Program-made: the position numbers and the translations under genes
The notes under the pieces: model-generated
What the model saw: the letters and a program-made list of their open reading frames with translations, nothing else
The model's database searches: none
Told to the model about the DNA's origin: nothing
NCBI RefSeq assembly: GCF_000820025.1
Contig: NZ_CDBI01000014.1
Span: 310,001-374,000, forward strand
DNA from: Aeromonas popoffii
Lineage (GTDB): Bacteria; Pseudomonadota; Gammaproteobacteria; Enterobacterales; Aeromonadaceae
Direction: 5' to 3'
Length of the DNA stretch: 64,000 nucleotides
Shown here: positions 1-64,000 of the stretch, in pieces
Layout of the letters: each line of letters starts with the position of its first letter
Position numbering within the stretch: the first letter of the stretch is position 1

Positions 1-128
1 TACCGACCCGCTGCCGAACAGCCCAACCCAAGGTCCCAGCCTGCACTGCATCAGGTAGTGTCTGACAACAAAGCGTTTTTGCGTGACCTAAAACAAGAGC
101 ATTAATGTTCACATCCACTCACATTTTG
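1..128. other. window edge, no gene seen
   Basis: No reading frame with a ribosome binding site is visible here. The stretch becomes AT-rich toward its right end, which fits the upstream part of the promoter of the toxin-antitoxin pair that follows. Confidence 0.4.
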
Positions 129-158
129 GCATGCATGTATACATGTGTACATGCATGC
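129..158. promoter_or_regulatory. 30-bp palindromic operator of the toxin-antitoxin operon
   Basis: The left half GCATGCATGTATACA and the right half TGTGTACATGCATGC are inverted copies with one mismatch. The element ends 80 bp before the antitoxin start. Type II antitoxins usually autoregulate by binding such palindromes, so an operator is the natural reading, but binding is inferred. Confidence 0.6.
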
Positions 159-195
159 ACATTTCTTCTACACTAAACTCAAGTTAACATTTCAC

Positions 196-217
196 GCGCC
201 AGACAGCAGTCTGGCGC
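196..217 (+). promoter_or_regulatory. hairpin in the antitoxin leader
   Basis: GCGCCAGAC and GTCTGGCGC form a perfect 9-bp stem around a 4-nt loop, 11 nt before the strong AAGGAGGAG ribosome binding site. It could be a second protein-binding palindrome or a structure in the leader mRNA. No T-run follows it, so it is not a standard terminator. Confidence 0.45.
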
Positions 218-238
218 TGATTACATTAAGGAGGAGAT

Positions 239-643
239 ATGGCCAATACAGCACGAAAAGCCCTGAAAAATGGCGCCATTGACCCCAGCAAGGCACTGCC
301 TGTGGTATTCCGTATTCTGGATAAGTGGCAATGCAATACGGATGAACAGCTGAAGCTTCTTGGCATCTCATCTCGTTCAACATTGAACAAATACAAGGAA
401 TCAAGCGGTGGGATCCGCCTGACCGTGGATATGCAAGAACGGATGAGCTACATCCTCAATATCCACAAGTGTCTGAGGATGTTGTTCAGTGCCGACGACA
501 GCATCTACGGCTGGGTGCGTAAACCCAACAGCCACCCCTTCTTTGCCGGGCGCAGCGCGATGGACATTATGAACGCTGGCCGCGTGGCTGATTTGTATGA
601 GGTCGCCACCCGCCTGCATGCCTGGCGCGGGGGAATGGCCTGA
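239..643 (+). CDS. Xre/MbcA/ParS-type antitoxin
   Basis: This 134-residue protein looks like the antitoxin of a RES-Xre pair. The N-terminal half has helix-turn-helix character (LKLLGISSRSTLNKYK, about residues 40-55). The C-terminal part (SAMDIMNAGRVADLYEVATRL) resembles the DUF2384 toxin-binding segment, in which a short helix docks into the toxin active site. AAGGAGGAG lies just before ATG 239. Its TGA at 641-643 overlaps the toxin ATG by one base, so the two are translationally coupled. It probably represses its own promoter through the upstream palindrome. The family assignment comes from motif layout and the neighbour. Confidence 0.8.
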   Translation: MANTARKALKNGAIDPSKALPVVFRILDKWQCNTDEQLKLLGISSRSTLNKYKESSGGIRLTVDMQERMSYILNIHKCLRMLFSADDSIYGWVRKPNSHPFFAGRSAMDIMNAGRVADLYEVATRLHAWRGGMA

Positions 644-1332
644 TGCAAGAGCAGCCACTGATTGAACTCAAGGGGGAGCGAGCCTATCGGATCATTCCAA
701 GCCGCTACCCCACCATCGATCTCTATGAAGACGTGGCCAATGCGGACGAACTGGAGGCCGTCTGGGCCATCGAGTCACTGACCAATGATCGGTTGAATGA
801 AGCGGCGGGTGATCTGTCGTTGGTACCGAAAGAGGATTGGTTGGTGGGACTGAATGGCAGCAGCTATGTGATGGCAGCCTTCACCCATATCAACCCGGAA
901 GGGGCCAGATTCACCACTGGCGATTTCGGCGGGTATTATTGTGCGCCCCTACTCGATACCGCCATCAAAGAGACGGTCTATCACCAGGAGCGGATGTTCA
1001 GCTACACCAACGAACCCGCTCAGAAAGTACAGATGCGGGTGCTCTATACCGAGTTCAACGCCAATCTGGTCGATATCACCAGCGCGGAATTTCTCTCCAC
1101 CCCGCTTTATCACGCAACCAGCTATGGTCAATCCCAAGCTTTCGCCCAAGAGCAGAAAACCAAGGGGATGGACGGTATCCACTACCGTTCTGTGCGCCAC
1201 AGCGGTCATAACTGCCATGTGCTCTATCGCCCCCGCCTGGTCACCAAGATCCACCAAGCCCAGCATCTGGAATACCACTGGAATGGCAGTGCCATCGCCA
1301 ATGTATTGGAGATCAAGCTTTATGGGGAATAA
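643..1332 (+). CDS. RES-domain toxin (NAD+-degrading family)
   Basis: This 229-residue protein is a RES-domain toxin. The three residues that name the family appear in order: Arg in AYRIIPSRYP (about 16), Glu in IKETVYHQE (about 110) and Ser in HATSYGQSQ (about 155). Characterised relatives such as MbcT deplete NAD+, which stops growth until the antitoxin neutralises them. It starts on the last base of the antitoxin stop codon, the usual antitoxin-first order. The protein appears full length with no frameshift. NAD+ as substrate is inferred from the family. Confidence 0.82.
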   Translation: MQEQPLIELKGERAYRIIPSRYPTIDLYEDVANADELEAVWAIESLTNDRLNEAAGDLSLVPKEDWLVGLNGSSYVMAAFTHINPEGARFTTGDFGGYYCAPLLDTAIKETVYHQERMFSYTNEPAQKVQMRVLYTEFNANLVDITSAEFLSTPLYHATSYGQSQAFAQEQKTKGMDGIHYRSVRHSGHNCHVLYRPRLVTKIHQAQHLEYHWNGSAIANVLEIKLYGE

Positions 1333-1344
1333 GCTTTCGTCTTA

Positions 1345-1893
1345 TTGATAATAAGTTCTGAGACAACTCTTGTAGAATCAACCATTGCCAAAAAAAGCAG
1401 CCCGAGAAATATATCCATTCAGCTTGATGAAACCCAGGGCTCTTCTCGGCAAGGCCGCTCAGCCTCAGAGGCCAATCAAGATGACTCCTACATATCCATT
1501 GCTATGGATGCAGAGAACAAGCCTTTGACTCAGAACGCCATCACTAAAACGGCTTCTGGATTCAACTACGGATGGTATACCAAGTGTGCCGGCTTGGCGG
1601 TTGGCGGCGGCATCATAAGCTGTCAGATTGATGCAGAAGCGGCAAACTACAACTATCTGACGTTCACCGGTGAAGGTGGGGGCCTTGGATATGGCTATGT
1701 AGAAGGTGTATGGACATCGATTTATCCCAAAGATCAACTGCGTGGGCGCTCTGGCACCTTCCGATACGCGTCCTTCCTGTATTCATCTATCACCATGAAA
1801 GATAAAAATGCATCAAGTGACCACAGCTGGTTCAAGGGGGGCGGTATGACAGTTGGTTTCTTTGGTGGCAATGCCAGAATTAATCCTAGATAA
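1345..1893 (+). CDS. hypothetical protein, Gly- and aromatic-rich C-terminal half
   Basis: I do not recognise this protein. The reading frame opens with TTG at 1345, 13 bp after the toxin gene, without a convincing ribosome binding site. The first ATG is at 1504 (residue 54), so the N-terminus is uncertain and the gene may have lost its original 5' end. Residues 70-182 are rich in Gly, Tyr and Phe (AVGGGIISC, GEGGGLGYGYVEG, FKGGGMTVGFFGG), as in a small beta-rich or surface protein. Base composition is more AT-rich than the neighbourhood, which suggests acquired DNA. A clear terminator follows. Confidence 0.45.
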   Translation: MIISSETTLVESTIAKKSSPRNISIQLDETQGSSRQGRSASEANQDDSYISIAMDAENKPLTQNAITKTASGFNYGWYTKCAGLAVGGGIISCQIDAEAANYNYLTFTGEGGGLGYGYVEGVWTSIYPKDQLRGRSGTFRYASFLYSSITMKDKNASSDHSWFKGGGMTVGFFGGNARINPR

Positions 1894-1908
1894 GACCAAG
1901 GACTATAT

Positions 1909-1946
1909 AAGGCAATAGTGAGTTCCAGCACTATTGCCTTTATTTA
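1909..1946 (+). terminator. rho-independent terminator
   Basis: AAGGCAATAGTG and CACTATTGCCTT form a perfect 12-bp stem with an 8-nt loop, followed by TATTTACT. It closes the toxin-antitoxin/hypothetical transcription unit. Confidence 0.8.
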
Positions 1947-2051
1947 CTCCCATTACTGCCATTCCCCTCAATACTGTTTTGCGACCAGCGCCCTGTTTTC
2001 AGCAAGTAGCGACAGGCATACTGACCCTTCTTTTTTGCCAAGGAGGTTCAG

Positions 2052-2348
2052 ATGTCATCACTCGTGATTGTGATTGCCCAGCTTGAAGCCAAGCCCGAAT
2101 GTGCCGAGTTGTTTCGCGCCGCCCTTGAACCGCTGATGGCGGCCACCCGGCAAGAGGCAGGTTGTCAGCGTTATCAGCTGCATCAGGATCTGGACAATCC
2201 CCACAGCTGGATGCTTCACGAGGAGTGGGAGAGCGGTTCCGCCCTCACCGCCCACCAGCAGCAGCCCCACTTCATCGACTTTATCGCCAGGGCCGAGCCT
2301 TGGCTTGCCAGCAGCAATATTCGCCGCTATCAACCGCTGGATGCCTGA
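2052..2348 (+). CDS. ABM-family quinol monooxygenase (YgiN-like)
   Basis: The 98-residue length and ferredoxin-like pattern match the antibiotic biosynthesis monooxygenase domain: SLVIVIAQLEAKPECAELF, then CQRYQLHQDLDNPHSWMLHEEW, then HFIDFI. Relatives such as E. coli YgiN act on quinols or other small aromatics without a metal or flavin, usually as dimers. AGGAGG at 2041-2046 precedes ATG 2052. It is a single-gene unit. The substrate cannot be deduced. Confidence 0.75.
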   Translation: MSSLVIVIAQLEAKPECAELFRAALEPLMAATRQEAGCQRYQLHQDLDNPHSWMLHEEWESGSALTAHQQQPHFIDFIARAEPWLASSNIRRYQPLDA

Positions 2349-2527
2349 TCTGCCCTTGTACCACTTGCCGCCGTGCAGCCCTGCATGGCGCAAGCTTGTC
2401 CCCACTCTTGAACAACACGCCTCCCTCACTCTTTGCCGCATAAAAACAAGCGGCCCATGCCGTAATGCAAGTCTGTTAAGAGCATGTGAGCCCCCACCTG
2501 CGAGGTATAAGGGCCGCTCATCTCTTT

Positions 2528-2781
2528 TCACGCCCTGTTATTTTGCTTGTTGCGCAAGTCGGCCAGATGAGCGGTGTGAAAGTGGGTGATGCCGATAACA
2601 TCGACCTGATGCGCGTTTGGCCCCCGCCTGACCAAAGCGCAGGTAGACGCCGCCACTGCCGGGCACCCGCTGGGTAAAGGCTTTGTCCTGCGGGGTCAGT
2701 TGTACGGGTTCGGCATGCGCTTGGGCGGCGGCGAGCGCGCAGCCGATGGCCAGCGCCACCGTTTTCAACGGTCTGTTTCAT
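2528..2781 (-). pseudogene. frameshifted remnant of a small secreted protein
   Basis: Three frames must be joined to read one plausible protein. It would begin at MKQT (ATG 2781), shift into KTVALAIGCALAAAQAHA (a good signal peptide), continue through EPVQLTPQDKAFTQRVPG, then shift near the GGGGG run into a third frame ending VDVIGITHFHTAHLADL and TGA at 2528-2530. That last frame reads as real coding sequence. At least two indels are needed. Sequencing error at the homopolymer is possible. Function unknown. Confidence 0.5.
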
Positions 2782-2859
2782 CACCATTAGCTGTCGGTTG
2801 TATGACAACAGAAGTTGGCTGGGGCTATGCACCTGGGCGCATTCCCCAGACGACGGGGG

Positions 2860-2982
2860 TCAGCGGTGGGGCGGCTTGTCGTCCCGTTCATCGGCTTCCC
2901 AGCGCGCTTCCAGCCAGAGCAGGTTGCAAAGGCCAAGCAGCAGGGCGAAACCCAGGCCCAAAATCCAGGTGAAGTACCACAT
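2860..2982 (-). CDS. cydX: cytochrome bd oxidase small subunit CydX
   Basis: This 40-residue single-pass membrane protein starts MWYFTWILGLGFALLLGL and ends in a charged tail, the standard CydX pattern. In E. coli CydX binds CydA and stabilises the haem groups of the bd oxidase. It lies 16 bp downstream of cydB on the same strand, as the third gene of the cydABX operon. Confidence 0.92.
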   Translation of the reverse strand: MWYFTWILGLGFALLLGLCNLLWLEARWEADERDDKPPHR

Positions 2983-2998
2983 AACGGCTCCCTTGAGG

Positions 2999-4138
2999 TC
3001 AGTAAAGTTGATGGCTGTCGCGCTTGATGCGGGCGCGGTCGAGCTTGCCGCGCACCACCCGGTAGACCCAGCCGGTGTAGCCTAGGTTGATGGGCATCAG
3101 CACCAGCACGATCCCGAACATGATGGCCAGGGTCTTGTAGCTGGAGGTGCCATCCCACAGGGTCAGGCTGCTGGCCGCATCAAGGGATGAGGGCAGCACA
3201 AAGGGAAACAGGGCGATGGCCACCGAGCAGAGCATGGCGGCGCAAGCCAAGCCGCTGGCCAGCAGCGCAATCCGTCCCCGCTCCAGCCAGGCGGCGATGC
3301 CGCTTGCCAGCGGCGCCAGTGCCCCGATAAGCGGCACCAGCCACAGCAGCGGGTAGTCGACGTAGTTGCCAAGCCAGCCGCTGGCCTGGGGGATCACCCC
3401 CTTCATCAGAGGGCTGATGGCGGCATTGGGATCAAAGGGCTGGCCCGCCAGGCCAGTCAGCTGATAACCGGGCAAGTCCAGCAGATGCCAGCCGGCCAGC
3501 AGGTAGCAGAGGGTCACCAGCGGGGCCAGCAGGATGGCGAGACCACGGGCACGCAGCGCCGGGGTCCCCTCCACCTTGGCTTGCAGGAAACTGGCACCGT
3601 GCAGCAGCAACAGAGTGATGGCGGTGGCGAGCACCGAGAGCAGCCAGCCCCAGTGGACATTGAACGCGCCGTAGTGCAGCCGCAGTGCGCTGTCGAAGCG
3701 AAACGGCAGCCCCTGCATCACCAGCGCGATGGCGGCGGCAAGCACCAGGGTCGGCACCAGACCACCGGCCACCAATGCGCGATCCCACCAACGGCGCCAC
3801 ACCGGGTCGGCCAGCTTGCTGCGATAGTCAAAGCCGACCGGACGCAAGAAGAGGCCAAACAGCAAGAACATGAAGGGCACATAGAGCGCGGAGAAGGCGG
3901 CGGCATAGACCAGCGGCCAGGCGGCGAACAGGGCGCCAGCCCCGGCAATCAGCCACACCTGATTGCCTTCCCATACCGGTCCCACGCTATTGATCACCAG
4001 TCGCCGGTCTTCATCATCCTTCGAGACCACCGGCAGCAGCATGGCGATGCCCAGATCGAAGCCATCCATCACGATAAAGCCGACCATCATGAAGAGCACC
4101 AGCCCCCACCAGATGAGTTTCAGGGTTGCGTAATCCAT
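2999..4138 (-). CDS. cydB: cytochrome bd quinol oxidase subunit II
   Basis: The 379-residue membrane protein matches CydB in length and sequence ([14 protein letters not shown] start, [42 protein letters not shown]). It forms the heterodimer with CydA that oxidises quinol and reduces O2 at high affinity in the inner membrane. Its ATG overlaps the cydA stop codon by one base (TGATG), so translation is coupled. About nine membrane segments are visible. Confidence 0.96.
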
Positions 4139-5709
4139 CAGGCGATCCTCATAAGTTCGGGTTGTTCACCAGCGTAACGGCCGGTATGAAGCATGGCGGG
4201 CCCCTTGCGGATCACATGGCACAGCAGGAACAGCTCCACCACCAGCAACAGGGTGTAGATAGAACAGATGGCGATCAGGCTGAACCAGAGCTGGCCCGGT
4301 TGCAGCAAAGAGACCGAGGCCGACACCGGCAGCACGTCGCTGATGGTCCAGGGCTGACGACCGAACTCGGCCACCAGCCAGCCCGCTTCGATGGCTATCC
4401 AGGGCAGCGGAATGCTCCAGATCAATGTCTTAAGCAGGCGTGGCGAGCTCTGCAGGCGGTTGCGGCAGAGCTGGACAAAGCTCACCACGAACAGCCCCAG
4501 CATCAGCATCCCCAGCCCGACCATGATGCGAAAACCCCAGAACAGTGGCGCAACGTGCGGCACCGAGTCCTCCACCGCCCTGGCGATCTCCGCCTCACCG
4601 GCCTTGGCGATATTGCTGGCATAGGGGGTGAGCAACAGCCCGTAACCGAGATCCTTGCCGTGCCGCTCGAACAGCGCACGGTTCTCGGCCGACTCGTCGC
4701 CCGCACGGATCTGCTCGAGTGCCCCGGCCGCCAGCATGCCGCTGCGGATGCGCGCCTCGTGCTGCACCTTGAGATCCTTGATGCCGGTCACTGTCTCATC
4801 GAGGGAGCGGGTGGCGATGATCCCCATCAGATACGGGATCTTGATGGCGGCATGAGTGGTCTCGGCGTCCTGATCCGGGAAGCCGAACAGGGTGAATGAC
4901 GCAGGCGCGGATTCTGTCTCCCACTCCGCCTCGATGGCGGCGAGTTTGACCTTCTGCACCTCGCCGGTGCGGTAGCCCGACTCATCCCCCAGCACGATGA
5001 CGCAGAGGATGGCCGCCAGCCCGAAGCCGGAGGCGATGGCGAAGGATCGCAGGGCGAAGCGTACCTCCATGCGGCGCAGCAGATACCAGCTGCTCACCCC
5101 CATCACGAACAGGGAGGCCGCCACGTAGCCCGCGGCCACCGTGTGGACGAACTTCACCTGGGCCACCGGGTTGAGCAACACAGCGGCGATATCCACCAGC
5201 TCCATGCGCTGGGTCACCAGGTTGAACTCGGCGCCGACCGGGTTCTGCATCCAGCCATTGCCGATCAGGATCCAGAGCGCGGAAAGGTTGGAGCCGAGCG
5301 CCACCAGCATGGTCACCAGCAGGTGCTGACCGCGGGAGAGCTTGTCCCAGCCGAAGAAGAAGAGACCCACCAGCGTCGATTCGAGGAAAAAGGCCATCAG
5401 CCCCTCGATGGCCAGCGGGGTACCGAAGATGTCCCCCACATACTGGGAGTAATAGGCCCAGTTGGTGCCGAATTGGAACTCCAGGGTAATGCCTGTGGTC
5501 ACCCCCATGACGAAGTTGATGCCAAACAGCTTGCCCCAGAAACGGGTGATGTCCTGATAGATCACCTTGCCGGTCATCACATAGGCCGACTCTGCGATCA
5601 CCAGGATCCAGGACAGCCCCAGCGTAAGGGGCACAAACAGGAAGTGGAACATGGCCGTGGCGCCAAATTGCAGGCGCGACAAGCTGACCACGTCATCCGG
5701 ATTGATCAT
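4138..5709 (-). CDS. cydA: cytochrome bd quinol oxidase subunit I
   Basis: The 523-residue protein is CydA, which carries haems b558, b595 and d and the quinol site. The N-terminal His22 (in [11 protein letters not shown]) corresponds to the haem ligand His19 of E. coli. The GRQPW motif and a long periplasmic Q loop (about residues 250-375) are present, as in the long-loop E. coli type. It is the first gene of cydABX, transcribed away from a MocR-type regulator 122 bp away. Expression under low oxygen is expected from the family. Confidence 0.97.
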
Positions 5710-5779
5710 GCGTCACTCTCTTTTGTTGTATTTGTCTTGCACGTTTTGTGCGAGACAAGTACACCACGGAGCATGACAC

Positions 5780-5817
5780 CTATAACAGATGCAGTTATAG
5801 TCAATTACACCTATAAC
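5780..5817. promoter_or_regulatory. triple CTATAAC-type boxes between cydA and the MocR gene
   Basis: CTATAAC at 5780-5786 and GTTATAG at 5794-5800 form an inverted pair, and a third CTATAAC in direct orientation lies at 5811-5817, 15 bp before the regulator ATG. MocR/PdxR regulators typically bind a mix of direct and inverted repeats in the divergent intergenic region. The site probably autoregulates the MocR gene and could affect cydA. Confidence 0.55.
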
Positions 5818-5831
5818 AGTTGTGTCATCCC

Positions 5832-7253
5832 ATGTCCCTCTACCGCCAGCTGGCCGACCGTTTGCAACACCAGATAGATACCGGTATCTGGCAACCGGGA
5901 GAGCGCATCCCCTCCATTCGCCAGAGCTGCAAGACCCACGGTCTCAGCCCCATGACGGTGCTGCAGGCCTATCAGTTGCTGGAGAGCCAGGGGCGGATCC
6001 TCGCCCGCCCCCAGTCCGGCTACTACGTCAAGGCCGCCCCTTCCCGCCAGCAATCCGCGACCCAGAGTGAGCCCCACTACAGCGGCTCGGTGGACATCAA
6101 CGATCTGGTGTTCGAGGTCCTGCAGGCGAGCAAGTCGCGGGAATTGGTGCCCCTTGGCATGTCGGTGGCCGATCCGACCCTGTTCCCCCATCCCCAGCTC
6201 GGGCGGGCACTGGCCAGCTGCATGCGCAAGCTCGATCCCTTCAGCACGGTGGCCGACCTTCCCCCCGGCAACGAGGCGCTGCGCCGCGCCATCGCCCAGC
6301 GCTACGCCAGCGACGGGCTGGCGGTCGACCCGCAGGAGATCATCATCACCACGGGGGCCATGGAGGCGCTCTCCCTCAGCCTGCAGGTGCTGACCGAGCC
6401 GGGGGACTGGGTGGTGGTGGAAACCCCCACCTTCTACGGTGCCCTGCAAGCCATCGAGCGGCTGAAACTCAAGGCGGTGGAGATCCCGGTGATCCCGGGG
6501 GTGGGTATCGATCTGGCGCTGCTGGCCGAGGCGCTGGCCGAGCGCCCCATCAGAGCCTGCTGGCTGATGGGCAATGTGCAGCACCCGCTGGGCCACTCCA
6601 TGCCTGATGAACACAAACGCGGGCTGATGCAGTTGCTCAACACCCACGGCGTTGCACTGGTGGAGGACGACGTCTATGCCGAGATCTATGTTGGCCGCGA
6701 GCGGCCCAGGCCCATCAAGTATTGGGATGCACGCGGCGATAGCCTGCTCTGCAGCTCGTTTTCAAAGTGCCTGGCACCGGGCTTTCGGGTCGGCTGGGTG
6801 GTGGCGGGGCCCCATGCCGAACGCATCCAGCGGCTGCAACTGATGTCGACCCTCTCCACCAATGTGCCGAGCCAACTGGCACTGGCCCAGATGCTGCTCA
6901 ACGGCGGCGTGGATGCCCACTTTCGCCGTCTGCGCCACACCCTGGCACAGCGCCAGCAGCAGATGCGGGCGGCCCTGCTGCGCCTCTTCCCGGATGAGGT
7001 GCGCATCTCCTCCCCCGATGGCGGCTACTTCCTCTGGCTGGAGTTTGACACCCGCCTCGACAGCCGCGCCCTGCACGCCCGGGCCCTTGCCAGTGGTTTT
7101 TCAGTGGCCCCCGGCGCGCTTTTTTCCAGCCAGGGGCAACACAACCACTGCCTGCGTCTCAACAGCTCCCATCCCTGGAGCCCGCAGCTGGAGCAGGCGC
7201 TCGCCCGACTGGCACAGCTTGTCCACCAGCAGCTCGGCACCGGCCAGGGCTAG
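5832..7253 (+). CDS. MocR-family regulator (GntR HTH + aminotransferase-like domain)
   Basis: The protein has an N-terminal GntR winged helix (LADRLQHQIDTGIWQPGERIPSIR, about residues 5-65) joined to a fold-type I aminotransferase domain. The PLP-binding lysine is visible in SSFSKCLAPGFRVGW. MocR proteins use PLP or an amino-acid adduct as effector and rarely act as enzymes. ATG 5832 (MSLYRQ) is preferred to the TTG four codons upstream because GntR domains begin there. It is divergent from cydABX with shared CTATAAC boxes. The target pathway is not evident. Confidence 0.85.
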   Translation: MSLYRQLADRLQHQIDTGIWQPGERIPSIRQSCKTHGLSPMTVLQAYQLLESQGRILARPQSGYYVKAAPSRQQSATQSEPHYSGSVDINDLVFEVLQASKSRELVPLGMSVADPTLFPHPQLGRALASCMRKLDPFSTVADLPPGNEALRRAIAQRYASDGLAVDPQEIIITTGAMEALSLSLQVLTEPGDWVVVETPTFYGALQAIERLKLKAVEIPVIPGVGIDLALLAEALAERPIRACWLMGNVQHPLGHSMPDEHKRGLMQLLNTHGVALVEDDVYAEIYVGRERPRPIKYWDARGDSLLCSSFSKCLAPGFRVGWVVAGPHAERIQRLQLMSTLSTNVPSQLALAQMLLNGGVDAHFRRLRHTLAQRQQQMRAALLRLFPDEVRISSPDGGYFLWLEFDTRLDSRALHARALASGFSVAPGALFSSQGQHNHCLRLNSSHPWSPQLEQALARLAQLVHQQLGTGQG

Positions 7254-7398
7254 CCACTTGGCCGCTGAGCTCGTCTGCGGGGCAACTCGCCTTCAGCCTC
7301 GCCCTCCATATCAACAACGCCGATTTTTTCTGCTCGACTGCATCCAATAGCCTTCCTCCTTCGTCTCTTGCTTGAACTTCAATTAAAAGGAGAAGACG

Positions 7399-8196
7399 AT
7401 GAAATTCCACCCCCTATGGCTAGCCCTGCTTTGCTCGACCCTTACCCAGCCACTGCAGGCTGGCGCTTTTGCCCAGACCGATGTTGTCCATCAGGCCGGT
7501 GACGGAGTGATCCGCCTCTATGGCCCTGGCGGACCGGATACCGCCCTGAAACGAGCCGCTGCGGCCTTCCAGCAGGAAACCGGGATCCCGGTCGAAGTCA
7601 AGGCCGGCCCCGAAGCCACTTGGCGCGATCAGGCGCTCAAAGATGCCGATCTGTTCTTCGCCGGCGCAGAGCAGTCAATGTCTGCCTTCCTCGAACGTTA
7701 TCCCTTCCTCGACAAAAAGAGCACCCACTCCTACTACCTGCGCCGCAGCGTCATTGCGGTGCAGAAGGGCAACCCGGCGCGGATATCGGGGGTGGAAGAT
7801 CTGATCCACCGTCCCCTAAAGGTGGTGGTGACCGAAGGACTCGGCAGCTACAACACCTCAGGCACCGGACTTTGGGAGGACGTGGCCGGACGCAAGGGCA
7901 AGCTGGCCGATGTGCAGCAGCTCAGGCGCAACATCGTCGCCTTTGAGCAGGGCAGCGGCGCCAGCTTCCGGGCGTTCACCAATCAGCAGGCCGATGCATG
8001 GATCACCTGGGTGCACTGGCCCCTGAACCACAGCGAAAAGGCAGACTTCGTCGAGATGGAACCGGAGCGCCGCATCTATCGCGGTCTGCTTATTTCCAAG
8101 GCGCAAGGAGCGGATGCCAGCACCCAGCGCTTTATCGATTTCATCGACAGCCCCAAGGGCGAGCCCTTCTTCGCTCAGGATGGCTGGACCCGTTAA
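7399..8196 (+). CDS. periplasmic substrate-binding protein
   Basis: A signal peptide (about residues 1-21, ending QPLQA) leads a solute-binding fold distantly like ModA/PstS (GVIRLYGPGGPDTALKRAAAAF, then GADASTQRFIDFIDSPKGEPFF). The length is 265 residues. A ribosome binding site (AAAAGGAG) precedes ATG 7399. No ABC permease or ATPase gene is adjacent. Instead it heads a unit with a COG4315-like protein, an ECF sigma factor and an anti-sigma, which hints at ligand sensing rather than simple uptake. The ligand is unknown. Confidence 0.7.
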   Translation: MKFHPLWLALLCSTLTQPLQAGAFAQTDVVHQAGDGVIRLYGPGGPDTALKRAAAAFQQETGIPVEVKAGPEATWRDQALKDADLFFAGAEQSMSAFLERYPFLDKKSTHSYYLRRSVIAVQKGNPARISGVEDLIHRPLKVVVTEGLGSYNTSGTGLWEDVAGRKGKLADVQQLRRNIVAFEQGSGASFRAFTNQQADAWITWVHWPLNHSEKADFVEMEPERRIYRGLLISKAQGADASTQRFIDFIDSPKGEPFFAQDGWTR

Positions 8197-8242
8197 CCCC
8201 TGACCTCCCGACCCATAGACCACATAGCCAAGGAGAACACCC

Positions 8243-8662
8243 ATGAACAAGTTCCTTATCACCCTCGCCTGCCTGCCCCTCGTCTCAGCTTGGGCCCTGG
8301 AGACCCAACCCCTGAGCGGGGCCGAACAGTTGCCCATCGCCCAGATGACCGAGAACGGAAAAACCTATCTGGTCGATGACAAGGGCTTCAGCCTCTACCG
8401 CTTCGACAAGGATGTCCAAGGAAAATCAAACTGTTATGCTGAATGCGCCGATAAGTGGCCACCAGCATTGGCCAACGCAGAACAGGTCAATGCGGGCGTC
8501 GGCAGTGCGGCCGATGCCGGTGTCAACCTGATCCTGCGCGACGATGGCCGCTATCAGTGGAGCTACCGTGGCCAACCGCTCTATCGCTGGAGCAAGGATG
8601 AACAGCCTGGCCAGAGCAGCGGGGATGGCGTGAAGAATGTCTGGCACCGCGTCCAACTATGA
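8243..8662 (+). CDS. secreted COG4315-like protein (Lipoprotein_15 repeats)
   Basis: This 139-residue protein has a signal peptide ending about residue 18 (LVSAWA). Two copies of the Pfam Lipoprotein_15 repeat follow, KTYLVDDKGFSLYRFDKD with a Cys pair (NCYAECADKWPP) and LRDDGRYQWSYRGQPLYRW. No lipobox Cys is visible, so it is probably periplasmic. Ribosome binding site AAGGAGA precedes ATG 8243. The family has no settled function but is often linked to ECF sigma factors and redox or metal stress. Confidence 0.72.
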   Translation: MNKFLITLACLPLVSAWALETQPLSGAEQLPIAQMTENGKTYLVDDKGFSLYRFDKDVQGKSNCYAECADKWPPALANAEQVNAGVGSAADAGVNLILRDDGRYQWSYRGQPLYRWSKDEQPGQSSGDGVKNVWHRVQL

Positions 8663-8669
8663 GGTCTTA

Positions 8670-9212
8670 GTGAATATTGACAACCAGCAGCTTGCCCACC
8701 TGCTCGCTCGCAGCCGGCAGAGGGACAAGCAGGCATTTGAAGCTCTCTACCAACTGACGAGCCAGCCCCTGTATGCCATGCTCCGCGCCCTGCTCAAGGA
8801 CAAGCAGTGGGCCGCGGACATCCTGCAGGAAGGGTTTTTGAAGATCTGGCACGGCCAGAACGCCTATCCCGTCGACTACCCTTGGGCTTGGCTCTGTCAG
8901 TGCATGCGTCATCTGGCCATCGACGCCCTGCGGACGAAGAAACGCCGCGGGGAGAGCAGGCTGGAGGAGTCCTGGGAGGAGGAATTCTGGGAGGATAAAC
9001 CCAGCCAAGAGACGGAGGGGCTTGCCCCCTCTGTTTCCCTCGAGCACTGCCTCGGGCGGCTCTCCGTCGATAAACGCAACGCCATCGTGCTGGCCTATCG
9101 CCATGGCCTGAGCCACCAAGAGATAGTCACCCACACCCACACCCCCCTAGGCACGGTTAAGTCCTGGCTCCGGCGCGGACTGGAGGAGCTCAAGCTATGC
9201 CTGACCCAATGA
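8670..9212 (+). CDS. ECF-type RNA polymerase sigma factor
   Basis: Region 2 (FEALYQLTSQPLYAMLRAL then AADILQEGFLKIW) and region 4 (KRNAIVLAYRHGLSHQEI then GTVKSWLRRGLEELK) are clear, with an acidic linker. GTG 8670 is chosen because GAGGT at 8661-8665 sits just upstream and the sequence upstream overlaps the previous gene. The length is 180 residues. It overlaps the anti-sigma gene, the standard pairing. It probably directs transcription of its own cluster. Confidence 0.88.
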   Translation: MNIDNQQLAHLLARSRQRDKQAFEALYQLTSQPLYAMLRALLKDKQWAADILQEGFLKIWHGQNAYPVDYPWAWLCQCMRHLAIDALRTKKRRGESRLEESWEEEFWEDKPSQETEGLAPSVSLEHCLGRLSVDKRNAIVLAYRHGLSHQEIVTHTHTPLGTVKSWLRRGLEELKLCLTQ

Positions 9213-9901
9213 CCCCCAAACGCTATCGAGACCCCACCCTGCGCGAGCGGCTCGCTGGCGAGTATGTACTGGGTACCCTGAGCCCGCGGGTGCGGGCCAG
9301 GATGAACCGCCTGATCGCCCGCGACCCTGACTGGTGGCAGTGGATTGAACAGTGGCAACAACATCTGGATCCTCTGCTGCAACAGCCCCAACCCACTCCG
9401 CCCCTGCCCCGCCAGATCTGGCACAGGATAGAGCAGGGGATCTCCCCCAAGCCTAGGCCCAACCACCTGTGGTGGCCTCTGGCCATGGCCGCCTCCCTGC
9501 TGCTGGGGGTGTGGCTCCAAGTACTGCTTCCCTGGCCCTCCGCGCCCATCCAGCCGGCGCGTTACCTGGCCATGATGTCCTCCGCGGACGAGGAGGCCCC
9601 CTTCGTGCTGGTAGCCTATCAGGGCAAGCGGCCGGGCCAGTCGAGCATTCGCTTGCAACAGAATCTGGCGAACCCGCTCAACCTGCCCGCCGACGCCATG
9701 CTCTGGATGCGCGACAGCGAGTCACAGCTGCTGGTGCCCCTAGCCCCACTCAAAGAGGTCATGGCGGGCCGCCTGATGAGCCCGACCGAATGGAAACAGC
9801 TCAAACAAAGCAGCGAGCTGCTGGTAATGGTGAAGGGAAGTGAACACCCGCTCTATCGCGGCCACTGCATCGAGCTCGGCCCCTGGCCGACGGAGAGCTG
9901 A
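9197..9901 (+). CDS. anti-sigma factor (RskA/ChrR-like), single-pass membrane protein
   Basis: The N-terminal LRERLAGEYVLGTLSPRVRARM is the typical anti-sigma start. One membrane helix lies at about residues 89-111 (LWWPLAMAASLLLGVWLQVLL). The periplasmic C-terminal part resembles the RskA domain. It should hold the ECF sigma factor at the membrane until a periplasmic signal releases it. ATG 9209 (ATGA overlap with the sigma stop) is an equally good start. ATG 9197 has AGGAG at a good distance. The periplasmic proteins upstream may supply the signal. Confidence 0.8.
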   Translation: MPDPMTPKRYRDPTLRERLAGEYVLGTLSPRVRARMNRLIARDPDWWQWIEQWQQHLDPLLQQPQPTPPLPRQIWHRIEQGISPKPRPNHLWWPLAMAASLLLGVWLQVLLPWPSAPIQPARYLAMMSSADEEAPFVLVAYQGKRPGQSSIRLQQNLANPLNLPADAMLWMRDSESQLLVPLAPLKEVMAGRLMSPTEWKQLKQSSELLVMVKGSEHPLYRGHCIELGPWPTES

Positions 9902-9928
9902 GCACGATCGCTGCACATGCAATAACCC

Positions 9929-9945
9929 GGCCCCGTGACGGGGCC
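9929..9945. terminator. hairpin between convergent anti-sigma and GNAT genes
   Basis: GGCCCCG-TGA-CGGGGCC is a perfect 7-bp stem in the convergent gap. The T-run is weak (TGGTTG), so it is a modest or shared terminator. Confidence 0.5.
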
Positions 9946-9988
9946 TGGTTGATCGTAAAGAGGCGCAAGCCAGCCCTGCGACAGGGGG

Positions 9989-10450
9989 CTATCTGGCATA
10001 AATTTCAGACTGGCGTTGAAAGCCAAGGGATTGGTAAAGCGACTTGGCTCTCTCATTGAAGGACATGACTTCCAACCGGATCTGACAGGCATCACGGGCC
10101 TTGGCCCAGTCGTCGCAATGGGCAATCAAGGCCTTGCCTATGCCTCGGGATCTGTGGTGTTCGTCAACCACCACTGAGCCGATACGGCAGATGGGAAGTC
10201 TGGTGAGAAAGGGGATGGCTTCATTGATGTCGATTCTGGCGGTCAGAAAACCCACCACCTCGGCATCCAGCACGGCGACACAAAACAGTCGCCCTTCGCT
10301 GCCGATGGCATTGAGCAGAAAATCCCGCTCCTGCGGTGATGGCGGACAAAACACCTCGGGTGCATGTTCAAAGTGGATCAAGCCTATCTGCCGATTCAGC
10401 TCGAGAATGGCGTCGATATCCTGCCCGGTTGCCGTGCGTATCTCCAACAT
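9989..10450 (-). CDS. GNAT-family N-acetyltransferase
   Basis: This 153-residue protein has the GNAT layout: MLEIRTATGQDIDAILELN at the start, the acetyl-CoA binding strand and loop IGSVVVDEHHRSRGIGKALIAH (about residues 90-111), and a C-terminal YQSLGFQ. It transfers acetyl from acetyl-CoA to an unknown amine. It is transcribed alone, toward the anti-sigma gene. Confidence 0.82.
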   Translation of the reverse strand: MLEIRTATGQDIDAILELNRQIGLIHFEHAPEVFCPPSPQERDFLLNAIGSEGRLFCVAVLDAEVVGFLTARIDINEAIPFLTRLPICRIGSVVVDEHHRSRGIGKALIAHCDDWAKARDACQIRLEVMSFNERAKSLYQSLGFQRQSEIYAR

Positions 10451-10600
10451 GTGCTCCTTGCTCTGGTGCTTGCTAACAGGTGGGTACGTCCATCCTCTTT
10501 GGGATGGGCGAAAAGCCCATCATTATGGGAGTCAGCGGCAATTGCAAGGGTCAATCGTATCCACTCGTGGCCGAGTGTGAGCCTCGCAGCGGGCAACAAC

Positions 10601-10621
10601 AACGCCCCGTGACGGGGCGTT
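10601..10621. terminator. terminator of the DUF533 gene
   Basis: AACGCCCCG-TGA-CGGGGCGTT is a perfect 9-bp stem 24 bp beyond the DUF533 stop codon. On the minus strand it is followed by GTTGTTG, a moderate T-rich tail. Confidence 0.6.
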
Positions 10622-10645
10622 ATGGCCATTCCCGCTACTACAGCG

Positions 10646-11299
10646 TCAGCTCGGGGATCCCAGCTGGGCCACCTGCCGCTCGATACTCCCCTTGAGGTTA
10701 TCATCGAGTTTCAAGGCCCGTGCCAGCTCATCCAGATAGCCGCGCTCCATGAAGTGATCCACATCGATGGCGAGCAGGGAGGCGAGGTAAACCTCGGTGG
10801 CCTGCTCCATGTCGGTCACCTCCCGAGCCAGCGCCTGCGGATCGAGGGGACGGGCCAGCTCGGCGTCAATCCAGCGTGCCGCATCGCTTTGGCCCTGCTC
10901 GGTCAGGTAATCCTGGACCTTCTGGCGCTCGGCCGCATCGATGTGGCCGTCGGCCCGGGCCGCCGCCACCATGGCGCGCACCAGCAGGGTGGCGCGCGCA
11001 TCCAGCGCCTGCCCCTGCAGGGTATCGAGGGGCTGGGTGGGTTGCGTGGCTCCGCTCTGCTGGGCCTGCCAATCCTGATAAAGCTTGTAGGCGAGGCCAC
11101 CGAGGGCCGCCGCCCCGCCTACCGCCGCCACCTTGCCGCCATACTTGCGCACCTTCTTGTTGCCAAGCAGCAAGGCCATGGCACCGGCGGCCAGGCCGCC
11201 CTGCGCCATGCCCTTCATCTGCGACTTGCGGCTGTCGCCGCCTTCGTTGAGCCAGCCTTTGCCAGCGCCCAACAACTGATCCAGCATCTGTTTCATCAT
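10646..11299 (-). CDS. DUF533/TerB-like protein (YebE family)
   Basis: The N-terminal third has short hydrophobic, Gly/Ala-rich stretches (GGLAAGAMALLLGNKKVRKYGGKVAAVGGAAALGG). The C-terminal half is an acidic helical TerB-like domain (LLVRAMVAAARADGHIDAAERQKV, about residues 105-128), a probable metal-binding helix bundle. ATG 11299 is chosen over the longer frame because GAGGAGT lies just upstream. E. coli YebE is an envelope-stress-regulated relative. The role is unknown. Confidence 0.78.
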   Translation of the reverse strand: MMKQMLDQLLGAGKGWLNEGGDSRKSQMKGMAQGGLAAGAMALLLGNKKVRKYGGKVAAVGGAAALGGLAYKLYQDWQAQQSGATQPTQPLDTLQGQALDARATLLVRAMVAAARADGHIDAAERQKVQDYLTEQGQSDAARWIDAELARPLDPQALAREVTDMEQATEVYLASLLAIDVDHFMERGYLDELARALKLDDNLKGSIERQVAQLGSPS

Positions 11300-11498
11300 G
11301 ACTCCTCGCAATGGAATCCCCATGCTCGCGCCACGTTTATGAACCAAGAGTGAACGCCTGCCCAATATCGCACCGGGTCCTGTGCATCTTGTCTTTATTC
11401 ACGGTATACCTGACATACATGCGGTCCTGCTTCTCGGGCCAGCCAGGGCGCCGGTAAGCCCACCGGCCCCGCAACTATTGTCAGGAAAAGGAGAGTGT

Positions 11499-11969
11499 AT
11501 GACCCCACCCCGCGAACTGACCCTGCAGTTTCTGGCCGAGCCCGCCGACGTCAACTTCGGCGGCAAGGTACACGGCGGCATGGTGATGAAGTGGATAGAT
11601 CAGGCGGGTTACGCCTGCGCCGCCGGCTGGTGCAGCGGCTATGCGGTCACTGTCTACGTGGGGGGCATTCGCTTTCTGCGCCCCATCCAGATAGGCCAGT
11701 TGGTGGAGGTTCACGCCCAGGTGATCCACACCGGCACCACCAGCATGCACCTAGCAGTGGATGTCTACAGCCGCCATCCGGCCAGCCGGGAGCGCCACAA
11801 GACCACCCATTGCATCATCATCTTCGTGGCCATGGACGAGACAGGCACACCGACCCCTGTGCCCCAGTGGCAACCGGTGAGCGAGAGTGATCGGCAGTTG
11901 CAGCTCTACGCCAAAAAGTTGATGGCCCTGCGCGAGGAGATCGACAAGGAGATGCGCCAGCACCTCTGA
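11499..11969 (+). CDS. acyl-CoA thioesterase, hotdog fold (YciA/BACH type)
   Basis: This 156-residue protein carries the hotdog signature GGKVHGGMVMKWIDQAGYACA, with the catalytic Asp in WIDQAG, followed by the strand RFLRPIQIGQLVEVHAQV. It hydrolyses acyl-CoA to the free acid and CoA, probably as a hexamer. AAAAGGAGAG precedes ATG 11499, so the longer upstream frame is rejected. The C-terminal helix (LYAKKLMALREEIDKEM) is an ordinary family extension. Confidence 0.85.
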   Translation: MTPPRELTLQFLAEPADVNFGGKVHGGMVMKWIDQAGYACAAGWCSGYAVTVYVGGIRFLRPIQIGQLVEVHAQVIHTGTTSMHLAVDVYSRHPASRERHKTTHCIIIFVAMDETGTPTPVPQWQPVSESDRQLQLYAKKLMALREEIDKEMRQHL

Positions 11970-12053
11970 GCCGTGCATCACCCGTGACACAGAGCCGGTC
12001 CCTATCCGGGTGCGGCTCTGTATAATGGCATTTTCCCCATTACGGAGTCTGTC

Positions 12054-12209
12054 ATGTCACTGGAAAATGCCCCGCCCGAGGTCAAGCTCGCGGTGGATCT
12101 TATCGAGCTGCTGGAAACCAACCGGATCGATCCGGCACTTGCCCTGGCGGCGCTGGCCATCGTCGCCGAGGACTATCAACGCAAGCTGAAAGAAGGTAAA
12201 GATCACTGA
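12054..12209 (+). CDS. ybaM: YbaM family small protein (DUF2496)
   Basis: A 51-residue protein starting [20 protein letters not shown], almost the same as the start of E. coli YbaM. It is acidic to amphipathic with one short helix pair ([19 protein letters not shown]). A TATAAT at 12021-12026 with CGGAG before the ATG makes a small monocistronic unit. Function is unknown. In E. coli ybaM sits beside priC, which is not here. Confidence 0.88.
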
Positions 12210-12244
12210 GCACGGCAGCACTGCCGCCCCACACAGCAAGTGCC

Positions 12245-12469
12245 ATAGCTGATCCTATCCGTTTCGAAACCGAGCGAGCATGCCTATGGCGTCATCTGCG
12301 GCGTGAGTGCCACGGAATGCGAATATATCTGTGCGGTGGACGTCACTGCGCTGGCGGTGCGGCCCAAGACGTCGAGCGCGATGGCGCGGCCTTTGACCCC
12401 TACACAGACCACGACGAGGTCGAGCTCTGGCTCGCCGTGCTGCCAGGCCATGGGCCGAGTCCCCGCTGA
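12245..12469 (+). pseudogene. decayed GyrI-like effector-binding domain
   Basis: Two frames together read like the end of an AraC-type regulator with a GyrI-like domain. One gives HAYGVICGVSATECEYICAV (12279 onward). Another gives AAFDPYTDHDEVELWLAVLP, ending at TGA 12467-12469, which matches the usual family C-terminus (YDxxFDP...EVEIWxPI). The 40-60 residues normally between these parts and the DNA-binding half are missing, so this is a deletion and frameshift relic. Confidence 0.55.
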
Positions 12470-12557
12470 CCGCCGGGCAAGACTTAAACCAGATGGGGAG
12501 CTGACTCGGCCTGCGGACAGTGCAAAGATATCGCCCCCTCATTGCCCGAGCGTTGTT

Positions 12558-13757
12558 ATGGATAACCAGGATTGCATCGACCAGGCCGGTCTCTGGAGCC
12601 TCTCCGCCCGCATCATGACGCTGGCCTGCCTCATCGTATTTATGGCCCAGATGGCTACCACCGTTTATCTCCCCTCCCTGCCCGTTGTGATGACGGATCT
12701 CGCCATAACCCGCCTGGAGGCTGAACTCTCTATCTCCTTGTTCGTTATTGGGGCCGCCCTACCGTTGTTGTTTTGGGGCGCGGCCGCCGATCGCTACGGC
12801 CGTCGGCTGCCCCTCGCCCTATCACTGCTGCTGTTTGTCGGCCTCAGCCTGCTGCTGGCTACCACCAGCCAAGGGCCGCTGCTGCTGATCCTGCGAACAC
12901 TGCAAGGGGTGGCCGCCGGGGGGGCCACCATCATTGCCCGCATTCTGGTGCGGGATCACTGGCAGGGAGATGAGCTGGCGCGCCGCCTCTCGGTACTCTC
13001 CATCGCCTTCATCACGGCTCTCGGCGGTGGTCAGTGGATAGGCGGTATCATCAGCCGTTATGCCCACTGGCAGTTGGGATTTGTACTGATGGCCGGGGTC
13101 GGTGTTCTGGCACTGGCGCTGATGAACAGCCTGCCGCTGCAAGGCCCCAATCCAGCAGCAACAGGCGGTGGCATGTGGTCACGTTATACCAGCCTGCTGC
13201 GTCGCCCCGGTTTTCTCTGGCCAGCCTGCGCTGGCGGACTCGGCTTTGCCATCACGGTCACCCTGCAAGAGGTAAGCCCCTTCGTGCTACAACAAGGATT
13301 CGGGCTTGAGGTCACCACCTTCGGAACCCTGGGGTTACTCATCGGGGTCGCCTATTTTGCTGGTGCCATGACGGTTAACAGGCGCGTCGCCCGCGTGGGT
13401 AGCCGCCAACTGATGCATCAGGGGGCCGCCCTCATTCTGTTGGCCGCGGGCGGGATGTTGTTACTCTGGACCTTGGGCGCATTGCAGGGCAGCAGCGGAC
13501 TGGTGGCCATGATGGCTTGCTACTGCCTCATCATCTTCGGTCAGGCGGTGCTCTTTCCCAACAGCATGGCGCTGGCAGTGAGTGATGGCAGGGAGCACGG
13601 CGCCTACGCCATGGCCCTGTGCGGTTTCTTGCAACAGAGCGTGGCTGGGGTTGCTGCCGCCGGAGCGACTCTGATAAGCCATCACGGAGCCTGGGCCCCG
13701 CTCATTTTCACTCTGGCCATCATCACCCTGCTCATCGTGAAGGGCAAGGTGCGCTAG
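12558..13757 (+). CDS. MFS drug:H+ antiporter-like transporter (DHA1 type)
   Basis: About 399 residues with 12 predicted membrane segments. The MFS motif after helix 2 reads GAAADRYGRRLPLALSL, and helix 4 has LRTLQGVAAGGATIIARILVRD, as in Bcr/CflA-type exporters. ATG 12558 is the first start giving a normal N-terminus. It has only a weak ribosome binding site, and Met in RIMTLACLIV (12614) is an alternative. The substrate is unknown. It ends 34 bp before a convergent LysR gene. Confidence 0.78.
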   Translation: MDNQDCIDQAGLWSLSARIMTLACLIVFMAQMATTVYLPSLPVVMTDLAITRLEAELSISLFVIGAALPLLFWGAAADRYGRRLPLALSLLLFVGLSLLLATTSQGPLLLILRTLQGVAAGGATIIARILVRDHWQGDELARRLSVLSIAFITALGGGQWIGGIISRYAHWQLGFVLMAGVGVLALALMNSLPLQGPNPAATGGGMWSRYTSLLRRPGFLWPACAGGLGFAITVTLQEVSPFVLQQGFGLEVTTFGTLGLLIGVAYFAGAMTVNRRVARVGSRQLMHQGAALILLAAGGMLLLWTLGALQGSSGLVAMMACYCLIIFGQAVLFPNSMALAVSDGREHGAYAMALCGFLQQSVAGVAAAGATLISHHGAWAPLIFTLAIITLLIVKGKVR

Positions 13758-13791
13758 CGCTTGACTCGACCCGCTCACGCACTCATTCACT

Positions 13792-14634
13792 TTACTGCGG
13801 CCCCATCACCTCGTCACAAAGGGCGATCAGGGCCGCGCTCAAGCGGGTCAGTGGCTCGCCCCCACTCGCCCCGGCATGCAGCGCCAGCTCTACCGGATTG
13901 ATCTTGGGCCAGTGCGACAGGGTCACCTGATCCGGTTGCAACAGCCGTTTGGGCAGCAAACTCACCCCGATCCCCGCACTCACGGCCCCCTGCAAACTGG
14001 CGAGACTGGCGCTGACATAGGCGATGCGCCAACGCCGCCCCTGTCCATCAAGCGCCTCGGTGATCTGCCGCCGATAGAGGCCTTCGCTCGGGAACACCAC
14101 CAGCGGCAAAGGGTCACGCTCGCTGGCGGGCCAGTCACGACTGTCGACCCAGGCCAGGGGTTCACGCCAGCTGGCGAGGGGGGCGCCTTGCCCACGCGCC
14201 TGCTTGACCAGCGCCAGATCCAGCTCACCGGCCTCGAAGTGCTGCCAGATCTCGTGGCTCAGGCCGCTTTGCACCTCCAGCCGCACCTCGGGATAGTCGC
14301 GGGCAAAGGCCGCCAGCACCGGGGCCATGGCACCGGCGGCAAAGTCTTCCGGTACTCCCAGACTCAGTTGCAGGCTCCCTTCGGTCACCTGCTCCTCGGC
14401 CTGTGCCAGCAGCGCCAGAATGCGGCGGGCCAGCCCCAGCAATTTTTCGCCCTCCGCCGTCGCCACCACCTGGCGGCCAGCGCGGTCCAGCAGCGGGCAG
14501 CCGAGCTGCTGCTCAAGGCGGCGGATCTGCTGGCTGATGGTGGATTGGGTCAGGTGCACCCGCTCACCGGCGCGGGTGAAGCTGCCGGTGTCGATAATGG
14601 CGACAAAACTGCGCAGTAACAGGGGATCCAGCAT
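13792..14634 (-). CDS. LysR-family transcriptional regulator
   Basis: The winged-helix N-terminus (LRSFVAIIDTGSFTRAGERV then STISQQIRRLEQQLG) is standard for LysR, followed by a periplasmic-binding-like effector domain, 280 residues in all. ATG 14634 has GGAG six bases upstream and is preferred to ATG 14646. It is divergent from the CynX-like transporter, which is the likely target. Confidence 0.85.
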   Translation of the reverse strand: MLDPLLLRSFVAIIDTGSFTRAGERVHLTQSTISQQIRRLEQQLGCPLLDRAGRQVVATAEGEKLLGLARRILALLAQAEEQVTEGSLQLSLGVPEDFAAGAMAPVLAAFARDYPEVRLEVQSGLSHEIWQHFEAGELDLALVKQARGQGAPLASWREPLAWVDSRDWPASERDPLPLVVFPSEGLYRRQITEALDGQGRRWRIAYVSASLASLQGAVSAGIGVSLLPKRLLQPDQVTLSHWPKINPVELALHAGASGGEPLTRLSAALIALCDEVMGPQ

Positions 14635-14810
14635 GGGGCACTCCATTTACAAAACCACTGAATGTCATTCTATCATTTAATTTCCAAATGACTTTCAACC
14701 CCGCTAGGCTGGCGTTTTTGCCCCCTTTGACGGTGTTCTGCCATGTTCAGCCCCGATTATTCCGCTTCCCGAATGCTCCCCGTTTCCCTCTGCACCGAGG
14801 GCGGTGCCTG

Positions 14811-16052
14811 ATGAATCAACGAAATACGGATCAACACCCAGGCCACACCGCCCTGCTGGTGCTGGTGATCCTGATTGGCCTAAACCTGCGCCCCTTTCTC
14901 ACCGCCATCGGCCCCTTGAGCCGCGACATTGCCGACGCGCTGGCGCTGGGCATGGATACCCTGGCCTGGCTCACCCTGCTGCCGCTCTGGCTGATCGGGG
15001 TCGGTGTGCTGATCACCCCGGGCCTGCGCCGCCTCACAGGCCCGCGTCAACTGCTGGGAGCCGCCCTCTTGCTGCTGGGGATGGGCAACGCCATGCGCTT
15101 TGATGCCCAGAGCGGCGCCCTGCTGATCGCCAGCGCGGCGCTCTGCGGCCTGGGCTCGGCACTGGTGCAAGGCGTGCTGCCCGGCCTTATCAAGCAGACC
15201 TTCACCCACAAGGTACCGCTGGTGATGGGGATCTTCTCCGCCTGCATGATGGGGGGCGGGGCGCTGGGGGCCAGTCTCACCCCGCAACTGGCGGCCAGCC
15301 TCGACTGGTCACGGGCACTGGCGCTGTGGAGCCTGCCGGTGCTGCTGGCCATGGTCTGGCTTATCTGGCGGGTACGCCTGCCAAGCGCCGCTGCGGTCGC
15401 AATTCCCCACGGCGAGCAGCGCCTGATTGCCCTGCCCCGCAGCTGGCTGCTGATCAGCTGCTTTGGCATCATCAACAGCGGTTACGGCATCGTCGTCGCC
15501 TGGCTGGCCCCCGCCTACATGGCGCAAGGGTGGAGCCCAGCGCAGGCGGGCGAGCTGGTGGCCTGGCTGGCACTGGCGCAGACCGCCAGCGGCCTCGGCC
15601 TGCCGCTGCTGGCCGCCCGCAACACAGACCGGCGCCCCTGGATGGGGTTGGCGATTGTCATGCAGCTGGCCGGTTTTGGCGGCCTCTGGCTCGCCCCTGC
15701 CAGCGCCCCCATCCTCTGGTGCATGCTGTGTGGCGCAGGGCTTGGCGGCAGTTTTTCGCTGATCATGGTGATAGCGCTGGATCACCTGCCCGACCCGCGC
15801 CGCGCCGGCACCCTCAGCGCCCTGATGCAGGGGTTCGGCTTTATGCTGGCGGCGACCGGCCCCTGGGTGGCCGCCCGCCTCTATCACCTGAGTGGCGACT
15901 TCGCGGCCGCCTGGCAGTGGCAGCTGGGGGGATTGGCGCTGATGAGCCTGCTGGTGCTGCGCCTGGATCCGCGCAGCTATGCCAAGGTGATGAGGTTGCC
16001 CGCGCCTGCGGTCATGGGTAGCAGTACGGCCCAACGCAACACACCGGCCTGA
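14811..16052 (+). CDS. CynX/NimT-family MFS transporter
   Basis: A 413-residue, 12-helix protein with the CynX-type start LVILIGLNLRPFLTAIGPLSRDI and ALCGLGSALVQGVLPGLIKQ. The family includes the cyanate transporter CynX and nitroimidazole exporters. ATG 14811 follows GAGGGCGGTG. The divergent LysR gene suggests regulated export or uptake of a small anion or aromatic. No cyanase gene is next to it, so cyanate is not supported. Confidence 0.78.
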   Translation: MNQRNTDQHPGHTALLVLVILIGLNLRPFLTAIGPLSRDIADALALGMDTLAWLTLLPLWLIGVGVLITPGLRRLTGPRQLLGAALLLLGMGNAMRFDAQSGALLIASAALCGLGSALVQGVLPGLIKQTFTHKVPLVMGIFSACMMGGGALGASLTPQLAASLDWSRALALWSLPVLLAMVWLIWRVRLPSAAAVAIPHGEQRLIALPRSWLLISCFGIINSGYGIVVAWLAPAYMAQGWSPAQAGELVAWLALAQTASGLGLPLLAARNTDRRPWMGLAIVMQLAGFGGLWLAPASAPILWCMLCGAGLGGSFSLIMVIALDHLPDPRRAGTLSALMQGFGFMLAATGPWVAARLYHLSGDFAAAWQWQLGGLALMSLLVLRLDPRSYAKVMRLPAPAVMGSSTAQRNTPA

Positions 16053-16065
16053 GGCCGGTGTGTTG
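16037..16065 (+). terminator. hairpin whose loop is the stop codon of the CynX-like gene
   Basis: CAACACACCGGCC and GGCCGGTGTGTTG form a 13-bp stem, and the 3-nt loop is the TGA stop itself. A 14-bp sequence (GTGTTGGGGATAAC) is then repeated in tandem. No T-run follows, so it may protect the mRNA 3' end or slow ribosomes rather than terminate alone. Confidence 0.5.
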
Positions 16066-16120
16066 GGGATAACCGTGTTGGGGATAACAAGAAGAGGCTG
16101 ACGCCGCTCAGGGTGGCACC

Positions 16121-17155
16121 TTAGCGCCCCTTCTTCTGCCGGCCGGACTGAGCGGTGCGCGGCTTGCCTGCGGCCGGTTTGCTGCCCTTGTTGGGGGCGC
16201 CTTTACCCGCACTGCCTTTGCCTGCGCCGCCTTTGTTGGCAGCCCCTTTCCCCGCGCCGACCTTGCCAACCGGGATCTTCTTCTCGAAGGCCTCCGGGCC
16301 CGGCACGTTGGGGCGACCACCTATCTCGTGGTCATCATCCCGGCGCGGCTTCTTGCCCTGCGCCGCTTTGCCGCTTTGCGTGGCCGGGGCCTTGGCTACC
16401 TTGGGCTTGTCGCCTTTGGCCGGTTTCACCTCGGAGGAGGAGTCCTCAATCAGCTTGAACAACTCGATCAGCTCGTCGTCAGTGAGATCGCGCCACTCGC
16501 CCACCGGCAACCCCTTGAGGCTGACGTTCATGATGCGGATGCGCTCAAGCTTGGTCACTTCAAAACCGAAGTGCTCGCACATGCGGCGGATCTGGCGGTT
16601 AAGCCCCTGCACCAGCGTGATGCGAAACACGAACGGCGCCTCTCTCTTCACCTTGCACTTCTTGGTGACGGCCCCGAGGATCGGCACCCCGGCCCCCATC
16701 CCCTTGATAAACTCGTCGGTCACCGGCTTGTCGACGGTCACCAGGTACTCTTTCTCGTGATCGTTGCCCGCCCGCAGTATCTTGTTGACCAGATCGCCGT
16801 GGTTGGTCAGGAAGATCAGACCCTGAGAATCCTTGTCGAGCCGCCCGATGGGGAAGATGCGGGTGCTGTGGTTGACGAAGTCGACGATGTTGTCCTTCTC
16901 GCCCGCCTCCGTGGTAGAGACGATGCCCACCGGCTTGTTGAGCACGATAAAGACCAGGCTGTCGGCTTCCCGCGCCTCGATCACCTGACCGTTCACCTTG
17001 ACCAGATCCCCGGCAAACACCTGATCGCCGATCCCGGCCCGCTTGCCATTGATAAAGACCTGGCCCTGCTCGATGAAGCGGTCGGCTTCACGGCGCGAGC
17101 AGATGCCGCTCTCGCTGATGTATTTGTTCAGGCGCATGGATTCATCAGCCAGCAT
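16121..17155 (-). CDS. rluF: 23S rRNA pseudouridine synthase RluF
   Basis: Residues 1-250 follow E. coli RluF closely. An S4 domain ([22 protein letters not shown]) is followed by the catalytic motif [14 protein letters not shown] with the essential Asp, and [13 protein letters not shown]. It makes pseudouridine 2604 in 23S rRNA. E. coli RluF is about 290 residues and this one is 344. The extra C-terminus is a low-complexity Gly/Ala/Lys tract with repeats such as [13 protein letters not shown] and GSAGKG, probably a disordered RNA-binding tail. Confidence 0.95.
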
Positions 17156-17824
17156 GGGTCACCTGCCACAGGCTGATAGCCCCATCCAGTTGTGCGGTTG
17201 CGGGTTCCGGCCAAGCCGGGGAGGCTGTCTGCTGCATCAGCCGATTCACTACGTCAAAGTTCTGCATACCATTCCATCTTCAAAAAGGCCAAGGCCAGCT
17301 TAACCATCAAAAAACGCCGCTACAGTAGCATATTGCCCCGTCCAGCACGCCGGATACTTGCCATTCACGGCGACGCGCCGCCCCAAAATGTGCGGGGCGT
17401 CATGCCATGATGAGAGCGCACCGCTGGCGCATTGCTCAGCCCCTCACACGGCAAGGGCAGGATGGGGCGAAGATAAAGGTAAAAATGACGACCCGAGCGA
17501 GACAGAAGATCCCCACGCTTTCACCCTGAAAACATTCACGCCATATGCAATCGGCTTGCGCCTGCGCCACACAGCACCAATAACCACTTGCTATTTATTA
17601 ACTTAAAATGCATAAAAAGATTTTCGTTGTCGCACATTATCTTACTGCAGCCATTCCGGTTTTCTGTGACTTTCGGCGGCCAACACAACCATCGTTGGTA
17701 AACCAGACACAAACCCACGTTTTTGTCCGCATTCATCCCCAACACAAATCATAAATTTGGATGCACGGCATGGTTTTTTTCTCTGGCAAGAGGCCCATTT
17801 CATCATTCACTACAGGAGTTACAG
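17156..17824. other. intergenic region upstream of gdhA
   Basis: No coding frame with a start signal is seen. The right half is AT-rich. A usable promoter is TTGCTA (17588-17593), 17 bp, CATAAA (17611-17616), giving a leader of about 200 nt before gdhA. A short CGCCCC/GGGGCG inverted repeat lies near 17380-17400. Confidence 0.4.
17588..17616 (+). promoter_or_regulatory. candidate gdhA promoter
   Basis: TTGCTA and CATAAA are separated by 17 bp in an AT-rich stretch. This is a sequence match only. No start site is known. Confidence 0.35.
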
Positions 17825-19171
17825 ATGAGTCATTCCCTATCCCAGACGGATTTTCTGGCCCAGGTGGCCAGCCGCAACCCCCACCAGCCCGAGTTCATTC
17901 AGGCGGTGAGCGAGGTGGTCGCCTCCATCTGGCCCTATGTGGCACGCCACCCCCGTTATTTGCAGCATGGTCTGCTGGAGCGGCTGGTGGAGCCGGAGCG
18001 GCTGATCCAGTTTCGAGTCAGCTGGGTCGACGACAAGGGTCAGGTACAGGTCAATCGCGGCTACCGTATCCAGCACAACTCGGCCATTGGCCCCTTCAAG
18101 GGCGGCATGCGCTTTCACCCCTCGGTGGATCTCTCGGTACTGAAATTTCTCGCCTTCGAGCAGACCTTCAAGAACGCCCTCACCACCCTGCCCATGGGTG
18201 GCGGCAAGGGCGGCAGTGATTTTGACCCCAAGGGCAAGAGCGAGGGGGAGGTGATGCGCTTCTGTCAGGCGCTGATGCTGGAGCTCTATCGCCATCTGGG
18301 GGCCAACACAGACGTGCCTGCCGGCGACATCGGGGTGGGTGGGCGTGAGGTGAGCTACATGGCGGGCATGATGAAGAAGCTCACCAACAGCGCCGAGTGC
18401 GTCTTCACCGGCAAGGGGCTCTCCTTTGGTGGCAGCCTCATCCGCCCCGAGGCCACCGGCTACGGCCTGCTCTATTTCGTTGAAGCCATGCTGGCCCATC
18501 GCGATCAGTCGCTGGCGGGCATGACGGTGTCTGTGTCGGGCTCCGGCAACGTGGCCCAATACGCTATCGAGAAGGCGATGGCACTGGGTGCCCGCGTGAT
18601 CACCGCCTCAGACTCCGGTGGCACCGTCCATGATCCGGATGGTTTCACCCCCGAGAAGCTGGCCAGGCTGATGGAGATCAAGAACGAACAGCGCCAGCGG
18701 GTTGCCGATTATGCCAACGAACTGGGGCTGGAGTTTTTGAGCGGCCGCACGCCCTGGCACCTGCCCACCCGGATCGCCCTGCCCTGCGCCACCCAGAACG
18801 AATTGGGGGAAGAGGATGCCAGACAACTGGTGGCCAGCGGCCTGCAGCTGGTGGCCGAGGGCGCTAACATGCCAAGCAGCGCCGCTGCCATCAAGGTATT
18901 CCACGAGGCGAAAGTGCTGTTTGCCCCCGGCAAGGCAGCCAATGCGGGGGGCGTCGCCACCTCGGGGCTGGAGATGAGCCAGAATGCCCAGCGCCTCCCC
19001 TGGAGCCGGGAAGAGGTGGACGCTCGTCTCAGGGAGATCATGACCAGCATACACGCCACCTGTGTCCGATTCGGACAAGATGGCGAGGGCCATGTGAACT
19101 ACGAGAGTGGCGCCAACATCGCCGGCTTCGTCAAGGTGGCCGATGCCATGCTGGCGCAGGGGGTCTGCTAG
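17825..19171 (+). CDS. gdhA: NADP-type glutamate dehydrogenase
   Basis: The 448-residue protein has the family motifs in order: NSAIGPFKGGMRFHPSV, LPMGGGKGGSDFDPKGKS (catalytic Lys), VPAGDIGVGGREVSYM and the nucleotide loop VSGSGNVAQYAIEKA. It interconverts 2-oxoglutarate plus ammonium and glutamate. The hexameric, roughly 450-residue form is normally NADP-dependent and anabolic. ATG 17825 has AGGAG at 17813-17817. The longer upstream frame lacks a signal. Confidence 0.95.
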   Translation: MSHSLSQTDFLAQVASRNPHQPEFIQAVSEVVASIWPYVARHPRYLQHGLLERLVEPERLIQFRVSWVDDKGQVQVNRGYRIQHNSAIGPFKGGMRFHPSVDLSVLKFLAFEQTFKNALTTLPMGGGKGGSDFDPKGKSEGEVMRFCQALMLELYRHLGANTDVPAGDIGVGGREVSYMAGMMKKLTNSAECVFTGKGLSFGGSLIRPEATGYGLLYFVEAMLAHRDQSLAGMTVSVSGSGNVAQYAIEKAMALGARVITASDSGGTVHDPDGFTPEKLARLMEIKNEQRQRVADYANELGLEFLSGRTPWHLPTRIALPCATQNELGEEDARQLVASGLQLVAEGANMPSSAAAIKVFHEAKVLFAPGKAANAGGVATSGLEMSQNAQRLPWSREEVDARLREIMTSIHATCVRFGQDGEGHVNYESGANIAGFVKVADAMLAQGVC

Positions 19172-19200
19172 CCCAGTTCGGCGACCAGGCTCCACACACC

Positions 19201-19229
19201 ACGCGGCAGCCCGGGGCTGCCGCGTTTTT
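19201..19229 (+). terminator. gdhA terminator
   Basis: ACGCGGCAGCC-CGG-GGCTGCCGCGT is an 11-bp perfect stem followed by TTTTC, 30 bp after the stop codon. Confidence 0.9.
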
Positions 19230-19379
19230 CATGGCCTTGTCACCGCTCGCTTCATCTGTACTTATCACCTTGTTTCTATTAGAATTTAGACAATATCCAA
19301 GCATTAAAATCGCTACACTCATCCCGGCAGCCCAGTCCAACCGGTGCCGCCCCCCTCTTTCCTCGCCAAGGACAGTTCT

Positions 19380-20969
19380 ATGCTGGCTCGTACCCGTCGT
19401 CTCATTCGACGCTCTCTTCTGACCCTCTTGCTCATATTGCTGGCCGCTTGGGCGCTGATCGCCTACTTCGCCTGGCAGGCTGCGCCGCTGCAGCTGTGGC
19501 ATACCTTTATTCCCCCCGAGCTCAGTGCCGACGAACTGGATAACAGCGACTGGCAAGCCTATCTGACCCGCGAGCAGCAGTTGATCGATCTGGTGGAACA
19601 GGAGGTGGTCGCCAAGACGCCGCCGGAGCAACAGCTGGCGGGCAATCGCTACTTTCAGAACGCCCCCATCAATCCCGCCCATTTTCGCGATAACTGGAAC
19701 CGATCCTACCTGCTGCGCCCGGATGGCGAGGTGAAGGGGGTGGCCGTGTTCCTGCACGGCCTGACCGACTCCCCTTATAGCCTTCGCCACGTGGCCCAGC
19801 GTTATCGCGAGCAGGGCTTCATCGCCCTGGGCCTCCGTATTCCGGGCCATGGCACCGTGCCCGCCGGGTTGGTCAACATCGAATGGGAAACCTGGCTGGC
19901 GGCGACCCGACTGGCCGTGCGCGAGGCCAGAGTGCTGGCCCCGGGCAAGTTGCCGCTGCATCTGGTGGGCTTTTCCAACGGCGGTGCGCTGGCGGTGAAA
20001 TACGCGCTGGATGCGCTGGAAGACAAGACAGGCACATTGACAAGGCCGGATCAGCTGGTGCTCATCTCCCCCATGATTGGGGTGACCCGCTTTGCCCGCT
20101 TCGCCGGCCTGAAGGCGGTGCCCGCCCTGTTGCCCGCCTTTGCCAACGCGGCCTGGCTCGGCATCATGCCGGAGTTTAATCCGTTCAAATACAACTCCTT
20201 CCCGGTCAACGGGGCACGCCAATCCTTCCGGCTGACCCACGCCATCCAGCAGCAGGTGCGCCAGCTGGCAGCCAGTGGCGAGCTGGCGGCATTTCCCCCG
20301 GCCCTCACCTTCCAGTCTGTCATCGACTACACCGTCAGCACCCGCTCCATCATCGCCGATCTCTACCACTTCCTGCCGGCCAACGGCAGCGAACTGGTGC
20401 TGTTCGACATTAATCGCGGTTCTGTCTTCGGCCCCCTGATGAGCAGCGCCTCCGAGCTGGCCCTGAGTCACCTGCTGCCGAGTCAGCCCCAGCGCTACAC
20501 GCTGACAGTAGTGGGCAACAAGGCGACGTCCCGTATACAGACGCAGGCCAGCACCCTGGCGGCGGGCGGCGGGTCACAGCAGATCCAGCCCCTTGGCATC
20601 GACTATCCCAAGGATATCTTCTCCCTCTCCCACGTGGCCCTGCCCTTCCCCATGGACGATCCCCTCTACGGCATGGCGCCACGCCCCGAGCAGATGAACC
20701 AGTACGGCATCAATCTGGGCGGCCTGGCCCTGCGCGGGGAACTCGGGGTGCTGATCGTCAATCCAGGCTCCCTCACCCGCACCTCTTCCAACCCTTTCTA
20801 TCCCTACCTGCAAGAGAGGGTGATGGAGACGCTGACGGCGCCGGCCCAGCCCCCGTCTGCGGCAGTGGGGCTGGCGGCTCCGGTCGGCAACGATCGCAGC
20901 GATGCCGACTATCGGGCCGACATAGACGCGTTTTTGGATGAAGCGGACGCCCCTGACTGGCCCTTTTAG
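19380..20969 (+). CDS. membrane-anchored alpha/beta hydrolase
   Basis: An N-terminal membrane anchor (about residues 11-33, SLLTLLLILLAAWALIAYFAW) precedes an alpha/beta hydrolase fold. The oxyanion motif is VFLHGLTDSPYSL and the nucleophile elbow is GFSNGG (Ser at about 200). Start ATG 19380 gives the anchor at the N-terminus. At 529 residues it is longer than common esterases, with a large insertion after the elbow and an acidic tail. It probably faces the periplasm. The substrate is unknown. Confidence 0.75.
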   Translation: MLARTRRLIRRSLLTLLLILLAAWALIAYFAWQAAPLQLWHTFIPPELSADELDNSDWQAYLTREQQLIDLVEQEVVAKTPPEQQLAGNRYFQNAPINPAHFRDNWNRSYLLRPDGEVKGVAVFLHGLTDSPYSLRHVAQRYREQGFIALGLRIPGHGTVPAGLVNIEWETWLAATRLAVREARVLAPGKLPLHLVGFSNGGALAVKYALDALEDKTGTLTRPDQLVLISPMIGVTRFARFAGLKAVPALLPAFANAAWLGIMPEFNPFKYNSFPVNGARQSFRLTHAIQQQVRQLAASGELAAFPPALTFQSVIDYTVSTRSIIADLYHFLPANGSELVLFDINRGSVFGPLMSSASELALSHLLPSQPQRYTLTVVGNKATSRIQTQASTLAAGGGSQQIQPLGIDYPKDIFSLSHVALPFPMDDPLYGMAPRPEQMNQYGINLGGLALRGELGVLIVNPGSLTRTSSNPFYPYLQERVMETLTAPAQPPSAAVGLAAPVGNDRSDADYRADIDAFLDEADAPDWPF

Positions 20970-21014
20970 GGCGGTCAGCAGGACCTAACGCGCGAACCGT
21001 CAGCGGAGGGGGTC

Positions 21015-21034
21015 GTCGCCCCTTCGGGGGCGAC
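21015..21034. terminator. UUCG-tetraloop hairpin
   Basis: GTCGCCCC-TTCG-GGGGCGAC is a very stable 8-bp stem in the convergent gap between the hydrolase and the VOC gene. No T-run follows. Confidence 0.5.
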
Positions 21035-21110
21035 TGATGACGATAGGGTCTGAGGGGCCCAAACGGTGGAATGACCCCATCATCTTTCCGGCAGGGCTCA
21101 GGTCACGCCA

Positions 21111-21479
21111 TCAGGGGTAGCGGCTGATCTCGATAAGATTCTGATCCGGATCCAGACAGTAGACGGATTCGATGGGCCCGCAGGCGCCGCGCTTGGTGAC
21201 GGGCCCTTCCACTATCTCGACCCCGTGACAGTGAAGCTGGGTGATGACCTGTTCCAGCGGCCAGCGGGTGATAAGGCAAAGATCCCCCGCCCCCACCTGC
21301 GCCCGGTTACGCGGCTCCTGCCCCGGCAGTTGCAGATTGATCTTCTGGTTGCCAAAGCGCAGCGCCCGACGCCCCTTGCCAAAGGTGATGGCCTCCATAT
21401 TGAGCACAGCGCTGTAAAACGCCACGGCCCGCTCTATGTCGCTGACCGTCAATACCAGATGGTCGATATGGCTGATCAT
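21111..21479 (-). CDS. VOC-family protein (glyoxalase/dioxygenase fold)
   Basis: A 122-residue single VOC unit: MISHIDHLVLTVSDIERAVAFY with metal-ligand His, then GDLCLITRWPLEQVITQL, then SVYCLDPDQNLIEISRY with the last Glu ligand. This matches the STM3117-like group of small metal-dependent VOC proteins. AGGAGG immediately precedes ATG 21479, so the longer frame is rejected. The reaction cannot be assigned. Confidence 0.82.
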   Translation of the reverse strand: MISHIDHLVLTVSDIERAVAFYSAVLNMEAITFGKGRRALRFGNQKINLQLPGQEPRNRAQVGAGDLCLITRWPLEQVITQLHCHGVEIVEGPVTKRGACGPIESVYCLDPDQNLIEISRYP

Positions 21480-21605
21480 GGTTCCTCCTGGTTGCTGTGG
21501 TGGTGCAACCTCATCATACCCCCCTTGCCAGAGGGATCTGTGCCAAGGCACGCAAAGCGTCCATCAGGTGTCACCTATTCAGGTAAGCCTTTATCCACCA
21601 TCTAT

Positions 21606-21830
21606 TCACGGGATCGGGGCACAGGCCTGCTCGCGCTGGGATAGCAAGGTTTCATCCTGCCGGGTCAGGCCATCGCAAACTGACGCCTTGCCCGTGCACC
21701 GGCTAAAGCGCCGCACAGCTGACTCATAAGGACGACAGACACCCGGCTGCTGGATCTGCCACTGCCGGGCTGTATCACCGAAAACCGGGGCGATTTTCAA
21801 ACGAGTAACAGACGACAACAGCTTACTGAT
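21606..21830 (-). pseudogene. 3' remnant of an unknown gene beside the helicase
   Basis: The last 60-70 codons of a minus-strand frame read like real protein (VCRPYESAVRRFSRCTGKA, then SVCDGLTRQDETLLSQREQACAP) with conserved-looking Cys residues. Upstream, the frame runs into the 5' end of the low-GC helicase gene and loses coding character. This suggests that insertion of the helicase segment removed the 5' part. I do not recognise the family. Confidence 0.4.
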
Positions 21831-21893
21831 TTGGTTGGAAAAAATGATACTCTTCTCGCCACCCTCATGTACAACGTTCAAGGCCAGTGTACG

Positions 21894-24800
21894 ATGCAAC
21901 AATGCGGTATTTATGAACAACTCATTACTCAACTGCTGACATCTCGACTCGACCGCGAGCGCTTTTACGTAGGGGAACGCCAGCTTGAACCTGCCGAAGC
22001 GGCAGTCTGGTTATCACGATTTCTGAGTCGTGTTTTGGAATATGCGGTGGGTTCGGTCACTGGAGAGGATCAGCTGCAACGGCAAATTGAACTGGCTAAC
22101 CAGTTATTGCTTTGGCTAAAAGATCGCACGCAAGACCCAGACTTTATTGGCGAGAATCTCATCGATAGTCAGGGGAAAATCCTGACGGCGCTCTACCAGT
22201 TGGATAACCCCATCTCAGCCAATTTAAAGCAATATGCCGAAGATGTTTTCCCTCTGACCGGTCTAACGCAAAGTGAGCTGTTCTGCGGTAGCAATGCTGG
22301 CTTATCGATGGAATCAGAGATTAAACGGGAAATATTATCGGCAGATAGCATCTGCTGGCTGGTCTCATTTATCAAATGGGCAGGTATCCGGATTTTCCGT
22401 CATGAGCTGGAGGCGTTCACCCGCAGCGGCCGCCAATTAAAAGTGATTACCACCTCTTACATGGGGGCAACCGACGCCAAGGCGGTCGAATTTTTAGCCA
22501 GCCTGCCCAACACCGAAGTCAAACTCAGCTATAACACCCAGCACGAGCGGTTGCATGCCAAAAGTTATCTCTTTTGCCGAAATACGGGCTTTCATACCGG
22601 CTATATAGGTTCATCCAACCTTTCTCATTCTGCCCTCACCAGTGGCTTGGAGTGGAACCTAAAAATCACCTCGCAAGAGATCCCTCATATTATCGAGAAA
22701 TCCCTGAGTACCTTTGAAACCTATTGGGAATCCGATGATTTTGAGCTGTTTGATGGCAAGCTCGAAAGCCGTACAAAATTACAGCATGCGCTGCAAGAGG
22801 CCCGTGGGGATGGTGACAAAAATAGTCCTGCCTATTTCTTTGATATCACGCCGTTTCCCCATCAACAGGAGATCCTTGAGCAATTGGCGATGGAGCGCGC
22901 TTTACATCAGCGCTTTCGTAACTTGGTGGTAGCGGCCACCGGGACGGGCAAGACCCTGATCTCCGCCTTTGATTTTGCCCGTTTTCTGAAAACCAAACCC
23001 GACGCCAAGTTCCTGTTTGTCGCCCACAAAGAGGAGATCTTGCGCCAAGCATTGGCCTCTTACCGCGGTGTGCTCAAGCAATCCAATTTTGGTGAACTCT
23101 TGGTCGGTGGCGCCCTGCCAACCCACTACCATCAACTGTTTGCCTCGGTGCAATCCTTGAATAACCAACTGGCTACGTTGCGCCTTAGCCCAGACTATTT
23201 CGATTACATCGTCATTGATGAGGTTCACCATATTGCGGCGGCCAGTTATCGTGGTTTGCTCGCCGCCTTTGAACCTCACATTCTGTTGGGATTGACCGCG
23301 ACGCCAGAGCGCCATGATGGCGGTGATATTCTCGCTGACTTTTGTGGTGTCATCGCAGCAGAGATCCGCTTGCCAGAGGCCATTAATCGTCGTCATCTCT
23401 GTCCATTCCAATATTTTGGTATCGATGATGATACTGACTTGCGCCAAGTCGCTTGGAAAAATGGCCGCTATGACATTAGTGAGCTCACCAATATCTACAC
23501 CCACAATCAGCAGCGGGTGCAGAAAATAGTCCAGAGCCTCGATGAGATCGTCACCGATATTACCAATATCAAGGCGCTGGCATTTTGTGTGAGCCGTGAA
23601 CATGCCGATTTTATGTACAAGGCATTTTTACTAAAGGGCATCAAGGCAGACATCCTCACCAGCGATAACAGAGACGAGCGGTATAGTAAACAACACGCTT
23701 TGCGCAACAAGATTATCAATATTCTCTGCGTAGTAGACATCTTCAACGAAGGGGTCGATATCCCGGAAGTTGATACCTTGCTGTTTTTACGACCAACGGA
23801 AAGCCTAACTATCTTTTTGCAGCAATTAGGACGCGGCCTGCGGCTGGCGAGCAATAAAGAGTGCTGCACCGTGTTGGATTTCGTTGGCAATGCTCGCGCG
23901 GAGTATGACTTTGCCCAGAAATTCCGGGCACTGGTGGGTAAAACCAATAAAGCGATCAGCCACGAAATCAAACAGGGCTTCCCTCATGCCCCCTTGGGCT
24001 GCCGTATCGAGTTATCAAAACAGACCCAAGAGTTAATTCTGAGCAATATCAAGAAGGCGACCCTCAATACCTCGCGACTCATGGGCCTGATCCGCCGTTT
24101 CTCGCAGGACTGTAATTTACCGCTGACGCTGGCGAACTTTTTGAAGTTTTACCCTCACATCAGCCTTGAAGAGATCTACAAGCGCGGTAACTGGAGCTCC
24201 TTGGTCAAACAGGCCCACAACCATACCATTTCTGAAATGAGCGATGAGAAGTTATCAACCCTCTACACTCGGGCCATCAAAACCCGGCTATTGGGCTGCG
24301 ATGCGCTCCATTACTTGAAATTCTTACAAACCTTGGTCGCAGACGCCTTTACCTTAACGGGTGAGCACGATGAGCGCATGGCCTTGATGTGCCATTACGA
24401 CTTCTGGCAACAGAGCGGCCCCAACGCAGGCTTTAGCTCCTTGGCGCACAGCCTGAAACAACTCAATCAACCAGCGTTAAGGGCCGAGCTGGCAGATCTG
24501 CTGCCCATGCTGATCAACCGGGTGCAGCACGAGCAACGAGCCATGTCAGACCTTCCCGGTAATCCGCTGCAACTGCATGCCCGATATGCCAGAGAGCAGG
24601 TGCTGGTTGGCTTTGGCGCGACCACCTTCGCGCAACAACCGACTGCTCGCGAAGGGGTGTATGTCATCGCAGAGCAAAATATCGAGTTGCTGTTCGTGAC
24701 CCTGAACAAAACGGAGCAGCACTTCTCCCCGACCACTCGTTATCACGACTACGCCATCAACGAGTCACTGTTCCATTGGCAAAGCCAAAACAGCGCTCGC

Positions 24801-25037
24801 CCCGAGCGGGGTAAGGGGCTGAGTTACATTCAACACAGAACAGAAGGTAAGCGCTTGTTTTTGTTCGTCCGTGAGCAGAGCAAAGATGAATTTGGCCACA
24901 CCCTTGGCTTTGTGAACTTTGGTGAGGTGGAGTACATCTCCCACAGCGGCAGCCAGCCAATGAACATTAAATGGCTCCTCACCACTCCGATGCCACCTTT
25001 CATGTGGAAAGAAGCAGCAAAGCTGGCGGTTGGCTAA
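21894..25037 (+). CDS. PLD-nuclease/SF2 helicase/DUF3427 protein
   Basis: About 1047 residues. Near the N-terminus is a phospholipase-D-like nuclease domain (LHAKSYLFC then GYIGSSNLSHSAL, about residues 220-250). An SF2 helicase follows, with Walker A ATGTGKT (about 347), DEVHH (about 442), LTATPER and QLGRGLR, then a DUF3427 C-terminus (SLFHWQSQN, RLFLFVREQ). Start MQQCGIYEQL (ATG 21894) matches family N-termini. ATG 21867 is an alternative. GC is clearly below the flanks, indicating transfer. Such proteins occur in defence islands. Cleavage of foreign DNA is inferred. Confidence 0.85.
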   Translation: MQQCGIYEQLITQLLTSRLDRERFYVGERQLEPAEAAVWLSRFLSRVLEYAVGSVTGEDQLQRQIELANQLLLWLKDRTQDPDFIGENLIDSQGKILTALYQLDNPISANLKQYAEDVFPLTGLTQSELFCGSNAGLSMESEIKREILSADSICWLVSFIKWAGIRIFRHELEAFTRSGRQLKVITTSYMGATDAKAVEFLASLPNTEVKLSYNTQHERLHAKSYLFCRNTGFHTGYIGSSNLSHSALTSGLEWNLKITSQEIPHIIEKSLSTFETYWESDDFELFDGKLESRTKLQHALQEARGDGDKNSPAYFFDITPFPHQQEILEQLAMERALHQRFRNLVVAATGTGKTLISAFDFARFLKTKPDAKFLFVAHKEEILRQALASYRGVLKQSNFGELLVGGALPTHYHQLFASVQSLNNQLATLRLSPDYFDYIVIDEVHHIAAASYRGLLAAFEPHILLGLTATPERHDGGDILADFCGVIAAEIRLPEAINRRHLCPFQYFGIDDDTDLRQVAWKNGRYDISELTNIYTHNQQRVQKIVQSLDEIVTDITNIKALAFCVSREHADFMYKAFLLKGIKADILTSDNRDERYSKQHALRNKIINILCVVDIFNEGVDIPEVDTLLFLRPTESLTIFLQQLGRGLRLASNKECCTVLDFVGNARAEYDFAQKFRALVGKTNKAISHEIKQGFPHAPLGCRIELSKQTQELILSNIKKATLNTSRLMGLIRRFSQDCNLPLTLANFLKFYPHISLEEIYKRGNWSSLVKQAHNHTISEMSDEKLSTLYTRAIKTRLLGCDALHYLKFLQTLVADAFTLTGEHDERMALMCHYDFWQQSGPNAGFSSLAHSLKQLNQPALRAELADLLPMLINRVQHEQRAMSDLPGNPLQLHARYAREQVLVGFGATTFAQQPTAREGVYVIAEQNIELLFVTLNKTEQHFSPTTRYHDYAINESLFHWQSQNSARPERGKGLSYIQHRTEGKRLFLFVREQSKDEFGHTLGFVNFGEVEYISHSGSQPMNIKWLLTTPMPPFMWKEAAKLAVG

Positions 25038-25050
25038 CTCCGGTTAGATA

Positions 25051-25080
25051 AAACACCTCGCCTATCTGCGAGCTGTTTTC
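25051..25080. terminator. terminator after the helicase gene
   Basis: AAAACACCTCGC and GCGAGCTGTTTT pair with one C-C mismatch around a 6-nt loop and carry A- and T-runs on both sides, so it can work in either direction. Confidence 0.7.
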
Positions 25081-25150
25081 ATTAATGTCGGCACGGTATT
25101 GCTACCTAAATCAGTCAGCAGGCCATGACTTCCAAAGCCCCAAGTGACCG

Positions 25151-25507
25151 CTACACTCGGGGCTGTCCTAGAGGCTGACCACGGGTGTTCTGTGTGTTTA
25201 TCGCGCTCACATACGCCATCACTTCTCCTACTTGACCGTGTGGTATCTTCGCAGAGTGATTTTGCCCGCCAGCAACGGCTTGAATCGATACATTGCCGCC
25301 TTCGCCAGTGAACGACTGTGATACCTCGAGACCTTCTTCCTGTGCGTCAGCCCTTCCTTTCGCATCACCAGAAATCTGGGATATAAGATGCCTCATCTTG
25401 CCGCGACAAGGTGTTCTGATGTGTTGAACTGCGGCAAAGACGGGTTTCCGTATGTGTAGCCCGCCGCCGAAAATGGAAAAGACCACCGGGGGAAATGGAG
25501 CAATCAT
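25151..25507 (-). CDS. doubtful small hypothetical ORF
   Basis: A 118-codon frame whose second half (GLEVSQSFTGEGGNVSIQAV then GEVMAYVSAINTQNTRG) looks protein-like. No ribosome binding site is seen, and the ATG lies in the tail of the terminator of the gene upstream. Met 38 (25396) is another possible start. It may be a gene fragment left near the helicase insertion. No family recognised. Confidence 0.3.
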   Translation of the reverse strand: MIAPFPPVVFSIFGGGLHIRKPVFAAVQHIRTPCRGKMRHLISQISGDAKGRADAQEEGLEVSQSFTGEGGNVSIQAVAGGQNHSAKIPHGQVGEVMAYVSAINTQNTRGQPLGQPRV

Positions 25508-25511
25508 TAAA

Positions 25512-25529
25512 GCGGCAAACTATTGCCGC
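25512..25529 (-). terminator. terminator of the 147-residue hypothetical gene
   Basis: GCGGCAA-ACTA-TTGCCGC pairs perfectly. On the minus strand it is followed by TTTAATG. It lies 12 bp past the stop codon of the gene ending at 25541. Confidence 0.6.
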
Positions 25530-25540
25530 CCATGGCATCT

Positions 25541-25984
25541 TTATTCAGGGGCATTGCCAGAAGAAGGATTGGATTGTTGCTCTTCATCGTCACCGGTCTG
25601 ACGTCGCTCAATTGCTTCCTTGATCAGCGCCTCTTTCTGCAGGTCGAGATCCGCCAGCAACTTCTGGCGTTCTTTGTCGGATAGATCGGTATTCGCCTCA
25701 ACCTCTTTCTTCTGCTGCTCGAGCTCCTCGAGCTTCTCTTTGCTGAGTCCAATTCGTTGCGCAGACAAGTGTTCCAACGCGATCTGGGTCAGGCTACGTT
25801 CCGGCACCTTCCTGACCAGACCAGAGCGATCGTAAGTGGGAGAGGCATCATCATGACTGCCGTTCAGGGTGACCTTATCCTCAGCAAGCTTGATGCTTTT
25901 TTGTTGTTCACCAAATTGGGCCCTACTTTGCCCAGCAACCTGCGATGGTTGCACCAATTGATATTGAGCCGCGCCGATGATCAT
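25541..25984 (-). CDS. hypothetical protein with charged coiled-coil segment
   Basis: I do not recognise the family. The protein has 147 residues. The middle reads SLTQIALEHLSAQRIGLSKE followed by a heptad-like Glu/Lys/Gln-rich helix (EELEQQKKEVEANTDLSDKE, about residues 85-130), probably coiled coil, and an acidic Ser/Asn tail. No signal peptide or membrane segment. AGAGGG precedes ATG 25984. It seems a real, ordinary-composition gene in a single-gene unit. Confidence 0.6.
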   Translation of the reverse strand: MIIGAAQYQLVQPSQVAGQSRAQFGEQQKSIKLAEDKVTLNGSHDDASPTYDRSGLVRKVPERSLTQIALEHLSAQRIGLSKEKLEELEQQKKEVEANTDLSDKERQKLLADLDLQKEALIKEAIERRQTGDDEEQQSNPSSGNAPE

Positions 25985-26077
25985 AATGCCCTCTCTGCGT
26001 TGTATCTCTCGACATACGGCAATACTCAGCAATATTCACGCCATTTTTCCACCATCGCCCATGGCATGGTGGCAACC

Positions 26078-26674
26078 TCACGGCAACTGGCAGGCAATGC
26101 GGGTGATATGACCGTCCTGCAGCTGGTAGAAGGCATCTTGCGGCAGCTCCTGCAGCCAGGTGGTGGTGTAGTCGAGGTCGGCATAGGCGCCGCGCAGCAT
26201 GGCACCGAACAGCCCGTGGGAGACCACGATGGCGCGCTCGGCAATGCGCTCATCCTGCAGCCACACCTGGGCCCGGCGCTGAATGCTCTGAAAAGTCTCG
26301 CCATCAGGGGCCTGCAGATACCAGTCTGGCTGCTCGAGGTCGAGCTCGGGGTGGGCCGCCAGCAGCTCGGGCACCCGGCGACTCTCCCACTCCCCCATGC
26401 CCAGCTCCACCAGCCGTTCGTCCCAGACGATGCGATCGCTATCGAGCCCAAGCTGCTGACACACCAGGTGCGCCGTCTGCCGGGCACGGCCGAGGGGGCT
26501 GGCGTAGAGTGTCCAGCGGGTGGCGTCATCCAGCAAGTCGCGCAGGCGAGCGCCCATGGCGGTGGCTTGCGCCTCCCCTTTGGCAGTCAGGTCCGAGTTG
26601 CAGCGCCCCTGCAGCCGCAGCTCGGCGTTATAGCGGGTCTGGCCGTGGCGCAGCAGATAGATGAGTCGAGACAT
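26078..26674 (-). CDS. histidine phosphatase family protein
   Basis: The 198-residue protein has the branch-1 phosphoglycerate-mutase-like signature LLRHGQTRYN with the catalytic His, SPLGRARQTAHL, and the second His in VVSHGLFGAMLRG. It probably hydrolyses a small phosphate ester, as in GpmB/CobC-like enzymes. No cobalamin genes are nearby to support CobC. GGAGAAACC precedes ATG 26674, which matches the family start. Confidence 0.85.
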   Translation of the reverse strand: MSRLIYLLRHGQTRYNAELRLQGRCNSDLTAKGEAQATAMGARLRDLLDDATRWTLYASPLGRARQTAHLVCQQLGLDSDRIVWDERLVELGMGEWESRRVPELLAAHPELDLEQPDWYLQAPDGETFQSIQRRAQVWLQDERIAERAIVVSHGLFGAMLRGAYADLDYTTTWLQELPQDAFYQLQDGHITRIACQLP

Positions 26675-26827
26675 GGTTTCTCCAGCACGTTCAAATAGAT
26701 AGAAAAATGAAGGGGGACGATGATAGCAGATGAACACGGGGGATGACGCAAACAGGGAGGCAAAACCGGGCGTAAAAACCGGGCACGGCTGACCCGTTTG
26801 CTGCCAAAGCAGCCGGGGTGAGCCGGC

Positions 26828-27493
26828 TCAGCCCTTCTTGATCTCCCGCAGATAGCGGTAGATGGAGTGCACCGAGATATCGAGCTGGCGGGCGGCTATC
26901 TGGGCACTGTCTTTGAGCTCGAAGATCCCCAGATCATGCAGCTGCTTGACCATGACCCGGGTCTTCTGGGACGGGGACACGGCGTCGTTGCCACGCACCT
27001 CGGCACTGACGGTGTCTATGGTGCTGTTGAGGGCCTCGTCTATGTTGCGGGCAAAGACTTCCGGCGTGGTGCTCGGCTCATGGTGCTGTATGCACTCGGG
27101 CATCATGGTACGCAACACGGATTGCAGCGGGGCGTCCATGTCGGTGTTGATGCAGAGCAGCCCGATGGCCTGCCCCTCACCATTGCGAATGACGGTGGTC
27201 AGGGAGCGCAGGGTCTTGCCGGTAGCGCACCTGGTCATGTAGGGGCTGGAGATATCCTGCCCGCTCTTGAGCTTCATCATCGCCAGATTGGTGATGGGGG
27301 CCCCGACACTGCGGCCCGTGATATGGCCGTTGGCAATCTTGATGATGGCAGGATTGCGCGCATCCAGGCTGTGCAGCAGCACCTCGGTGTGCTGGCCATA
27401 CATGGCGGCGATGCCGTCCACTATGATCTCCATCGCCTTGAGGATCTCGAAGTCAGTCGGGGTCAGCTCTTGCAGTTTCATGGGGGCCTTCAT
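26828..27493 (-). CDS. YheO-like PAS/HTH transcriptional regulator
   Basis: An N-terminal YheO-type PAS-like domain (EVLLHSLDARNPAIIKIANG, then GLLCINTDMD) is followed by a C-terminal helix-turn-helix (IAARQLDISVHSIYRYLREIKKG). The length is about 221 residues. Starts at 27493 or 27481 (MKLQELT) are both possible. It is the last gene of the group that includes cysteine desulfidase and RidA, with a permease divergent. DauR-type relatives control amino-acid catabolism, so it probably controls this group. Confidence 0.82.
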   Translation of the reverse strand: MKAPMKLQELTPTDFEILKAMEIIVDGIAAMYGQHTEVLLHSLDARNPAIIKIANGHITGRSVGAPITNLAMMKLKSGQDISSPYMTRCATGKTLRSLTTVIRNGEGQAIGLLCINTDMDAPLQSVLRTMMPECIQHHEPSTTPEVFARNIDEALNSTIDTVSAEVRGNDAVSPSQKTRVMVKQLHDLGIFELKDSAQIAARQLDISVHSIYRYLREIKKG

Positions 27494-27536
27494 GGTAACG
27501 CTGCTGCCCGTCACCGGCAGCAGCCAGGTCACGTGA

Positions 27537-28826
27537 TCAAGCAGACATGATGTCAATAATGGTGGTGTCTGTGGCAGACATGCCGTCTTTTACCATCTGC
27601 CCGATATTTTTGATAGTTTGCTCGACATCGTGCGAGACAATCCCCTGCCCGGACACCGAGTGGCTGTTGATGGCCATCAGAAAACCGCGCACGGCCGCGC
27701 CGGAGGAGGTGCTCACCTTCATGGCGCAGGAGGCTTTCGCTCCGTCACACACCATGCCGGCGCTGTCGCTCAGCACGTTCTGGATGGCGTGGCAGGATTG
27801 CGCCAGGCTGCCGCCCGCCAGATAGACCATGGCCATGGCGGCCGCCGCGCTGGTGACCGTATTGCCACAAAACGCCGACAAGGGGGGATAGTGGGACTTG
27901 ATGTAGATGGCCCCCAGGTGGCTCATGATAAGAGCTCGCGCCAACTGCTCCTCGCTGGCGCCGTAACGCTCGGCGATCACCACCACGGGAATGGTGGCGG
28001 CGATGCCCTGATTCCCGCTACCGAAGTTGCTCATGGCTGGCAGGCTGGCGCCCCCCATGCGGGCGTCGGAGGCGGCGGCGGTAAGCATCACGATGCGGTT
28101 CATCACATCCTCGCCGATGAAGCCGGCGCGGATGCTCTTTTGCATGGTGCGGCCTATCTCCAGGCCATAGGGGTGCTTCATCCCCTCGTCGGAGAGCTTG
28201 CCGTTGAGCTCGGAGGCCTGGAGGATGAAGCGGATCTGCTCAAATTCCACCTGGGTAGCGAACGCATGGATGGCAGCGATGCTGATGTCGACACCGTCAC
28301 AGATGGCACCGGTGGCACCCCGCAGGCTCTCATCGGCGACAAAGGTCACCTCGCCATCGCGGCGCTGCTCGACGATGCGGGTATGACCGCCGCACAGGGT
28401 CACGGCGGCGCTGTGCTCCTCCCCATTCTCATCGCACCCAAACAGGGTCACACGGCAGTAGATGAACTCGGGGGCCTCGGTGCGGCTGACCTGAACGCCG
28501 CCGGCATCGATCAGGCTCTGGGCACGGGCAACCTGCTCCGGGGTGATGGCGGCCAGCACCTCCAGTCCGGCATCGGCCTTGCCGCCGATGGCACCGGCGG
28601 CGGCAGCGATAGCCAGCCCTATCTTGCCGGTACCGGGCACATAGACCCCCATGGAGTTCTTGTAGAGATTATCCGACACCACGACCTCGATGCGCCGGGC
28701 TTCACAGCCCAGCTGCCGAGCCGCGACGGCGGCGGCATAAGCGGCGGCGATGGGCTCGGTACACCCCAAGGCCGGTTTGACAACCTGTTGAATAATCTGC
28801 AGATACTGCTGCCATGCTTGCTTCAT
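27537..28826 (-). CDS. L-cysteine desulfidase family protein (YhaM/CyuA, UPF0597)
   Basis: This 429-residue protein matches YhaM/CyuA and related serine dehydratase-like [4Fe-4S] enzymes. Candidate cluster cysteines are in [15 protein letters not shown] and [11 protein letters not shown]. It should split L-cysteine into pyruvate, ammonia and sulfide. ATG 28826 with AAGGTCC is chosen over the longer frame. It lies between ridA and the YheO-like regulator, opposite a HAAAP permease, resembling cyuAP of E. coli. Confidence 0.85.
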
Positions 28827-28848
28827 TACCGGGACCTTTTTATCAGCA

Positions 28849-29232
28849 TTAACGGGCGATATGGGCGATCGCTTCGATTTCAACCTTGACGCCCATCGGC
28901 AGATCCTTCACTGCAAAGCAGCTGCGGGCCGGGCAATCTTTCTGGAAATAGTCTTTGTAGACGGCATTGAACTGGGCAAAATCGCTGATCTCTGCCAGAT
29001 AACAGGTGGTCTTGAGCACGGTATCCAGGCTGCCACCGGCCGCTTCCAGCACGGATCTCAGGTTTTCCAGCGATTGGCGGGTCTGGGCTGCTATCCCCCC
29101 CTCCACCACGCCGCCCAGCTGCTTGCACACCGGCAGCTGGCCGGAGGTAAAGATGAGATCGCCATAGGCGGTGCCATGACTGTAGGGACCGATGGCATCG
29201 GGTGCTGCGGCTGATGTTATGATGGTTTTCAT
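28849..29232 (-). CDS. RidA/YjgF-family enamine/imine deaminase
   Basis: A 127-residue RidA protein: [20 protein letters not shown] at the start, FTSGQLPV, and the C-terminal [20 protein letters not shown] with the conserved Arg. RidA hydrolyses reactive 2-aminoacrylate released by PLP or Fe-S dehydratases. That fits its place directly upstream of the cysteine desulfidase, which would make this intermediate. GGAGG precedes ATG 29232. Confidence 0.93.
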
Positions 29233-29481
29233 ATGGCCTCCACTTGCATTCAAATAATGTTGAACTCGCGAAACTTATTTCATGCAACATTATTTGCTTT
29301 TAAAACCATTCGTTCAACTATTTTATAAATTTAAAGCCTATTTTTGCGCGATAACGCCGTATTAACAGAAACTGTGAGCGCCATTCCGATTTGAACCACT
29401 GGGAGAAACCCGCCATTGTTTAGGGCTTTTTATTCAACTATATTTGCGCCAATAATCACTCACATAACAACAAGGTCAACC

Positions 29482-30777
29482 ATGGACGCTCACAGCACGA
29501 CACTCACCGGGCCCGCCACGGGCACACTGGAATGGAAAGAAGCAGTTCGTTTTGACAGCACCGACTGGGGCTGGATCATCATGAGCATCGGCATGGCCAT
29601 CGGTGCGGGGATCGTCTTTTTGCCGGTACAGGTGGGGCTGATGGGGTTGTGGGTCTTTCTGCTGTCGGCGGTGATCGGCTACCCGGCCATGTACATGTTC
29701 CAGCGCCTCTTCATCAATACCCTGGCCACCTCGCCCGAGTGCAAGGATTACCCCAGCGTGATTACGGGCTACCTCGGCAAGAACTGGGGCATGCTGCTCG
29801 GCGCCCTCTACTTCGTGATGCTGGTGATCTGGGTGTTCGTCTACTCCACCGCCATCACCAATGACAGCGCCTCCTTCCTGCAGAGTTTCGGCGTGACCCG
29901 CCACCTGCTCTCCGAGAACCCCTTCTACGGTCTGGTGCTGATCTGCGGTCTGGTGGCGCTGGCGTCGCGCGGCGAGAACCTGCTGTTCAAGATCTCCACC
30001 TTCATGGTGCTGACCAAGATCAGCGTGGTGGCCTTGCTCGGCCTCATGATGGTCGACAAGTGGGATGCGGCCAACATCACCGCCATGCCGGCAGCCGGTG
30101 ACTGGATGAAGGACGCCATCATCATGCTGCCCTTTACCCTCACCTCCATCCTCTTTATCCAGAGCCTGAGCCCCATGGTGATCTCCTACCGCTCGCGGGA
30201 GAAGTCGCTGGAAGTGGCCCGCTTCAAGGCGATGCGCGCCATGAACATCGCCTTCGGCATCCTGTTCGTGGTGGTCTTCTTCTACGCCATCTCCTTCACC
30301 CTGGCCATGGGCCACGAGCAGGCGGTCAAAGCCTCTGAAGAGAACATCTCGGCGTTGGCCATGGTGGCGCAAGGCATGCCGGGCCAGACCCTCAAGCTGC
30401 TCAGCCTGACCCTCAACATCTTTGCGGTGATGACCGCCTACTTCGGCGTCTACCTGGGCTTTCGTGAAGCCTGTCAGGGGCTGGCCATGAACCTGCTGCG
30501 CCGGGTGATGCCGGAAGAGCGCATCAACAAGGGAGTGGTGGGTCGCGGCATCATGCTGTTCACCGTGCTGCTCTCTTGGGGCGCTATTGTGCTCAACGCC
30601 CCCGTGCTGAGCTTCACCTCCATCTGCAGCCCCATCTTCGGCATGGTGGGTTGCCTCATCCCGGCCTATCTGGTCTATCAGGTACCGGCGCTGCACAAGT
30701 ACAAGGGCGCCTCCCTCTACATCATCATCGTCACCGGCCTGCTGCTCTGCGTCTCGCCCTTCCTGGCGTTCAACTGA
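29482..30777 (+). CDS. HAAAP-family amino-acid permease (YhaO/SdaC/CyuP type)
   Basis: 431 residues and 11 membrane segments with the HAAAP start IGMAIGAGIVFLPVQVGLMG. Its relatives move serine, threonine or cysteine with H+ or Na+. ATG 29482 has AAGGTCA upstream. It is divergent from the ridA/desulfidase/yheO group with about 250 bp of AT-rich DNA between. The pairing with a cysteine desulfidase points to cysteine (CyuP-like), with serine as the alternative. Confidence 0.85.
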   Translation: MDAHSTTLTGPATGTLEWKEAVRFDSTDWGWIIMSIGMAIGAGIVFLPVQVGLMGLWVFLLSAVIGYPAMYMFQRLFINTLATSPECKDYPSVITGYLGKNWGMLLGALYFVMLVIWVFVYSTAITNDSASFLQSFGVTRHLLSENPFYGLVLICGLVALASRGENLLFKISTFMVLTKISVVALLGLMMVDKWDAANITAMPAAGDWMKDAIIMLPFTLTSILFIQSLSPMVISYRSREKSLEVARFKAMRAMNIAFGILFVVVFFYAISFTLAMGHEQAVKASEENISALAMVAQGMPGQTLKLLSLTLNIFAVMTAYFGVYLGFREACQGLAMNLLRRVMPEERINKGVVGRGIMLFTVLLSWGAIVLNAPVLSFTSICSPIFGMVGCLIPAYLVYQVPALHKYKGASLYIIIVTGLLLCVSPFLAFN

Positions 30778-30819
30778 CCCGCGGCCAACCGGGCCGCGTG
30801 GCCCGCTGTTCGCCCAATA

Positions 30820-30850
30820 ACGGGCCCCCTCTCCGGGGGCCCGTTTGTCT
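30820..30850 (+). terminator. permease terminator
   Basis: ACGGGCCCCC and GGGGGCCCGT pair perfectly around TCTCC, followed by TTGTCT, 43 bp after the permease stop codon. Confidence 0.85.
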
Positions 30851-31245
30851 GACTCATGCCACCCCGGCCTGCACCGACACATCACCACTTGCCCCCTGGG
30901 TCAGCGGACGTTGTCGGCTCAGGGTCATATCCCGCCATCACGGTGCACGCCCCTGCGGGGTGCAGCGCTCAGTGCTCTGCCGCCGGTTGATAGCGGGTTC
31001 GACAACCTTGCCGCCAGCCCCCTGATGAGGCTGGTTTTTTAGCGATGCGGCTCGTGCGGCGCCATGGCGTTGTCTGGCAAACAAGGCCCATGTTCCCCTT
31101 GCGCCCCCAAGTGGGACCGGGTAGGCTCGAACGACAAAAAAGACTCGAACGTTGCTTTTTTAGCGCCTTGATGAGATGGCCAGGGGGACAGTTCGACGAG
31201 CAGAAGGTCACATCATTTATCACCCGTTCAGGCGAGGAATCGCAG
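30845..31245. other. intergenic region with an orphan terminator
   Basis: No gene with a start signal is seen. The stretch contains a structured segment (TGCACGCCCC/GGGGTGCA near 30942-30963) and a second strong terminator at 31014-31040 unrelated to any ORF. It might hold a small RNA or a back-up terminator. Confidence 0.35.
31014..31040 (+). terminator. orphan rho-independent terminator
   Basis: CCAGCC and GGCTGG pair around a 9-nt loop and are followed by six Ts. The permease has its own terminator 170 bp upstream and no ORF lies between. Confidence 0.65.
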
Positions 31246-31536
31246 ATGGCTAGATACCAGTTTTTTACCGTCCCGGCATCCAACCGGCAGCAGTACACCT
31301 TTGTCGACATGGCCTCCCCCACTTTTCTGATTGAGAAAGAGGCGCTGCTGGCACAGGGATTCGAGGTGGAAGAGGATTTTATCGATGCTCACAGCCGGGA
31401 AGAGGCGGTGGAGAAGTACCGATCCAACTTCCTCTACGTGGCCGATGAGATTGGCAAGTCAGACAGCAGCTACGCCGCTGCGACCGCCCTGATGGAGATG
31501 GGCAAGAAACTGTTTGGCCGCAAGGCGAACGGCTGA
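31246..31536 (+). CDS. conserved-looking hypothetical protein
   Basis: A 96-residue protein starting MARYQFFTVPASNRQQYTFV with GCGAGGAA as ribosome binding site. It is soluble and acidic, with a helical C-terminus (AAATALMEMGKKLFGRK). No known domain is recognised. The longer upstream frame is rejected because its first 67 codons lack coding character. It is probably a single-gene unit. Confidence 0.6.
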   Translation: MARYQFFTVPASNRQQYTFVDMASPTFLIEKEALLAQGFEVEEDFIDAHSREEAVEKYRSNFLYVADEIGKSDSSYAAATALMEMGKKLFGRKANG

Positions 31537-31597
31537 CGGGAAAAAACAGAAGGTGGCCATCGCGGCGCACTGCCCGATGGCCATGAGACAGCCCTGC

Positions 31598-31786
31598 TCA
31601 GAGGCGGGCCAGTTGCTGGAGCATGGCGATCAGCTCCTCCTCGCTGCTGGGCTCATGGGTCAGCTCCAGACTCGGGGCCGCGCCCCCCATCAGCATATAG
31701 ACATGTGTGCTGCAGTGGTCATAGTGATACCACTTACCGTCGATACAGAGGTCGGTATAGCATCTCGGGTCCCTTTCCAGTTCCAT
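31598..31786 (-). CDS. small hypothetical protein
   Basis: A 62-residue protein (MELERDPRCYTDLCIDGKWY start) with AAAAGGA correctly placed before ATG 31786. It has two Cys and several His/Tyr (YHYDHCSTHVYM), so metal binding is conceivable but not shown. It ends in an acidic helix (SSEEELIAMLQQLARL). It converges with the 96-residue gene. Unrecognised. Confidence 0.5.
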   Translation of the reverse strand: MELERDPRCYTDLCIDGKWYHYDHCSTHVYMLMGGAAPSLELTHEPSSEEELIAMLQQLARL

Positions 31787-31998
31787 CTTCACATCCTTTT
31801 GTTATCTGTCACCCACATCACTCCTGACCGTAAAATACCCCGCCCGCGTCAGGCTTGATGCAGATCAAGAGAAGAGGCGGAGTGAAGCCGATATCTGCCG
31901 GCACCGGGCCCCGAGCCGCGCACGGCCGCCGCCACTCGTCATATGACGCTGGCCGCCCCGCATCCCGCCCTCAAGAAGAGGAGGATGCCATCAACAAC

Positions 31999-32024
31999 AA
32001 CGGCGCCCGAAGGCGCCGTTTTTT
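31999..32024. terminator. bidirectional terminator, speA side
   Basis: AACGGCGCC-CGAA-GGCGCCGTT is a perfect 9-bp stem followed by TTTTTC on the plus strand and GTTGTTG on the minus strand, 48 bp past the speA stop codon. Confidence 0.8.
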
Positions 32025-32071
32025 CATTCCCGTCTTTTTGTTTCCACCGACGGGGCGAACAAGCCTGAGGC

Positions 32072-33973
32072 TTATTCGTCTTCCAGATAGGCGTAGCCTT
32101 GCAGACCCAGCTCCAGCTCGTCAAGCAGGGCTTTGCGGGTCGCGTCGTCCAGCGCCGGGTGGGAGACGATGCGCTGATAGTTCTCGCGAATGACGGAGGG
32201 GTCGATGTTGACGTAACGCAGCAGCTGATCGACGGTATCGCCGCGCACCACATTGCGAATCTCCATCTTGCCCTCTTCATCGAGACACACTTCCGCGCAG
32301 TGAGTGTCACCGAACAGGTTGTGCAGATCCCCCAGGATCTCCTGATAGGCACCGACCAGGAAGAAGCCGACGTGGCACACTTCGTTCTCGGCGTACTCCG
32401 GCATCGGCAGCGTGCTCTCGACACCCAGACCGTCGACGTAGTGCTCTACCTGACCGTCCGAGTCGCAGGTGATGTCCATCAGGATGCCACGACGAGTGAG
32501 CGGACGATCGAGACCGGTCAGCGGCATCACCGGGAACACCTGACCGATACCCCAGGCATCCGGCAGGGACTGGAACAGGGAGAAGTTGGCAAAACACTTG
32601 TCGGCCAGTTTCTCGGAGAGCTCGTCAGCCAAGGCGCGGTGGTTGCGGTTGACCGGGTTGAGCAGCTCTTTGAGCGTCAGACAGGTGTTCTGGTGCAGCA
32701 TCTCGGCCCAGGCACGTTGCTCCAGGTTGAGCAGGCCCATGGTGTACTGGGTGTTCACATCGCCCAGATCCGCCACCGAGTCGTGGAAGATCTCCAGCAG
32801 GGAGGGATCTTCGCTGCGAAGATCCAGCCAGCCTTTCCACATGTTCTGCAAAATGGTGGGGGCGTCGTCATCCGGCGCGCTGATGTCGCTCATCTCCACC
32901 CCTTCGGCACCAATCAGATTGGTGACCAGCACGGCGTGGTGAGCGGTCAGGGCACGGCCGGACTCGCTGATGATGGTCGGGTGAGGCAGGTCAAACTCGC
33001 GGCACACATCGCCTATGCCCCACACCACGTTGTTGGCGTACTCGGACAGGCTGTAGTTGGCGGAGCAGTGACTCTGGGAGCGGGTGCCCTCATAGTCCAC
33101 ACCCAAGCCACCCCCCACGTCGACCACGTCGACGGGCACGCCCAAGCGACGCAACTCGGAATAGAAGCGGCCGCACTCGCGGATCCCGCCCTGAATGTCA
33201 CGGATGTTGGCGATCTGGGAGCCCAGATGGAAGTGCAACAGTTGCAGGCAATCCAGCTTGCCGAGACTGCGCAGGCGCTCGACCAGCGCCAGGATCTGGG
33301 AGGCGGAGAGGCCAAATTTGGACATGGAGCCGCCGCTCGATTCCCACATGCCGGAGCCGGTGGAGGCAAGCTTGGCGCGCACCCCTATGTTGGGCTTGAT
33401 GTTGAGGCGAGCTGACTCGTCCAGCACCATTTCCAGTTCAGAGGGTTTTTCCACCACGATATAGACCTTGTGGCCCATCAGGTTGCCCAAGAGGGCGTGG
33501 CGGATATATTCGCGGTCTTTGTAACCGTTGCAGACGATCACCGAGCCTTGCTCATGGTGATGGGAGAGCACGGCCAGCAGTTCCGGTTTGGAACCAGCTT
33601 CCAGGCCAAGCCGGGGCTTGTCGCTGTAGGACTGGCTGATGGTCTCGATGACACGACTCTGCTGGTTTACCTTGATCGGGTAAACACAGAGGTAGTCCCC
33701 TTCATAGCCTGACTTCTCGATGGCCTGACCAAAGGCGTTGAACAGCGCATCGACCCGACTCTTGAGGATGTCAGGGAAGCGCAGCAACACGGGGGTGGTC
33801 AGCCCGGACTGACGCAACTGTTCGATAGCATCAGAGATGACGATGTGTGCATCAGGGCGTGATTTGTCGGGCGCGACGGTCACATGACCGGCGTCATTGA
33901 TGTTGAAAAAACCCGCACCCCAGTAGGGAACGTTGTAGACCTTCAAGGAGTCCTTGCTGGACCAGTTAGTCAT
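32072..33973 (-). CDS. speA: biosynthetic arginine decarboxylase
   Basis: The 633-residue protein matches SpeA (E. coli 658). The PLP lysine is in VYPIKVNQQ, and HFHLGSQIANIRDIQ and VDVGGGLGVDYEG form the fold-III barrel. It decarboxylates arginine to agmatine, the first step to putrescine. GAGG lies 8 nt before ATG 33973. The gene has an unusually long upstream region with two copies of a roughly 117-bp repeat, which could regulate it. Confidence 0.97.
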   Translation of the reverse strand: MTNWSSKDSLKVYNVPYWGAGFFNINDAGHVTVAPDKSRPDAHIVISDAIEQLRQSGLTTPVLLRFPDILKSRVDALFNAFGQAIEKSGYEGDYLCVYPIKVNQQSRVIETISQSYSDKPRLGLEAGSKPELLAVLSHHHEQGSVIVCNGYKDREYIRHALLGNLMGHKVYIVVEKPSELEMVLDESARLNIKPNIGVRAKLASTGSGMWESSGGSMSKFGLSASQILALVERLRSLGKLDCLQLLHFHLGSQIANIRDIQGGIRECGRFYSELRRLGVPVDVVDVGGGLGVDYEGTRSQSHCSANYSLSEYANNVVWGIGDVCREFDLPHPTIISESGRALTAHHAVLVTNLIGAEGVEMSDISAPDDDAPTILQNMWKGWLDLRSEDPSLLEIFHDSVADLGDVNTQYTMGLLNLEQRAWAEMLHQNTCLTLKELLNPVNRNHRALADELSEKLADKCFANFSLFQSLPDAWGIGQVFPVMPLTGLDRPLTRRGILMDITCDSDGQVEHYVDGLGVESTLPMPEYAENEVCHVGFFLVGAYQEILGDLHNLFGDTHCAEVCLDEEGKMEIRNVVRGDTVDQLLRYVNIDPSVIRENYQRIVSHPALDDATRKALLDELELGLQGYAYLEDE

Positions 33974-33976
33974 GGG

Positions 33977-34225
33977 CTATGCCTCGCAAATGAGCGGCCA
34001 GTGGCCGCCTTCGTTACCCTCAATCACATCCAGACCATCTCGTGCAAAGCGTGGCGAGCCAACGCTGCCTGCTGGAGTCTGGAAAGTCATCTGTCTGAGC
34101 CCGCGGCGCAGGGCCGCGTGACCTCGACCGTGACTCGCTGTCACATCCAGACCATCTCTTTGCACATCGCGGCAAGCCTGTGGCTGCCTGGTGGATTTTG
34201 GGAAGTAACGAGTCTTGATGTGGGG
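33977..34225 (-). repeat. tandem ~117-bp repeats in the speA leader
   Basis: TCACATCCAGACCATCTC occurs at 34024 and again at 34141 in exact form. The next 50 bp remain alignable (about 70 percent overall). Each copy is preceded by a GC hairpin: GCGGCC-AGT-GGCCGC near 34000, and GCGGC-GCAGG-GCCGC near 34105. On the speA strand the copies read GAGATGGTCTGGATGTGA and lie between the promoter side and the speA ribosome binding site. They could be tandem RNA structures or protein sites. Confidence 0.55.
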
Positions 34226-35051
34226 CTGGTGGCTTTACATCAAGCTCAACGGTATGCGGTGCTGCGCAAACAGCGCCGCGGTACTTTGATGACAGACGAC
34301 ATCAGCCACGCCGTCAGTTCATCATTCGGCAGCATCACGACGACAAGGGAGGTTTCAAAGAAGAAAGCGAGGGCGCCAGCACGCAAGCGTGTTGATAGAC
34401 GACCACGACCACAGCCCAACCCAGTACCCGTGACCGCCCATGACAAGGGAAGATGATGAGCCATTGGCTCACTCGGTCAGATGGATAATGAGTGTCCGTT
34501 GTTCTCCCTGATACCGGAGCCTAACCGGTATTAAAGAAACCATACCCCAGCAGTGTCTGTCGTTTCTGCGTGCCTCGCCCTATAGGCGTATGATCTTTCA
34601 GGTTTCTGGCGGCCTCTGCCTGCTTCAGGGTTACCCTTGGATCGGCGCGGAGTGTACACACTTACCGCCAGCGGTGACAATAAAAAATAGTGTTCAAAAA
34701 CTGCTTTTAATAAGGCGATCAAATCCTGCTACCAATGAGGCTGGCACTGGGATGCCGAGGCTCACCCGCAGGTCATTCTTGCCCCTGAAAATAGCGCGGG
34801 ATTGGCCCCCTCGTGCAGAGCCCTTGTGGCACCCCGCTGCACACCTCATAGGGCCTCATGACAACACGCTTAAAAATGCATATTTCTCGTCATTTTATTC
34901 TAAGTAAAATATCACTAGCCACCGCTTGCTCTACCTTACACGCTTCACACCACATCTTCGCCAAAAAATGTGACAAAAACTGCGCTGACGCAATAAGCGC
35001 CCCGGCAAGATTGACCACAATGGTCCTTCATCACAGGTTTGAGGCTTGCCA
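34226..35051. other. long intergenic region between speA and pepT
   Basis: No convincing gene. Two overlapping short frames exist, one Arg-rich on plus (34289-34456) and one on minus (34246-34464), both without good ribosome binding sites. The speA and pepT promoters must lie here. 34860-34920 is very AT-rich. Confidence 0.4.
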
Positions 35052-36275
35052 ATGGATACCCTGCTTGAGCGCTTTTTGCGTTACGTGACGTTTCATACCC
35101 GCTCCGATGCGACCAATCCCGCCTGCCCCAGCAGCGAAGGCCAGCTGATCTTCGCCCGTGCCCTGCAAGATGAGATGCAGCAGATGGGGCTGACCCGGGT
35201 CACCCTGGACGAGCACGGCTACCTCACCGGCTGCCTGCCGGGCAACCAGCCGGATGCCCCCGCCATCGGCCTGATTGCCCACATGGATACCGCCGACTAC
35301 GAAGCCGAGCAGGTGGTCCCCCAGCTTATCGAGCACTATCAGGGAGGGGACATTTGTCTGGGCAAGGGGGATGAGGTGCTCGCCATCCGTGACTACCGTT
35401 TCCTGAAAAATTACCTGGGCCAGGATCTCATCACCACCGACGGCACCACACTGCTGGGCGCCGATGACAAGGCGGGCATCGCCGAGATCCTCAGCGCCAT
35501 CGCCCATCTGCAGGCCCACCCCGAGATCCCCCGTGGCGACGTCTGGGTCGGCTTCACTCCGGACGAAGAGATCGGCCGCGGCGCAGATCGCTTCCCGCTG
35601 GACCGCTTCCCGGCTCGCTGGGCCTATACCGTCGACGGCGGTGAGCTGGGGGAGCTGGAGTATGAAAATTTCAACGCCGCCAGCGCCAACCTGCGCTTTG
35701 TCGGCAACAACGTCCACCCCGGCACCGCCAAGGGCAGCATGATCAACAGCCAGACCCTGGCCGCCCGCTTCCACGCCGCCATGCCCGCCGAGCAGACCCC
35801 TGAGTGCACCGACGGGTATGAGGGCTTCTTCCATCTGGCCCAGATGAGCGGCACCGTGGAGGAGAGCACCCTGCACTACATCATCCGTGACTTCGACGAC
35901 GAACATTTCGCCGCGCGCAAGGCCGAGATGCAGAGCCGGGTCGCCGCCATGCAGGCCGAGTATCCCAAGGCCCGCATCGAGCTGACCCTGACTGACAGCT
36001 ACCGCAATATGCGCAGCCAGATTGAGCCGCACATGCACATAGTCGAGCTGGCCCGCGCCGCCATGGAGGCCGCAGACGTGGAGCCCAAGATCAAGCCGAT
36101 CCGCGGCGGGACCGACGGTGCCCGCCTCTCCTTTATGGGCCTGCCCTGCCCCAACCTCTTCACCGGTGGCCACAACTTCCACGGCAAGCACGAGTTCATC
36201 CCGCTGCAATCCATGGAAAAAGCGGTCGCCACCCTGGTGGAGCTGGTGCGCCTCACCTCCGCCTGGCGCGCATAA
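35052..36275 (+). CDS. pepT: peptidase T (tripeptide aminopeptidase)
   Basis: The 407-residue M20B metallopeptidase matches E. coli PepT (408). IGLIAHMDTADYEA carries the first zinc ligand and catalytic Asp, LLGADDKAGIAEI the bridging Asp, FTPDEEIGRGAD the catalytic Glu pair, and GGHNFHGKHEFIP the last His. It removes N-terminal residues from tripeptides in the cytoplasm. GAGG at 35041 supports ATG 35052. In enterics it is induced by FNR. No clear FNR box is seen here. Confidence 0.96.
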   Translation: MDTLLERFLRYVTFHTRSDATNPACPSSEGQLIFARALQDEMQQMGLTRVTLDEHGYLTGCLPGNQPDAPAIGLIAHMDTADYEAEQVVPQLIEHYQGGDICLGKGDEVLAIRDYRFLKNYLGQDLITTDGTTLLGADDKAGIAEILSAIAHLQAHPEIPRGDVWVGFTPDEEIGRGADRFPLDRFPARWAYTVDGGELGELEYENFNAASANLRFVGNNVHPGTAKGSMINSQTLAARFHAAMPAEQTPECTDGYEGFFHLAQMSGTVEESTLHYIIRDFDDEHFAARKAEMQSRVAAMQAEYPKARIELTLTDSYRNMRSQIEPHMHIVELARAAMEAADVEPKIKPIRGGTDGARLSFMGLPCPNLFTGGHNFHGKHEFIPLQSMEKAVATLVELVRLTSAWRA

Positions 36276-36311
36276 GGTTATTGCCACATCCCCGCAGGCG
36301 GGAAACTAAAC

Positions 36312-36347
36312 AAGGAGAGGGAGGCCATGGCCTCCCTCTCCTTTTTC
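36312..36347 (+). terminator. pepT terminator
   Basis: A perfect 32-bp palindrome (half AAGGAGAGGGAGGCCA) is followed by TTTCTAT, 36 bp beyond the pepT stop codon. Confidence 0.88.
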
Positions 36348-36389
36348 TATATTGCTGGCAACCTTTGCAGGCGATATGCCAAGTTGACG

Positions 36390-36698
36390 CTACTCGGCCG
36401 CCTTGCGATCCGAGTGGCCCAGATCCCGCTGTGGGGCGATGACATCGCGCACCCGCTGCTTGATCTCTTTGGCCTCGGGGAAGCCCTCGTCAGCCACCCG
36501 GTCCCACACCAGCACGCCATTTACCAGAATACGGAACTCCCCCTTGCTGGCGGGCACCAGCGCCACTTCGCCAAGATCGCTGTCGAAGGTTGAGAGCAGC
36601 TCCTGCGCCAGCCAGGCGGCGCGCAGCATCCAGCGACAGAGGGTGCAGTAGCGGATCTCGATGCGGGGCTTGCTGATGGGGATTAACGACTCTGTCAT
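36390..36698 (-). CDS. SelT/SelW/SelH-family (Rdx) protein
   Basis: A 102-residue thioredoxin-like Rdx protein with the CxxC motif in IEIRYCTLCRWMLRA (Cys replaces selenocysteine) and a C-terminal GEFRILVNGVLVWDR then EAKEIKQRVRDVIAP. Family members bind thiol partners. The bacterial role is not established. It is a single gene in reverse orientation after pepT. Confidence 0.88.
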   Translation of the reverse strand: MTESLIPISKPRIEIRYCTLCRWMLRAAWLAQELLSTFDSDLGEVALVPASKGEFRILVNGVLVWDRVADEGFPEAKEIKQRVRDVIAPQRDLGHSDRKAAE

Positions 36699-36786
36699 TG
36701 GGTGACTCCATACAAACCGGCCAGCGGGGAAGGGGGATAAAGATGACCCGCCATGTCTGCTGCTCTAGCCAAGAGTGCAGCCTGGC

Positions 36787-37908
36787 TCACTGGCTGACCC
36801 CGTGGAAATCGCTTAGCCAGTGACGGGCTATGGTACGCATGGTTGACTGCGGCAGATCGAACAGGCCAGGGGCCAGGGGTTGCTGCGCCAGCTGACGCAC
36901 CCCTTCGATGATCTCCGCCAGCACCAGATAGACATATTCGCCGATGACAGCGCCGTGGACGAAATTGACCGCCTCCCCCCGGTTGAGCAGGAAGATGGTG
37001 CTGCCATCGGGCCGGGTCAGTGCCAGCACATGGGGGCACACCTCCTCGCTCGGCCAGGGCAGCCGAGAGAGACAAAATGCGAATTCGTCATCGGCCGAGG
37101 TGACCGAGGCCAGCATGGCGCCAGGGCGCAACTGCTGCAGATCGGCCAGGTCCAGCGCACCGTTGCCAGTGGAGCAGATCACCAGCTCGGCCCGACTGAG
37201 CGCCTCGGCCTTGCCCACCAGCTTGAAGCCGTGGGAGAGCGCCTCCACCTGACGCAGCACGTCTGTCTCCACCAGCTCCAGATGCAGGTTGCGGCACCTG
37301 AGCTCGCGGGCGATGCTGCGCCCCACCTTGCCATAGCCGAATAGAGCGGCCTGACAGACGTTGAAGGTGCGGTTTAGCGTACGTGCCAACGACTCGGCGG
37401 AGTAGACCACGCTCAGACCAATCTGGATATCCTCGGCCTGCTTGAGAGGGCTGCGCGCCACCGAGATGACAGGGGTCACCAGCACCTCCTGTTGGTAGCG
37501 CTGATGGCCGTTTTCGGTCATCTCCACCACCCCGAGGAAACGGGAGCCGAAATACTCGCTCAGGGTCGCCTGGGTTTTAGCAAAGTAGCCACCTATGTCC
37601 AGAATAATCAGCCGTTCATGGGGGGCCACCAGGGGGGCTATGTGCTCTATCACCCCCTGCGGCGTATTGGTCCACTGGCGGTTAAGCGGCAGCACGGGGT
37701 AATGCTGCTGGGCCCAGGTCAGGGTCGGGCCGTGCACTGACTTGGGTTTGGGCAGGATGGCGCCGATCCGCCCGATGTGATCGAGGGCCTGGATAAACTG
37801 GGGGCGATCGGGAAGCAGGTGGGTAACCAGCAGGATACAGAGACCCTCGAGGCGGCCCTGCTCGGTGAAATGGCGAAAAAACAGATGCTCAGATCCTTGA
37901 CTGCGCAA
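36787..37908 (-). CDS. S-adenosylhomocysteine hydrolase-like NAD-binding protein
   Basis: The C-terminal half carries an AdoHcyase-like Rossmann core (ALFGYGKVGRSIARELR, then AELVICSTGNGALD), with VLVTPVISVARSPLKQAEDI before it. AAGGAGG correctly spaced before TTG 37908 decides a rare TTG start (LRSQGSEHLF). At 373 residues it is shorter than true AdoHcyase (about 430-470) and lacks its usual substrate motifs. Aeromonads usually use Pfs/LuxS for SAH, so a different substrate or a regulatory role is likely. Confidence 0.65.
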   Translation of the reverse strand: MRSQGSEHLFFRHFTEQGRLEGLCILLVTHLLPDRPQFIQALDHIGRIGAILPKPKSVHGPTLTWAQQHYPVLPLNRQWTNTPQGVIEHIAPLVAPHERLIILDIGGYFAKTQATLSEYFGSRFLGVVEMTENGHQRYQQEVLVTPVISVARSPLKQAEDIQIGLSVVYSAESLARTLNRTFNVCQAALFGYGKVGRSIARELRCRNLHLELVETDVLRQVEALSHGFKLVGKAEALSRAELVICSTGNGALDLADLQQLRPGAMLASVTSADDEFAFCLSRLPWPSEEVCPHVLALTRPDGSTIFLLNRGEAVNFVHGAVIGEYVYLVLAEIIEGVRQLAQQPLAPGLFDLPQSTMRTIARHWLSDFHGVSQ

Positions 37909-38096
37909 CTGTGGCCTCCTTAGCGCGCCGCAAACAAGCAGGCAAACAGAACCCGGTATCACCGGGTTCTGTTTGTGTGTCCAGATAATTGAAAAACCTT
38001 TTTATCTGAATCCACAGGGGGGCTCAATCTTTATCTATACAGTCTATGACGAAGTCGTCAACTTTCGGGTTAATCGACTGTTTTTTATGCTAAAAG

Positions 38097-38834
38097 TCAG
38101 TACAAAGAGGCCTCTGGCCATACCTTCCACAGACTCAATCCAGTGCCCACTCCCGCCAGCAGGATCAGCACAACCCAACGCTGGATCCAGGGCTTGTTGC
38201 GCAAGGCCCACTCCAGCAGTGGCAACAGCCAGACCGGCAGCAAGACCGCAAGCGGCACTTCCACGTATTGCCAGGCGAGCATCTGCATGAAGGCCAGTGC
38301 CAACCCGAGCGCGGCAGGCGCCGCCTTAATGCCGGCAAAGGCGCCGAGCAGGGCGCGGAAACCGGCAAAGGCAGCCAGGGCACCCGCCAACTGGGCAATC
38401 AGCAAGCTGCCGTCGATGCCGATCACCAGCGCAAGCCAGATGAAGCCAAGGGCAAAGCCCAGCCCTTCGCGGCAGTCACCACGCAGCTCGGTCCACCCCA
38501 ACCAGGCAATGGCGGGCAGCAATGCCAGCCAGATGCGCGGCTCACTGCTCAGCACAGAGGCCATCCCCTGCCACCACACCAGGGCGGAGAGCGCCGCGAA
38601 CAGCAACAAGGCGGCCCGCTTGTCCGCCAGTTGCGCCGCAATCGCCGGCACCAGCAAGATCAGCGGCAGCCATTGCCACGCCTTGGCTGGCAGCCCATAG
38701 GCGCCACCCAGCAGGCAGCCCACCAGCCAGAGCGCCAGAGCGCCCCACAGATACCCCAGTCGCGGCCAGCGCCATGACAGCAAAGCGGCCCCTAAAGGAG
38801 CCGCCAGGGTTTGTAGCAGGAGTGCTGCGCCCAT
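38097..38834 (-). CDS. hypothetical polytopic membrane protein
   Basis: A 245-residue, Leu/Ala/Trp-rich protein with about eight membrane segments and no recognised motif. Its ATG overlaps the stop of the YceI gene (TAATG), so the two are translationally coupled and probably work together. Possibly related to small inner-membrane proteins found with YceI. Function unknown. Confidence 0.6.
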   Translation of the reverse strand: MGAALLLQTLAAPLGAALLSWRWPRLGYLWGALALWLVGCLLGGAYGLPAKAWQWLPLILLVPAIAAQLADKRAALLLFAALSALVWWQGMASVLSSEPRIWLALLPAIAWLGWTELRGDCREGLGFALGFIWLALVIGIDGSLLIAQLAGALAAFAGFRALLGAFAGIKAAPAALGLALAFMQMLAWQYVEVPLAVLLPVWLLPLLEWALRNKPWIQRWVVLILLAGVGTGLSLWKVWPEASLY

Positions 38835-39394
38835 TACTTGCGCACGCCTTCGACGAACAGGTTGATACTCATCTCGTCCGGAATGCCGGGCAACATGTAG
38901 CTCACACCGAAGTCACTGCGCTTGATGGTGGTGGAGGCGTTGAAGCCGCTGCGATAGCCGCCCCAAGGATCCTTGCCCTCGCCGATCTTGACCAGATCGA
39001 AGGCCACCTCTTTGGAGACGCCGTGCAAGGTCAGGGTCCCTTTCAGTACGCCTTTATCCGTGGTGCCCTCATAAGCAGAACTGACGAAGGTCATCTTGGG
39101 ATACTGCTTCACGTCCAGAAAATCGGGGCTGCGCAAGTGTTTGTCGCGGGCCTCGTGGTTGGAGTCCACGCTGGCGGCATCCACTTCGAAGCTCGCCCTG
39201 GCCGCAGCCGGATTGGCATCGTCCATGCTGAAAGTGCCGCTGAAGGTGTTGAAACGACCGACCAGCTCGGAGAAGCCGAGGTGCCCCACCTTGAACTGGA
39301 CAGTGGTGTGAGCCGCATCGACGTCGTAATCGGCCGCCATCAGGGGGGCCGCCATAAACAGGCAGGAGGCCAGCAGGGCCTTGGTCATTTTCAT
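38834..39394 (-). CDS. YceI-family periplasmic lipid-binding protein
   Basis: A signal peptide (ending PLMA at about residue 20) and a full YceI lipocalin-like barrel: DYDVDAAHTTVQFKVGHLGF, ASFEVDAASVDSNHEARDKH, FLDVKQYPKMTF, and FGVSYMLPGIPDEMSI. 186 residues. YceI proteins bind polyisoprenoids, perhaps quinone-like lipids, in the periplasm. It is the first gene of the pair with a membrane protein, divergent from a LysR gene. Confidence 0.92.
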   Translation of the reverse strand: MKMTKALLASCLFMAAPLMAADYDVDAAHTTVQFKVGHLGFSELVGRFNTFSGTFSMDDANPAAARASFEVDAASVDSNHEARDKHLRSPDFLDVKQYPKMTFVSSAYEGTTDKGVLKGTLTLHGVSKEVAFDLVKIGEGKDPWGGYRSGFNASTTIKRSDFGVSYMLPGIPDEMSINLFVEGVRK

Positions 39395-39504
39395 CCGTTC
39401 GTTCCTTCATATTGGGGGTTCACAACAACAACCAAGATGCTAACCTCCATAGCGGAATAGATAATCAGCGATTTATTAAAATAATTATCAACTGAGAGTG
39501 AAAG

Positions 39505-40407
39505 ATGGACCAGATAGCCGCCATGCGCACCTTCATCAAGGTGGTGGAGTGTCAGAGTTTTACCAAGGCCGCCAACCAGCTCGGCATCTCGGTCGCCATG
39601 GCCTCCAAGCTGATGCAGCAGCTGGAGGAGTCTCTCTCCACCCGTCTGCTGTCGCGCACCACCCGTCAGGTCAACCCCACAGAGGCGGGCCAGTTCTACT
39701 ACCAGCGATCCCAGGCCCTGCTGGCAGAGCTGGAAGAGACCCACAGCCAGCTCACCCGCAACAACCAGCAGCCTCAGGGCACCCTCAAGCTATCGGTGCC
39801 GATGGACTTTGGCTACCTGCACCTCTCCCCCGCCCTGCCGCTGTTTCGTGAACGCTTCCCGGACCTGAAGCTGGAGATAGAGTACAGCGACCGGCGAGTG
39901 GCCCTGGTGGAAGAGGGGTTCGATCTGGCGCTGCGCATCGGCAACCTGCCAGACTCCTCTCTGGTGGCCAAACCGCTGGCCATGATGAAGCTGGAGGTGT
40001 GTGCCAGCCCCGCCTACCTGGCCCGCAAGGGCGCGCCAGAGAGCCCGGAGGATCTCAAGCAACACGACTGCCTCATCTACACCCTGACCCAGCCGGACTG
40101 GGTCTTCAAACGGGATGGTGAGCAACTGAGCATTCGCCCGCAGGGGTCGCTTCGCGCCAACAACGGTGTGGCCCTGACCCGGGCCGCCTGCGATCATCAG
40201 GGCATCATATTGCAGCCCACCTTCATCGTCGGCGATGCACTGCGCTCGGGGGCGCTGGTGTCACTGCTGCCGAAGTGGGAGAAGGGGCAAGTGGGGCTCT
40301 ATGCCCTCTATCCGCACCGCCGTTTCGTGTCGGCCAAGGTGCGCTGTTTCATCGAATTCGTGCAGGAGCGTTATCTTGCCCCCCACTATTGGGATCGCAA
40401 AGAATAA
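39505..40407 (+). CDS. LysR-family transcriptional regulator
   Basis: The HTH segment MRTFIKVVECQSFTKAANQL then ASKLMQQLEESL and the effector domain with LKLEIEYSDRRVALVEEGFDLALRIG are typical for the CrgA-like LysR subgroup, 300 residues. It is divergent from the yceI pair with 110 bp between, so that pair is the best target candidate. Confidence 0.88.
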   Translation: MDQIAAMRTFIKVVECQSFTKAANQLGISVAMASKLMQQLEESLSTRLLSRTTRQVNPTEAGQFYYQRSQALLAELEETHSQLTRNNQQPQGTLKLSVPMDFGYLHLSPALPLFRERFPDLKLEIEYSDRRVALVEEGFDLALRIGNLPDSSLVAKPLAMMKLEVCASPAYLARKGAPESPEDLKQHDCLIYTLTQPDWVFKRDGEQLSIRPQGSLRANNGVALTRAACDHQGIILQPTFIVGDALRSGALVSLLPKWEKGQVGLYALYPHRRFVSAKVRCFIEFVQERYLAPHYWDRKE

Positions 40408-40421
40408 GCCCGAGCCGGGAT

Positions 40422-40859
40422 TTATGATGTGGAGGCGCCAGACGGTGGCGACCCAGGTTCGGCTGGCTGCGGCAGTTCGGCCACCAACAGCTGATCGGTC
40501 TGCATTATTTGCCAGCGAGGCAGGCGGCGCCGCAAGGTGGCAATTTGCTCTTCGCTCAAGACATAGGGCAGCCTGATGTGCAGGCAGTGACAATCGAGCA
40601 TGCCGGCCAACTGCAATATCAGGATGAGATTGGCCTCGTCCGTCTTGTGTTTGTTGATGCGTTTGCCCAGTTCGTGACGAAAGTGGGTCTCGGGATCCTG
40701 GATCATCGCCTGCCAGCCATAACCGAACAGCGGCATGAAGGCGCTAACGATGCCAAGGGCGGTGAGCGGCCGCTTGGGCGGGTGGTAGAGGGCGTTGAGA
40801 TCCAGCAGTATGGGCGTTAGATGCAGCTCACGACTGCCGGATAAAATGTTATTACTCAT
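40422..40859 (-). CDS. hypothetical protein
   Basis: A 145-residue soluble protein with no family I recognise. It includes HPPKRPLTALGIVSAFMPLF, a Cys/His patch (LDCHCLHIRLPYVLSEEQ) and a flexible Pro/Ser tail. It is convergent with the LysR gene and divergent from fhs. No signal peptide. Composition matches neighbours. Confidence 0.6.
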   Translation of the reverse strand: MSNNILSGSRELHLTPILLDLNALYHPPKRPLTALGIVSAFMPLFGYGWQAMIQDPETHFRHELGKRINKHKTDEANLILILQLAGMLDCHCLHIRLPYVLSEEQIATLRRRLPRWQIMQTDQLLVAELPQPAEPGSPPSGASTS

Positions 40860-40925
40860 TGGATAACCCTGTTGATTCCACTAGACTGCGCCGCATATTT
40901 GACCTGACATGCCAACGAGGTGCTG

Positions 40926-42656
40926 ATGCTAAGCGATATCGAGATCTCCCGCCAGTCCCCCCGTCTTCCCATCCAGGTGCTGGCCGAACACTTGTGCATC
41001 CCGGCTCACCTGCTCAGTCCTCACGGTCACCACAAGGGCAAGCTCAACCTCGGCCTGCTCAACCAACCTGCTGGCAAGGCGGGCAAGCTGGTACTGGTGA
41101 GCGCCATCACCCCGACGCCCCTCGGCGAGGGCAAGACGGTCACGACCCTCGGTCTCTCCATGGGGCTCAACCACATAGGCCAGCCCAGCATCGCCACCAT
41201 ACGCCAGCCGAGTCTCGGCCCGGTATTCGGGGTCAAGGGGGGCGCCGCCGGCGGTGGCCATGCCCAGGTGGTGCCGATGGAGGAGATGAACCTGCACCTG
41301 ACCGGCGATTTTCACGCCCTCACCGCCGCCCACAACCTGGCCGCCGCCGCGCTGGATGCCCGCTTGTTCCACGAGCAGAAACTGGGCGATGAGTTCACCG
41401 CCAGAACCGGTTTACAGCGGCTAGACATCGACCCTGCCAACATCCTCTGGCCGCGTACCCTCGACATGAATGACCGCGCCCTGCGCCACCTCAGCATCGG
41501 TCAGGGTGGCCCGGGCGATGGGGTGGAGCGCACGGATCGTTTCGTCATCACGGCCGCCTCCGAGCTGATGGCCATTCTGGCGCTGGCCGGCGACCTGAAA
41601 GACTTGCGCACCCGCATCGGTCGCATCCAGCTGGCCCTCGATAACCGGGGCAACCCCATCACCGCCGAGCAGCTGGAAGTCGCGGGCGCCATGACGGTGC
41701 TGCTCAAAGACGCGCTGCAACCGACCCTGATGCAGACCACGGAGCAGACCCCGGTACTGGTGCACGCGGGCCCCTTTGCCAACATAGCCCACGGCAACTC
41801 CTCGGTGATCGCCGATCGTATGGCGTTGCAACTGACCGACTATGTGGTGACAGAGGCGGGTTTTGGCTCCGACATGGGGCTGGAGAAGTTCTTCAACATC
41901 AAGAGCCGCCAGTCCGGTATCACGCCGGCCTGCGTGGTGCTGGTGGCGACGGTGCGCGGCCTCAAGGCCAACAGCGGACTGCTCGACATCCGCCCCGGCC
42001 AGCCCCTGCCCGAGAGCCTGCTGGAGGAGGACTTGCCCACCCTTGAGCAGGGGTGCACCAATCTCGCCTGGCATATCAACAATGCCCGCCGCTATGGCGT
42101 ACCCGTGGTGGTAGCGGTCAACCGCTTCCCCACCGATAGCCAGGCCGAGCTGGCGCTGCTGATGCGCGAGGCACTGCGGGCCGGTGCCTGTGGCACCGCC
42201 ATCTCCCACGCCTTCACGCAAGGGGGCGCGGGTGCCAGCGAACTGGCCCAGGCCGTGGTCGCCGCCTGCGAGATGCCAAGCCAAATCCAGCTGCTCTATC
42301 CCGATGAGATGAGCCTGTGTGCCAAGCTCACCACCCTGGTGGAGTGCGGCTATGGCGGACGCGGTGTCCTGCTCTCTGACAAGGCACGCCGACAGCTGGC
42401 GGCGCTCTCGCGCGCAGGCTGGGATCACCTGCCCATCTGCATGGCCAAGACGCCGCTCTCCATCAGTCATGATCCCGCCAGGAAGGGAGTACCGACCGAT
42501 TTCGAGGTGCCCATCGACGAGGTGAGGTTGTGCGCTGGCGCCGGTTTTGTCTATGCGCTGGCAGGTCCCATCATGACAATGCCGGGGCTCGGCAGCCTGC
42601 CAGCCTACCGTCATATCGACATCGATGATGACGGCGAGATCGTCGGACTGAGCTGA
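40926..42656 (+). CDS. fhs: formate-tetrahydrofolate ligase
   Basis: The 576-residue protein has the ATP loop [37 protein letters not shown], and the C-terminal [19 protein letters not shown], all typical of FTHFS. It makes 10-formyl-THF from formate, THF and ATP. ATG 40926 has GAGG at 40917-40920. The last residues ([16 protein letters not shown]) are repeated in a diverged form just downstream. The stop codon overlaps that ORF (TGATG). Confidence 0.96.
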
Positions 42657-42826
42657 TGGAGGATGGTGACTGGCAGCAGCAGGCCAAGTCACCACCCCGG
42701 CAGCCTGCCACCGGTTATCGCCATATCGATATCAACGAGGAGGGCGAGATAATCGGGTTGAGCCTCCACGCTCAAGATCGTCAGACACGACAAGGCCCCG
42801 CCAATTGGCGGGGCCTTGTGTTATGA
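42656..42826 (+). CDS. mini-ORF duplicating the fhs C-terminal tail
   Basis: A 56-codon frame starts on the last base of the fhs stop codon. Its middle reads YRHIDINEEGEIIGLS, against [16 protein letters not shown] at the end of Fhs (12 of 16 identical, the rest mostly conservative). DNA identity includes CGGCAGCCTGCCA at 42590 and 42698. Most changes keep the peptide. The frame then continues through the terminator hairpin, so the last 18 residues are less likely meaningful. It may be a coupled small gene or a decaying duplication. Confidence 0.5.
   Translation: MEDGDWQQQAKSPPRQPATGYRHIDINEEGEIIGLSLHAQDRQTRQGPANWRGLVL
42791..42818 (+). terminator. fhs terminator
   Basis: A 28-bp perfect palindrome (half CAAGGCCCCGCCAA) followed by TGTTATG. 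It lies inside the end of the mini-ORF frame. Confidence 0.8.
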
Positions 42827-42944
42827 CAGCGATCACCCGTTCAATCACGGGTTGACCGCACCGGTCCATCCCTGAAGGACATTGACGGATGACACAGGAG
42901 AGATGGCCGACGGGCCCCATGAACAAAAGAGGAAGGAGGAAGAA

Positions 42945-42976
42945 AGGAGGCATACCGCCATGGCAGCATGCCTCCT
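42945..42976 (-). terminator. folE terminator
   Basis: AGGAGGCAT and ATGCCTCCT pair. On the minus strand the hairpin is followed by TTCTTCCTCC and later TTTTG, directly after the folE stop codon. Confidence 0.6.
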
Positions 42977-42982
42977 GACAGA

Positions 42983-43639
42983 TCAGCCTTTCAGGCCGCC
43001 CAGAAACTCGGCACGGGTGTCGGGCTGGGTCTTGAACACGCCACCGAGAGAGGTGGTCGTGGTATAGGAGGTGGAATCCATCACCCCACGCGCCTTCACG
43101 CAGAAGTGGGTCGCCTTGATGCTGATGGCCACATCTTTGGTGCCGAGCAAGGTCTGCAACGCCAGCAGGATCTGCTGGGTGAGCCGCTCCTGCACCTGGG
43201 GACGGCGGGCGAAAAACTGCACGATGCGGTTGATTTTCGACAGCCCGATCACCTTGCCACGGGGGATATAAGCCACGTGGGCCTGTCCATCGATAGTGAC
43301 GAAGTGGTGTTCACAGGTGCTGGTGAGGCTGATATCCCGCACCATGATCATCTCGTCCACCTTCATCTTGTTCTCGATGACAGTCACCTTGGGGAAGGTG
43401 CTGTAATCGAGGCCGGAGAAGATCTCGTTCACGTACATCTTGGCGATGCGGTGCGGCGTCTCCGCCAGGCTGTCATCAGTTAAATCCAGCCCCAGCGTCT
43501 CCATGATGGCGCGCATGTGGCCTTCGATCTTCTCTTTCTTCTGCTGACCATTCAACGTATTGGCCACCAGAGGTGTCTCGAGGCCCTCGGTCTCGAGGGC
43601 TGCCCTGACCAACAGGGCTTCCTGGCTTAAGCTCGTCAT
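42983..43639 (-). CDS. folE: GTP cyclohydrolase I
   Basis: The 218-residue protein has the zinc and catalytic motifs [21 protein letters not shown] and [13 protein letters not shown]. It turns GTP into dihydroneopterin triphosphate, the first step of folate synthesis. Its place next to fhs is a loose folate theme. It is transcribed alone, divergent from moeAB. The length equals the E. coli enzyme (222). Confidence 0.97.
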
Positions 43640-43941
43640 CTTGTTCCTCTCCCACGCTCATTAACTGTGATGGCCGCCTTGTCTGTGACGGCACTTTGTT
43701 GTGGCGCAATAGTAAACGGCGATTATTGCCATAATTCAAGCTAACTCAAGTCCGCCACCTGACTTTATGCCAATCCGTCGGGTTTTGCCCCTTGATGGCC
43801 GCCCCCATACGGGGAGGGTTGCAACAAACAAGTCATCTTCCGCCATCCCCGGTGCCAGGCAGCGTGGTATCAGCCCCTGATAAGCCTGCCCATCCACCGT
43901 GATTTTTGGGATAATCTGCCTTCAACCACACCAAAGAGGTA
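43640..43941. other. divergent promoter region folE/moeA
   Basis: About 300 bp with an AT-richer centre and no reading frame that looks real. The two promoters must lie here. I could not fix -10 and -35 boxes with confidence. Confidence 0.35.
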
Positions 43942-45174
43942 ATGACGATGGGATTTGATACCAGCGGACTACTCCCCCTGAGCGATGCCCTGCAAGGGAT
44001 GCTGGACCAACTCGCCTGCTGCTGCGACACCGAGCAAGTTCCCCTGCCCCACGCCCTTGGCCGGGTGCTCGCAGCAGATATCGCCTCCCCCTTGTCAGTG
44101 CCTCCGTTCGACAACGCCGCCATGGACGGTTACGCCGTACGGCTCGCCGATCTCGCAACCGGCACCCCGCTCATCATGGCAGGCAAAGCCTTCGCCGGGC
44201 AGCCCTATCAGGGAGAGTGGCCGGCGGGCCACTGTGTGCGGATCATGACGGGCGCGCCCGTGCCAGAGGGCACAGACGCTGTGGTGATGCAGGAGGAAAC
44301 CCGGGCAGACGGTGACAAGATCGCCTTTCTGGTACCGCCCATTCCGGGCCAGAATATCCGCCGCCGCGGCGAAGATATCCGCGAGGGGGCCAGCGTGCTC
44401 AGCAGCGGTACCCGGCTCACCCCCCGCGAGCTACCGCTGCTGGCATCCCTCGGCATCGCCACCATGCCGGTGCACCGCCCGCTGAGAGTAGCCATCTTCA
44501 GCACAGGGGACGAGCTCAAACCGGTCGGCACCCCGCTCGCCCACGGCGACATCTATGACTCCAACCGCTACGGGGTCAAGGCCATGCTGGCGCGCCTTGG
44601 CTGTGAATGCCTCGACCTTGGCATCATACCGGACGACCCCGCGCAACTGCGCGCCGCCTTCCAGCAGGCCGACCGCGAGGCCGATGCCCTCATCACCACG
44701 GGAGGCGTCTCGGTCGGTGAGGCAGACTTCACCAAGCAGTTGCTTGAGGAACTCGGCGAGATCGGTTTCTGGAAGCTCGCCATCAAGCCAGGCAAGCCAT
44801 TCGCCTTCGGCCGCCTGCCCAACGCCTGGTTCTTCGGCCTGCCGGGCAACCCTGTCTCCGCCATGGTCACCTTCGATCAACTGGTGCAACCTGCGCTGGC
44901 CAAGCTGGCCGGGCAGCAGTTCGAACGACCGCTGCAACTGCAAGCCATCGCCAGCGAGCCCCTGAAAAAAGCGCCGGGTCGACTCGACTTTCAGCGCGGC
45001 ATCTTGCGCATGGGGCCAGACGGCCTCGAGGTGCGCAGCACAGGCTCCCAGGATTCCGCCGTGTTCAGCTCACTGTCGCGGGCCAACTGCTACATCATTC
45101 TCGAACGTGAGCGGGGCCGCGTTGCTGCGGGCGAAACAGTCACCGTCGAACCATTCGGGGGATTGCTGCTGTGA
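43942..45174 (+). CDS. moeA: molybdopterin molybdenumtransferase MoeA
   Basis: 410 residues. [43 protein letters not shown], and the [18 protein letters not shown] loop are typical MoeA motifs. It inserts molybdate into adenylylated molybdopterin. AGAGG precedes ATG 43942. The next gene starts inside its stop codon (GTGA), the usual moeAB coupling. Length is the same as E. coli MoeA (411). Confidence 0.97.
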
Positions 45175-45926
45175 GCGACATTCTCTCGGATGCCGAGCTC
45201 TTGCGCTACAACCGCCAGATCATCCTCAAATCCTTCGACTTCGAGGGACAGGAGGCGCTCAAGCAGGCCAAGGTGCTGGTGATCGGTGCCGGGGGCCTTG
45301 GCTGCGCCGCCAGCCAGTATCTGGCGGTGGCCGGTATTGGCCAACTCACCCTGGTAGATTTTGACAAGGTGGAGCTCTCCAACCTGCAACGTCAGGTGCT
45401 GCACACGGATGAGCGCATCGGCCAGTACAAGGTGGACTCTGCCGCCCAGTCGCTGCGCGCGCTCAATCCCTGGCTCAAGGTGGAGACCCATGCCGCCATG
45501 GCCGACGAGGCGCAGCTCGATGCCCTGCTACCTCGTCATCAGCTGGTGCTCGACTGTACCGACAACCTGACCATCCGTAATCTGCTCAACCAATACGCGC
45601 GCAAACACAGGGTGCCCCTGGTCAGCGGCGCCGCCATCCGGCTGGAGGGACAGCTGTGCAGCTTCACCTGGCAGGAGGATGAGCCCTGCTACGCCTGCCT
45701 CAGCGCCCTGTTTGGGGAGCAGGCCCTTACCTGCGTCGAGGCAGGTGTGCTCGCCCCCGTGGTCGGTCTGGTGGGCAGCCTGCAGGCGCTGGAGGCGATA
45801 AAATTGCTGGCAGCCACGGGACGTAGCTATAGCGGCCGCCTCTTGATGATCGATGGCCTCACCGGTACCTTTCGCGAGATGAAACTGCCCAAGCGCCCCG
45901 ACTGCCCGGTTTGCTCCCATCCTTGA
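45171..45926 (+). CDS. moeB: molybdopterin-synthase adenylyltransferase MoeB
   Basis: 251 residues. The ATP loop [18 protein letters not shown], then [10 protein letters not shown] and the zinc cysteines CYAC and CPVC are clear. It adenylylates the Gly-Gly end of MoaD so that sulfur can be loaded. It starts with GTG overlapping the moeA stop codon. Its substrate MoaD is encoded at 50275, and an unusual MoaD-tail mini-ORF at 50177. Confidence 0.95.
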
Positions 45927-45943
45927 ACCCGAGCGATACCCAC

Positions 45944-45975
45944 AAAAAAGCCGAACCTGCTGGTTCGGCTTTTTT
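45944..45975. terminator. bidirectional terminator moeB/hydrolase
   Basis: AAAAAAGCCGAACC-TGCT-GGTTCGGCTTTTTT is a perfect 14-bp stem with A- and T-runs, serving both convergent genes. Confidence 0.93.
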
Positions 45976-45992
45976 GTATCCCCGACCCCCGT

Positions 45993-46769
45993 TCAGTGGG
46001 TGGTGAGGATCCGCTGCAGCAAATGATTGAACCCTGAGGGATCTTCTGCCGGCCAGGCGTGGTGGCCGTTGGGGGTGTGGATGGTGGCGTTGGGCAGGGC
46101 GGCAAACTGCTCGACTCGCTTGGCGAGCGGCAGGTAGTCGTGACTGGTGGATATGATGGCCACCGGCTGCCAGATAGCGCCGAGCCGGGCGCGCACCGAC
46201 CAACCGGGCAAGGCGTCGAGCAGCGCCTTGTAGACCCGCTTTCGGTTGCGCACGAAGCGCAGCCGGAAGGTGTGGCGCACCCGGGCGAGATCCGGGCCCG
46301 GGAATAGCTCGCGACCGAGCCACCAGGCAACCGGGCGCATGCCAAACCAGCGCAACCACTTGAGGCGCTGGGCGTAACGCTCCTGCTCCTTCGGCGTTTC
46401 CAGCAGAAACTCGCTGACGCCGTTGACCAGTACCAGACCTCGCACCTTGTGAGGAAGTTGCAAGGCCAGCTCCAGCGCCACCATGGCTCCCAGCGACAAG
46501 CCCACCACCCAGGCAGGCTCCGGCTGCTCATCGAGCCAGTTCACCACGTCGGCGGCCAGAGTGGCCACGTCGAATGGCCCCTCCTGCATGCTTTGGCCGT
46601 GGCCGCGCAGGTCAAGGGCCACCACCCGGTAATGATCGGAAAAACGTTCGATCTGCGCCTGCCAGTCGAGACTGGAGGAGCCCAGCCCGTGCAACAGCAA
46701 CAGCAAGGGGCCCTCCCCCGCACTGCGCAGGGCAAGACCGTTGGATTTCATCACCTGATTGCGACGCAT
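45993..46769 (-). CDS. alpha/beta hydrolase
   Basis: A 258-residue esterase-like protein with LLLLHGLGSSSLDW (oxyanion), VVGLSLGAMVALELA (nucleophile Ser in GLSLG) and a C-terminal His in NGHHAWPAEDP. ATG 46751 (MKSNG) is another possible start. It is a single gene convergent with moeB. The substrate cannot be told. Confidence 0.82.
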   Translation of the reverse strand: MRRNQVMKSNGLALRSAGEGPLLLLLHGLGSSSLDWQAQIERFSDHYRVVALDLRGHGQSMQEGPFDVATLAADVVNWLDEQPEPAWVVGLSLGAMVALELALQLPHKVRGLVLVNGVSEFLLETPKEQERYAQRLKWLRWFGMRPVAWWLGRELFPGPDLARVRHTFRLRFVRNRKRVYKALLDALPGWSVRARLGAIWQPVAIISTSHDYLPLAKRVEQFAALPNATIHTPNGHHAWPAEDPSGFNHLLQRILTTH

Positions 46770-46898
46770 CAGCTCATTGCCTCTCGACTCATCGTCTGAA
46801 CCATGCCTTGTTTATCCCGATTGTAACCAACCCGCTTGCGGGCATACCCCGGCACCCGCCGGGCATGTCGCACCACAATGTATCAGAACGACGCAGAC

Positions 46899-47984
46899 TC
46901 AGCCCTCGCTGACCAGACTGACCGCCTTGATATAGGCGTATATCTGCTGCTCGGGCGCCAACGCCAGACGCTTGGCGGAGCGGCTGGTGATCCGGGCCAG
47001 CAGTATCTGCTCACCCAGCGCCAACTGCAACAGGGTCTGGCCGGGGCGCACCTCGTGCACCGCAAGCAAGCGCGTGACGAGGCAGTTGGAGAGGCTGGAG
47101 TGCTCGATGGGGGCGGTGGCGATCACCACGTCTCGCCCCGCCACCTTGATCTGCAAGGGGCCGCTCTCGTCCGGCACATGGGTCATGGTGACCCGCAGAC
47201 GCTGCTCGCCGAGCAGCAGGGTCGCCATCTGCTCATCGTCATCGTAGTGGGCCAGGGTGGCATCCAGCATCACCCCGGCATCGTCGCGACTGGCGAGCGA
47301 GAGATCGGTGCGGGCGAAGATCTCGCTCGGCCGCCCCTGCGCCTCCACCCGGCCCCCCGCCAACAGCACCAGCTGATCACACAGCAAACTCACCTCCTCC
47401 ATGGCGTGGCTGACGAAGATCATCGGCATACCACTCTCCTGCTGCAATCCCTTGAGCACATGGGCCTGATGGATGCGGCTACGCCTGTCCAGCGCAGAGA
47501 AGGGCTCATCGAGCAGCAGCAGATCGGGCTCCGCCAGCAGGGCCCGAGCCAGCGCTACCCGCTGACGTTGACCACCGGAGAGGCCATGGGCTGGCTGCCC
47601 CAACAGATCGGCAAAGCCGAGCCGCGCGGCCAGCACTTCGGGTTGCCAGCCCCCTCGCCCCTTGCGGGCCGCCAGTTGCAGATTGCCGAGCACCGTCAGA
47701 TGAGGGAAGAGCCGCGAATCCTGAAACACCAGCCCGATACGGCGCGCTTCGGGTAGCAGCGCTGCGCACTCCCGCCCGCGCCAGCGCATGCGATCCCCGC
47801 TTTGGCGATCGAGCCCGGCGATGATGCGCAGCAGGGTACTCTTGCCGCAGCCAGAGGGGCCAAACAGACCGATAATCCCCCCCAGCTCGAGCGTCAGTGC
47901 ACAATCGAGGGTAAAGGGGCCGAACGCGCGCCGGGTCGTGAGGTTCAGGGAATTGCCCTGCGCCATAGTGGCTGGCTGGTTCAT
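46899..47984 (-). CDS. modC: molybdate ABC transporter ATPase ModC
   Basis: 361 residues with Walker A GLFGPSGCGKSTLLR, signature LSGGQRQRVALARAL, Walker B LLLLDEPFSALD, and a C-terminal TOBE/Mop domain (SNCLVTRLLAVHEVRPGQ) that binds oxyanions. It powers molybdate import with ModB. It overlaps the modB end by four bases (ATGA). It closes the mod group. Confidence 0.95.
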   Translation of the reverse strand: MNQPATMAQGNSLNLTTRRAFGPFTLDCALTLELGGIIGLFGPSGCGKSTLLRIIAGLDRQSGDRMRWRGRECAALLPEARRIGLVFQDSRLFPHLTVLGNLQLAARKGRGGWQPEVLAARLGFADLLGQPAHGLSGGQRQRVALARALLAEPDLLLLDEPFSALDRRSRIHQAHVLKGLQQESGMPMIFVSHAMEEVSLLCDQLVLLAGGRVEAQGRPSEIFARTDLSLASRDDAGVMLDATLAHYDDDEQMATLLLGEQRLRVTMTHVPDESGPLQIKVAGRDVVIATAPIEHSSLSNCLVTRLLAVHEVRPGQTLLQLALGEQILLARITSRSAKRLALAPEQQIYAYIKAVSLVSEG

Positions 47985-48661
47985 CCGAACAGTCTCCGCT
48001 GCCTGCGCTGCAACACCCCGTAGACCAGTACCAGCATCACCAGCGAGAAGCCCATCAAGCCCCCCGCCAGAATATGGGCGTTCTGGTAATCCATCGCCTC
48101 CACATGATCAAACAGGGCGATGGAGAGCACCTGGGTCTCGCCGGGGATATTGCCGCCAATCATCAGCACCACGCCAAACTCCCCCAGGGTATGGGCAAAG
48201 CCGAGGGCTGCCGCCATCACGAAGCTGGGCAGGGTCATCGGCAAAATGATGTGGAAGAAGCGCTCCAGCGGGCCGAGCCCCAGCGTGGATGCCGCCTCCA
48301 GCTCCTTATTGCCCATGTTGACGAAGGCGGAGGTGAGCGGTTGTACCACAAACGGCAGCGAATAGAGGATGGAGGCAAGCAGCAAGCCGAAAAAGCTGAA
48401 GGCGAGCGGGGCGCCGAAGGTGTCCCGCCACCAGGCGCCGAAGCCATATTCAGGGGAGAAGGCGAGCAGCAGATAAAACCCCAGCACAGTGGGGGGCAAC
48501 ACCAGCGGCAACGCCACCAGCGCCTCCACCAAGGGGCGCAGCCGGTTCTGACTGCGCGACAGCCACCAGGCCAGCGGCGGCGACAACAGCAAGAGAATGC
48601 CGGTGGTACTGGCCGCCAGCTTCAGGGTGAGCCAGATGGCCAGCAGATCCCCTTCACTCAT
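47981..48661 (-). CDS. modB: molybdate ABC transporter permease ModB
   Basis: 226 residues with five membrane segments and the permease motif ELEAASTLGLGPLERFFHIILP. ATG 48661 (MSEGD) is preferred because GGGAGTGAG lies upstream. The longer frame overlaps a small ORF. It passes molybdate through the inner membrane with ModA and ModC. A 40-codon ORF overlaps its first codons. Confidence 0.94.
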   Translation of the reverse strand: MSEGDLLAIWLTLKLAASTTGILLLLSPPLAWWLSRSQNRLRPLVEALVALPLVLPPTVLGFYLLLAFSPEYGFGAWWRDTFGAPLAFSFFGLLLASILYSLPFVVQPLTSAFVNMGNKELEAASTLGLGPLERFFHIILPMTLPSFVMAAALGFAHTLGEFGVVLMIGGNIPGETQVLSIALFDHVEAMDYQNAHILAGGLMGFSLVMLVLVYGVLQRRQRRLFG

Positions 48662-48776
48662 CGGACTCACTCCCAACGCCAGGTCCAGCACCAGACACTG
48701 CGAATGAGCCACACTCCCGGTAGAGCTGATCCCGAGTTAGACAAGTCATTGCCAGCAGATCTCTTTCAATACTCAT
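48654..48776 (-). CDS. small ORF between modA and modB
   Basis: A 40-codon frame (start MSIERDLLAMTCLTRDQLYR) with GGGAG seven bases before its ATG. Its TGA overlaps the first codons of modB. It holds two Cys and an acidic tail (GSESDE). In most bacteria modA and modB are close, so the 220-bp gap is unusual. It could be a coupling leader for modB or a genuine small protein. No family recognised. Confidence 0.4.
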   Translation of the reverse strand: MSIERDLLAMTCLTRDQLYRECGSFAVSGAGPGVGSESDE

Positions 48777-48831
48777 CGCCACGCTCCCGGTTGAAATCAG
48801 CCAACGGCATGGTGTGCATCCTCATTGCAAA

Positions 48832-48859
48832 GAGTGGCCGACCCTAAGGCCGACCACTC
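48832..48859 (-). terminator. hairpin after modA (attenuator-like)
   Basis: On the minus strand GAGTGGTCGGC and GTCGGCCACTC pair over 11 positions using two G-U pairs, followed by TTTGC. This weak terminator lies 25 nt past modA and could keep ModA made in excess over ModBC. Confidence 0.5.
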
Positions 48860-48884
48860 AGGGTGTTGCGTCAGCTCCCTGCCC

Positions 48885-49613
48885 TTATTGGGGCAGGGCA
48901 TAGCCCGCGGCCTTGATCTGCACCTGACCCGGCCCCTTGAGCCAGGCGACCAGCGCCTCCACCGCAGCCCCTTTCTTCAATACCAGCCCTTGCTGCTCGA
49001 TGGGTGGATAGAAGCTCGCAGGCACCGCCCAGGCTTCGCCGGTCTTGCCCGCTTCCACCAGATTGGCCCAGGCCACGAAGCCCAGTTCGGCATTGCCGGT
49101 ATCGACAAACTGCCAAGTCTGGCTGATATTGGCGCCGGTCAGCAGCCGGTACTGCTTGGGATCGATCTTGAGATGCTCGAGGGTCGCCATGGCGGCAGCA
49201 CCATAGGGAGCAGTGCGGGCATTGGCGATGGCGAGGTTGCCTTTCCAACTGCGCAGGGTCGCCTCGTCAGGGGCTGGGCCGCCCTTCTTCCACAGCCCCA
49301 GCTGGCCGATGGCGTAGGTGAAGCGATCGCTGCCCTTGCCCGCTTTTTCCAGCTTCTCGGGAGTCGCCACATCGGCGGAGAGGAAGAGATCGAACGGCGC
49401 GCCGTGGCTGATCTGGGTGTAGAGCACCCCGGTGGCGGCAGACGAAATGGCCAGGGTATGGCCGGTCTTGGCGGTGAACTCCTTGCCAATGCGCTCCATG
49501 GTGCCCTTGAAGTTGGCCGCCACGGCCACCTTCACTTCATCGGCCTGCACGGCACCGGAATGCAAGGTGGCGGCGCAGACCCCTGCGATGACAACAGATA
49601 ACAGCGGTTTCAT
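48885..49613 (-). CDS. modA: molybdate-binding periplasmic protein ModA
   Basis: 242 residues with a signal peptide ending at about residue 24 (SGAVQA) and ModA motifs: VAVAANFKGTMERIGKEF, SSAATGVLYTQISHGAPFDL, FLSADVATPEKLE. It binds molybdate (or tungstate) in the periplasm and delivers it to ModBC. It lies 87 bp after moaE on the same strand, so mod may share the moa transcript or use its own promoter. Confidence 0.95.
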   Translation of the reverse strand: MKPLLSVVIAGVCAATLHSGAVQADEVKVAVAANFKGTMERIGKEFTAKTGHTLAISSAATGVLYTQISHGAPFDLFLSADVATPEKLEKAGKGSDRFTYAIGQLGLWKKGGPAPDEATLRSWKGNLAIANARTAPYGAAAMATLEHLKIDPKQYRLLTGANISQTWQFVDTGNAELGFVAWANLVEAGKTGEAWAVPASFYPPIEQQGLVLKKGAAVEALVAWLKGPGQVQIKAAGYALPQ

Positions 49614-49700
49614 TCCCTTTCTCCTGATGGGGCCCGCACATCCGCGCCCCGAAACGGGGCCGTGGTTCCCGTTGAACCTGCGCCCCTCGTGATGAACAGG

Positions 49701-50174
49701 TCAGGCTTGCCAGCGGGCGGCGGCCGTGTTGTCACTCTCCTTGGCCTCGACCCAGCGTTGCACGCCCTCGGCGGTCAGCTCTTTTTTCCAGAACGGTGCC
49801 CGGGTTTTCAAGAAATCCATGATGAAGTGACAGGCATCAAACGCCGCATCGCGGTGGGCACTGCTCACCGCCACCAGCACAATCTGATCGCCAAGCCACA
49901 GCTCGCCGATACGATGAATGAGGGTACACTCCTGCAGCGGCCAGCGCTCGCGGGCCTCCTGCACGATATCGGCCAGCGCCTTCTCGGTCATGCCGGGGTA
50001 GTGCTCGAGGGCCAGCCCCTTCACCGCCTCCCCCTGATTGAAGTCGCGCACCTTGCCAACGAAGGTGACGATGGCGCCACTGTCTGGGCGGGTGGCGAGG
50101 CGGGCATATTCGTCCGCCAGCGAGAAGTCCTCCCGCTGCACCAGAATGCGATCTGTGATGGTTACGTCGCTCAT
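49701..50174 (-). CDS. moaE: molybdopterin synthase large subunit MoaE
   Basis: 157 residues with GAIVTFVGKVRDFNQGEAV, LEHYPGM, HRIGELWLGDQIVLVAVSSAHRD and FWKKELTAEG (catalytic Lys). It converts cPMP to molybdopterin with sulfur from MoaD. Its ribosome binding site GGAGG is formed by the last Gly codons of the mini-ORF just upstream (2 nt gap). Confidence 0.96.
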   Translation of the reverse strand: MSDVTITDRILVQREDFSLADEYARLATRPDSGAIVTFVGKVRDFNQGEAVKGLALEHYPGMTEKALADIVQEARERWPLQECTLIHRIGELWLGDQIVLVAVSSAHRDAAFDACHFIMDFLKTRAPFWKKELTAEGVQRWVEAKESDNTAAARWQA

Positions 50175-50176
50175 CT

Positions 50177-50272
50177 TTAACCTCCGGTCGTTACTGGAGG
50201 GAAAGGGAAGAAGGCCACTTCATCGCCATCGCACAGCTCAGTGGTACGATCCACGGTCATTATCTCATTCAT
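50177..50272 (-). CDS. 31-codon mini-ORF repeating the MoaD C-terminus
   Basis: This tiny gene fits exactly between moaD and moaE with 2-nt gaps on each side. Its second half reads [17 protein letters not shown], against [14 protein letters not shown] at the end of MoaD, ending in the same functional Gly-Gly. The ATG has GGAGG six bases upstream, supplied by the MoaD Gly-Gly codons. DNA and codons differ from moaD, so it is a diverged copy. Either a decaying second moaD or a made peptide that could compete for MoeB or MoaE. Confidence 0.55.
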   Translation of the reverse strand: MNEIMTVDRTTELCDGDEVAFFPFPPVTTGG

Positions 50273-50274
50273 TC

Positions 50275-50520
50275 TCAGCCTCCGGTCACCGGTGGGAAGA
50301 AGGCAACCTCATCGCCATCATTGATAGGCGTATCGAGGGGCACCAGCATCTGGTTGACCGCCACCAGCAGTTTGCCCGCCTCAAGGGCCAGTGCCCACTT
50401 GTCGCCGCGCTCACTTAAGTCGCAGCGCAGCTGCTCGGCGGTGGCGTAGTCGCACGGCAGGCAGAGCTCATCACAGGCCACCAGCTCTCTTACTTGCGCA
50501 AAAAACAGTACCTTGATCAT
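50275..50520 (-). CDS. moaD: molybdopterin synthase sulfur carrier MoaD
   Basis: 81 residues, ubiquitin-like, starting [14 protein letters not shown] and ending [10 protein letters not shown] with the Gly-Gly end that MoeB adenylylates and that carries thiocarboxylate sulfur. Overlaps moaC by four bases (ATGA). The codons GGA GGC of the Gly-Gly end also form the ribosome binding site of the next mini-ORF. Confidence 0.96.
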
Positions 50521-51011
50521 GCTTGCTCCCCGCTATTTGACCCCAGTTGGAAATGACCGGACTTGCCGCCCTTTTTCTCCACCAGTCGCACCTGCTCGAT
50601 CACCATGTCCTTTTGTACCGCCTTGCACATGTCGTAGATGGTCAACGCCGCCACCGAGGCCGCGGTCAGCGCCTCCATCTCCACCCCTGTCTTGCCAGAA
50701 AGTTTGCAGAGGGTACGGATATGAACCCGATGCTGTTCGGGCAGCGGCACTATCTCCACCTCCACCTTGGTCAAGGCCAGCGGATGGCAGAGGGGGATAA
50801 GATCCGCCGTTTTCTTGGCCGCCATGATGCCGGCAATGCGGGCGGTGGCGAACACGTCCCCCTTGTGGTGCTGACCGCTCAGGATCAGCGCCAGGGTTTC
50901 AGGTGCCATGGCGACGAAGGCCTCGGCGCGGGCCTCACGTTCGGTGACCTGCTTGTCGGTCACGTCCACCATATGGGCTTCGCCGCTTTGGTTGAGATGG
51001 GTCAGGTTCAT
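50517..51011 (-). CDS. moaC: cyclic pyranopterin monophosphate synthase MoaC
   Basis: 164 residues with [40 protein letters not shown], and [20 protein letters not shown]. It makes cPMP from the MoaA product. ATG 51011 is used. A GTG one codon upstream is possible. It lies 50 bp after moaB in the moaBCDE run. moaA is 7 kb away. Confidence 0.96.
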
Positions 51012-51061
51012 CACGCTCCCCTTGAAGGCTGAAATAGTACCGGGATCAATGGCTCGTGCTC

Positions 51062-51568
51062 TCAGAGATGGGTCACGAAGTTGCAGGGCTGGGTACGGGC
51101 ATCGAGTTGATCCCGGATCAGCTGCTCCCAGCCCAGCTGGCAGGCGCCGGGAGAACCGGGCAGACAGCAGACCAGAGTACGGTTGGCCAGCCCGGCCAGG
51201 GCACGGCTCTGCATGGCCGAGCCGTCGATCTCGGCAAACGAGAGCTGACGGAACAGCTCGCCAAAGCCCTTGACGGTGCGGTCAAACAAGACGCCGACCG
51301 CCTCCGGTACCCAGTTCTGATCGGTAAACCCCGTGCCGCCATTGACCAGCACCACCTGGATACCCTCATCGGCGATCCACTGGCTGACCCGAGAGCGAAC
51401 TTGATAGAGGTTGTCGGCGAGCAGTGCCCGATCGGCCAGCTGGTGACCGGCGTCGGTCACGGCCGCGACCAGATAGTCGCCCGCGCTGTCATTGGCGCTG
51501 GTACGACTGTCGGAGACCGTCAACACGGCGATCTTGAGGGGAATAAATGCGGTCATGTTCTGTCCCAT
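51062..51568 (-). CDS. moaB: molybdenum cofactor biosynthesis protein MoaB
   Basis: 168 residues with [41 protein letters not shown] and [17 protein letters not shown], typical of MoaB/Mog. MoaB-type proteins adenylylate molybdopterin or are paralogues of MogA. Position as first gene of moaBCDE supports MoaB. AGGAGCTG precedes ATG 51568. Mog function cannot be excluded since no mog is in the window. Confidence 0.92.
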
Positions 51569-51784
51569 GGGCAGCTCCTGATAACAAAGGACCGTGAGCA
51601 AAGAGAAGACGGATCCTGGTGTGCAGCGCTTGATTTGGGGGGATCCATACCTGCGCAGGCATGGCCCTTGCCACATGGTCACTCGCTGCGACTCACGGCG
51701 GCCCGATTCTACCAAAACTCGTGCCATAGGGGGGATTAAAAGGACACACAAATGCCGTTTTGGTTAGGCTGGCTGCAATATGAA

Positions 51785-51806
51785 CAGGCCGGGCAAGCCC
51801 GGCCTG
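51785..51806 (-). terminator. nap operon terminator
   Basis: CAGGCCGGGC-AA-GCCCGGCCTG, 10-bp stem, 13 bp past the napC stop codon. On the minus strand it is followed by TTCATATTG. Confidence 0.65.
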
Positions 51807-51818
51807 GATCTGGCTACC

Positions 51819-52409
51819 CTAGAAGCCCTTCACCCCTGTCATGTCAGGCAGCTTGTGAGCTATACCCTTGTGACAGTCGATACAGGTGCTCTCGCCACTG
51901 GCCAGACTGGTGGAGTGCATCTGCGCCCCTCGCTTGCCTTGCAGGGAGAAGTCCATGTACTCGAAGTTGTGACAGTTGCGACACTCCCTCGAATCCGTGT
52001 CCTTCATGCGCTTCCACTCCCGCTCGGCCATCTCGCGGCGGTGGCTCTCGAACTTCTCGGGGGTATCCACCTTGCCGGTCAACATGCCCCACAGCTCCTT
52101 GGAGGCCTGCACCTTGCGGATGATCTTGTAGCTCCACTCGTGGGGCACATGGCAATCGGGGCAACTGGCCCGCACGCCGGAGCGGTTGGCGTAGTGGATA
52201 GTGTCGCGGTACTCCTCGAACACGTTGTCCTTCATCTCGTGACAGCCGGTACAGAACGCCTCGGTATTGGACGCTTCCATGGCGGTGTTGAAACCGCCCC
52301 AGAAAATCACGCCGCCAAAAAAACCCATCATCAGCAGCACCCAAAGGGCTGCCTTTGACGGTGACTTGAAGGTGGTCCACAGACGCTGGATAAAACCGGG
52401 TAATTTCAT
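51819..52409 (-). CDS. napC: tetrahaem c-type cytochrome NapC
   Basis: 196 residues with one N-terminal membrane anchor (about 20-42) and four CxxCH haem sites: CTGCH, CPDCH, CRNCH and CIDCH. It takes electrons from quinol and gives them to NapB/NapA in the periplasm. It is the last gene of the nap operon, as in E. coli napFDAGHBC. Confidence 0.96.
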
Positions 52410-52420
52410 CTATGGATTCC

Positions 52421-52876
52421 TCAGTTCAGCGCTTCAACTGGCTTAAAGGTATTCTCCACCAACGGCTTGGCATCCGCTTGCGGCACGTGGCACTGCAGAC
52501 AGAAGTAGCGACGAGGCGAGACGTCACCCAGGGTCATGCCGTCACGGGTCTCGAAGTGAGTCGGACTGATCTTGGGGGCCTTCATGGCACTGGCGTTTTT
52601 AAAGCTGTGGCACGCCAAGCACTTGTTGACCTTGGTATCCACCTCGTAGTTGCGGATGTCGTGGGGGATCAGCGGTGGCTGGTGCATGTATTGACGATCA
52701 TACGGGGCGCCATCCTTGCGAAAGTTTTTCAGCGGCGCGGCAGTGGCATCGGTCACCAGATCAGTGGCGCCACGCTCGGACTTGAGCCCACCGGTACTGT
52801 TGGTGATCTCGGGGGCTGCTGCCATCAAGGTTCCCGCCATCAGGCAGGCCAGCATTGCTCCAATCAGCTTTTTCAT
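52421..52876 (-). CDS. napB: dihaem cytochrome NapB
   Basis: 151 residues with a signal peptide (ends about 20, GTLMAA) and two haem sites CLACH and CLQCH. It is the small subunit of periplasmic nitrate reductase and passes electrons to NapA. Its ATG overlaps the napH stop codon (TAATG), so translation is coupled. Confidence 0.96.
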   Translation of the reverse strand: MKKLIGAMLACLMAGTLMAAAPEITNSTGGLKSERGATDLVTDATAAPLKNFRKDGAPYDRQYMHQPPLIPHDIRNYEVDTKVNKCLACHSFKNASAMKAPKISPTHFETRDGMTLGDVSPRRYFCLQCHVPQADAKPLVENTFKPVEALN

Positions 52877-53751
52877 TATTTTTTCTCCGACGTTTTTTCT
52901 GCCGTGACGGCAAAACCTACAGTGATTTCAAAAACTTGTTCCGCGCAGACATCGATGCAGCGGCCACAATTGGTACACTCCTGAGCCGCAATCAAGGGCC
53001 CGTGACCGCGCTTGGCACCGTGAACGGGGCCGCGCAGAATGGGACGCTCGGGACAGACCGCATAACAATCCATGCAGTTGCTACACCGCTCGCGCCCCTT
53101 GGCAGAAATCTTGATAAATCCGACCCGGTTGATCAGCGCATAGAAGGCCCCTACCGGACAGAGATGACCACACCAGCCCCGCTCCACCACAAAGAGGTCG
53201 AACAGGAAGATCGCCGCCAGCAGGGCCCAGCCCGCCCCCATACCAAACAGCAGACCGCGCAAGGTGAGCGAGACCGGATTGATCAGCTCCCACACCAGCA
53301 CGCCCGCGATGACCGGGGCCACCAGCACCATGGCCAGCAGCCAGTAGCGCGTATTGCGGTTGAACTGACCGTTGCCCTTGAGACCAAGCCGGGCCCTGGC
53401 CCAAGCGACGGCATCCGTGATGAGGTTGACCGGGCAGACCCAGGAGCAGAAGACCCGCCCCCCGACCAGCCAGTAACCCAGCAGCACTATGGACGCCCCC
53501 AGCCAGAGGGTGGTGATGGGCCAATGGCCCGCCGCCACCGACTGCAACAGCGTCAGGGGATCGGTCAGCGGCACCGTCTCCAGCAACAGCGAGCTGGAGA
53601 GGTTGCCTTTGAGGATCCAGATGCCCGCCAGCGGCCCCAGCAAAAACAGCCCGAGCACACTCAACTGACTCAGCCGACGCAGCAGCAGGAAGCGATGTGA
53701 CCGCCACCAGCCAAGCTTCGCCCGCGCCTCGGCTCCCGGATAACGACTCAT
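52876..53751 (-). CDS. napH: quinol dehydrogenase membrane component NapH
   Basis: 291 residues, four membrane helices, cytoplasmic CxxxCP motifs (VFCSWVCPV and CGHLCPV), and two [4Fe-4S] motifs ([13 protein letters not shown] and [11 protein letters not shown]). With NapG it forms a second quinol route into NapC/NapB. It overlaps napG (ATGA) and napB. Typical of the enteric-type nap operon. Confidence 0.95.
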
Positions 53752-54482
53752 AACCCCTCCGGCTTGCGGGTGGGCAGAGTGAGCCGCTCACCGATCAGCG
53801 ACTTGCCCGCCTTGGCCTTCTCTTCCCAGCCGAGCCGGTAGTGATGACCCAGTTCACCTTTGGCGAGCTGGCGGGGCACCACCTTGATGGCAGACTCCTC
53901 CAGCACGCAGGCGTGCTCGCACTTGCCGCAGCCGGTGCAGGCATCGCTGTGTACCGTGGGCAGAAACATGGCGTGCTTGCCGGTGCGCTGGTTATGCTGC
54001 AAATCAAGGGTGATCGCCTTGTCAATCAAGGGGCAGACCCGATAACAGACATCGCAGCGCAGGCCCAGATAGTTGAGGCAGGTCTCGTGATCGATGAGCA
54101 CTGCCACCCCCATCCGCACCTGATCGATATCGGTCATCTGCTGATCCAGCGCCCCGCTCGGGCAAGCCACCACACACGGGATGTCGTCACACATCTCGCA
54201 CGGCACGGCGCGCGCCTTGAAGTAAGGTGTGCCGGTGGTCACCGGATCAAACAGCCGGGCAAGCTTGAGGGTGTCGTAGGGGCAGGCCTGGGCGCAGAGC
54301 CCACAGCGCACGCAGGCGCTGAGAAACTCAGCCTCGTCGAGCGCAGCAGGGGGACGCAGCGCCTGGGCAGGCAGCGCTTGTGCCTGCTGGCGAGCCACCC
54401 CACCGAGCCCCACGCCAAGCAGGCCCACACCGCAGGCCCCTTTAGCCATGTCGGCCAGAAACTGGCGACGACTACGACTCAT
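53748..54482 (-). CDS. napG: ferredoxin-type protein NapG
   Basis: 244 residues with a Tat signal ([15 protein letters not shown]) and four [4Fe-4S] motifs ([46 protein letters not shown]). It is exported folded and works with NapH in electron transfer to NapC. It lies 16 bp after napA. Confidence 0.95.
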
Positions 54483-54498
54483 CTCTCGCTCCCCCGCC

Positions 54499-56988
54499 TT
54501 ATGCCTTGACGACCTTGACGGCGCACTTCTTGTAATCCGTCTCTTTGGAGAGCGGATCGGTGGCGTCCAGGGTCAGCTTGTTAACCAGCTGGCTGGCGTC
54601 AAAGAAGGGCATGAACACCAGCCCCTTGGGCGGACGGTTGCGGCCGCGGGTCTCAACCCGGGTCTTCACCTCGCCACGGCGGGAGGAGACAATCACCTCT
54701 TCGCCACGACGTACGCCACGGGCCTTGGCATCGTCCGGGTGCATGAACAGCACCGCATCCGGGAAGGCGCGATAGAGCTCGGGCACCCGACGGGTCATGG
54801 TGCCCGTGTGCCAGTGCTCCAGCACCCGACCTGTGGAGAGCCACAAATCGAACTCTTGATCCGGTGACTCGGCAGCGGGCTCAAACGGCAGAGCGAAGAT
54901 GACCGCCTTGCCATCGGGCTTGCCATAGAAGCGCACCCCCTCGCCCGCTTTGACATAAGGGTCGAACCCTTCGCGGTAGCGCCACAGGGTCTCCTTGCCA
55001 TCGACGACCGGCCAGCGCAGACCGCGCGCTTCGTGGTACTGATCGAACGGCGCCAAATCGTGACCATGGCCGCGACCGAAGGTGGCGTACTCCTCGAACA
55101 GCCCCTTCTGGACGTAGAAGCCGAAGTGATCCGCTTCGTCGTTGAGCACGCCCTTGCTCTGCTCTTTCGGGAACTGATCGACCTGACCGTTGGCATAAAG
55201 CACATCAAACAGGGTCTTGCCCTTTACTTCCGGCATCTTGGCGATGAGCTCGCTTGGCCATACCTCTTCCACCTTGAAGCGCTTGGAAAACTCCATCAAT
55301 TGCCACAAATCGGACTTGGCCCCTTCCGGCGCCTTCACCTGCTGGTGCCAGAACTGGGTGCGGCGCTCGGCGTTGCCGTAAGCCCCCTCTTTCTCCACCC
55401 ACATGGCGGTGGGCAGGATGAGGTCAGCGGCCTGGGCGGTGACGGTCGGGTATGGGTCGGAGACCACGATGAAGTTGCGCGGATCGCGGTAGCCAGGCAA
55501 GCGATCAGCATTCATGTTGGGACCGGCCTGCATGTTGTTGTTGCACATCACCCAGTAGGCATTGAGCTTGCCATCTTTGAGCATGCGATCTTGCAGCACG
55601 GCGTGGAAACCCACCTTGTCGGGAATGGTGCCTTCCGGCAGTTTCCAGATCTTCTCGGCAATGGCACGATGCTTGGGATCGGTCACCACCATGTCGGCTG
55701 GCAGACGGTGGGCAAAGGTGCCCACTTCGCGCGCGGTACCGCAGGCGGAGGGCTGACCTGTCAGGGAGAAAGGACCATTACCCGGCTCGGAAATCTTGCC
55801 GGTGAGCAGGTGGATGTTGTAACAGAGGTTGTTGGCCCAGACACCGCGGGTATGCTGGTTGAAGCCCATGGTCCAGTAGGAGACCACCTTCTTGCTCGGG
55901 TCAGCATAGATCTTGGCCAGTTTCTCCAGCTTCTCTTTGGAGACGCCGGAGAGCTTGGAGACCGACTCCACATCGTAGTCTGCCACGAACTTGGCAAACG
56001 CCTCGAAGGTCATCGGAGTGGCGTCACCGCTGTCCGGGTTCTTCGCTTTCTGCTGCAGCGGATCAGTCGGGCGCAGGCCGTAACCGATGTCGGTGACCCC
56101 CTTCTTGAACACTGTGTGCTTGTTGACGAAGTCCCAGTTCACCTTGTCGTTCTGGATGATGTAGTTGGCGACATAGTTGAGGATCGCCAGATCGGTCTGC
56201 GGGGTGAACACCATGCCGTTGTCCGCCAGCTCGAAGCTGCGGTGCTCGAAGGTGGAGAGCACATGCACCTGCACATCCGGGTTGGAGAGGCGGCGATCAG
56301 ACATCCGCGACCAGAGGATGGGGTGCATCTCGGCCATGTTGGAGCCCCACAGCACGAAGGCATCGGCCTGCTCTATGTCGTCGTAGCAGCCCATCGGCTC
56401 ATCCATACCGAAGGTGCGCATGAAACCAACCACGGCCGAGGCCATGCAGTGACGGGCATTGGGATCCAGATTGTTGGTCCGCAAACCCGCCTTCATCAGC
56501 TTGGCCGCGGCATAGCCTTCCCACACAGTCCACTGGCCAGAGCCAAACATGCCGACGGCGGTCGGCCCCTTCTCTTTCAGGGTCGCCTTGAACTTCTCGG
56601 CCATGATGTCGAATGCCTGATCCCAGCTGATGGGAGCAAAGTCGCCATCCTTGTCGAACTGGCCGTTCTTCATCCGCAGCATGGGCTGGGTCAGCCTGTC
56701 CTGGCCATACATGATCTTGGACAGGAAGTAGCCCTTGATGCAGTTCAGGCCACGGTTGACCGGCGCATCGGGATCGCCCTGGGTCGCCACGACGCGCCCA
56801 TTCTGGGAGCCCACCAGCACGGAACAGCCGGTACCGCAGAAGCGGCACGGAGCCTTGTCCCAGGTGATGGCGGTCTTGTCGGTGCTGGTGATCAGGTTGG
56901 CCGCCAGCGCTGGGGCACTGACACCGGCCACGGCAGCGGCAGCAGCCACCGCATTGGCCTTCATAAAGTCGCGTCGATTCAGCTTCAT
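54499..56988 (-). CDS. napA: periplasmic nitrate reductase catalytic subunit NapA
   Basis: 829 residues, the length of E. coli NapA (828). Tat signal [20 protein letters not shown], [4Fe-4S] site [13 protein letters not shown] with a later Cys in [10 protein letters not shown], Mo-ligand Cys in [10 protein letters not shown]. It reduces nitrate to nitrite with bis-MGD cofactor. GAGGAAATG precedes ATG 56988. The region between it and napD is made of repeats of the napD end. Depends on MoaA-E, MoeAB and ModABC encoded nearby. Confidence 0.97.
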
Positions 56989-57006
56989 GACATTTCCTCG
57001 CATTGC

Positions 57007-57322
57007 TTAATCACATCAATGACAGCCATTGTGACGAGCCGCTCTGGCTCAGCCTCATGGCGCTTTATTCTTTGCATTCGACATCAAGCTCATCGAACTG
57101 GTGGTAAATCAGGGCGGCGGACAACACGCCCGGCATGGCATTGATCGCATCTATGGCTGCCATCATACGGAGTCCCGCTGGCTCAGCTTCATGGCGCTTT
57201 ATTCTTTGCATTCAACATCAAACTCATCGAACTGGTGGTAAATCAGGGCGGCGGACAACACACCCGGCATGGCATTGATCGCATCTATGGCTGCCATGAT
57301 GGGTCGCTGGCTGGGCCCTTCC
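57007..57322. repeat. tandem 134-bp repeat covering the napD 3' end
   Basis: Unit 1 (57189-57322) contains the end of napD. Unit 2 (57055-57188) is a nearly identical copy offset by 134 bp, with only four or five changes between 57046-57162 and 57180-57296, mostly synonymous. A shorter diverged third part (57007-57054) runs into the napA leader. Unit 2 still encodes the napD tail (MAAIDAINAMPGVLSAALIY onward to VECKE and TAA), with TGATG overlap to a 9-codon frame. Confidence 0.85.
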
Positions 57323-57462
57323 AGGGTCACCACCAGCTTGCCGGTCTCACTGACGGCGTGGATCTCGGCCCCTTCAAGGGCACCAATCTGCTCGGCGAGC
57401 TGATGGCGCAAGGGGGGCTGGGTCAGCACCACCAGGCTCGATACATGGAACTCTTGGTTCAT
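57199..57462 (-). CDS. napD: NapA maturation chaperone NapD
   Basis: 87 residues, the length of E. coli NapD. FHVSSLVVLTQPPLRHQLAE, GKLVVTLEG and PGVLSAALIYHQFDE match the family. NapD binds the NapA Tat signal and holds it until the cofactor is loaded. ATG 57462 has AGGAGCC, and ATG 57495 (overlapping the napF stop codon) is an alternative. The end of this gene is duplicated downstream. Confidence 0.93.
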   Translation of the reverse strand: MNQEFHVSSLVVLTQPPLRHQLAEQIGALEGAEIHAVSETGKLVVTLEGPSQRPIMAAIDAINAMPGVLSAALIYHQFDEFDVECKE

Positions 57463-57491
57463 TTTGGCTCCTGTGTCACACGATTCCTGAC

Positions 57492-58034
57492 TCATTCTGA
57501 CTCCTGCTTGAGGGTGGGCTGGCCCGCACCACCAGATGTGGCACCTCGCCCATCGACCTTGATACTGCCAACCGGACAGTCCCGCACGCAGGCGCCGCAG
57601 CCGTTACAGCGATCCGGCTCGACCGTCGGGGTGGGCACGCGCCCCAGCTGCGGAATAAAGCGAATGGCATTGGGCTCGCAGCTGTCCTGACAGCGCTGGC
57701 AGAACACCTGACCAGTGGCCAGACAGTTGGCCTCGATATGGGCCTTGTAGTGCCAGGGAGACTCGCTTGTCGGGCGAAATAGCGGCACCTTGCAGGCCGA
57801 GACACACTCGGCGCAGAAGGTGCACTCGCCACGCTGGAAATCGACCACCGGAAAACCACCCTCGCCAATCACCAGGATCTGCTCAGGGCAGGCGGCCAGG
57901 CAGTCACCACAACGGGTGCAGTCAGCGACAAATGCCGACCAGTTGACTGACCAGGGCAACTGCACCGGCGGTTCGGCGGTTCTCAGTCGTCCCCGAAACA
58001 GGCCACGGCGGGCAAGATCGATCTCATCCGGCAT
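57492..58034 (-). CDS. napF: ferredoxin-type protein NapF
   Basis: 180 residues with four Cys clusters: CTRCGDCLAACPE, CTFCAECVSACK, CQRCQDSCEP, CNGCGACVRDCP. A cytoplasmic Fe-S protein that helps NapA maturation. AGGAGTCAAT precedes ATG 58034, so the longer frame is rejected. It is the first gene of napFDAGHBC. An FNR-like site lies 140 bp upstream. Confidence 0.94.
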   Translation of the reverse strand: MPDEIDLARRGLFRGRLRTAEPPVQLPWSVNWSAFVADCTRCGDCLAACPEQILVIGEGGFPVVDFQRGECTFCAECVSACKVPLFRPTSESPWHYKAHIEANCLATGQVFCQRCQDSCEPNAIRFIPQLGRVPTPTVEPDRCNGCGACVRDCPVGSIKVDGRGATSGGAGQPTLKQESE

Positions 58035-58173
58035 ATTGACTCCTGTTATGGTGAGGAAGGGTGCAGCTCGAGTCCATGATTGGCATTTGTGATACCAATT
58101 ATAAAAGTGGGGGTATATTGCGGTCCTGACACGGTCAGGGATATACCACCAGGGAGATAAACAGGGGGGAGAC

Positions 58174-58187
58174 TTGCGCCAGATCAA
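58174..58187 (-). promoter_or_regulatory. FNR-like site upstream of napF
   Basis: On the minus strand TTGATCTGGCGCAA matches the FNR box TTGAT-N4-ATCAA in 8 of 10 positions. A possible NarP-type 7-2-7 site (TATCTCC-CT-GGTGGTA) is centred 29 bp downstream. This fits nap control in enterics but is sequence matching only. Confidence 0.5.
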
Positions 58188-58198
58188 AGCCTTGCAGC

Positions 58199-58235
58199 GC
58201 AATAAAAATGGAGGTATCGGTTAAAATACCTCCAT
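58199..58235 (-). terminator. moaA terminator
   Basis: ATGGAGGTAT and ATACCTCCAT pair perfectly around 8 nt. On the minus strand TTTTATTG follows, 38 bp past the moaA stop codon. Confidence 0.85.
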
Positions 58236-58273
58236 GTGAGGATTGCTATTTAATCGTTGGCGATTTTTTGTGG

Positions 58274-59269
58274 TTAGCCGCCGATAGAGGCGAGATGAGG
58301 GGTCATGCCAGCATTCCCCTCATGGAGGCGGTGGGTGGCACTCTTGCCCGCCAGCGCGGCACGAATGCGTTGTTGCAGCGCATCCTGCTGGTTGTCTGCC
58401 GCCAGCAAGTCTCGCAGCGCCACCCCGTTGTCACCGAACAGGCAGAGATGCAGCTTGCCTGCGGAGGAGACCCGCAGCCGGTTGCAACCGGCACAGAAAT
58501 CCTTGCTGTAAGGCATGATGAGACCAACCCTACCCTGCGAGCCGGGGTGCATGAAGACCTGCGCCGGGCCATCATCCTTGCCCCGCAACTGCTGCGCCCA
58601 GCCGCTCTCCAGCAGGCGCCGCTTGATCTGCTCGCCGCTCACATGGTGGTCGCGAAACAGGGTATCCATCTCGCCGGTCTGCATCAGCTCGATAAAGCGC
58701 AGCTCAATCGGCTTGTGTTTGATCCAGCCGAGAAAAGCATCCAGCTGGTGGTCGTTGAGCCCCTTGAGCAGCACCGCATTGATCTTCACCGATTTGAAAC
58801 CGGCGGCCAGCGCCGCTGCGATCCCCTCCATCACCTCTACCAGCTTGTTCTCACCGGTGATCTGGTGAAACTGGCGCGGGTCGAGACTGTCGACACTGAC
58901 ATTGAGGGCGGTGAGACCCGCATCGAACCACGCCTGGGCACGCTCTTTCAAACGGTAGCCATTGGTGGTCATGGCCACCTTCTCTATGCCTGGGGTATTG
59001 GCCACCGTCTCTATGATGGCGGTAAAATCCCGGCGCAGGGAAGGCTCACCCCCGGTCAGGCGCACCTTGCGGGTGCCCATGGCGGCGAAGCCTGAGACAA
59101 TGCGGCGGATCTCGTCCAAAGAGAGAAACGCATTGCGCCCCTCTTTGCTCCCTTCCGGGGGACGATAGCCATCGGGCAAACAGTAGGTACAACGAAAATT
59201 GCACACATCGGTGACCGACAGGCGCAAATAGTAAAAACGACGGGAAAAACCATCTTGCAGTGGCAACAT
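58274..59269 (-). CDS. moaA: GTP 3',8-cyclase MoaA
   Basis: 331 residues. Radical-SAM motif [21 protein letters not shown], the C-terminal cluster [20 protein letters not shown] and the final Gly-Gly (SIGG) are all present. It makes the cyclic GTP intermediate used by MoaC. AAGGTG lies before ATG 59269. It is separated from moaBCDE by the nap operon and has its own leader with a Moco-type RNA structure. It lies beside narQP. Confidence 0.97.
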
Positions 59270-59286
59270 AAACACCTTTCCAAATA

Positions 59287-59390
59287 CGGGAGGCCAGGGC
59301 ATTTCTTTCCTGACCCTTTCAGCTCGAACATCGGCTGACGGCGGTTTTCCCCTATCGCAAGGACTTAGGCAAAACAGCTCGGAGTTCATC
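59287..59390 (-). ncRNA. candidate Moco-family riboswitch in the moaA leader
   Basis: On the minus strand the leader contains, in order, AACTCCGAGC, GCCTAAGTCC, GGGGAAAACCGCC, GCTGAAAGGGTCAGGAAAG and GGCCTCCCG, ending 17 nt before moaA. Pieces such as CTCCGA, GCCTAA, AAACCGCC, GAAAGG..GGAAA and GCCTCCCG are those I know from the Moco RNA motif of E. coli moaA. It should reduce MoaA synthesis when cofactor is plentiful. Assignment by memory of the motif, not by covariance search. Confidence 0.65.
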
Positions 59391-59475
59391 TAGTTTTTCG
59401 ATGCTAGCACAAGTTGGAGTACACTCCCATGCTACTTTGTGGGGTCATTGTCTGATGCGAAGGAAGACGATCGGG

Positions 59476-61188
59476 ATGGAAAAGTGGTTCAAAGTGCATT
59501 CGGTCAGCAGCGCCATCGGACGCTCCATGGTACTCATCCTGTTCATGGCGAGCCTGATCGCCTTGGTGGCCATGGTGACCCTGTTCTACTCGGTGCCCGA
59601 TGCCAAGGCGATCAACCTGTCGGGTTCGCTGCGGATGCAGGCCTACCGCATGGCCTACGAGATAGAGCAGGGCCAACCAGTGCTGGGACGGCTCGATCAA
59701 TTTGAACAGACGCTGCATGCCGCCGAGTTGCAAGAGACCCAGCGCTGGATCACCCCCGCCTCCCTGCGCCGTACCTATGGCGAGGTGTTGCTGCAATGGC
59801 AGGTGATGCGCGAGCACATCGAGAATGCCACCCCCAGACGCTACACCGACAACACGGAGCAGTTTGTGGCGGCCATCGACGACTTCGTCAACCAGATGCA
59901 GTACCACGTGGAGTTCAAGGTGCGCATGCTGGCGCTGGCGGAAGGGCTGGGGCTGCTCTCCATCATCACCATCGCCTGGTTTACCGTGCGGTTTACCCGC
60001 CAGCAGGTGGTGGCACCGCTCAACCAGCTGGTCTATTGCGCCCGCCAGATCCAGCGCCAGGAGTTCGATCTCACCCTGCCCCCCCATTGCGAGAACGAGC
60101 TGGGGGAGTTGTCCGGTGCCTTCGTCACCATGGCCGATGAGCTGGGCAAACTCTATCGGGAGCTGGAGAGCAAGGTGGAAGAGAAGACCGCCAAGCTACA
60201 GCAGGCCAACGACACCCTCTCCTTCCTCTACAGCACCGCCCAGAAGCTGCATGCGGCGCCACTGAGTCGGCGCACCCTGCTCAAGCTACTGGAGCGGGCC
60301 GCGGCCCATCAGCACATAGACCACATACGGCTGACCCGCTTCGAACACAATGCCATGCCGGACTACATCACGGGGCGCAAGGGTTGGCCGGGCGATCTCG
60401 ACTCTATGGTGAGCTTTCATCTGCAGATGGATGAGCAGGAGTACGGCCGGCTTGACGTGATCAGCAGCCACCCCATAGACGAGCGGCTGATGAAGAACTT
60501 CTCCATGCTGCTGGCCCAGGTGCTGCACAAGGATCAGACGCTGTTGCAACATCAGCGACTGCTGCTGATGGAAGAGCGGGCCGTCATCGCCCGCGAGCTG
60601 CATGACTCGCTGGCCCAGGCGCTCTCCTATCTCAAGATTCAGTCCACCCTGCTCAAACGTGCCTTCGCCAAGGGGGAATCCGGCAAGACAGAAGCCGCCA
60701 TGCAGCAGATCGACGAGGGGCTCAGCAGCGCTTACACCCAGCTGCGTGAACTGCTCGGCACCTTCCGTCTCAGTATCGGCGACGCCAATCTGGGGGAAGC
60801 CATCAGGGTCATGCTGGAACAGCTCAAGCCACAGACCCAGGCCGAAATAGGGCTCCATTACGGCCTGACCGATACGGATCTGGAGGCGGGCCAACATATC
60901 CATATTCTGCAGCTGATCCGTGAGGCAGTGCTCAACGCCATCAAACATGCCAACGCACAAGTGATTGCTGTTAGCTGTGAGACGCTCGCCAATGGTAACA
61001 TTCAGGTTCAGATTTCAGATGACGGTGTGGGAATAGGGATCGCAAGTTCGGCGGTCAACCACTATGGCCTTAGCATCATGAATGAGCGCGCCAGCAAGTT
61101 GCATGGTCTGCTGACCATCAGCGAGCAGCCGCCCAGAGGCACCTGCGTACATCTGACCTTTCCCACCAGCCTAACAAGAGATGCCTGA
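59476..61188 (+). CDS. narQ: nitrate/nitrite sensor kinase NarQ
   Basis: About 570 residues (E. coli NarQ 566). Two membrane helices (about 15-37 and 150-170) flank a periplasmic domain with the nitrate-binding P-box SGSLRMQAYRMAYEIEQG. HAMP, then DHp with ERAVIARELHDSLAQALSYL (His376) and a HATPase end (DDGVGIGI). ATG 59476 (MEKWFK) is preferred. 59455 is possible. The stop codon overlaps narP (TGATG). It should sense nitrate for the adjacent nap/moa genes. Confidence 0.93.
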   Translation: MEKWFKVHSVSSAIGRSMVLILFMASLIALVAMVTLFYSVPDAKAINLSGSLRMQAYRMAYEIEQGQPVLGRLDQFEQTLHAAELQETQRWITPASLRRTYGEVLLQWQVMREHIENATPRRYTDNTEQFVAAIDDFVNQMQYHVEFKVRMLALAEGLGLLSIITIAWFTVRFTRQQVVAPLNQLVYCARQIQRQEFDLTLPPHCENELGELSGAFVTMADELGKLYRELESKVEEKTAKLQQANDTLSFLYSTAQKLHAAPLSRRTLLKLLERAAAHQHIDHIRLTRFEHNAMPDYITGRKGWPGDLDSMVSFHLQMDEQEYGRLDVISSHPIDERLMKNFSMLLAQVLHKDQTLLQHQRLLLMEERAVIARELHDSLAQALSYLKIQSTLLKRAFAKGESGKTEAAMQQIDEGLSSAYTQLRELLGTFRLSIGDANLGEAIRVMLEQLKPQTQAEIGLHYGLTDTDLEAGQHIHILQLIREAVLNAIKHANAQVIAVSCETLANGNIQVQISDDGVGIGIASSAVNHYGLSIMNERASKLHGLLTISEQPPRGTCVHLTFPTSLTRDA

Positions 61189-61826
61189 TGGACGAGATGA
61201 AATATAGTGTTCTGGTCGTGGATGACCATCCCCTCATGCGCAAAGGGATTGTGCAACTGCTGGCCCTGGAAGAGAACATAGAGGTGGTCGGTGAGGCGTC
61301 CAACGGCACCGACGCCGTCGCCATGGCCAAGGAGTCAGAACCGGACCTGATCCTGCTCGACCTCAACATGAAAGGCCTCTCCGGTCTGGATACTCTCAAG
61401 GCGCTACGCACCGAAGAGGTTACCTCACGGGTGGTGATCCTGACCGTCTCGGACGCCCGCCAGGACGTGGTCGCCCTGCTCAAGGCCGGCGCCGATGGCT
61501 ATCTGCTCAAGGATACCGAGCCAGAGATGCTACTCGCCCAGCTGGCGGACGTGATGACCGGCAAGCAGATCCTGAGCGAGCCGCTGCGCCCCTACCTCGA
61601 GAACATCTACGAGCTGGACCATCTGCAACAGAAGCTGGAGAGCTTGACCCGTCGCGAGATGCAAATTCTGCGCGAGATTGCGAAGGGCCTCTCCAACAAA
61701 CAGGTCGCCTCCGTACTGCATATCTCCGAGGGTACGGTCAAGGTTCACGTGAAAAGCCTGCTGAAGAAACTCGAGGCCCAGAGCCGCGTGGAAGCGGCCG
61801 TCATGTACCTGGAACAGCGCAAATAA
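61188..61826 (+). CDS. narP: nitrate/nitrite response regulator NarP
   Basis: 212 residues. Receiver domain with Asp12, Asp13 and phospho-acceptor Asp58 (LILLDLNMKG), and a LuxR-type HTH (REIAKGLSNKQVASVLHIS then VKVHVKSLLKKL). Closest to NarP. NarL is not excluded, but pairing with NarQ and a nap operon supports NarP. It probably controls napF. Confidence 0.93.
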   Translation: MDEMKYSVLVVDDHPLMRKGIVQLLALEENIEVVGEASNGTDAVAMAKESEPDLILLDLNMKGLSGLDTLKALRTEEVTSRVVILTVSDARQDVVALLKAGADGYLLKDTEPEMLLAQLADVMTGKQILSEPLRPYLENIYELDHLQQKLESLTRREMQILREIAKGLSNKQVASVLHISEGTVKVHVKSLLKKLEAQSRVEAAVMYLEQRK

Positions 61827-61949
61827 CCCGCTTTCCCTCTCAAGGCGCTGCAGTTCTGCTCTGCATGCCGGGAGAGATGCTCAACGCATGCAACAACAAG
61901 AGTCTTGTTTCGTTCTATATCCATGCCTTGACCAAATTGAGAAAAAACC

Positions 61950-61976
61950 AAAGCCCCGCATCGTCGGGGCTTTCCT
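61950..61976 (+). terminator. narQP terminator
   Basis: AAAGCCCCG-CATCGT-CGGGGCTTT with T-rich tail (CCTTATTT), about 120 bp after the narP stop codon. Confidence 0.85.
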
Positions 61977-62465
61977 TATTTGCACGGACCTCGGCCGGCC
62001 CGAGACTGCCGCGCCCCCCTTTGTATCTACAACAAGCAAGACGGGCGGCCCGCACAATCCCGCTTGTATGGAAAGGGTATTCACCCACCGACTCACCGCA
62101 TCGCCATAGCAGCGACACACTTCTATCTGCCCGTCCTCAAACCGCCGCGCCAAGGGCAAGGCATAGCGCCATCAGCTACGTCTCTACCGTTCTCTCACCA
62201 TGCGCATTTTGCGCTTGGCTCTTTGCAAGATGCGATGCGCTTCAATTCAGGACGCGAAGAGAGCAGGAGCCAAGTAACAAGAAACCGGCCGTATTCAGCT
62301 GACTACGGGATCGCCACCACAGAAAAAATAAAAACATAACCAGCTGATTATTAATAGATTTTTTCTCATTCCGGATGGCTGACGCCCCTATTCTGGGGCT
62401 TTTTTTATCCTCTGGCATAGTCGCTGCATTGTCCTAGTCAGACACTACTCAATGGAGGACGGAAC
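61977..62465. other. intergenic region with an orphan terminator
   Basis: No gene supported. The frames present lack ribosome binding sites and natural composition. 62280-62370 is AT-rich. A strong terminator at 62384-62407 follows it and belongs to no ORF, so a short RNA could be encoded here. Confidence 0.35.
62384..62407 (+). terminator. orphan terminator before the LON-domain gene
   Basis: GCCCC-TATTCT-GGGGC followed by eight Ts. It is 60 bp upstream of the next gene start and 430 bp after the narQP terminator. Confidence 0.65.
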
Positions 62466-63041
62466 ATGAAACTTCAACCTTTGGCATTGTTCCCCTTGCC
62501 TTCCCACGTACTGCCAGGTGGCAAGCTTCCACTGCGTTTGTTTGAACCGCGCCACCTGCAGATGCTCAAAGAGTCATTCATCAATGACCAGGGTTTCGGC
62601 ATAGTGATGGAAGAAGCGACCACCACGGGCAAGTCCGGGCGCATCCTGCCGGTCGGTACCCGGGTGAAGGTGACCGATTTCTACACCCTGAATGACGGCC
62701 TGCTCGGCGTCACAGTGCTCGGCATGGAACGTTTCTGCATCCATGAGATGGAAACGGACGAGATGGGATTGCGCCGGGCCAAGGTCGAAGCGCTGCCCAA
62801 CTGGCCGAGTGCCCACTCAAACTTCAGTGACAAACAGTTGGTCATCCGGCTGCGGGAAGTGTTCGAGCAGTATCCGGAGCTCGACGAGCTCTACCCGGAC
62901 AAGCAGTTTGACGATGCGACCTGGCTCTGCCAACGCTGGCTCGAAATTCTGCCCATGCCCATCTATGAGAAACAGATGTTGATTGCCAAACAAAATAGCG
63001 AAGCGGCTCGTCAATTCTTGCGCCGACTGATCACACAGTGA
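62466..63041 (+). CDS. LON peptidase substrate-binding-domain protein
   Basis: 191 residues. LQPLALFPLPSHVLPGGKLP then LRLFEPRHLQML is the usual Lon N-domain start, with no AAA+ or protease part. A stand-alone domain of this kind is common in gammaproteobacteria, with no proven function. AATGGAGGACGG precedes ATG 62466. It is a single-gene unit. Confidence 0.88.
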   Translation: MKLQPLALFPLPSHVLPGGKLPLRLFEPRHLQMLKESFINDQGFGIVMEEATTTGKSGRILPVGTRVKVTDFYTLNDGLLGVTVLGMERFCIHEMETDEMGLRRAKVEALPNWPSAHSNFSDKQLVIRLREVFEQYPELDELYPDKQFDDATWLCQRWLEILPMPIYEKQMLIAKQNSEAARQFLRRLITQ

Positions 63042-63055
63042 GTCAAAAAGAACAT

Positions 63056-63107
63056 TGCAAAATGCGAATATTCCCATAATGAAAATAACAATTTCGCATT
63101 TTGCAAA
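63056..63107. promoter_or_regulatory. pair of LuxO-like operator sites
   Basis: TTGCAAAATGCGAA (63056-63069) and TTCGCATTTTGCAA (63094-63107) are exact inverted copies 24 bp apart. Each resembles the LuxO site TTGCA-W3-TGCAA with one extra base. They lie 60-110 bp upstream of a sigma-54-like promoter, the normal place for enhancer sites. Confidence 0.5.
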
Positions 63108-63167
63108 CGTCGGCGATAGATAACAGCAATAACACAGCCGCAAGCCGCATAAACAGGTTCTGAAAAG

Positions 63168-63184
63168 TTGGCACGACTTTTTCA
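63168..63184 (+). promoter_or_regulatory. sigma-54-like promoter
   Basis: TTGGCACGACTTTTTCA matches TTGGCACG-N4-TTGCA, with an exact -24 box and one change in the -12 box (TTTCA). Confidence 0.45.
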
Positions 63185-63194
63185 TATAGAACCG

Positions 63195-63271
63195 TACAAC
63201 CCGATTTATCCCGTGCTCTCTTCAGTATTTGCTGAAGAATTGGTCAACCACCCAGGTTGACCATTTTTTTT
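63195..63271 (+). ncRNA. candidate Qrr-like small RNA
   Basis: Predicted from a sigma-54-like promoter at 63168-63184 to a strong terminator at 63241-63271 (TGGTCAACC-ACCCA-GGTTGACCA plus eight Ts). A second small hairpin (TTCAG-TATTTG-CTGAA) lies at about 63221-63236. Size about 77 nt. Architecture, enhancer sites and a neighbouring hybrid sensor kinase fit a quorum-regulatory Qrr RNA, but the Vibrio Qrr core sequence is not recognised here. Confidence 0.45.
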
Positions 63272-64000
63272 ACCTGCGATCCGCCAGCGCGGGGCTGATA
63301 TGACGCTGCAGGCACTCTCTCAGTCGCATCAGACTGATGGGCTTGGCCAGAAAATCATCCATTCCCTGAGCCAGACAACGGGCCCTGTCTTCGGCCATGG
63401 CATTGGCCGTCAAGGCCACTATGGGCACCTTGCAACCCAGTTCCCGCAAGCAGCGAGTCGCCTCCAGTCCATCCATCTGCGGCATCCGCATATCCATCAG
63501 GATGAGGTCAGGCTGCTGCTCCGCTACCTGCGCCAGCGCCTCCAGGCCATTGGCTGCAAGCCGTACCCGGCTTACCAATTTTTGCAACATGAGGGACACC
63601 ACCAACTGGTTGACCGGGCTGTCTTCCACCACCAGCACATCCAGATCCTGAATGGGCAGTTGATCCGGCTCGGGCCGGCTGCTGCACTCGCACGGCAGTG
63701 CCATGCCGGGCAACTCGAACCAGAAGCAACTGCCCTGACCAGGAGCGCTCTGCAGACGGATCTCCCCACCCATTAACTCCACCAGCCGTTTGCTGATGGC
63801 CAGCCCCAGCCCTGTCCCGGAGAAACGGCGGGTCGCCGAGCTGTCAACCTGGGAGAAGGGCTCGAACAGAAGCGCCTGATCCTCGGCCGAGATGCCGATC
63901 CCGGTATCGGTGACCGACACCCGCAACCGTTGCTCGTGCCAACTCAGTTGCAACAAGACGCTGCCCTGGCTGGTGAACTTCACCGCATTGCCGAGCAGGT
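63270..64000 (-). CDS. hybrid sensor histidine kinase, C-terminal part (runs off the window)
   Basis: Only the end is in the window. The visible part has the ATPase domain (LLGNAVKFT at the edge, SVTDTGIGIS, FSGTGLGLAISKRLVELMGG) and a receiver domain (VLVVEDSPVNQLVV, phospho-Asp in LILMDMRMPQMDG, Lys in DDFLAKPIS). The frame continues past 64000. No HPt domain follows the receiver. It could be a LuxQ-like or ordinary hybrid kinase. The sensor domain is outside. Confidence 0.85.
   Translation of the reverse strand, partial: LLGNAVKFTSQGSVLLQLSWHEQRLRVSVTDTGIGISAEDQALLFEPFSQVDSSATRRFSGTGLGLAISKRLVELMGGEIRLQSAPGQGSCFWFELPGMALPCECSSRPEPDQLPIQDLDVLVVEDSPVNQLVVSLMLQKLVSRVRLAANGLEALAQVAEQQPDLILMDMRMPQMDGLEATRCLRELGCKVPIVALTANAMAEDRARCLAQGMDDFLAKPISLMRLRECLQRHISPALADRR

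Follow-up and report, generated by a model that had tools for sequence, protein, structure and literature searches.

Probable duplication across the moaD-moaE junction of Aeromonas yields a chimeric small open reading frame that may be kept as a translational relay

Between the molybdenum cofactor genes moaD and moaE of Aeromonas popoffii, in the 64,000-nucleotide stretch of contig NZ_CDBI01000014.1 analyzed here (the window), lies a 31-codon open reading frame (mini-ORF), which our comparisons give good reason to regard as a unit that arose when the moaD-moaE junction was duplicated in tandem, and not as a shrunken second moaD. A duplication event is inferred because the unit has the structure expected if the sequence between the last part of moaD and the first part of moaE had been copied in tandem. 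We consider it reasonably likely that the duplicated boundary has been kept open as a translational relay; the mini-ORF would then probably serve mainly to carry ribosomes from moaD to moaE rather than to make a useful mini-protein.

The mini-ORF and the surrounding moa genes are all encoded on the minus strand (Table 1). moaC and moaD overlap by 4 nt at their stop and start codons. The gaps from the moaD stop to the mini-ORF start and from the mini-ORF stop to the moaE start are 2 nt each, with no overlap, which agrees with the spacing given in a preliminary description made from the sequence alone. The same description assigned the mini-ORF its own GGAGG at ideal spacing; the distance of 6 nt before the ATG was confirmed, but there is no separate site, as the motif consists of the Gly-Gly codons of moaD. 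Both GGAGG sites are in fact the Gly-Gly codons that close the preceding ORF (moaD ends in FFPPVTGG and the mini-ORF in TTGG) and are part of the copied tail. As the same codons represent the ribosome-binding site of the next ORF, the Gly-Gly end of the mini-ORF can not be read as having been kept for MoeB, as had been proposed.

Table 1. The mini-ORF and its neighbors in the window; the border between the moaE-like and moaD-like parts is approximate (breakpoint not fixed)
Feature	Position	Strand	Remarks
moaC	50517..51014	-	NCBIfam TIGR00581, E 1.2e-68
moaD, full length, 81 aa	50275..50520	-	NCBIfam NF008347, E 8.2e-41; Pfam ThiS, E 4e-20
GGAGG within final moaD codons	50279..50283	-	6 nt ahead of mini-ORF ATG
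Mini-ORF (putative relay)	50177..50272	-	31 codons + stop; one junction-duplication unit
moaE-like part of mini-ORF, codons 1-9	50246..50272	-	M-x-E-x-x-x-x-D-R; position-wise comparison
moaD-tail-like part of mini-ORF, approx. codon 10 to stop	50177..50245	-	Identity with 37 moaD tails
GGAGG within final mini-ORF codons	50181..50185	-	6 nt ahead of moaE ATG
moaE	49701..50174	-	NCBIfam NF007959, E 4.8e-69; Pfam MoaE, E 7.8e-42

Residues 7-30 of the mini-ORF matched positions 60-81 of the 81 positions in the NCBIfam MoaD model NF008347 (E 6.6e-5), with scores below the cut-offs of this model (23.4 bits vs. 94) and of Pfam ThiS PF02597 (19.9 bits vs. 22.5). The mini-ORF has the C-terminal Gly-Gly of the MoaD/ThiS proteins without their full body of approx. 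80 residues, and its tail differs from that of MoaD by two in-frame insertions (6 nt and 3 nt). The NCBIfam match and the position-wise identity support the earlier view that the tail was derived from MoaD, and two small frame-keeping insertions in a copy that is not recent were likewise confirmed. The suggestion of a relic of a whole second moaD, on the other hand, did not hold, as the unit spans the moaD-moaE junction and has a MoaE-like start; a second full moaD was also rejected because no longer relative was found at the junction in 37 Aeromonas genomes (with one masked copy in G024 that could not be judged).

Of the 24 positions in nucleotides 4-27, the unit shared 22-23 with the moaE start of its own genome in G022, G023 and G024, 12-18 in ten other genomes (13 in the window) and 5-8 in G025, G004 and G019, whose moaE starts differ; the background agreement among ATG-anchored 24-mers of the same loci, which include the true starts, had a mean of 7.0 (sd 2.7). 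The agreement with moaE drops past approx. nucleotide 28, and the unit matches moaD tails at nucleotides 43-69 (except for the third base of codon 23) as well as over its last 12 nt. As an independent line of evidence, BLAST placed unit positions 48-73 (approx.) on many moaD tails and aligned positions 1-31 with the start of moaE in G022, G023 and G024. A moaE start is thus joined head to tail to a moaD tail, with the start similarity not seen in G025, G004 and G019; the absence of a moaE-like start from these three genomes counts against the explanation favored here.

When the moaD-moaE junction was read in 37 Aeromonas genomes (one per species, including that of the window), following a search proposed in the preliminary description, a similar 96-nt ORF was found at the same junction in 16 of them, and the mini-ORF is therefore not due to chance. 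These genomes carry 24 copies in total (one copy in eleven genomes, two in three, three in one and four in one), of which 23 were readable, as one copy of the three-unit array is partly masked. The 21 genomes without the unit have moaD and moaE 1-4 nt apart, one with a 4-nt overlap. No unit was found in the 38 non-Aeromonas genomes among 75 Aeromonadaceae (E 0.001); the only match, in G044, was rejected, as it lies inside an unrelated long ORF, which we take to be a phosphoglucosamine mutase gene. A wider search considered the best 80 moaE loci of the genome collection, of which 78 were not named Aeromonas. Five of these had no recognizable moaD, and among the remaining 73 loci the roughly projected gaps ranged from -23 to 14 nt in 66 and were larger in seven, in which inspection by eye found no unit-like insert.

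Presence of the unit is barely clustered on trees, since shuffled labels need about as many changes: 11 changes were required on the gyrB tree (well-supported branches force at least 7 of them) vs. 12.2 with shuffled labels, and trees built from the flanking genes required 10 and 11 changes (no fewer than 6 forced in each; approx. 12 when shuffled). Sorting by hand (automatic labels misplace G021_1) distinguishes two MoaD-like sequence types, ELC...DEV and ELW...DEA. They coexist in the arrays of G004, G021, G022 and G024, which points to an old array from which units were later lost; units may also have been exchanged between species.

Under the relay proposed here, a tandem duplication would have copied late moaD, its stop codon and the early codons of moaE, leaving a full moaD, at least one chimeric unit (a moaE start in frame with a moaD tail and stop) and a full moaE, with the Gly-Gly codons of each unit carrying the next ribosome-binding site. 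A ribosome ending moaD would restart on the unit 2 nt further on, read 31 codons and stop; a ribosome ending the unit would restart, again 2 nt on, at moaE. The unit would be kept open as a frame that missed the moaE start would uncouple moaE, its peptide would be mostly a by-product, and copies would be gained and lost by recombination between neighboring units. Such a relay could explain a kept frame without a peptide function because a closed or shifted unit would isolate moaE, although the GGAGG of moaE itself could still support initiation despite a broken unit.

We infer both reinitiation and selection for reinitiation. Two published studies describe translational coupling as needing an overlap or a very short distance and as falling steeply with distance until almost lost at approx. 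20 nt (PMC10666635), and as most efficient when the distance is small, the Shine-Dalgarno site also having an influence (PMC12548453). The mini-ORF has a very short stop-to-start distance (+2 nt) and a GGAGG 6 nt before each ATG; on the other side, a spacing of +2 nt involves no overlap, and each start, having its own GGAGG, might initiate alone. No paper on the moaD-moaE junction or on relays from boundary duplications was found among open-licence articles in PubMed Central.

Tandem arrays in 0.8 Mb of G023, another Aeromonas genome, include boundary-spanning ones with repeated small ORFs; for the junctions in this genome, the gene names "kinase-like" and "ccmF-like" are used as our own presumptive assignments. 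In G023, three 41-codon ORFs precede the kinase-like gene. This junction (L253:11792-12273 and L305-L316), with an upstream gene of 571 codons, was compared in 12 loci, taken from the best of 36 matching genomes. Ten of the 12 loci carry 1-3 units of 38-47 codons; the other two have none, and there the flanking genes share 8 nt. In each of the ten, the first unit begins within the upstream end, overlapping it by 8 nt, and the last unit overlaps the start of the kinase ORF by 4 or 8 nt, while the unit tails are read in different frames and yield differing peptides. The geometry is thus kept and the peptide is not, and this persistence of the stop-start geometry while peptides change favors the relay. 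A rule similar to this one, though not identical, detected a relay chain of any kind in 26 of 360 ordinary co-directional gene pairs. Termination followed by reinitiation would be the simplest account that fits both junctions compared.

Related arrangements occur elsewhere in G023. At L254:18554-18835, two 37-codon ORFs start with MSERYIGLMSGT, like the downstream 369-codon gene, and 4-nt overlaps link the pair and this gene, an arrangement that likewise favors the relay. Separately, two 28-codon ORFs at L251:8145-8360 form a 4-nt overlap chain upstream of the ccmF-like gene and start with MIPELGQF or MIPEFGQF, as this gene does; the stretch had some match in 14 of 37 genomes. At L255:11651-11952, two identical 34-codon ORFs repeat the tail of a 184-codon gene in a 1-nt overlap chain. 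The contig of the window also holds a 93-nt tandem repeat at a gene boundary (G000 contig C14:262634-262867; 2.5 copies, 94%).

Tandem arrays not wholly within a called gene numbered 14 in 1.17 Mb from two Aeromonas genomes and, by the same criterion, 3 in 0.4 Mb from two genomes outside the genus. When co-directional pairs were scanned for homology, eight gene-end duplications were found in the Aeromonas genomes and one in those of other genera; these are undercounts, as the gene calls were crude (moaD-moaE was missed and at least one downstream start was misplaced). We do not claim enrichment of boundary duplications in Aeromonas, as counts of 14 vs. 3 and 8 vs. 1 are too small. As only two of the eight Aeromonas duplications (and not the single one from other genera) show a full relay chain, most gene-end duplications are not relays by this test, which argues against the generality of the relay.

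The window contains a second gene-tail duplication, at 57044-57297 on the minus strand, where a 134-nt tandem duplication (1.9 copies, 96%) places a napD tail between napD and napA. A 48-codon ORF with an ATG that overlaps the napD end contains the extra copy. In both this and the moaD-moaE duplication, the end of a gene is repeated head to tail in the space that separates two operon genes. The moaD-moaE units differ in that almost every copy has retained its frame, start, stop and spacing; these units, in addition, include the beginning of the downstream gene. Older napD-tail copies are clear in six other species among 27 aligned napD-napA spacers.

Of the moaD-moaE copies, 23 could be read, and 22 of these have an undisrupted reading frame of 96 nt with no internal stop, in line with the expectation of the preliminary description that the frame is kept in unit-bearing relatives. 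The remaining copy, in G004, has lost 2 nt (94 nt) and continues in frame through the next unit as a 63-codon ORF with its stop 3 nt before moaE; that a frameshifted copy still ends at this distance favors the relay. The GGAGG-to-ATG spacing is 6 nt for 22 of the 24 units and 8 nt for two. Over 222 between-genome pairs of 22 copies, the unit showed pN of 0.080 and pS of 0.254 (pN/pS 0.32), as compared to 0.062 and 0.404 (pN/pS 0.15) for moaD in the same pairs.

Codon substitution bias, a test put forward with the preliminary description, was assessed on a tree of 23 copies, in which that of A. caviae joined the 22 intact ones. Of the 81 events in nucleotides 4-81, 39 were synonymous and 42 were not; 25.4 synonymous events were expected, and 39 were reached in none of 200 null draws. 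This excess came mainly from codons 14-20; without these codons, 22 synonymous events were observed vs. 16.2 expected (0.045), and codons 21-27 showed no excess (8 vs. 9.4 expected). Recombinational import of moaD codons could add to the synonymous signal. Stops or frameshifts in relatives, which at neutral frequency had been named as evidence against the proposal, amounted to one frameshift in 23 readable copies and no stops, yet 32% of null draws also contained no stop. The frame is thus kept, and the peptide is under weak constraint.

One alternative explanation is that the units are neutral debris, made and removed by recombination and open only through youth. The scattered presence on the trees, a unit pS below that of moaD in the same pairs, the frequent absence of stops from null draws and the lack of a relay chain in six of the eight other gene-end duplications would all fit this explanation. 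Conversely, the 81 inferred substitutions stand against a single indel in the 23 readable copies, and the sole frameshift keeps the relay. The six older napD-tail relics, which serve as a contrast and not as a matched control, show 1-7 alignment gaps each. We thus view neutral debris as unlikely, though it is the alternative that deserves most weight.

A function of the peptide itself, as a MoaD-tail decoy that might be adenylylated by MoeB or occupy the MoaE pocket, seems improbable. All 22 intact copies have kept a Gly-Gly end, many copies have a core resembling GDEVAFFP, and pN/pS and the synonymous excess leave some room for such a function; indeed, the unit peptide shows more conservation than would be required of a pure spacer, which speaks against the relay. 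However, the peptide has no N-terminal MoaD body, its tail has three extra residues, its core shows substitutions (GDE to WHE or GNE, and V to A), and its Gly-Gly codons double as a ribosome-binding site; moreover, comparable units with changing peptides occur at the unrelated kinase junction. The 21 of 37 species that do without the unit weigh against the peptide and the relay alike. A relay and a weak role of the peptide are not exclusive.

High nucleotide conservation at some third positions could point to a structured RNA regulator or an mRNA-processing site, but RNA structure was rejected as the 22 units showed no excess folding stability (mean z-score +0.41, range -1.61 to 2.14), making an RNA element very improbable. 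We attach next to no probability to a dispersed mobile repeat that landed at the junction by chance, as, despite its patchy presence, the unit was found only at the moaD-moaE junction among the matches listed for the 37 Aeromonas genomes, had no match in phages and had a single match in the plasmid collection, one intact unit at the same junction of NZ_AP026896.1 (A. caviae, 4.9 Mb). This record (L185), which includes moaD and moaE, appears to be a chromosome labeled as a plasmid.

Going beyond the single junction, it is conceivable, albeit doubtful, that Aeromonas makes relay cassettes by duplication of coupled boundaries, with the peptide hardly mattering, the geometry under selection and the copy number (0-4 at this junction) tuning how much downstream protein is made relative to the upstream one, here MoaE relative to MoaD. 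If the relay holds, it would provide a simple route by which new small ORFs arise and persist between genes: the copied boundary would be held open by coupling and not by a function of its peptide. It would also caution against taking every conserved, in-frame small ORF with good spacing and a family-like tail for a functional microprotein. The natural variants with 0-4 copies could serve to measure the cost of each reinitiation step to the downstream gene.

Among known systems, MoaD, the sulfur carrier of molybdopterin synthase (ThiS/MoaD family), resembles the mini-ORF in a tail that ends in Gly-Gly; the mini-ORF differs in having approx. 20 MoaD residues plus three extra ones, no N-terminal body and a MoaE-like start. 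In the proposed relay, unlike in known termination-reinitiation coupling, the two genes are separated by an additional ORF that derives from their own boundary and can be present in up to four copies. As in known coupling, stop and start lie a few nucleotides apart, the ribosome-binding site is inside the end of the upstream coding region, and the genes joined encode subunits of one enzyme, which for moaD and moaE is molybdopterin synthase.
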